Shown here piece after piece: positions 1 to 33,591 of a DNA stretch of 33,591 nucleotides. The position numbers and the translations under genes are program-made. Location of the stretch: NCBI GenBank assembly GCA_903893925.1, contig CAITOC010000038.1, positions 1 to 33,591 of the forward strand, read 5' to 3'. The notes beneath the pieces were generated by a model. It ran no database searches and was not told the DNA's origin. It worked only from the letters and a program-made list of their open reading frames with translations. Within the stretch, counting starts at the first letter, position 1, and every line of letters starts with the position of its first letter. The stretch is from Candidatus Moraniibacteriota bacterium (GTDB lineage Bacteria > Patescibacteriota > Minisyncoccia > Moranbacterales > UBA1568).

Positions 1-114
1 CGACCCCCCGATCGTTCCGGTAAGCAGGAGCACTCGCATCTTCTTGCGTGCGGCATACACTCCGGCCGAGACTCCCGCCGGCCCTCCTCCGATAATGATG
101 ACGTCGTAAGACAT
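1..114 (-). CDS. N-terminus of FAD-dependent oxidoreductase, thioredoxin reductase-like (partial, runs off window)
   Basis: Reverse-complement translation MSYDVIIIGGGPAGVSAGVYAARKKMRVLLLTGTIGGS: Rossmann GGGPAG FAD-binding motif. Confidence 0.75.
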   Translation of the reverse strand, partial: MSYDVIIIGGGPAGVSAGVYAARKKMRVLLLTGTIGGS

Positions 115-150
115 ATATTTTTTATTTCCGATTATCCCGACACATACTTA

Positions 151-307
151 GAGCCTATCCGTTAGGGTCTCCGACACGAGCCGTATGAGCTTCGAGCGGA
201 AAGGCAGGTAACCCGCGGAGCCCTATCTGTAGATAAGGCGACAAGGGGTACACGCGTTTACGCCGAAGATCATAGGCGCAGTAGGTATGTTCCTAACGGA
301 TAGGCTC
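151..307. mobile_element. Putative MITE-like element, 157 bp, 16-bp terminal inverted repeats GAGCCTATCCGTTAGG, flanked by TTA
   Basis: GAGCCTATCCGTTAGG at 151-166 and its reverse complement at 292-307; direct TTA at 148-150 and 308-310; no transposase inside. Confidence 0.7.
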
Positions 308-2836
308 TTAATCCGACTCCCGTCCGAGCCTTTCGACGAAGTATCGAAATTGATCCCCTTTCTCCTCGAAATTCTTCCACAGACTGTAACTCGGCGAGGC
401 CGTCGAAAGAAGACACACGCTTCCTTTCGGCGTGTGCGCATATGAGAACCCGACGGCTTCTTCCATACTCGACGTCTCGAGCACGTTGAATCCTTCTTTC
501 GACGACAGGATACGCTTCCCGCTCTCGGGAAACAGCACGACGTTCTTCACGACACCGCCTCGCAACGCCTCTTCGAGCCTGGAAAACTCATATCCGCGAT
601 CCTCTCCTCCGAGGAAGATGGTAGCGACGTTCGGAACAGCGGCGAGCGCCATCATCGTCGATTCCGGAGTCGTGGAAATCGCATCGTCAATAAAAGTGAT
701 TCCACGATGTTCTCCGACGGTCTCCAGCCGATGTGGCAACGGTCGGAACGTCGCTATCGCCGCCCGTATCCGTTCTTCCGAGATATCGAATGATCGGGCA
801 ACCGCGACGGCTGCCGAGATATTCTCCGCGTTATGCGTGCCACGAAGAGAGGTGACGAGTTCGGACAGACCGCACTCCGACGAGAACGCGAGGCGTTCCA
901 CTCCCGGTGTCGTCGTCCACGCTTTCAATCGTTCGTCTTTCCCGTTATAAATGAAACGATCACCAGGTCTCTGATACCGTACGATGTTTCGCTTCGCTTC
1001 ATAGTAGTTCCCGACGCCGTCGTGATAGTCCATGTGTTCGGGGAACAGATTGAGAACGACCGCGATATTCGGAGAGTATGCGATGTCATCAAGCTGATAG
1101 CTCGAAAGTTCCACGACGAAAATCTCCTCCGGATCGATCGGCTCCAACAGGACCGACAACATCGGTGTTCCGATATTGCCCAACAATCTGACTTTTTTTC
1201 CGGCCTCTTTCAGGATGGAATATATGAGCGATGCGGTCGTACTCTTTCCCTTGGAGCCGGTCACGCCGACGACCGTATTCCTGATCTGCGAGAAGAAGAT
1301 GTTCGTCGCCGTCGTGTACGGTATCGTGACGAGATCCCTGCGCATACCGGGCGTCTTTATCGCGAAATCGTACCCGCTTTGCTTTTCCAGATAGTCCGGA
1401 TCGATAGACTTATCCGCCACCGCGATTTCGAGTCCCGGAAAGTATCGCTTCAGATAACGCTCGGTCAGTTCTCCTTCCTTCCCGTATCCGAGAATAAGCA
1501 CGCTCTTCATGCCGTAGAAGGCGAACCGTGCGGGAACCATCGGAGAAACACTCGTCCGAAAGACATCTTCGATAAGCCACTGTGAATCTTCGATACGATC
1601 GAGGAAGGCCCGCATGACGATCGAATCGGCATACGATTCCCGTGCGAGGAACAGGGCTGCACGCGACTCCTCGAACGTGCCGACGCAATCGAACGGCTTC
1701 ATCCCTCCGAATCCGAGTATGTCGGCAAACAGCGGGACAAGTGATTCTTCCTCGTAGAGGTTTCGTCCGAATATGCCGATCAATGATTCCTTTTCAAGAA
1801 ATGCGGACAGCATCGTGAAGACGAAAAGACATTTCGGACATTCCCCGCACCAGATAGTCTCCGGTCGCTCCTTCTGTATCCGCACGTTCCGGTTACAGCT
1901 CGAGAAGACCGGAAAGTATTTCACATGCCTCGTAAACAGCTCCGCGATACGGATCTCGTGGAACGGGCGAAGGAGGGAAAAGTAGACGATGTCCGGGGAG
2001 AGAAAACGATCTGCATACCCCCTGAAAAGCCGTTCGAACTCGGACGACTTGCTCCACTGATGATTCACCTCCGCTCCACCGACACGGACGTTTCCGAAAT
2101 CGCTGCTGTGTTCGTTGCCGACGACGACGTATGAAAAGTCATAAAGGATCGCCGTCAGATACCCGACGAAGGCGAACACTGCGGAAATCGGGATATGGCC
2201 GTTGTAAGCTCCTTCATGCGGTTCGAAAATTTTCGGATCGAGAAAATATCGGATCTTCACGGACGAGACATCCATCAGCTCCGCAACAGCGTTCGAGATC
2301 GGCGATTCTTTCTGTATTTCGATAAGGAGCGCCGAAAAATCATCTCCCCGTTCTTTCAGGAGCTCCCCGACCACGATGGAATCCTTCCCTCCGCCGATGC
2401 CGACGAGTGAACGGTCTTTTCTCTGAAAGGCATACGAATGAGTGAAAACCGACTCATCATACGGGAATCGTATCACGATGTTCGGATCGATCCCGTTTCG
2501 ATAATAAAATTCCCCAAGACCTCTTCCATAGATGGTATTCCAGAAATCGGCCTGCTCTTTTGAGAGAGGGTCGGTCAAGAGAACGATTTCCGGAGGACAA
2601 TACAACTTGTAGTAACTGATGCCGAGCATCAGGTGAAGACTGTGAAGCGCGTTCCTAAGCAATCCGGATGGGATCTCGTCGAGAGAAAATTCCCTGGGAA
2701 AAACGACCGAATCGGAAAAGGTGAGGCTGGGACGACTCTCAAATGCGATCTCATACCGAAAAACGGCCCGTCGTTCTTCGGGTTCCAGGGCATAATCGAC
2801 GAAAATGAACTGTGTCGCTTTCGGTTTCGATGCCAT
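308..2836 (-). CDS. MurL-MurD fusion: UDP-MurNAc-L-Ala-L-Glu epimerase-like N-terminal half fused to a UDP-MurNAc-L-Ala:glutamate ligase (MurD) C-terminal half
   Basis: N-terminal half has GGGKDS PP-loop-like motif and WCGECPKC motif; C-terminal half has GVTGSKGKSTT, NIGTPML, VVELSSYQL, LNLFPEHMDYH and HRLETVGEHRGITFIDDAISTTPESTMMAL, typical of MurD. Confidence 0.82.
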   Translation of the reverse strand: MASKPKATQFIFVDYALEPEERRAVFRYEIAFESRPSLTFSDSVVFPREFSLDEIPSGLLRNALHSLHLMLGISYYKLYCPPEIVLLTDPLSKEQADFWNTIYGRGLGEFYYRNGIDPNIVIRFPYDESVFTHSYAFQRKDRSLVGIGGGKDSIVVGELLKERGDDFSALLIEIQKESPISNAVAELMDVSSVKIRYFLDPKIFEPHEGAYNGHIPISAVFAFVGYLTAILYDFSYVVVGNEHSSDFGNVRVGGAEVNHQWSKSSEFERLFRGYADRFLSPDIVYFSLLRPFHEIRIAELFTRHVKYFPVFSSCNRNVRIQKERPETIWCGECPKCLFVFTMLSAFLEKESLIGIFGRNLYEEESLVPLFADILGFGGMKPFDCVGTFEESRAALFLARESYADSIVMRAFLDRIEDSQWLIEDVFRTSVSPMVPARFAFYGMKSVLILGYGKEGELTERYLKRYFPGLEIAVADKSIDPDYLEKQSGYDFAIKTPGMRRDLVTIPYTTATNIFFSQIRNTVVGVTGSKGKSTTASLIYSILKEAGKKVRLLGNIGTPMLSVLLEPIDPEEIFVVELSSYQLDDIAYSPNIAVVLNLFPEHMDYHDGVGNYYEAKRNIVRYQRPGDRFIYNGKDERLKAWTTTPGVERLAFSSECGLSELVTSLRGTHNAENISAAVAVARSFDISEERIRAAIATFRPLPHRLETVGEHRGITFIDDAISTTPESTMMALAAVPNVATIFLGGEDRGYEFSRLEEALRGGVVKNVVLFPESGKRILSSKEGFNVLETSSMEEAVGFSYAHTPKGSVCLLSTASPSYSLWKNFEEKGDQFRYFVERLGRESD

Positions 2837-2954
2837 GCCAATGATGCGTTACGGTGATTCCCAGTCTACCATTCATCCCTATTCTCATCAACCGCACAAC
2901 AAAAAACCGCTCCGGAAAACCTTCCGAAGCGACTTTCAAAATACCGACGTCTCC

Positions 2955-4559
2955 CTATCCGAACAGTCCGTGTTTTTTGGAGCGGATCGTCTCCCCGGCA
3001 CGGGTACCGTTCCAGACACCGTTCTCGGCCGTCACCTTGCCTCCGACGATGACCATACGGATGCCGTCCGGATACCGGAACGGATCGTCCATCGTCGAAC
3101 GGTCACTGATCGTTTCAGGATCGAATATCACGATATCTGCCTTGGCTTTTTCACGCAGGAAACCACGGTCCTCGAGGCGGAATTTGAGAGCCGGTTTTCC
3201 GGTCATCTTGTGTACCGCTTCTTCCCAGGAAAGCGTCTGTCGATTGCGGACATATTCGGCGAACGCTTTCGGGAATGTCCCGAAGTTTCTCGGATGGACC
3301 ATGTTGCCGGTCGAACCATAATCCGTCGAATAGCCGACACCGTTCGAACTGATGATGGAATACGGGTGCTGCACCGCTTTTGCGACGTTCTCCTGACTCG
3401 ACACCTCGAGCGAGGCGATCGCACGACCACCGCTCGCAAGCAAAATATCGATGACGACTTCCTCAGGCGACTTCTGTTGTGCCTTCGAAATCTCTGCTAC
3501 GGTCTTTTGGGCGGTCGTGGGGCTGAGTGAGGAGATGAAGAGTCTCATTCCCGCATAATCGAGTCCGCTCTCACGCATATCCCGTAAGACGGATTGCCGT
3601 ACCTTGAAGTCGCGAAGCCGATGAAGCATCGTTTCCCGACCACTTTCGGTCACCCAGTCCGGAAGGAACGTATAGAGAACCGAACCGCTCGCGGTATACG
3701 GATAGACATCAAAAGTGATATCGAGTCCGTCCAAGGCGGCGTTCCGGACGAGTTCGAGCGCTTCCTCGAACAGGTGCCAGTTCCGCTTACCGACCGCTTT
3801 CAGATGTGAGATATGAAGCGGAACACCAGTCCCCTTCGCCGAGACGATCGCTTCCTCGACGGCCCGGAGGAGATTCTCCTCCTCGTCGCGCAGATAGGTC
3901 GCATACACGCCGTTGCGCTTCGCAACCAGAGCGAGGAGCTGTGTGATCTCCTTGTCTTCTGCGAGCCGCGCATGCGTATATTTGAGTCCTGTCGAAAAAC
4001 CGATCGATCCCTCGTCGAGCGCCCGACGAAGCAGGAGTTTCATGGCGGACAAATCGCTCTCGGACGGCTTCTTCGTCGGATTCCGAAGGATATCACGACG
4101 AATCGTCCCGTGTCCGGCAAGCGTCGCGAAGTTCACGGACAATGGCCGACGTTCCATCTCCTTTAGGAATTCCTTCATGGAAAGCCAGTTGAAACTGACT
4201 GCGTCGACGTCTGTCCATTTCTGAATAGAACGAAGACTCTCCGGTTCGATGAGTGGCGCGAGAGAAGCACCGGAATTCCCTCCGATAATTGTCGTCACTC
4301 CCTGCAGGATCATTCCGTGCAAGCCTGGGTTGCGAAAGACTTCCCAATATGTGTCAGAATGGTTGTTCACGTCGATGAATCCCGGCGTCACATAGTGCCC
4401 GTCGGCATCGATGATCCGTTCGGCCGTCTCACCTTTGAGGGAACCGACAGCGACGATTTGGTCCTCTTTCACGGCGATATCGGCCCGGAACATAGGCGCT
4501 CCCGAACCATCAATCACCGTGCCGTTTTTTATAAGAAGGTCGTACATACCCGGACACAC
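2955..4559 (-). CDS. N-acyl-D-amino-acid deacylase (D-aminoacylase)-like amidohydrolase; likely start MYDLLIKNGTVIDGSG
   Basis: DLLIKNGTVIDGSG, TPGFIDVNNHSD, GNSGASLAPL, GSIGFSTGLKYTHAR, HISHLK, KMTGKPALKFRLEDRGFL, KADIVIFDP match the family layout. Confidence 0.8.
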   Translation of the reverse strand: MCPGMYDLLIKNGTVIDGSGAPMFRADIAVKEDQIVAVGSLKGETAERIIDADGHYVTPGFIDVNNHSDTYWEVFRNPGLHGMILQGVTTIIGGNSGASLAPLIEPESLRSIQKWTDVDAVSFNWLSMKEFLKEMERRPLSVNFATLAGHGTIRRDILRNPTKKPSESDLSAMKLLLRRALDEGSIGFSTGLKYTHARLAEDKEITQLLALVAKRNGVYATYLRDEEENLLRAVEEAIVSAKGTGVPLHISHLKAVGKRNWHLFEEALELVRNAALDGLDITFDVYPYTASGSVLYTFLPDWVTESGRETMLHRLRDFKVRQSVLRDMRESGLDYAGMRLFISSLSPTTAQKTVAEISKAQQKSPEEVVIDILLASGGRAIASLEVSSQENVAKAVQHPYSIISSNGVGYSTDYGSTGNMVHPRNFGTFPKAFAEYVRNRQTLSWEEAVHKMTGKPALKFRLEDRGFLREKAKADIVIFDPETISDRSTMDDPFRYPDGIRMVIVGGKVTAENGVWNGTRAGETIRSKKHGLFG

Positions 4560-4660
4560 AACATACCGCTTTCAACATACAACCAGACCATGAGAAATCA
4601 CAGATTCCATCAGGCGTCGGTTCGTTTTGTTGTCAGTTGTCAGTTGTTAGTTGTTAGTTT

Positions 4661-5659
4661 CTATATCTCTTCTGCCAACTCGACGAGTCGGTTCGAATAT
4701 CCCCATTCATTATCATACCATGCCATGACCTTCACCAAATCGCCATCCACCACCTTGGTGAGCGAGAGATCGACGATACTCGAATACGGATTGCCGATGA
4801 AGTCCGACGAGACGAGCGGTTCGCGCGTCACGGAAAGGGCCCGGGAGTATTCCGTATCCCGGCTCGCCTCTTCGATTACCGCATTCACTTCTTCCGCAGT
4901 CGTCTTCTTGCCGACGAGGAAGGTGAAATCAGTCAGTGATGCGACGATGGTCGGCACGCGGACGGCAAGTCCATCGAATTTCCCGGCGATCTCGGGCATG
5001 AGCCGGGTCACGGAAAGCGCCGCCCCGGTCGTCGTCGGGACGATGTTTTGTGCCGCGGCACGTGCACGACGGAGGTCCTTGTGCGGACCGTCCTCGAGGT
5101 TCTGATCAGCGGTGTAGGAATGGATGGTCGTCATCATCGCCTTCACGATACCGAACTTCGCCGCAATGATCTTTGCGACCGGCGCGATGCAGTTGGTGGT
5201 ACACGATGCGTTCGAGATGATCGGCTCACCCTTGTATTCCCGGTCGTTCACGCCGATAAGATACGTCGGGATTTCGTTCTCCCCTTTCGGAGGAGCGGAA
5301 AGTACCACTTTCTTGGCGCCGGCGGTCAGGTGCTGCCCGGCCGAATCACCATCCACGAAGCGTCCCGTACATTCGAGGACGACGTCGACTTCAAGGTCCT
5401 TCCATGGGAGTTTTTTGGGATCCGGTTCGGCGAACACGGGATAGCGTTTCCCATCGATGATGATTGCGCCCTTCTCGGCCGTCACATCGCTCCGATATGC
5501 GCCGTACGTCGTATCGTATTTGAGTAGGTGTGCGAGTGTCACCGCGTCCGTCAGGTCATTGATCGCAACGACTTCCGTCCCCTTTCGAGCGAGGGCTATC
5601 TTGAACGCCGCCCGTCCGATCCGTCCGAATCCGTTGATCGCTATTTTCTTCGCCGCCAT
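4661..5659 (-). CDS. gap: Glyceraldehyde-3-phosphate dehydrogenase, type I
   Basis: INGFGRIGRAAFK, SNASCTTNCIAPVAKII, WYDNEWGYSNRLVEL. Confidence 0.97.
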   Translation of the reverse strand: MAAKKIAINGFGRIGRAAFKIALARKGTEVVAINDLTDAVTLAHLLKYDTTYGAYRSDVTAEKGAIIIDGKRYPVFAEPDPKKLPWKDLEVDVVLECTGRFVDGDSAGQHLTAGAKKVVLSAPPKGENEIPTYLIGVNDREYKGEPIISNASCTTNCIAPVAKIIAAKFGIVKAMMTTIHSYTADQNLEDGPHKDLRRARAAAQNIVPTTTGAALSVTRLMPEIAGKFDGLAVRVPTIVASLTDFTFLVGKKTTAEEVNAVIEEASRDTEYSRALSVTREPLVSSDFIGNPYSSIVDLSLTKVVDGDLVKVMAWYDNEWGYSNRLVELAEEI

Positions 5660-5818
5660 ATATTTTTTATTAGTATCGATTTATGTATATATTCTCGTTT
5701 GCTCTTCCAGAGCGTATCTCCGTCCAATAGTACGAAGTGTGCCTTCACCCCGTAGCACCGTGTGGACACGGCTACAGAGCATGATTTCGACTTTTTGGCT
5801 TACAGACTTTCGACTATT

Positions 5819-6673
5819 TTACGCCTTCCCCTCGCTTCCGAAGAGTCGTATCTTGTGCTTCACTGTCTCTTTGACTGCGTCACGGGCCGGCTCCAGGATA
5901 CTCCTGATATCCGTCTTATCCCCTTCACCGATCACTTTGGATAATTCACCGACGAACGCGAGTTTGATAGCCGTGTCGACATTGAAACACGAGATTCCCC
6001 GACGAATGACTTCTTCTGCACGACCATCCTCCCAATCAGACGCTCCGTGTAAAATGAGCGGGATAGAAACCTTCGCTGCGATCCTCGACAGACGCTCGTA
6101 ATCCGGCTCGGGACGCTCAACGGCAAAACCGTGCGCGTTACCGATTGCCACAGCAAGCGTATCAATGCCGGTATCTTCAACAAAACGAACTGCTTCATCT
6201 GGATCAGTCATGTATTCATCCCAATCAACGGTTCCATGAACCTCGGAAAGATATGGGACATTCCCAAGCTCTCCTTGTACCGTCACTCCTTTCCCACGAG
6301 CAAAAGCCACGACTTTCGTCGTTGTCCGGACATTATCGGTATAGGTATGACGCGAACCGTCGTACATCACCGATGGAAAACCGATCTCGATAGCCCGTTC
6401 AACGATTTCGAAACTTTTCCCGTGATCAAGATGGATCGCGACCGGGATACGGGGATGATAGAACTCGGCGAGATTGTGGACCAGCTGAAACAGGGCTCGT
6501 CCACCGGCATACTCCATCGTCTTCTCGGTCATCTGGATGATGACCGGCGACGAAAGCTCGTCTGCAGCAGCAAGGATCGCTCTCGTGGTCTCAAGATTGA
6601 CGGTATTGAACGCCCCGACGGCATATCCGCCTTGCTTTGCCTTTTCCAGAATGGTTTTTGTGGTGACAATCAT
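5819..6673 (-). CDS. fba: Class II fructose-bisphosphate aldolase
   Basis: GAFNTVNLE, VAIHLDHGKSFE, GVTVQGELGN, LAVAIGNAHG, LILHGASD. Confidence 0.93.
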   Translation of the reverse strand: MIVTTKTILEKAKQGGYAVGAFNTVNLETTRAILAAADELSSPVIIQMTEKTMEYAGGRALFQLVHNLAEFYHPRIPVAIHLDHGKSFEIVERAIEIGFPSVMYDGSRHTYTDNVRTTTKVVAFARGKGVTVQGELGNVPYLSEVHGTVDWDEYMTDPDEAVRFVEDTGIDTLAVAIGNAHGFAVERPEPDYERLSRIAAKVSIPLILHGASDWEDGRAEEVIRRGISCFNVDTAIKLAFVGELSKVIGEGDKTDIRSILEPARDAVKETVKHKIRLFGSEGKA

Positions 6674-6691
6674 GACGATATATCAGAAAAA

Positions 6692-7495
6692 TTAGACTTG
6701 CTCCTGAATCGGTTCCCGTTCCAGACTTTCATGTTCGCCGAGGAGGTTCACCATCCGAACAAGCTCATGGGGATACAGACTCTCACGACCGACCAACACG
6801 CCGTCCATCCGGGGTTCGAAACATACCCGATCCAACAAGGAAGCCTTCACCGAGCCACCATAGAGCACCGGTATTTTATCCGCAATCGCCGGATCATACG
6901 CTTCCGCAAGCGCGCGATGAATCACGATTCGCATCTCAAAGATTTCCTCGGACTCAGGAGTCGTGTCCGTCCCGATCGCCCATCGTGGCTCATATGCGAC
7001 CAGTACCCGCTCAGCCAAGAGTGGGGGCACGTCGCGGAACGCTTCAACAATCTGCCGAGAGACAACGTCCGCCGCTTCGCCTTGATCATGTTCTTCGGAT
7101 GTCTCACCGACACACACTATCGGATGGAGGTTCTCATGGAGCGCCGCGCGGACCTTCCATCCCACTTCCGCATCGTTCTCATGTGCGTACAACCGGCGCT
7201 CGCTGTGTCCCACGATGACGAACCCGGTATGGAGATCGTGCAACATGGAGGCTGAGACCTGCCCGGTATACGACCCTTCCTTTTCCCAAAAAACGTCCTG
7301 TGCACCAAGCAAAACCGGCTCCGGCAATTCGCGAGAGAACCGCTCCAGATAGGTCGAGGACGGCGCGACGATGACTTCGACACCGTCGATCCGTTTCCCA
7401 AAGATTTCCTTTTTGAGTGAGACAAGATACTGTTCCGTCTCGGCGATGGAGTTCAGGTTCATCTTCAGGTTTCCGATGAGGTATCGTTTCTTCAT
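6692..7495 (-). CDS. tpiA: Triosephosphate isomerase
   Basis: LIGNLKMN, VIVGHSERR, AYEPRWAIGT (active-site Glu), LYGGSVK, DGVLVGRESL. Confidence 0.96.
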   Translation of the reverse strand: MKKRYLIGNLKMNLNSIAETEQYLVSLKKEIFGKRIDGVEVIVAPSSTYLERFSRELPEPVLLGAQDVFWEKEGSYTGQVSASMLHDLHTGFVIVGHSERRLYAHENDAEVGWKVRAALHENLHPIVCVGETSEEHDQGEAADVVSRQIVEAFRDVPPLLAERVLVAYEPRWAIGTDTTPESEEIFEMRIVIHRALAEAYDPAIADKIPVLYGGSVKASLLDRVCFEPRMDGVLVGRESLYPHELVRMVNLLGEHESLEREPIQEQV

Positions 7496-7539
7496 ATATC
7501 GAAAGTGTGTGTGCCGAATCCGAAAAAATTCATAGGGCT

Positions 7540-8622
7540 TTACGGTTCCAATCGTTCACGGAGATATTCGGCTGCTTTCTCCGGCTCGATGGTCGAGACT
7601 TCGATGCCGGTCGAGAGTTCGAACCCGGCCCAAACGGACGTCTTCGGCAGGATTTCGAAATGCCAGCGATATTGTGGGTATTCCCTTCCGTCACACGGGG
7701 CCGTATTGAGAAAGAAATTATACGGCGGATCTCCGAGTCCGGTTCGGATCGCAATCAAGGCCTTTTGAAGCGCTTCCGCGAGGGCAAGCTTTTCCTCTTC
7801 CGTAATCCGCTCGAAATAAGGATTTCCGGATCGTTTCGGCATGATCCAGGTCTCGAATGCGACACGCGACGCGAACGGACAGAAGACAAGGAAATGTTCG
7901 TTCTCGAATACACATCGAGTACGCGCCTCCCGTTCATGGTCCAGTATGGTCTGGAAGACATTCGACTTATGATTCCGACGATACGACTCGGCCCCCTTGA
8001 GCTGAAGGTCGATATACGGGGAAATGACCGGGATGGCCATCAATTGTGAATGGGGATGCGTGATGGACGCTCCCGCCTCTTTTCCATGATTGTGAAAAAT
8101 CTGTATATACTTCACGGTCTTCTTCGTCATGAGGGAGAGATATCGGTCCTGATACGCGTCGACGATTTCGGCGACCTGCCAGAGCGGGAGCTCCGCGATA
8201 CTCTTCTTCGGATCGCGCGTGATGATTACCTCGTGGTATCCTGCCCCACTCATCGCGAAATACGGTCCTTCCGAGAGGTCCTTCGTTACCTTGCCACTCG
8301 TGAATGCGGGATACAGATTCGGAATGACGACCAGGCTCCACTCCCTGTCCGGCCCCCGATATGCCAAAAGCGGTTCCTTTTGTCCGCTTGCTTCAAGATC
8401 AAAGAACGGATCAGAGACGTCCTCGTTTTCCCGGGCACGCTCCGGCACCGCGAACTCGTCGGGGCGTTTTGCACGACCAGTCGCGATAACGACCCAATCA
8501 CCCGTGATGATATCCTGACGGAGCTCCGATCGGGCGGCTGCCGCTTTCGGTGCGACCCGCTGCGTATCCCCATCATGTATTTCTATGTTCACAAACGTTT
8601 GTGTTTCCTTCTTTTTACCCAC
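7540..8622 (-). CDS. galT: Galactose-1-phosphate uridylyltransferase-like HIT-superfamily nucleotidyltransferase
   Basis: SELRQDIITGDWVVIATGRAKRPDEF, GYHEVIITRDP, GASITHPHSQLMAIPVIS (HPHxQ). Confidence 0.85.
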   Translation of the reverse strand: MGKKKETQTFVNIEIHDGDTQRVAPKAAAARSELRQDIITGDWVVIATGRAKRPDEFAVPERARENEDVSDPFFDLEASGQKEPLLAYRGPDREWSLVVIPNLYPAFTSGKVTKDLSEGPYFAMSGAGYHEVIITRDPKKSIAELPLWQVAEIVDAYQDRYLSLMTKKTVKYIQIFHNHGKEAGASITHPHSQLMAIPVISPYIDLQLKGAESYRRNHKSNVFQTILDHEREARTRCVFENEHFLVFCPFASRVAFETWIMPKRSGNPYFERITEEEKLALAEALQKALIAIRTGLGDPPYNFFLNTAPCDGREYPQYRWHFEILPKTSVWAGFELSTGIEVSTIEPEKAAEYLRERLEP

Positions 8623-8634
8623 CCCTCAGGCGTA

Positions 8635-9393
8635 TTACCATTTTTCTTTCAGACGATACGCCCCCGTCCACAGACGCACCCTCGTTTTCCACAGATCGAT
8701 AAGCACCTGGATAAATCCGTTCTTCCCCGTAAGCGAGACCGTCGATCCGGTCTCATTCATCCAACGCACCGGCATTTGACTCACCTTGTACCCGAGACGC
8801 TCGGCGAGCGTCACGAGTTCGAAATCGAATCCGAACCGGTCAACGACCATCCGGTGAGCGATCGCATCGGCTGCCTCGCCGGTAAGCGCCTTGAACCCGC
8901 ACTGCGTGTCAGGATACTTCCACAGCCCGAGAAGAATCCGAATGGCCCAGTTTCCCATATCCCCCATGATCTCGCGATACTTCGGCTGATGCACCTGGAT
9001 GAAGGTGTCTTTGTGATCGCGTGAGCCGATGACGACATCGAATCCTTTCTCAAATTCCGGGAAAAATGAATCCCAGTGCGTGATGGATGTGGACCCGTCG
9101 GCATCCATAAAGATGCGAAATTTCCCTTTCGCCGCAAGGAGTCCCTGCCGGACGACATAGCCCTTGCCGTGATTTTCCAGGTTCTCTATAACCCGGAGAT
9201 TCGGTATTTGCAAGCCATAATTGCGGGCTACTTCGGCAGTATTGTCCGGAGACCCGTCCACGACGATGATGACTTCGTACGAGAAATCCTTGGATTTCAG
9301 GTATTTGTCTATTTCGAGCAGGTTCCGTCCGATCCGCTCCCCTTCCTTGTACGAAGGGATGACGATCGAAAGATACGGCGCGTTCTCGGTCAT
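8635..9393 (-). CDS. Glycosyltransferase family 2, dolichyl/polyprenyl-phosphate hexosyltransferase-like
   Basis: LSIVIPSYKEGERIGRNL, VIIVVDGSPDNTAEVA, FMDADGSTSITHW, DVVIGSRD. Start MTENAPYLS preferred because a -10-like motif lies at 9423-9428; the ORF remains open to 9570. Confidence 0.85.
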   Translation of the reverse strand: MTENAPYLSIVIPSYKEGERIGRNLLEIDKYLKSKDFSYEVIIVVDGSPDNTAEVARNYGLQIPNLRVIENLENHGKGYVVRQGLLAAKGKFRIFMDADGSTSITHWDSFFPEFEKGFDVVIGSRDHKDTFIQVHQPKYREIMGDMGNWAIRILLGLWKYPDTQCGFKALTGEAADAIAHRMVVDRFGFDFELVTLAERLGYKVSQMPVRWMNETGSTVSLTGKNGFIQVLIDLWKTRVRLWTGAYRLKEKW

Positions 9394-9481
9394 AGGCGGA
9401 AAATAGTTATTATCTTGCATCCAGTATAGCACGGAAATTCCGATGCCGGAAAGCATCGTGCTATAGCTGTTATGAAGTCTG

Positions 9482-11530
9482 TTATACGTCCCGAAGATGC
9501 TCCTTGAGCAGTTCGCCGAGAACCACGGCCAGCTCGGGCGCCTCGGTACACAACCTTGCCTCCGGAGCATAGGTCGTAAGAGCCGATTTGCCTTCCTCGG
9601 TTATGCCGACACCGACGACGCTCACACCGATCTCCCGCAGTTTTCCTAGCTGTTCCTGGACACGCTTGGCATCATCGCTGTCTCCGTCGGTCATGACAAT
9701 GACGATTTTCTTCAATTTGCCCTCGCGCATGCGGGTGATCTCTTCTTCGGTCACGGAAGCAAGTAGTTTTTCGAGTACCAAAAAGTCTTCTGTCGATCCA
9801 CTCGTACTGCCGAGGCGCCTGTACATCGAAACCCGGTCTTTTTCCGTCAATTCGTCGGATAGTGATTTGACGCACTCTGCCGAATTGCCGAACACCCACA
9901 GCTCATTTCTTACATGCAAATCATATCGGAGCCGTGACCGGATTTCCTCGAGTCTTTCAGAAAACTCTGAAAGGGCCTCCATAACGAGGACCAGTCCTTT
10001 CTTTTGTTCATCCCGTTTTTCCCCGCCATTTTCGGCCATAGAAATCGACGTATCGCCGACGAGACTGATGTCGAAATCACCGACAAAATCGCCTTCCTTC
10101 TCATAAAATTCCGTATCACTCCACACGTCCGGTTCTGCCTCGCCGGCGCGCGTGCGGACGACTGCCTCCGCCGGATACTCGAGCTCGTCTCCCTCAGGAA
10201 GTGGATACTTCGGTTCCGGCATCCGTTTCAAGCGCTTCGAGATAATCCGCTCGAACAGTTCCCGAATCGCGTCTACAACCGACTCACCCGTTTCCGGATC
10301 GGCTATTTTCTCGAGCGAGTCGCGGAACCGCATATAATTCCGAAGGTCATTCGGCTCGACACCCTGCGCCCGAGCATACGCGTCGAATGTTTTTTTTCCG
10401 GCGTTCCCACCCGTTTCGTTTTGTCGTGCGATTTCGTCTTCCACCGCCTTGTTCAGAGTCTCTTCCGGAATCGCCTCCGGATGTTGCTCGAAGTATTTAT
10501 CATATTCCTTGCGGAAATATGCCTCTGGATTCTTGGGGTCGGTCACGTTTTCATCAGTCGGTTTACCAGAAGACCCTTCGCTCTGCCCCGGCATTTCATC
10601 CCCTGGCTTCGAAGACGATTCCGATGAAGGCTCCTGATTCGTATCCGGCTTTCCATCACTGCTTCCCGGTTTCGATGCATCCCCGCTTTGGTCCGGTTCA
10701 CCATTTTTTTGCCCCGATTCCGAAGGTTTGTTCGCTTGCTGTTCTTGTTTCTTCCGAACGTCCTCTACGAAGAATTTTTCGTACACCGGTTCGATGAGCG
10801 CGTCTTGCACGATCAGTCGGTCACGCATCGAGATATCCGGGTGCGTCGCATACTCGAGTATCGGTCGACCGGATTTCTGCCCGCGTATCGTTTTCAGTTT
10901 CTCGAATTCCTCACGGACGTCCGGATCGACCGTCCAAGTCTCGCCTGGGACCTGCATCTCGCAATTCAGCACGTGCGCGAACTGCAAGTGCTTCGGCAGA
11001 CTCGTCAGGTCTCGCTCGGGAAACAGGTCCTTTCGATACAATTCTTCCCGCGTCCCGGACAATACGGGCGCGCGATTCACGACCGCATGATTCATCTTCA
11101 CATCACCAAAGGAATTGTTCAGGATATGATACCGCGTCCGTTCTTCCTTTTTTCGTTTCAGTTTCCGCCAGATTTCCGGCCCGCCGTTCTCCCGTAAGAG
11201 GTCGCGCAATTCGCGGAAGTGTTCTATCTCGTGAAACGCCCCGAAGAGCATCTTCTCTTCCGATCCGCCGTATGCCCCGTCCCGGAACCGTCGATGCAAA
11301 TAATATTCTCCCTTCTCAAGATCGATCGCGCATGTCTCAAGTGGGCCGTCTGGTGTCATCACCCCCTCGGCAGAACGCACGGAAAGCGACGCATCGCCGG
11401 CATACTGCGTAAGCGCACGTTTGTTTCGTTCGATAAAATCGGCCACCGGGTCGCCGTTGTCGCCCGAATCGGGACGTGTCATGCCCGACTGGTCCACGCT
11501 CCACTCGGCTTTGTAGACGGGTTCACGCAT
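9482..11530 (-). CDS. VWA (MIDAS)-domain protein, CobT/predicted-metallopeptidase-like, with N-terminal HEIEH motif; partner of the MoxR-like ATPase
   Basis: DTSIS (DxSxS MIDAS) in FDISLVGDTSISMAENG; IVIVMTDGDSDD; N-terminal FGAFHEIEHFRELRD; long Ser/Pro/Gln/Gly-rich linker. SD-like GGAAGAAG before 11530; alternative start 11482 overlaps the RT stop as ATGA. Confidence 0.85.
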   Translation of the reverse strand: MREPVYKAEWSVDQSGMTRPDSGDNGDPVADFIERNKRALTQYAGDASLSVRSAEGVMTPDGPLETCAIDLEKGEYYLHRRFRDGAYGGSEEKMLFGAFHEIEHFRELRDLLRENGGPEIWRKLKRKKEERTRYHILNNSFGDVKMNHAVVNRAPVLSGTREELYRKDLFPERDLTSLPKHLQFAHVLNCEMQVPGETWTVDPDVREEFEKLKTIRGQKSGRPILEYATHPDISMRDRLIVQDALIEPVYEKFFVEDVRKKQEQQANKPSESGQKNGEPDQSGDASKPGSSDGKPDTNQEPSSESSSKPGDEMPGQSEGSSGKPTDENVTDPKNPEAYFRKEYDKYFEQHPEAIPEETLNKAVEDEIARQNETGGNAGKKTFDAYARAQGVEPNDLRNYMRFRDSLEKIADPETGESVVDAIRELFERIISKRLKRMPEPKYPLPEGDELEYPAEAVVRTRAGEAEPDVWSDTEFYEKEGDFVGDFDISLVGDTSISMAENGGEKRDEQKKGLVLVMEALSEFSERLEEIRSRLRYDLHVRNELWVFGNSAECVKSLSDELTEKDRVSMYRRLGSTSGSTEDFLVLEKLLASVTEEEITRMREGKLKKIVIVMTDGDSDDAKRVQEQLGKLREIGVSVVGVGITEEGKSALTTYAPEARLCTEAPELAVVLGELLKEHLRDV

Positions 11531-12504
11531 ACTTCTTCCAAAACATTCTTTTGTTCCAGTATATCACGGAGTATCCGTACCAATCCATGCGACCGCGAAT
11601 GTCTCAGGAGTCCGATATACGATGACTCATTCCGAGATGCGATCCTCCGGATACTTCGTCTCTTCGTCTTCACGCGAAGGACCCGGTGAAATCGGAAATG
11701 CACCTTCCCGAGAAAATCCACACCGCTCCCGAATCGAACAATCCGTGTCTTCTCGGGATGAAGCGTGAGGCCGAGATTCTGGGTCAGGAACGCATCCATA
11801 CGTGACCGCATGCGGTCAAGCGCTCCCACATCGTCCGAAAGGACCACGAAATCATCGGCATACCGGATATAGTATTTCACACCGAGCTCTCGCTTTACGA
11901 ACTGGTCAAATGGATCGAGATACGCGTTGGAGAACAGTTGCGACGTCAAGTTTCCGAGTGGAATACCTTTACCGGGAGACGTTTCGAAGCTCGAAACGAC
12001 AGAGTGAAGCAATCCGAGCGTTCGTTCACATCGGATCCGTCGACCCAAAATGTGAAGCAGCGTTTCGTGATCGACCGAATCGAAGTATTTCCGGATATCA
12101 GCCTTCAATACGAACGCCGTGCGCGAGCCGTTTCGCGAGCACTTCCGGACGAAGGCATCGAACCGGTCATTCGCGGAAAGTGTCCCTTTCCCGGTCCGAT
12201 TCGCATACGAATCGAAGATGAATCCGCGATCGAACACGGGACCGATCACTCGGCACATAGCGTGGTGGAGCACCCGGTCACGGACCGGCGCCTTGGATAT
12301 TTCCCTCCGCTTTGGATCGTGGACGATGAATCGGGTATACTGTCCGTGACGATACTTCCCGGCTTTCAGGTCGAGAGCGAGCGCCACGAGATGTTCTTCG
12401 ACCCGATCACCGAACTCGATGACGTCTTTTTTGGAACGTTTCCCGATTCGGAATTCACGCCACGCGACAACCAGGTTCTCAAGTGAGATAATCCGTTCGA
12501 ACAT
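11479..12504 (-). CDS. DGR-type reverse transcriptase
   Basis: GIPLGNLTSQLFSNAYLDPFD (DGR-like LGNxTSQ replacing QGxxxSP), YYIRYADDFVVL (YxDD), LHPEKTRIVRFGSGVDFLGKVHF, ISKAPVRDRVLHHAM. Start MFERIISLENLVVAWRE preferred; ORF open to 12579. Confidence 0.93.
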   Translation of the reverse strand: MFERIISLENLVVAWREFRIGKRSKKDVIEFGDRVEEHLVALALDLKAGKYRHGQYTRFIVHDPKRREISKAPVRDRVLHHAMCRVIGPVFDRGFIFDSYANRTGKGTLSANDRFDAFVRKCSRNGSRTAFVLKADIRKYFDSVDHETLLHILGRRIRCERTLGLLHSVVSSFETSPGKGIPLGNLTSQLFSNAYLDPFDQFVKRELGVKYYIRYADDFVVLSDDVGALDRMRSRMDAFLTQNLGLTLHPEKTRIVRFGSGVDFLGKVHFRFHRVLRVKTKRRSIRRIASRNESSYIGLLRHSRSHGLVRILRDILEQKNVLEEVCVNPSTKPSGAWTSRA

Positions 12505-12510
12505 ATCATC

Positions 12511-12900
12511 ATGAACGACAGTGGCTTCTCGGAACCGGTCATTTTCCTTCGGCTTGCCGACTGTTATCGGTGTCTCCATACCCGTATTCTTTCATTTCCG
12601 AAAGCGTCGCGCTACTCGCTCGGTATGCGTCTCGAACAGTCCCTCCTCGAGATCGTCGAGGTCGGCTACCTGGCTCAATCGAAACGGGGCACATCGAGAG
12701 TCATGATCCTCAACAAGATGGACGTGACACTGCGGATATTTTTCTTTCATCTCCGGCTCGCGCACGATACCCGATGTCTCAACGATGCCGGGTACGCCGA
12801 ATTATCCGGATACGGCGTCGAGATCGGCAAGATGATCGGTGGCTGGCTCAAAAAGACGACCGAATCGGAGGAAACGAAAACCGCGGGTCGTCCGCGGTGA
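12511..12900 (+). CDS. avd: Avd-like accessory variability determinant (four-helix bundle)
   Basis: CYRCLHTRILSFPKASRYSLGMRLEQSLLEIVEVGYLAQ and NKMDVTLRIFFFHLRLAHDTRCLNDAGYAELSGYGVEIGKMIGGWLK match the Avd pattern; located between RT and TR. Confidence 0.82.
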   Translation: MNDSGFSEPVIFLRLADCYRCLHTRILSFPKASRYSLGMRLEQSLLEIVEVGYLAQSKRGTSRVMILNKMDVTLRIFFFHLRLAHDTRCLNDAGYAELSGYGVEIGKMIGGWLKKTTESEETKTAGRPR

Positions 12901-12912
12901 TCGCCGTTCCTT

Positions 12913-13028
12913 CGGGAGGCCACGGCACGCAAATTCGAGTTCGAGTCATCCGGCGTGTTCCTGTTCACGTTCGCGCCATTCTCGTCCGCATTGCCGAAGT
13001 AAACGAGGTTGCCGTCCGACGAGAGTGC
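12913..13028 (-). repeat. DGR template repeat (TR); sense is the minus strand
   Basis: 116 bp aligned without gaps to 13295-13410 at a constant 382-bp offset; 13 differences, all T on + (A in the minus sense). Confidence 0.95.
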
Positions 13029-13208
13029 CATGGTGCCCGGTGCCATCCGAATGCGTTCCGGAGCGGATACGGTCTCGTACCGGCACCGGACGTGGGGAGA
13101 AAATATGCGCGCGCTCCTACTCCCCTCTCTGTCGATACTCGCGCCGACACCGGACAAGCAGAAACTGCTGGGGTCACGACGCGTACGCCGTGTCTCATTC
13201 CCACAATC

Positions 13209-13217
13209 AGTATATCA
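13209..13217 (-). promoter_or_regulatory. Extended -10 motif TGATATACT upstream of TR
   Basis: agtatatca on + reads TGATATACT on minus; same TGNTATACTG motif occurs upstream of three minus-strand genes here. Confidence 0.45.
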
Positions 13218-13228
13218 TGTGCAAAACC

Positions 13229-13255
13229 GCTTCCACCCCTTTCCGGGGTGGAAGC
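13229..13255 (-). terminator. 11-bp perfect hairpin about 40 bp downstream of VR (DGR target-site hairpin and/or terminator)
   Basis: GCTTCCACCCC-GGAAA-GGGGTGGAAGC on minus, followed by GGTTTT. Confidence 0.7.
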
Positions 13256-13281
13256 CGACTCAAAGGCTCAAAGATCAAAGC

Positions 13282-15963
13282 TCAACATCCACTGCGGGAG
13301 GCCACGGCACGCAAAGACGAGTACGAGTCATCCGGCGTGCGCCAGCTCACGTGCGCGCCACTCTCGTCCGCATCGCCGAAGTAAACGAGGCGGCCGTCCG
13401 ACGAGAGCGCATATGACCAGACATAATTGCCGTCCGCGAACAGCGTCCCTCTTCCTGTTCCATGCACGAGGAGAAACCGAAATATCGTATTTTGTACTCG
13501 TTCACGCACGAAGCTCATGATTGGAAGCGACGCGAGCTTGTTGGCATCATCTTTGAACGTATCCTTCTTTGAATGCCATTCATCGACGGCTTTTCGGAAT
13601 GCATCCGGTTCTACTCCGCCAAAGAAATTTTGTCTCGCATTCGCGATCAGGATATCCGTCTGCGCGACGAAGTTTTTGCTTTCCGTACCAGGCAAGGCCT
13701 TGGGCGAGACAAACTGCCACCCAGACTGTGGGGTGCCGGTTTTCACCTCTTGATCGCCAGAAAACCAAGCACCATCCAAGATCTCACCATTTTCGTCAAA
13801 CTGATTCTTGTAGAGGAGATACTTCGTCGGACTTCCGCTCGCATCGCGTTCCAAAACATTGCGTCCGTCGGAAAGCGCACGACTGGCCATGTTCTGAATA
13901 TCGAACGCTGTCCCGTCTGGCAATATATCCGGATTGTAAATCAGGATATGACCGAGCTGTTCGTGCCGGATCATGTCTGCTTGTGTATACGGGATCGGTG
14001 GTGCTTCCGGTCGGAACCCGAAGACCTGTTCTATTTCCTCTGGCCCATAGAAACGCTCCTTGAATATATCCCGTGCCTCCCTGAAACTTGCGTATTCATG
14101 CGAACCTGGCTCCGTGTCCGGCTTCGAGGACGGCAATCCGAGCTCCTCATTCGCGTCGATTCTCATCCGTTCATACGGATCGATTCTCGCCACGTCTTCG
14201 GCGGACAGGGTCGCAAGACTTTCTTCCGGAGAAAGCTCGGTTCGTTTCGGTTTTGATAATGTCGTCGGATCGAGCTTCTTGTCGGAGTAATCGACCCCGA
14301 TGCGTGTCCGGAAGTCCTCTTGCTTGTATCCTGAGAGGAATCCTTTCTGGGCCAACATATAGATCGCAAGGCGCTTGTCCTCTTCACCGATCTTGTCCCC
14401 CTCGAAGGTCCGAATGAGTGCCTCGTCGAGGAAATCGCGAAGCGTCGTCCCACGCTCCATCCGTGCGATTCGGAATCCTTGTAAGAGTCGCACCGCCATT
14501 CCGGTATCAAGCACGTACTTCTCGAGTTGTGGCCGTTTCCCCCGTTTCGATCCCTTCCCGAATGCCGAAAAGTCGGCGTCACTCCCATAGTGTGCCGGGA
14601 GTGTGTTCGCGTATGCTTCCTGTATATCGTGGATGGCGTCGGTGAAATGCTTCAGGGTCGTGCCCGCCTCTTCGCGCGTCAAAAGCACGCGACCCTGCGT
14701 ATCGGCAAGCGACGCCAGGGCGACGTCGTAAAGTTCGGAAGCCGGCATATATTCCATCCGGATAGTCGAATCGAGAAAGACACGGGTCTCTTGCGGCTCG
14801 AGTGCCCCTTTCTCGGCATATTTCTCGCTCTTAAGGTTTGCGGTCATGATCAAAGCGAACCCCTCCGCGACATGGACTTTCCCGTTTCCGGGGATATTCA
14901 CCCGATCACCAGGCTTCGCATTGTAGAGTGCCTTAAGCACCTGCCGGAATCGCGGATCGAGCTCATTGAATTCGTCGAAGATGCAAACCCGTCCCTCGGT
15001 GAGGGCCCGGACGAGCGGTCCGAAATCGATATCGGTCACGGTCGCGCCGTGTTCACTTTCCCGAAGTGACTGTTTGCCGAAGATTTCGCTTTGTCGGGTC
15101 TGCGGATTGCAATAGATGGTCTCGGCGTCACGACTGGTGCATTCACGCGCGGCATACTTCGCGAGTTCGGTCTTGCCACCACCGGTATGCCCTTCCTCGA
15201 GATTCGGCTTTCCCTGCTCGATGAACACTCCGATCCGATCGATATATTCACGTCGACTCCGCGTGACCACGAAATGATCCTTTACCAACTGTTGCCGATA
15301 TTTCGACAGCTCATATTCTCGGACCATATACCTGGTCTCGGGGTCGGATTCCAATGTTTCGTGCCGTTTCACGATGGTCTGAGCGAGGTCCGCACCCATA
15401 CGAAGCCGCTCAGCAAGTCGCTCATCCTCCGGTTGGCGCAACAAACGATACCGGCCCTGTTTCTGGAGAAGATGGAACCGCTCCATCGCATCGAGCTCCT
15501 GAAAAATTTTTGCCTTTCGCTGTTCCTTTTCGTCTTGTTCGAGAGACGTCGTATCTTCGATCGTCTCCGTCGTTTGTTCCGACCTCATAGCGGACGCCTT
15601 GGCCTCGCGGGATTCGGCATATCGTCGGCGTATATCGGAAAGTGGTCTCTCGATTTTTTCAGGCAACACTTCTTCGCTTTTCTCCGGTCGATCTGGAAGG
15701 AGTTTGAAATCCTTCGCCTCCTCGTTCAATGTCTCGATACGGTCAAGTCCCTCGGATACCGAAGGCGCCGTGTCCGCATCGAGCACGACCTTCTCCACGA
15801 CGTTTGAAAGATTCCCTTCATTGACCACCTTCGTGAATTCCGGTTTCGCGACCACTCCGCCACGCGAAGACACCTCATGCGCCGAAAATCCGGTCGCATC
15901 AAGCACCTCATGACGAAGCTTCCGTCGTTCTTCTCCGATAGCGAAAAAATCCTTTTCAGACAT
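13282..15963 (-). CDS. MoxR-like AAA+ ATPase with C-terminal DGR variable region (probable C-type-lectin/FGE-like fold); DGR target
   Basis: Walker A GHTGGGKT, Walker B CIFDEFNEL, GFALIMTANLKSEKY; C-terminal GWQFVSPKALPGTESKNFVAQTD and variable tail ALSSDGRLVYFGDADESGAHVSWRTPDDSYSSLRAVASR coinciding with VR. Confidence 0.9.
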   Translation of the reverse strand: MSEKDFFAIGEERRKLRHEVLDATGFSAHEVSSRGGVVAKPEFTKVVNEGNLSNVVEKVVLDADTAPSVSEGLDRIETLNEEAKDFKLLPDRPEKSEEVLPEKIERPLSDIRRRYAESREAKASAMRSEQTTETIEDTTSLEQDEKEQRKAKIFQELDAMERFHLLQKQGRYRLLRQPEDERLAERLRMGADLAQTIVKRHETLESDPETRYMVREYELSKYRQQLVKDHFVVTRSRREYIDRIGVFIEQGKPNLEEGHTGGGKTELAKYAARECTSRDAETIYCNPQTRQSEIFGKQSLRESEHGATVTDIDFGPLVRALTEGRVCIFDEFNELDPRFRQVLKALYNAKPGDRVNIPGNGKVHVAEGFALIMTANLKSEKYAEKGALEPQETRVFLDSTIRMEYMPASELYDVALASLADTQGRVLLTREEAGTTLKHFTDAIHDIQEAYANTLPAHYGSDADFSAFGKGSKRGKRPQLEKYVLDTGMAVRLLQGFRIARMERGTTLRDFLDEALIRTFEGDKIGEEDKRLAIYMLAQKGFLSGYKQEDFRTRIGVDYSDKKLDPTTLSKPKRTELSPEESLATLSAEDVARIDPYERMRIDANEELGLPSSKPDTEPGSHEYASFREARDIFKERFYGPEEIEQVFGFRPEAPPIPYTQADMIRHEQLGHILIYNPDILPDGTAFDIQNMASRALSDGRNVLERDASGSPTKYLLYKNQFDENGEILDGAWFSGDQEVKTGTPQSGWQFVSPKALPGTESKNFVAQTDILIANARQNFFGGVEPDAFRKAVDEWHSKKDTFKDDANKLASLPIMSFVRERVQNTIFRFLLVHGTGRGTLFADGNYVWSYALSSDGRLVYFGDADESGAHVSWRTPDDSYSSLRAVASRSGC
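13295..13410 (-). repeat. DGR variable repeat (VR) at the 3' end of the AAA+ ATPase gene
   Basis: Aligned to TR by eye; changes alter eight Asn codons and one Arg codon, plus one silent GCA to GCG. Confidence 0.95.
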
Positions 15964-16010
15964 ATTCCGGATGATGTTTGTCTTCAGTATAACATGGAAA
16001 AAGACTCAAC

Positions 16011-16052
16011 GGGAGTTCGCCCCGCTCTTCGCGAAGGGCTGGGCGAACTCCC
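16011..16052. repeat. Long hairpin upstream of the AAA+ ATPase gene
   Basis: GGGAGTTCGCCC (16011-16022) and GGGCGAACTCCC (16041-16052), with inner palindrome CTTCGCGAAG. Confidence 0.75.
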
Positions 16053-16089
16053 CTGGTGGCGATAGACAACACATCAAGTTTTTTCGGTA

Positions 16090-16425
16090 TTACTTCCCTT
16101 GTCGGGCAGCCGTCGCGAAAGCTAAGAAATATGATTGCCACAATTCAGGGGTGGAGCCGTATTCATTGTCACCAAAAAAAGAATCGACGAACACTTCGCG
16201 CGCTCGTGCGATCTCGCGCAGGCGTTCACGGTTTTTCGCATCGGAAAGGGAAAAATCAAACAGTTCCAAAGCCCGGCACGCCGCGTCGTTCGCCCGTTCC
16301 TCACGATTCTTTCCCCGCCACGAGAATGCACGGCCGACTTCACTGCCGATATTGGCCATCTGCGAAACGAGTGGGAGTACTTCCCATCCGCCGTTCGCCA
16401 AACCCGCATGGAAGATATCGCTCAT
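16090..16425 (-). CDS. Hypothetical protein, 111 aa
   Basis: Operon-compatible ORF abutting parB; Arg/Glu-rich helical composition; family unknown to me. Confidence 0.6.
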   Translation of the reverse strand: MSDIFHAGLANGGWEVLPLVSQMANIGSEVGRAFSWRGKNREERANDAACRALELFDFSLSDAKNRERLREIARAREVFVDSFFGDNEYGSTPELWQSYFLAFATAARQGK

Positions 16426-16434
16426 ACGACCAGA

Positions 16435-17457
16435 TCAATTCGTCGGCAGGATTTTCGAGACAATCTGGTCGAGTTCCTCGTCGGAATAGTATTCCACGAC
16501 GATACGACCTCCTCTTCCGACCGGTTTTACCGCGACCTTGGTCCCAAGGAGGGAAGATAGTCGTTCCGCCTTCTCGACGATACCCGCAGGAAGCGACGAG
16601 ACGTGACGGATATGGGTACGAACCTGGGTTTCCCGAGCTTTTGACTCGGCCTCGCGGACGGTCATACCGGTCTTCATGATGAGTTCAAAAAGCGCGCGCT
16701 GTTTTTCGGGATTCAGAAGCGAAAGAAGCGCTCGTGCATGTCCTTCCGAAATCTTCCCATCCGAAACGGCACGTTGTATTTCCACCGGCAAGGTCAAGAG
16801 CCGGACCGTATTGGCCACAGCGCTCCGGCTTTTCCCCATCTTCTTGGCGACCTCTTCTTGTATCAGCCCGAATTCGTCCATAAGTCTGGCATACGCCCTC
16901 GCCTCCTCGACCGGATTGAGGTCGTGCCGCTGGACGTTCTCGATGATGGCCAGTTCAAGCTTCTGCCGTTCGTCTGCGTCTCGGACGATGACCGGTATAT
17001 CGGGAAGTCCGGCGAGTCTCGAGGCCTGCAGACGGCGCTCCCCGGCGATCAATTCATACTTCCCTCCCGAAAGCGGGGAGACGACGATCGGTTGAAGTAT
17101 GCCGTGCTCCCGGACGGATTCGGCGAGCTCGTGAAGTTTCTCCTCGTCGAACCGGAGTCTCGGCTGATGCGGATTCGGGACGATATCGCCGACCGACACG
17201 CGGAGGATCGAAGTCTCGTCAGACGGATTCGATTGGATGGGTGCTTTTTTCGAAGACGGTTCAGGATCGGTATGCCGCGCGGAAACGGGAATCGCCGGCG
17301 CCGAAAACGATTCCGGGGCGGTGCGGTCCGTCGACAAATCCACGCCCTGTGCAGCCATGGTCCGAAGCACCATGTCCTGAAACGGCGATTCCTGTTCGTC
17401 TTTTTTCGGCGGGATAAGGGATGAAAGTCCCCGACCGAGCCCGTGTTGCTGTGCCAT
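16435..17457 (-). CDS. parB: ParB/Spo0J chromosome partitioning protein
   Basis: GLGRGLSSLIP, PNPHQPRLRFDEEKLHELAESVREHGILQPIVV, YELIAGERRLQASRLAGL, HTH FGLIQEEVAKKMGKSRSAVANTVRLL. Confidence 0.97.
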   Translation of the reverse strand: MAQQHGLGRGLSSLIPPKKDEQESPFQDMVLRTMAAQGVDLSTDRTAPESFSAPAIPVSARHTDPEPSSKKAPIQSNPSDETSILRVSVGDIVPNPHQPRLRFDEEKLHELAESVREHGILQPIVVSPLSGGKYELIAGERRLQASRLAGLPDIPVIVRDADERQKLELAIIENVQRHDLNPVEEARAYARLMDEFGLIQEEVAKKMGKSRSAVANTVRLLTLPVEIQRAVSDGKISEGHARALLSLLNPEKQRALFELIMKTGMTVREAESKARETQVRTHIRHVSSLPAGIVEKAERLSSLLGTKVAVKPVGRGGRIVVEYYSDEELDQIVSKILPTN

Positions 17458-17460
17458 ATA

Positions 17461-17630
17461 ACCGATGAATCAGGAATACAGAATTATGAATCAAGCTTTT
17501 TACACACTGTCCATGATGAGCCTCATTCTCCATTCTCTATTCATTCTTCTTTATTCTTACTTTTTTATCCCTCATGCCTTATTCATTATTCTTACTTCAT
17601 TATTCCTTATTCACGCTTCCGGACCCTCCT
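17461..17630. repeat. Degenerate TTATTCA-type heptamer block between parB and parA
   Basis: ttattcattattcttacttcattattccttattcac and related upstream sequence. Confidence 0.6.
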
Positions 17631-18384
17631 TCGCCACGATCTCACGAGCGATGGCCCGATACGCTCGGGCGCCCTTGGAAAGCGCATCAAAATCGAGTAT
17701 CGACTTGCCATAGCTCGGCGCCTCGGCGAGCCGGACAGATCGCGGGACGACCATATCGAATACCGGACCAGGGAAATGTGCCCGTACTTCGTTTACCACC
17801 TGCTGGGCAAGCCGATTTCGTCGGTCAAACAGGGTCAGCACGGCACCCATGATCTTGAGGTTCGGCTGAAGTCGCTCGCGGACGAGCTCGATGGTTCCAA
17901 GCAGTTGCGAGAGTCCCTCGAGCGCATAGTATTCGGTCTGCACGGGGATGACCACCTCGTCGCTTGCGACCAGTCCGTTCACGGTCAACAATCCGAGGCT
18001 CGGCGGACTGTCGATGAGGATGTAATCATAGAAAGGTCGCAACTGTCGCAAAACGGAATAGAGACGGAATTCCCGGGCGTCGATATGAACCATCTCGATT
18101 TCCGCGCCGGCAAGGTCCTGTGCGGCCGGGATGATGTGCAGATTCGGTGTCGTCGTCGAAAGGACGATGTCTTTGGCAGAAGCCGTGCCGATCATGGCAT
18201 GATACAGGTTCTTCTCGAGGCCACGCGGATCGATGCCGAGGCCTGATGAGGCGTTCCCTTGCGGGTCGAGGTCCACCAACAATACGCGCTTGCCGAAATC
18301 AGCGAGGTAGCGTGCGACATTGATGGTGGTCGTGGTCTTGCCGACCCCGCCCTTCTGGTTTACGAATGCGACGATCTTGGACAT
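17611..18384 (-). CDS. parA: ParA/Soj chromosome partitioning ATPase
   Basis: MSKIVAFVNQKGGVGKTTTTINVARYLA, LLVDLDPQGNASSGLGID, YDYILIDSPPSLGLLTVNGL. Confidence 0.97.
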   Translation of the reverse strand: MSKIVAFVNQKGGVGKTTTTINVARYLADFGKRVLLVDLDPQGNASSGLGIDPRGLEKNLYHAMIGTASAKDIVLSTTTPNLHIIPAAQDLAGAEIEMVHIDAREFRLYSVLRQLRPFYDYILIDSPPSLGLLTVNGLVASDEVVIPVQTEYYALEGLSQLLGTIELVRERLQPNLKIMGAVLTLFDRRNRLAQQVVNEVRAHFPGPVFDMVVPRSVRLAEAPSYGKSILDFDALSKGARAYRAIAREIVAKEGPEA

Positions 18385-18510
18385 AGTAGAAGCGAACTTA
18401 CGACTCACAACAGACAACTGACAACCGACGACCCGACCACTCCTGACGACTTTCCCCTCCCCGTTGTAAGTTGTCCGTTGTCAGTTGCTGGTCTCTCCTA
18501 TTATATTCCA

Positions 18511-18539
18511 TTGACACTATCTTTTCAATCGCCTATCGT
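18511..18539 (+). promoter_or_regulatory. Sigma70-like promoter upstream of tRNA-Leu
   Basis: TTGACA (18511-18516), 17-bp spacer, TATCGT (18534-18539). Confidence 0.5.
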
Positions 18540-18576
18540 GGACAATATGAGAGTTGGAAGAAATCTCTCAAACAAA

Positions 18577-18663
18577 GGGCGGATGGCGGAACTGGCAGAC
18601 GCGCTGGACTCAAAATCCAGTGATGGCAACATCGTGAGGGTTCGACCCCCTCTCCGCCCACCA
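18577..18663 (+). tRNA. tRNA-Leu, anticodon CAA, 3' CCA encoded
   Basis: Acceptor GGGCGGA/TCCGCCC, anticodon stem CTGGA/TCCAG with loop CTCAAAA, long variable arm, TTCGA T-loop, ACCA end. Confidence 0.95.
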
Positions 18664-18667
18664 AACG

Positions 18668-18696
18668 GAAAACGGCACTCTTTCGTGTCGTTTTTT
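18668..18696 (+). terminator. Rho-independent terminator after tRNA-Leu
   Basis: ACGGCAC-loop-GTGTCGT (one G-T wobble) followed by TTTTT. Confidence 0.65.
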
Positions 18697-18737
18697 CGTA
18701 TCATACCATTTCCAAAAATTTGATTCCCAATTCAAGT

Positions 18738-18811
18738 CGTCTTTGCGAGCCCGTACTCGGGCAGCCTGCCCCGCGAATGCCGGGGTAGCAATCCAGTCCA
18801 GTCGCTCGCGA
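18738..18811. repeat. Palindromic repeat GTCTTTGCGAG..., copy 1, including perfect palindrome GTCGCTCGCGAGCGAC
   Basis: gtctttgcgag-cccg-tact-cggg-...gcaatcca, then gtcgctcgcgagcgac; related copy near 20924-21023. Confidence 0.75.
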
Positions 18812-18918
18812 GCGACAGGACCAGTATTATAGACTCGGCCCTGGACCACCACGTCCCGCCCTTCGCGATGAGCGGGGCTCGCGGAGACAGAGGAATAGGC
18901 TTTTTAGAAGTGGTATTA

Positions 18919-18948
18919 TTGACACGCTGCGGGATTCCACCGTATCAT
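18919..18948 (+). promoter_or_regulatory. Sigma70-like promoter upstream of ORF 18995
   Basis: TTGACA (18919-18924), 18-bp spacer, TATCAT (18943-18948). Confidence 0.45.
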
Positions 18949-18994
18949 CATATCACTCGACCTTTACCAACCTAATAAACGAAGGGGTATACCC

Positions 18995-19746
18995 ATGCAA
19001 TATGGCTTAAACAGTACTCTCGGACCAGAAACCACGGATAGCATGATCGGTGAAATCAGATCATTCTCTGGATCCCTCACTCAGTCGGAACAAGACGGTA
19101 TCTTGAATGTATATGAGAGACTCTCTGAGAAATTTTTGGAACACGCAGATACATACGCTTGCCTACTTGCGGAATATACGCCGGGAACAACCCTCTCGCT
19201 TTTCGGGCCTTCCGAAGCATCCGACTCGGGGTAAACGAGGCGACCGGCAAGATGAGATGGATCGATACAGGGACGACTTTCCGTACGGGTTCAGCATTCG
19301 TACGGGCGCTTCCTGATAATCGGATACACGACTGTCTGTTTTCCTTGTGGATAACCGGCGAACCGCTTTCCTGCGAAATCGTTACGGCCGACAGGGGTTG
19401 GAGGAAGACATTTCGTTTCGGACCACCGATACAACCGGATTACAAAGAGTATCTGTTCCGATACCTCCTCAAAGAGGCACGAGGGTCCGACCACGATTTC
19501 CGATTCACATGGTTGATCGGATTCAAGGAAATATTCGATTATTTCGATCGCCACCGGGAGCTCCTCAAACACAGGCTTCTCGTACCGATTATCAAAGACG
19601 CCTTCGGGGATGATTTTTATTTCGAAGAAAAGAAGGGGATCGAACCCGGACATGCAAGAATGCTGTTCGGCTATGCAAAGATTCCGGATTCCGTACGGAC
19701 CGAGATCGAACGAGTCACCAAATGTAGATTCTTGTCCGGCAGATGA
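18995..19746 (+). CDS. Hypothetical protein split over two overlapping frames (18995-19234 and 19159-19746); possible frameshift at the GGGG run 19228-19231
   Basis: First frame ends ...SEASDSG-stop; one extra G joins it to VNEATGKMRWIDTGTTFRTG... in the second frame. Terminator follows at 19765. Confidence 0.5.
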
Positions 19747-19764
19747 CGCAAATGGTAGAATACA

Positions 19765-19803
19765 AAAACTGACAACGAAATGCGTTGTCAGTTTTCTTTT
19801 TGA
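19765..19803 (+). terminator. Rho-independent terminator
   Basis: AAAACTGACAACG-AAATG-CGTTGTCAGTTTT (13-bp perfect stem) followed by CTTTTTG. Confidence 0.85.
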
Positions 19804-19819
19804 AAAAAAATGAATCTTA

Positions 19820-20036
19820 GTATCTCTCTCAAATCTCATGTCGAACTGAAATCCGGAAATTTCGTTTGAGCGCCAACCAGAGGTTGGTCACCCTCTGGGT
19901 GAAAAACACTGAAAATCATCGAGGGCTACAATCGTAACCCGAAGATATTTGAAGGGTTTGTAGCCGAAATTTCCGGATTTCAGACGACAAACCGTATTTT
20001 TCGGCTTGTTATGGTGGTGAGATTTAAGAGAGATAC
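19820..20036. repeat. 217-bp nested palindromic element (MITE-like or structured RNA-like), flanked by TTA
   Basis: Outer arms GTATCTCTCTCAAATCTCA / TGAGATTTAAGAGAGATAC (one mismatch); inner perfect 19-bp arms CTGAAATCCGGAAATTTCG (19846-19864) / CGAAATTTCCGGATTTCAG (19965-19983); further hairpins inside; TTA at 19817-19819 and 20037-20039. Confidence 0.7.
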
Positions 20037-20858
20037 TTATCCCCTTGCCAGCCTCACCGTGCGCCGCAAGAGACAGGCGACGGTCACCGGACCGACGCCG
20101 CCCGGAACAGGCGTGAGAAAGATATCGGTATCGCTCCATTCGGCAGACACATCTCCACGAACTGTCCCATCCTTCTCGGATATACCACCGTCGATGACGA
20201 CAGCGCCGGATTTGAACATACTGCGTGAAAAAAATTCCGGTTGACCGACGGCGGTCACAACGACATCGGCATTGGAAATATCTTCCGTGTGTGAACCAGC
20301 CTCGGCTGCCGGAATGATCGTCGGGACGATGCCTTCGTATTCGAAAGCCTTTTGCATGATCGAGCCGAAGATTTCCGAGTTCACAACGGCGATTCCGTTT
20401 TTTCCTGACAATTCAATCCCGCTCGATTTCGCGAGTTCCATGATCGCCTCCGGGAAAACCGGGATCGAAGTCCGATCGCCGGACAGGAAATTCTGGACGG
20501 TCTCAGGATGGAACCCGTCGGCGTCCTTCTTTGGATCGATGGCCGCAATGATCCGGTCCGTATCGAGACCGTCCGGAAGCGGGAGTTGGACGAGGATGCC
20601 GTGGATCGCCTCGTCGGCATTCAGTGATTCGATTGCACGAATGATTTCTTCTTCCGTCGCGGTCATCGGCAACACTTCTTTCCTGAACACGAATCCGAGA
20701 TCGGCGGCACGACGTTCCTTGATACCGACATAAATTCGCGATGCGGGGTCGTCACCCACGAGCACTACGCCGAATCCCGGACGGATTGAAAGGCTCGACG
20801 TGATAGCTATCGCCTCATCGAAAATCCTCTTCGCGACTAGTGCTCCTGATATGATCAT
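20037..20858 (-). CDS. folD: Bifunctional methylenetetrahydrofolate dehydrogenase/cyclohydrolase
   Basis: GFGVVLVGDDPASRIYVGIKERRAADLGF, GILVQLPLPDGLD, IDPKKDADGFHPE, TPVPGGVGPVTVACLLRRTV. Confidence 0.96.
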   Translation of the reverse strand: MIISGALVAKRIFDEAIAITSSLSIRPGFGVVLVGDDPASRIYVGIKERRAADLGFVFRKEVLPMTATEEEIIRAIESLNADEAIHGILVQLPLPDGLDTDRIIAAIDPKKDADGFHPETVQNFLSGDRTSIPVFPEAIMELAKSSGIELSGKNGIAVVNSEIFGSIMQKAFEYEGIVPTIIPAAEAGSHTEDISNADVVVTAVGQPEFFSRSMFKSGAVVIDGGISEKDGTVRGDVSAEWSDTDIFLTPVPGGVGPVTVACLLRRTVRLARG

Positions 20859-20923
20859 AGTAAATTCTTCATTCATTCAACGCTTTTTCGTCCGATCAGA
20901 GAACAAATCCTCCCTTCGACACA

Positions 20924-21030
20924 GTCGTTCGCGAACGACATGCCGCGAAGACTCAGAATCCTTTTTCTAAACATCGATTGTTCTCCGTCTGTCTTTGCGA
21001 GGACGTACTCGTCCGCGGCAATCCATCCCT
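20924..21030. repeat. Palindromic repeat GTCTTTGCGAG..., copy 2, with perfect palindrome GTCGTTCGCGAACGAC
   Basis: gtcgttcgcgaacgac near 20924-20939; gtctttgcgag-gacg-tact-cgtc-cgcggcaatcca from 20991. Confidence 0.75.
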
Positions 21031-21051
21031 TTTGTTCCCCATTATACCTTG

Positions 21052-21112
21052 TACGTTGTTAGTTGTTAGTTGTTAGTTGTTAGTTGTCAGTTGTCAGTTG
21101 TCAGTTCCCCTA
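21052..21112. repeat. GTTGTYA heptamer tandem block downstream of uppP
   Basis: gttgttagttgttagttgttagttgttagttgtcagttgtcagttgtcag. Confidence 0.85.
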
Positions 21113-21119
21113 TTCCCTG

Positions 21120-21896
21120 TTATCTGATTACCAAAAAATAAAACGCGATTGCCGCGACGATACGATAGATGCCGAATCCCGTGAACGAATGCGTCTTCAC
21201 GAACGAGAGGAATGACTTCACCGCGACGAAGGCGACGATGAATGAGACGATGAAACCGACGCCGAGCACCGGCAGATCCGCGGCGGAAAACGTCCCAGCA
21301 CTTTTCAAGAGATCATACCCGGTCGCCGCCGCCATCGTCGGCACCGCGAGCAAAAAGGAAAATTCCGTGATCGCTGTCCGGGACAATCCGAGTGCGAGTC
21401 CACCGATGATCGTCGCCCCGGCACGCGACACACCCGGAATGACCGCGATCGACTGCGCGACACCGATCAGGAATGCCTGCTTATAGGTCAGATTCGCACC
21501 AGTCAACGCCTCATCGGCAGGCTTTTGCGTCTTCAGCCACCGTTCGAACAAGATGATAATGATACCGCCGAGTAACAGTGTCGCGACGATCGTCATCGGC
21601 GATTCGAAGAGTGACTTGATAAACCGGTAGAGTACGAGTCCGACGAGCGCCGTCGGCAGGAAGGCGACCGCAAGACGTTTGAGTGTTTCCCAGTCGGTGA
21701 GAAACCGGCGGAAATACAGGACGACCACCGCCAGGATCGCGCCGAGCTGGATCACGATCTCGAACGATTTCACGAAGCTCGTCTGTGTGATGCCGAGCAC
21801 GTCGGACACGAGGATGAGATGCCCGGTCGAGGAAATCGGCAAAAACTCCGTGAGTCCTTCGACGATACCGAGGATGATGGCATGAAATATGGACAT
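21120..21896 (-). CDS. uppP: Undecaprenyl-diphosphatase
   Basis: IVEGLTEFLPISSTGHLIL, VIPGVSRAGATIIGGLALGLSRTAITEFSFLLAVPTM. Confidence 0.97.
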   Translation of the reverse strand: MSIFHAIILGIVEGLTEFLPISSTGHLILVSDVLGITQTSFVKSFEIVIQLGAILAVVVLYFRRFLTDWETLKRLAVAFLPTALVGLVLYRFIKSLFESPMTIVATLLLGGIIIILFERWLKTQKPADEALTGANLTYKQAFLIGVAQSIAVIPGVSRAGATIIGGLALGLSRTAITEFSFLLAVPTMAAATGYDLLKSAGTFSAADLPVLGVGFIVSFIVAFVAVKSFLSFVKTHSFTGFGIYRIVAAIAFYFLVIR

Positions 21897-22141
21897 AGTC
21901 CCTTATGACTCACAACTTATAATTGATGGCTGAGAGGCACTAACGACGTATAACTGACAACTTTCAACGGAGACTGATCAGGTCTCACGAATCCTGCTCC
22001 TCTGCCTGAGGGGAGCTGTCACGTCCTCATGACTGAGGGGTGGGAGGGATTCCTTGCTTTGCCACTCCGTAGTTTCAGCGAAGGCGGGTTCCCTGTTATC
22101 TGTTGTTAGTTGTTAGTTGTTAGTTACTCTCTTGTTATCAG

Positions 22142-22813
22142 CTAGAACAGCGTTCCGGACGACAAGCCGGTGATGAGTGGCGTATGTTCTGTCTTGGCCG
22201 ACTCAAGGAGCTTCTTCTGGCCATTGAGTTCCATTATAGCATCCCAGCTACGAAACTCCGGGTGTTTCTCAAGGAGCTTCTCGAGGATCTCGACGGTGAC
22301 CCGCACATCCCCTGCTCCGGTATGTGCTGTCACATGTGCTTTCCCGCAGTACAGCTTGTATGCGGCGGAAAGGTTTCTCGGAGCGAAGTTATCGCGAGGC
22401 ACGACCTTATGATACAGGATCTTGGCGTCGAGAACCTTCTTCTGGGAATAATCAAATATCTTGCCTACCGTCGCGAACTCGCCACGCAGAAATGGCAGGT
22501 CGAAGCCGAGCACATTGAATCCCCCGACGTCCACCCCCTCAAACGCACTCCAAAGCTCATAGGAAAGTTTGGTAAACGACGGTTCATCCTTCACATCCTC
22601 GTCATGAATACCGTTGATCCGTGTCGAATCGGCCGGTATCGGCCGGCCCGGATTGACCCGCCGACATTCCGCGACGATCTCGCCGGACGGCAGGATCTTT
22701 TCATAGGCGATCTCGATGATCCGGTCCGAGCCCGAAGAAAGCCCGGTCGTCTCGAGGTCGAAGATCACGAGCGGTCGATCAAGCGGGAGATAGTCGGTGA
22801 TGGTAGTACGCAT
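22142..22813 (-). CDS. DnaQ-like 3'-5' exonuclease (DEDDh)
   Basis: VIFDLETTGLSSGSDRIIEIAYEKI, GFNVLGFDLPFLRGEF, HTGAGDVRVTVEIL. Confidence 0.9.
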   Translation of the reverse strand: MRTTITDYLPLDRPLVIFDLETTGLSSGSDRIIEIAYEKILPSGEIVAECRRVNPGRPIPADSTRINGIHDEDVKDEPSFTKLSYELWSAFEGVDVGGFNVLGFDLPFLRGEFATVGKIFDYSQKKVLDAKILYHKVVPRDNFAPRNLSAAYKLYCGKAHVTAHTGAGDVRVTVEILEKLLEKHPEFRSWDAIMELNGQKKLLESAKTEHTPLITGLSSGTLF

Positions 22814-23152
22814 AAGATAAAACTGACAACTTATCCGCTACATCTCCGAAACGGAGTGAGCGGACCCGCTCGCAAGGACGAGCGGGCAACTTACAACCGA
22901 CAACCGACAACCGACAAAAAACGCTAAACCAACAACGTACAACTGACAACCTACAACAGGAACAATGAAACCGCTCACTGACACCTCATTCGAACAGGAT
23001 TATTGCTCCTTGTTGTCAGTTGTTGGTTTCCGTGGTTTCTGCCCCATAGTATATCAGTCTAGGCGCGGGACGGGGTTTTGTAAACAGATCGTTAATAATT
23101 GAAGAGCCCGTCTCATTAGAAACGGGCCTTCTTTTGCATACTGCCACGATTT

Positions 23153-23668
23153 TCAGACCAAAAAATCAGCACCGGCCTTCCGATGTTCATCGAGCTCAAA
23201 GGCGTCATGAGCCAATGCGACCATGATGTCGGAGCTTACGCCGGATATCATTTTGTCAAAATGCGCTTGCACTCCGGAACAGACAACGACAAACCCGCGA
23301 TGCTTTACACCGCCCCAGAATGGGGTGTCACCAGGAAACAGCAAATGAGGAATGATCGCGGTACGATCGTCATTCCGATCATGCCAGAGTTGCAATGCCT
23401 TACATCGTGCGATATGGTCATACTCGTGCTCCCACTGAGTCTTGTCTCCAACGCTTCTCTCAAAGAGAGCATGAGGCTGGATTTGATAATTCGGCCAGCT
23501 ATAACCAGCTTCAACCATTGCCGGCACCAAGACTACAACATGACACTGATTCAAGCGTTTCATTTTCGGCGATAGCGTCGAGTGAAAAGCTAAGGATAAT
23601 GCGTGAGCAACTGCTTCTGCGGCAATTTCTGCCGTAAGATACTTCGGTAAAAGCAAACTGGTATTCAT
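23153..23668 (-). CDS. Hypothetical protein, 171 aa
   Basis: Complete ORF with SD-like GGGGGAG before ATG and a hairpin downstream; family not recognised. Confidence 0.6.
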   Translation of the reverse strand: MNTSLLLPKYLTAEIAAEAVAHALSLAFHSTLSPKMKRLNQCHVVVLVPAMVEAGYSWPNYQIQPHALFERSVGDKTQWEHEYDHIARCKALQLWHDRNDDRTAIIPHLLFPGDTPFWGGVKHRGFVVVCSGVQAHFDKMISGVSSDIMVALAHDAFELDEHRKAGADFLV

Positions 23669-23812
23669 CTTCTCCCCCTTTTTGAAAATACGTTGATTAA
23701 ATGCTTCCTTTGTTAATACTTCAAACTACCTGGGAGGCTAACACGCAATAGCAGATCTGTAAAGGGTCCACAATCGTCGTTTTCCATTTTTCACTTTTCA
23801 CTTTACACTCCA

Positions 23813-26800
23813 CTACACCACCACGTTCACCAATTTTCCGGGGACGACGATGACACGCTTCGGTTCCTGGCCGTCGAGGAACTTCGCGATTTTGTCACTC
23901 GCGAACGCTTTCGCTTTCAGATCGTCTTCGTTCGCATCGGCAGAAATCTCGAACGTATCGCGGACCTTGCCGTTGACCGAGACGACGATTTTCACGGTAT
24001 CTTCCACAAGCAAGGCCGGGTCTGCCACGGGCCATGTCGAGAGGAATATCGATTCCGTATTCCCGAGTCCCGCCCACAACTCTTCCGCGATATGTGGCGC
24101 GAACGGCGACAGAAGCCTGAGGAAGATACCATACGATTCCTTCGCGATCGTTCCTTCCTTCTCGAACGCGTTCGCGAGGATCATAAGCGTGCTCACTGCC
24201 GTATTGAACCGCATAGCCTCGATATCTTCTGATACTTTCACAATCGTCTTGTGCAACAACGAATCGATCGCCTTCGCCTTCCTCTCCTGTCCCCCCGTTG
24301 TGAGTGGTGAGTTGTCAGTTGTTAGTTCTTGATCCGTTGTCAGTGGTGAGTTGCCAGTTGTCAGTCCAGATTCTTCAGTTGTCAGTGGTGAGTTGTCAGT
24401 TGTCAGTTCTTGACCCGTTATCAGTGGTGAGTTGTCAGTTGTCAGTCCAGATTCTTCTGTTGTAAGTTGTAAGTTGTAAGTTGTTCGTTCTTGATCCGTT
24501 GTCAGTGGTAAGTTGTCAGTTGTTAGTTTGTTCTGTAGCTTCCACACCTTCTCCAAAAACCGCCTCGTGCCGACAACACCATCGGTATTCCAGGAAATAT
24601 TCTGGTTGAACGGGCCCATGAACATCTCGTAGAGCCGCATCGCATCCGCGCCGAAATCGCGAACCATATCGTCCGGATTGACGACGTTCCCCCACCGCTT
24701 GGACATCTTGCGTCCGTCGGAAGCGAGGATAAGCCCCACATTGCAGAGTTTCTGAAAGGGCTCGTCTGTCGAGATTGCACCGATATCATAGAGGAACTTG
24801 TGCCAGAACCGCGCATAAATAAGATGCCGTGTCGCATGCTCCGCCCCGCCGACATACACGTCGACCGGCATCCATTCCTTTTCGAGCTCCTTGCCAACAA
24901 GCGCATCCTGATTCTTCGGATCGATATAGCGCAGATAGTACCACGATGAACCTGCCCATTGAGGCATCGTATTCGTCTCGCGTTTCGCAGGCCCGCCGCA
25001 CGTGGGACAGGTCGTATTCACCCAGCTCTCGATGGCGGCCAAGGGCGACTCCCCCGTTCCCGTCGGCTCATAGCTTTCCACATCCGGCAGAAGCACCGGA
25101 AGTTCGTTTTCCGGCACCGGTACGACCTTGGAAGTATGAACCGATTCCACCTCCCAGCCGACAAGTCCGTTCTCGCTGATCCGCTCCGCATAGTCCGGCG
25201 AAAGCGCGGCATACGATGCTTCCAATTCTTCCACCGTCGGGAATTCTCGGCTGAAGATCTTCCCATGAAGATCCATTTGTTCGGTCGCGAAGAGTTCGGC
25301 GATGTCCTTGAAACGATAGGTCTGCTTCACTCGGAAGAGCCTCGACTCACCGGTCGGTTTGAACGTGAAACGGAGCACGTCTCCCTCCGCGATGTTCCCG
25401 AAGTAACGCTCCGGCTCATCCGGATTCAGGGCGCGCGTCTCGACCGTTTTCTTCCCGGAAAGGATATTCTTCCAGACGTTCTCCTCGCGGAAGTTCAATG
25501 AGAGCTTCACCTCGGCATCATTTGCCCCACAAGACTCGCAGTGCACGACCGGAATCGGCTCGCCCCAATACCGTTGACGCGAAAATACCCATTCGCGGAG
25601 TTTGTATTTCACGACCTTCTTGCCATTCCCATCGGCTTCGAGTTTCGCGGTGATTCTCTCGCGTGCCGCTTCCGAGGAAAGCCCGGAAAATTCACCGGAG
25701 TCCGCAAGCGCCCCGTCGTCGACGAACGCATCGTCTCTCCCTTCGAGCCACCCAAGCCAAATATCGAGTTCCGCACAGGTCATTTCCCGATTCCGGATTT
25801 CATCGAGCGAAAGCCAAAGCACCGAATGTTTCGCGACCTCTTCCTCGACGACCGGTTCACACGATTCATCTTCAAGTTCGAACAAAACCGCCGTCGTATT
25901 CGCGACCCGATTCTCATCCTTGTGCGCCGCGAAATATTCGCTTCGCACTTTCCTGTCCAAGGTCCCGATATGTCGCAGATTCAAGAATCCCGTCTCCTCG
26001 AGCACTTCCCGTTTGGCGGCCTCGACGATGTCCTCGCCGTCTTCCACGCCTCCCACGATGAACGTGGTCCATGGATGATTCTTCCACTCTAGACACAGGA
26101 ATTTCCCGTCTTTCGGATTCCGTACCAGGGCATGAATGGTATTGCGTTCGACGGACTTTTTCCCTTCCCGCGGAGGGTTCTTCTTATCGGTCAGGTGCGG
26201 CATGATGACATTCTTGATCGGCAGGTCGTATTTTTTCGCGAAGGCGAAATCACGCGTGTCGTGCGCCGGGACGGCCATCACCGCGCCGGTACCGTAATCA
26301 CCGAGCACATAATCCGCGACGAACACCGGCACTTCCTCACCGTTTGTCGGATTGACCGCCATAATACCTTCGAGCCGAACGCCGGTCTTCTCGCGCCCCT
26401 CCGCCGTCCGCTCCATCTCGGTCTTCTTCTTCGTCTCCTCGATATACGCATGCACTTCCTCCCAATTTCTAATTCCCGTTTTCTGCTCCCCATTCCCTGC
26501 TCCCCTGCCTGAGGGGAGCTGTCCTGTATTCAGGACTGAGGGGTGGGAGAAATTCCCCGTTCCCTGCCCTCTGATCAAAGGATGCTCCGGCGCGACCACC
26601 ACATACGTGCAACCGAATAGCGTATCTACCCGCGTCGTAAACACCTCGATATATTCTTCGTTTTTATTTAAAAATTGAGAATTAAAAATTAAAAATTTTA
26701 TAACCGTTCCTTCGCTTCGTCCGATCCAATTCCGCTGCGATTCCTTGATCGACTCCGGCCAGTCGAGCGCATCAAGCCCTTCCAATAGGCGGTCGGCATA

Positions 26801-27388
26801 GTCGGTGATACGCAGCACCCACTGTCGCATCGGTTTCTTCTCAACAATCGTCCCGCAGCGCTCGCACGCGCCGTTCTCCAGATCCTCGTTGGCGAGTCCT
26901 GTCTGGCACGACGGACACCAGATAATCGGCTCGTACGATTCATACGCGAGCCCCTTCTTCAACATCTGGAGAAATATCCACTGTGTCCACTTGTAATACT
27001 CCGGGTCGGTCGTATTGATCTCACGATCCCAGTCGTACGTGAAGCCGAGCCGGCCAAGCTGGCCTTTGAAGGTCGCGACATTTTCCCGCGTCGTCTTGCT
27101 CGGATGTGTCTTGTTCTTGATCGCATACTGCTCCGCCGGAAGACCGAATGCGTCCCACCCCATCGGATGCAGTACCGCATACCCCTGAAGCTGTTTCATC
27201 CGTGCGATGACATCCGTCGCGATATAGCCCTTCGGATGCCCCACGTGCAGTCCCGCCCCCGAGGGGTACGGGAACATGTCGAGCGCGTAAAATTTCCGTT
27301 CTCGGCCATATTGCCGGAACGTCCCTTGTTTCTCCCATTTTTCCTGCCACTTTCCTTCGATATTCTCGGGAATATATCGCCCTTCCAT
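23813..27388 (-). CDS. leuS: Leucyl-tRNA synthetase with inserted Nudix domain, ASCH/PUA-like domain and repeat-derived segments
   Basis: [17 protein letters not shown] (HIGH region), [52 protein letters not shown] (KMSKS). Nudix box [23 protein letters not shown]; ASCH-like [18 protein letters not shown]...GDVLRFTF. Confidence 0.96.
   Translation of the reverse strand: [1191 protein letters not shown]
24295..24530. repeat. GTTGTCA-type heptamer array inside leuS, encoding [10 protein letters not shown]-type peptide repeats
   Basis: Minus translation [77 protein letters not shown]. Confidence 0.92.
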
Positions 27389-27507
27389 AAGCGGAAAATC
27401 ACGGTTACTCCCCTTACTCTATCCTACTCCCCGCCTTTTTTCAAGCCGAAAATTAAGCAGAGTCGTTCCACCAGATCGACTCTACAAAGTTGCCAGATAT
27501 TCTATTC

Positions 27508-27951
27508 CTACTGTCCCGGGGCGATGAAACCGCCTTTGCTCCGATGCTTGCGGGCGACATGCAGCCGGGCGAATTCCTTCTCCAGCGATGCCGCGACGCG
27601 GGCATACTGTTCGTCGTCGAGCAGATGCCGTTCGGCCTTGAGTTCCTCGGCTTTCTTCTTCGCCGCCTCGGCACGCTCAAGATCGATCTCCTCGGCACGC
27701 TCGGCGGTATCAGCCATGACGGACAAGACATTGCCGTGGAGCTCCACGAATCCACCCGAGGTCGCGAGACTCTCCGGCTCCGCGTTCGCCTCCCGGCGGA
27801 AAAAGATTTCTCCGGACCGGAGCGATCCGATATACGGGATATGATCCGGCAACACGGTAATCTCCCCGCCCTCGGCCGGCAACGTCACCGAATACACGTC
27901 CTCCTCGAGCACAAGTCGTTCCGGCGTCACGATCTTAAGCTTTAGTAACAT
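27508..27951 (-). CDS. atpC: ATP synthase F1 epsilon subunit
   Basis: LKIVTPERLVLEEDVYSVTLPAEGGEITVLPDHIPYIGSLRSGEI. Confidence 0.93.
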   Translation of the reverse strand: MLLKLKIVTPERLVLEEDVYSVTLPAEGGEITVLPDHIPYIGSLRSGEIFFRREANAEPESLATSGGFVELHGNVLSVMADTAERAEEIDLERAEAAKKKAEELKAERHLLDDEQYARVAASLEKEFARLHVARKHRSKGGFIAPGQ

Positions 27952-27979
27952 ACAACTTACAACTTACAACTTACAACCG

Positions 27980-28339
27980 TCATTTCACAAGTGTTTTCTT
28001 TAACCCATCAAGCTGATTTGAAATCCCATCTATCCGTTTCATCGCCTCATCATACCGCTCTTCTTGAACCATCCCGTTTAATTTCAACGCATCCATTGCC
28101 GCCATCGTCTCATATAGGAAACCGAGCGAAATATTCAGATAACGATTCAGTTCCTTATCCGTAGTTTTTCCGCTTCCTTCCGCAATATTAAGCGCTACCG
28201 ACAAGGCGGCACGGATCATCTGACTTCCTATTTCGAAACGGAATTCTTTCGGTAGATCCTTAACAATTTTCAGAATAAGGGAAAAGAGCTCCTGCGAATC
28301 ATTGTACACTTTCCATTTCCTGAACCGGAATTTTTCCAT
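27980..28339 (-). CDS. Four-helix-bundle protein (23S rRNA intervening-sequence/S23-like family)
   Basis: FRKWKVYNDSQELFSLILKIVKDLPKEFRFEIGSQMIRAALSVALNIAEGSGKTTDKELNRYLNISLGFLYETMAAMDAL. Confidence 0.87.
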   Translation of the reverse strand: MEKFRFRKWKVYNDSQELFSLILKIVKDLPKEFRFEIGSQMIRAALSVALNIAEGSGKTTDKELNRYLNISLGFLYETMAAMDALKLNGMVQEERYDEAMKRIDGISNQLDGLKKTLVK

Positions 28340-28377
28340 ATCATTTACTGTTTCAAATCACCCCCCTGCTCCCAATT

Positions 28378-29942
<1,565 letters not shown>

Positions 29943-30019
29943 CTACTCCATCCCATTTTTCTGCCATCTTTCCTCTTTTCCCCACCTCGCCCTTTGGGAG
30001 AGGGTTGGGGTGAGGGGTT

Positions 30020-30376
30020 CTACGCGCACCATTCTTCAATTTTCAAAACGACTCCATCGAGATTCCCGTTTATCTCATTATTCCAAAATCGTATGACCTC
30101 ATACCCTTCGCTCCGTAAATAGTTCGTTCTTTCTTCATCGTATCTCTTACCCTCTTCAACCCCGTGCTGCCATCCATCCAACTCTACAATCAATTTCTTT
30201 TCCAAACAAACGAAATCCACTATATATCTCCCGACCGGATACTGCCTTCTGAATTTCAAATTTCTAAATCCCCTGTTCCGTAATCTCGACCAAAGTATGA
30301 CTTCCTGCGGTGTCTGATTCCTTCGCAGATTTCTCACTTTCGACAACGTTTCTTTCCGTATGCTTTGCTTGTACAT
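30020..30376 (-). CDS. DUF559 (VSR/restriction-endonuclease-like fold) protein
   Basis: LRRNQTPQEVILWSRLRNRGFRNLKFRRQYPVGRYIVDFVCLEKKLIVELDGWQHG...YDEERTNYLRSEGYEVIRFWNNEI. Confidence 0.9.
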   Translation of the reverse strand: MYKQSIRKETLSKVRNLRRNQTPQEVILWSRLRNRGFRNLKFRRQYPVGRYIVDFVCLEKKLIVELDGWQHGVEEGKRYDEERTNYLRSEGYEVIRFWNNEINGNLDGVVLKIEEWCA

Positions 30377-30438
30377 ATCGTTTTTCCTTCCTTATCCCCC
30401 ACTTCTCCCTTTGGGAGAGGATGTCAGGTATTCCTGAC

Positions 30439-30513
30439 AGGTGAGGGTGGCAGGTGAGGGCGAAAGGTGAGGGCGAAAGGTGAGGGTGGCAGGTGAGGGT
30501 GGCAGGTGAGGGT
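30439..30513. repeat. Minisatellite of about six 13-bp units (aggtgagggtggc / aggtgagggcgaa)
   Basis: Direct reading of tandem copies. Confidence 0.88.
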
Positions 30514-30787
30514 CCGAATCCCCGATATCGACTCCCGACCCTCATCCGTCTCGGAGTACCGAGCCACCTTCTCCCAGAGGGAGAAGAAGCTACTTCTATC
30601 ATTATCTGCTCTCTGTCTTTCAAATCGACTCATGTCCCCGGACCGCTCCGGAAACAAATCGTTGATTCGATATTTTATCACTTTCATCTTTCTTCTGTTT
30701 TGCCACCTCTCCCTTCGGGAGAGGGCAGGGTGAGGGTGGTTTCTTCCCTCACTACTCACTACCGTCTACTTACTACTTTTCCCCGAT

Positions 30788-31666
30788 TCATCCCTCCAAA
30801 GCCGCCTTGCCCGCCGAGAGCTCGGCGATCTCCTGAGTGATCTTGGATTGTCGCAGCTGGTTATAGGCGAGCGTAAGTCCCTCAGCCATCTCAGTCGCCG
30901 CATCGGTCGCGCTTCGCATCGCCATCATGCGCGCGGCTTCTTGTGACGCGTTCGACTCGAGGATCGCGTGAAAGATCTCGGCTTCGAGGAGTCGTGGCAC
31001 CATGGTCTCGAGTACGGCATCCGGCCCCGGCTCGATCGCGTATTTCCCTTCTTCAGGCTTGCGTCCCGACACTTCGAGCTCGGATTCCGCCTCTTCCGAC
31101 GAGATCGGGAGAATCGTCCGGATGACCGGCTCCTGCCGCATCATGGAGAAGAAGTTCGTATACGCCACCTCGATACGGTCCGTCCGACCGGAACGATACT
31201 CATCGAGGAGCATCTTGGCGACCGGACGCACCGACTCCGCCATCGGCAATGCGAGAATATCCGGGAACGACGCGAGCACGTCCTTTTCCATCCTTTTCGC
31301 CTGCGCGTCGCTCTTCTTGCCGATCGTGATGAACGACACCTCGCCGGAAATATCCGACAGGTGTGCGCGGAGTGTGCGGAAGAGTTGTGCATAGAATGTC
31401 CCGGCGAGTCCACGATTCCCACTGACCAAGAGAATGATCCGTTTGTTCGTCTCACGCGTTTCAAGGAGTGGATGCTTGTTCTCGGGGAACGCGAGCCGGA
31501 CCTGACGAAGCACTGATATCGCCTCCTCAGCATACGGTCGAAGTGCCGTTGCGGCCGCAACAGCGCGGCGCACCTTGGCGGCGGACACCATTTCCATGGC
31601 CCGGGTGATTTTCCCCGTGCTCTTCACGCCCTTTATTCTCCGTCTGATATCAGCCACGTTCGGCAT
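30788..31666 (-). CDS. atpG: ATP synthase F1 gamma subunit
   Basis: ADIRRRIKGVKSTGKITRAMEMVSAAKVRRA, LVSGNRGLAGTFY, ASQEAARMMAMRSATDAATEMAEGLTLAYNQLRQSKITQEIAEL. Confidence 0.97.
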   Translation of the reverse strand: MPNVADIRRRIKGVKSTGKITRAMEMVSAAKVRRAVAAATALRPYAEEAISVLRQVRLAFPENKHPLLETRETNKRIILLVSGNRGLAGTFYAQLFRTLRAHLSDISGEVSFITIGKKSDAQAKRMEKDVLASFPDILALPMAESVRPVAKMLLDEYRSGRTDRIEVAYTNFFSMMRQEPVIRTILPISSEEAESELEVSGRKPEEGKYAIEPGPDAVLETMVPRLLEAEIFHAILESNASQEAARMMAMRSATDAATEMAEGLTLAYNQLRQSKITQEIAELSAGKAALEG

Positions 31667-31851
31667 AGCGCTTCGCGAACTTACGACTTACAACTTACCA
31701 CTTACAACCGAAAATCTTACCACCTTTGCGAACGTACGACTCACAACTTTTTTTCTCTCTGCGAACTTACAAACAGTCCTAGTCTTATCCCTTTCTTCAT
31801 TATCAGTTGCCAATTGTTACTTGTTAGTTTCCCTTTGTCAGTTATCAGTTG

Positions 31852-33348
31852 TCAGTTTCTCTTCATAAATTCCACTATCTTTCCCTTAAGCATCGCCTCC
31901 GTCTCCTCGTCGAGCGCCTTTTTCTCTCGGATGGCCGAAAGCACGTCTTCCCCTTCGGAAGCGAGGTATTCGAGAAATTCCTTTTCCCAAGAGCGGATCT
32001 TGTCAGCCGGGACGGTATCAAGGTATCCGCGCGAGAGTGCATAAAGCACTGCGACTTCCTGCTCCACGGAGAGTGGTGAATACTGGCCCTGTTTCAGGAC
32101 TTCCACCGACCGGCGCCCTCGTTCGATGAGCGAGCGCGTCTTCTCGTCGAGGTCGGAACCGAACTGAGCGAAGGCCTCGAGCTCGCGGAACTGCGCCAAA
32201 TCGAGTCGGAGCGTGCCGGCAACCTGTTTCATCGCCTTGATCTGCGCGGCGGAACCCACACGTGATACCGAGAGACCGACATTGAGTGCTGGGCGAATAC
32301 CCTTGTGGAAGAGATCGGATTCGAGATAGATCTGCCCGTCGGTGATGGAGATGACGTTCGTCGGGATATAGGCGGACACGTCGCCTGCCTGTGTCTCGAT
32401 GATCGGAAGTGCGGTGAGCGACCCACCACCGTTTTCGGAATTCATCTTGGCACTGCGTTCAAGGAGCCGTGAATGGAGATAGAACACGTCGCCCGGATAG
32501 GCCTCGCGTCCCGGCGGACGACGCAAGATGAGTGCGATCTGCCGATACGCCCACGCATGTTTGGAAAGATCATCATAGATGACGAGCACGTCCTTGCCTT
32601 GGTCCATGAAGTATTCGCCGATAGCGGCTCCTGCATACGGTGCGAGGAACGAAAGCGCCGCCGGGTCGGACGCGCCGGCCGAAACGATGATCGTATAGTC
32701 CATCGCGCCACGCTTGGTGAGTTCACCCAAGATACGCGCGACTTTGGATTCCTTCTGGCCGACCGCGACATAGATACAGATCACGTCCTGTCCCTTCTGG
32801 TTCACGATGGCATCGATCGCGATCGCGGTCTTGCCGGTCTGACGATCACCGATGATCAGTTCGCGCTGTCCGCGACCGATCGGGATGAGTGCATCAATCG
32901 CCTTGATACCGGTCTGGAGCGGCTGGTTCACGCCCTGACGGGTTATAACACCGGGGGCGACCTTCTCGATCGGCATGAGTTTCTTCTCGCCCGCGATCTC
33001 GCCGCGCCCATCAAGAGGAACACCGAGCGGATCGACGACCCGTCCGATAATCGCGTCGGATACAGGAATGGAGAGGAGCTTTCCGGTCCCCTTGGCCGTC
33101 TCGCCCTCACGCACGCCGTTGCCGCCGGAAAGCATCATCACGCCGACTTCGGCTTCTTCGAGGTTGAGCGCGACTCCGACCGCTCCGCTTTCAAACGAGA
33201 TGATTTCGGACGCCGCCACGCCGGAAAGACCCGAGAGACGCGCCACGCCGTCACCGGTTTCGAGTATCCGTCCGATCGACTCCTTCTCCGCCTCGAAGCG
33301 GAAATCGGCTATCTGTTTCTTCAGTTCCTCGATGAGTATATTGGCCAT
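31852..33348 (-). CDS. atpA: ATP synthase F1 alpha subunit
   Basis: [85 protein letters not shown]. Confidence 0.98.
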
Positions 33349-33591
33349 ATGGTTTTTGAATCAAGAATCTGGAATTATGAATAAAGAATCAAGAATTAGA
33401 AATATGCAATAAGTTCTTCTTCGCGAGGATTCTGTATTCAGAATTCTCGGTGATCCAGACATTCAGATAATTCTGGATTCCTGGATTGCCACGCCCTCGA
33501 AGACTCAAGCTCGCAGTAACAGCCCTTGTTGTCATACCAAATGAACTGAATCACTGTTACGTTCAGGAGTTCGACTCCCTATAGGGAGTCG

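Follow-up and report, generated by a model that had tools for sequence, protein, structure and literature searches.

A diversity-generating retroelement in Patescibacteria targets the sensors of a NorQ/Midasin-like ATPase-VWA module

We describe a diversity-generating retroelement (DGR) of a Candidatus Moraniibacteriota bacterium which, with a reverse transcriptase (RT), a bAvd-like accessory protein and a template repeat (TR), alters a sensor unit in its final ~40 residues, and does so exclusively where the template has an adenine. The element lies in a stretch of 33,591 nucleotides, which we call the window. Here the sensor unit is fused to a NorQ/Midasin-like AAA+ ATPase, and a stand-alone version is encoded on another contig of the genome. 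A gene for a MIDAS-bearing VWA protein is recurrently found beside the ATPase gene, and both the sensors and the enzyme-like domain of the VWA protein are exchangeable between relatives. We propose, giving the idea an even chance, that these parts form a machine by which Patescibacteria recognise ligands inside the cell and which diversifies itself. A hypermutated sensor would gate an ATPase-VWA motor of the NorQD/Midasin-like kind, and this motor would control a protease-like effector, with defence as the probable purpose.

The cassette spans positions 9482-15963, with ATPase, TR, RT and VWA protein in this order on the minus strand and the bAvd gene on the plus strand. Every part was found at the coordinates and in the minus-strand order given by the original prediction, which had been made from the DNA letters, and Pfam searches matched AAA_5, VWA, RVT_1 and bAvd in the respective genes. 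The first DGR target is the ATPase with its C-terminal variable sensor unit (893 aa; 13282-15963, minus strand). Its variable repeat (VR; 13292-13410, minus strand) stops 10 nt short of the ORF end and codes for the last ~40 residues of the protein. Compared with the TR (12910-13028, minus strand) over 119 nt, it has 14 mismatches, 14/14 of them at TR adenines (6 A>G, 5 A>C, 3 A>T). With adenine at 27 of the 119 TR bases, simple arithmetic puts the chance of mismatches falling only on A at ~1e-9. Changes at A in the 17 A-containing TR codons allow ~1.3e14 peptides and lead to a stop in none of the codons.

When the whole genome was searched, exactly two VRs matched the TR: the ATPase tip and a second one on another contig (G000:C67:15882-15997), with 15/15 mismatches at TR adenines over a 106-nt core. 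The second VR ends a 271-aa stand-alone protein that is 43% identical to the ATPase sensor unit. Thus, a single template serves both a fused sensor and a free one. The TR/VR data and the recurrence of the cassette agree with the original prediction of a DGR that diversifies the C-terminus of an ATPase, with a VWA protein as the partner of that ATPase. As to the target, the ATPase fusion stands, but the target in trans had been missed, as had the separate sensor proteins that are common in the module. The genome carries another DGR on contig C70 (L030; 6292-7505), with an Avd-like gene and an RT cut by the contig end; no target of this second DGR was found.

The RT (11479-12579, minus strand; RVT_1 3.2e-20) has the motifs LGNLTSQ and YADD, and its real start is probably ~20 codons downstream of the ORF start. 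The best PDB match of the RT family profile is 8ub7 (E 9e-67), which we take to be the BPP-1 DGR RT, ahead of group II RTs (7e-35). This match and the LGNLTSQ motif point to an RT within the DGR clade, as had been supposed. The bAvd-like gene (12511-12900, plus strand; PF22296 1.6e-13) lies antisense between TR and RT. The same arrangement was found in 73/73 loci with a detected Avd gene; among ~80 RT loci surveyed (L031-L165), avd and TR are mostly no more than ~50 nt apart, and the TR is on the RT strand in 80/81 loci. DGRs require a spacer RNA downstream of the TR; given this position, it would be the antisense of avd. Over the ~80 RT loci, all detected targets together have 1581 mismatches on TR adenines and 58 elsewhere, a ratio that is descriptive only since the target detector selects for adenine bias. 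In the RT tree, the branch that leads to the window RT is long. A single clade of ATPase/VWA-linked RTs was rejected, for the tree needs 4 changes, at least 2 of which are forced by starred branches. The RTs of ATPase/VWA loci are nevertheless clustered more strongly than in all 500 shuffles.

The ATPase carries an AAA_5 domain at residues 258-379 (Pfam, 1.1e-11) with intact Walker motifs (Walker A GHTGGGKT at residue 258, Walker B VCIFDEFN at residue 326). The best solved relatives of the family, found by profile, are Midasin (1e-58), NorQ (2.5e-15) and CbbQ, so that the MoxR-like ATPase first proposed can now be described as one of the NorQ/CbbQ/Midasin kind. Walker A and MIDAS motifs are retained in most family members. 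No relative turned up when the genome contigs were scanned with the ATPase of the window. The sensor unit (residues 616-893; 13285-14118, minus strand) is homologous to stand-alone sensor proteins of ~275 aa in relatives and to the contig C67 protein, with 27-43% identity over 13 members. Searches of Pfam, PHROGs and PDB sequences with this unit gave nothing convincing. A CLec/FGE-like fold had been expected in the ATPase C-terminus and is a candidate fold here; the AlphaFold2 model of the unit (pLDDT 81.7, pTM 0.82) has no Foldseek match at E<=0.001 in PDB or BFVD. FGE, EgtB and SenA recur as weak matches, none of them at that threshold, and the top viral match is a DUF1566 protein (E 0.12).

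The VWA partner (682 aa; 9482-11530, minus strand) has its VWA domain at residues 487-658 (Pfam, 4.8e-11). Its predicted model (pLDDT 74.9) best matches the NorD VWA in NorQD complexes (9qhd_G, E 4e-9), followed by the MIDAS domain of Midasin. Together with the MIDAS motif DTSIS (residues 493-497; 10040-10054, minus strand), whose D493, S495 and S497 are invariant in 9 members, this supports the predicted VWA nature of the partner protein. The N-terminal half carries a HEIEH motif (residues 100-104; 11219-11233, minus strand), with H/E/H conserved in 9/9 aligned members: all 9 have HExxH, in the form HExxxH in three. N139 and D143 (N-x3-D) are invariant in the same alignment, and HExxH is also present in 11 homologues of the family found phylum-wide. 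In the model, HExxH and N-x3-D are predicted on two successive helices. These conserved motifs and their placement are our basis for calling the domain zincin-like, as the original prediction did, although no Pfam or fold match to it was found. At L157, L158, L160-L162 and L164 the same place in the gene order is held by a protein with a transglutaminase-like domain (PF01841/Transglut_core, up to 2e-13) and a VWA region.

An AAA_5-type ATPase paired with a MIDAS VWA domain is what the window shares with NorQ-NorD, CbbQ-CbbO, RavA-ViaA and Midasin (Rea1). We know of no DGR, hypervariable tip, HExxH motif or transglutaminase-like domain in NorQD, CbbQO, RavA-ViaA or Midasin. In NorQD, the VWA domain inserts a finger into the pore of the ATPase, and NorD is remodelled upon ATP hydrolysis (PMC13036017).

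ATPase and sensor relatives were found in 14 genomes among the 286 genomes of the class that we searched. Loci L031-L033 repeat the fused form of the window, with TR, VR, Avd, RT and VWA. Loci L034-L036 have a split form in which three ~275-aa sensors alternate with the other genes (sensor - ATPase - sensor - VWA - sensor); named records with the split form include Candidatus Yanofskybacteria and Nomurabacteria genomes. A single TR matches three VRs both at L035, with 16/16, 17/17 and 16/16 mismatches at A, and at L036, with 12/12, 7/7 and 16/17. Three VRs per single TR were also found at L164, and two at L159 and at L165. ATPase, VWA protein and one to three (once about eight) paralogous sensors are thus a recurring module across the phylum, in which sensors are either fused or separate and a single TR can diversify three of them.

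The VWA family is found in 10/286 genomes of the class, and in 8/10 the RT lies next to it on one contig; such a DGR RT is present in 131/286 genomes at all. The loci of the VWA seed alignment were found via the ATPase and not the RT, but partly via its sensor part, so that some selection bias is possible in this linkage. Phylum-wide, the family is found in 23/380 genomes. In 21 loci examined, the ATPase adjoins the VWA gene in 17, and 9 have the RT. The module has a patchy distribution, and 10 of the 23 genomes have no DGR RT, which suggests that the ATPase-VWA pair also acts without hypermutation.

Could the VWA gene merely adjoin the RT, given that DGR target domains are often appended to carriers? 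Most DGR targets of the class, over the ~80 RT loci surveyed, are indeed small, with ~190-290 aa and neither ATPase nor VWA. Nonetheless, the adjacency of the RT in 8/10 genomes, the recurrence of the ATPase/VWA/sensor order in different families and classes, and the sensors that flank both ATPase and VWA genes and are served by one TR make such an incidental association extremely improbable. Larger targets exist: at L060 (G223:C22, 11084-13216) the DGR target has 710 aa and a PcfJ-like domain (1e-7), and several other targets of 610-710 aa have no recognisable domain.

A diversified ATPase is in itself not new, since PMC10907252 already reports AAA-CLec fusions for Patescibacteria (CPR). Citing Paul et al. 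2017, it names the CLec-AAA ATPase fusion as the commonest architecture of CPR DGR targets. Among the genomes of the class sampled here, ATPase fusions are fewer than small stand-alone targets, which differs from that second-hand statement; the mismatch may come from sampling or from definitions. What goes beyond earlier reports is the target in trans, the recurring module, the hypervariability between species and the swapping of sensor ends and of VWA enzyme-like domains. In the literature searched, in which Paul et al. 2017 is represented second-hand, we found nothing on a VWA partner with an exchangeable zincin- or transglutaminase-like domain, and nothing on split CLec-ATPase-CLec-VWA-CLec arrays, a trans target or sensor swaps.

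Between species, matching sensors are 74-95% identical over the body and agree at 0-1 of the 9 TR-Asn positions of L035. For example, L034b and L035b have bodies that are 95.3% identical, with 1/9 TR-Asn positions identical. The difference in VRs that had been anticipated among related genomes is therefore present in relatives, the window's own species lying outside this comparison. Sensor ends are also exchanged as a whole on the same N-terminus: CLec-like, 29-aa repeats and WD40 ends were found. At L040 (G246:C1, 2838-10300), in a genome without a DGR RT, three paralogues have a common ~70-aa N-terminus and three different C-terminal ends, namely a CLec-like one, a different one and one of ~10 tandem 29-aa repeats. 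At L149 (G325:C2, 1-13574), again in a genome without a DGR RT, about eight sensor paralogues surround ATPase and VWA genes; 1242-2396 is a confirmed WD40 protein and 11485-12636 is similar in look. In this array, the copy number of paralogues may replace hypermutation.

Exchangeable recognition and enzyme-like parts on a constant motor would be expected of a conflict system. From sequence comparison, the constant core with its swapped sensors and swapped enzyme-like domains is consistent with the proposed role in recognition or defence. The pair could instead work in the manner of NorQD, CbbQO and RavA-ViaA, as a chaperone or activase that remodels or metallates clients and can be retargeted, the tip shifting or widening client choice with no killing or defence involved. 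The closest solved relatives (NorQ, CbbQ, Midasin) are remodelling machines, NorQD drives metal insertion via its VWA partner (PMC13036017), and many genomes have the VWA family without a DGR. Clients are normally fixed, however, so that random diversification to as many as ~1e14 variants would make little sense, and repeated swaps of sensor ends and enzyme-like domains are typical of conflict systems. We consider the chaperone reading unlikely.

The window ATPase, its VWA partner and the C67 sensor show no recognisable transmembrane segment and no obvious signal peptide, and the sensor of the window is placed in the cytosol because it is fused to an AAA+ ring. CPR bacteria often live on other cells, and the sensor might attach to host or symbiont cells, with ATPase and VWA protein aiding its assembly or export. 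Attachment has been proposed for some CPR DGR targets, and host interaction is suggested for clade-5F CPR/DPANN DGRs (PMC10907252). The lack of export signals and the fusion to a cytosolic ring nevertheless make an attachment role distinctly improbable, and they likewise disfavour the surface interaction that the original prediction had considered.

The genes neighbouring the cassette are housekeeping genes, and no phage genes were recognised within the window. In other genomes the setting differs: L035 is flanked by Terminase_6C and methylase-like genes, L036 by ResIII/helicase and L182 by methylases, and a contig classed as viral in IMG/VR holds a copy of the L036 locus. The interval between ParB and glycosyltransferase genes varies among genomes of the family; as a clean empty insertion site it was rejected, since the flanks in G040 and G215 are 2.9-3.3 kb apart but with other sequence between them. 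Separately, we note that L182 is IMGVR_UViG_3300025323_000504, where DGR, sensor and ATPase have DNA methylases as neighbours and also an ORF judged by eye to be terminase-like. The L182 ATPase gene is 100% identical in DNA to that of L188, the G213 locus, and the VR peptide of the two is the same.

The module might be cargo of Patescibacteria prophages or other mobile elements, serving superinfection exclusion or inter-element conflict, with the window copy a domesticated remnant. Terminase, methylase and ResIII/helicase neighbours at L035, L182 and L036, the IMG/VR copy of the L036 locus, the patchy distribution and the other content between the ParB-glycosyltransferase flanks of G040 and G215 all favour this. 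Yet no phage gene was recognised in the window, the search for such genes covered a minority of the other loci, and the IMG/VR class can include host DNA. A mobile origin of this kind is in our judgement rather unlikely.

Among known systems, the ternary VMAP systems are alike in having a MoxR-like ATPase, a vWA protein and a DGR-diversified FGS/CLec domain with variable effectors, and they have been proposed to act in intracellular immunity. In these MoxR-vWA systems the diversified domain sits on the vWA part (PMC7159879, PMC10907252), whereas here it is on the ATPase or on a free sensor and never on the VWA protein. The two also differ in phylum, and no candidate for the third part, the VMAP protein, was recognised among the neighbouring ORFs, which were inspected without a VMAP profile. 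PADLOC gave matches to the RT plus one weak match to the ATPase, and no defence model for the VWA protein.

In the recognition machine that we favour, the ATPase would assemble as a hexamer and act through the VWA protein, by analogy with NorQ and NorD. The variable tips would recognise ligands that cannot be foreseen, and these would most likely be intracellular proteins of phages or other invaders. Ligand binding would then change the ATPase-VWA assembly, and the zincin-like domain, or its transglutaminase-like counterpart, would thereby be unleashed on, or directed at, either ligand or host. A signal-transducing ATPase has likewise been suggested for CPR AAA-CLec targets (PMC10907252). Going one step further, the module may be a distinct family of intracellular immune systems of Patescibacteria, combining hypermutated or otherwise exchangeable sensors, an AAA+/VWA motor that they gate and, on its VWA subunit, an interchangeable protease-like effector; to this we give somewhat less than an even chance. 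Such a family would provide a genome of ~1 Mb with anticipatory, antibody-like recognition, a single TR supplying several receptors.

Cyanobacteria and gammaproteobacteria already offer one setting in which MoxR-like/VWA machinery bears hypermutated sensors; the module would be a second, and in it another subunit carries the sensor. CPR DGR targets are mostly without recognisable domains, and the role of CPR DGRs has been open (PMC8144416). The module described here joins a diversified domain to a mechanistically understood, NorQD-like motor pair and to a candidate enzymatic output, and this tie would make the role of a CPR DGR testable in the laboratory.
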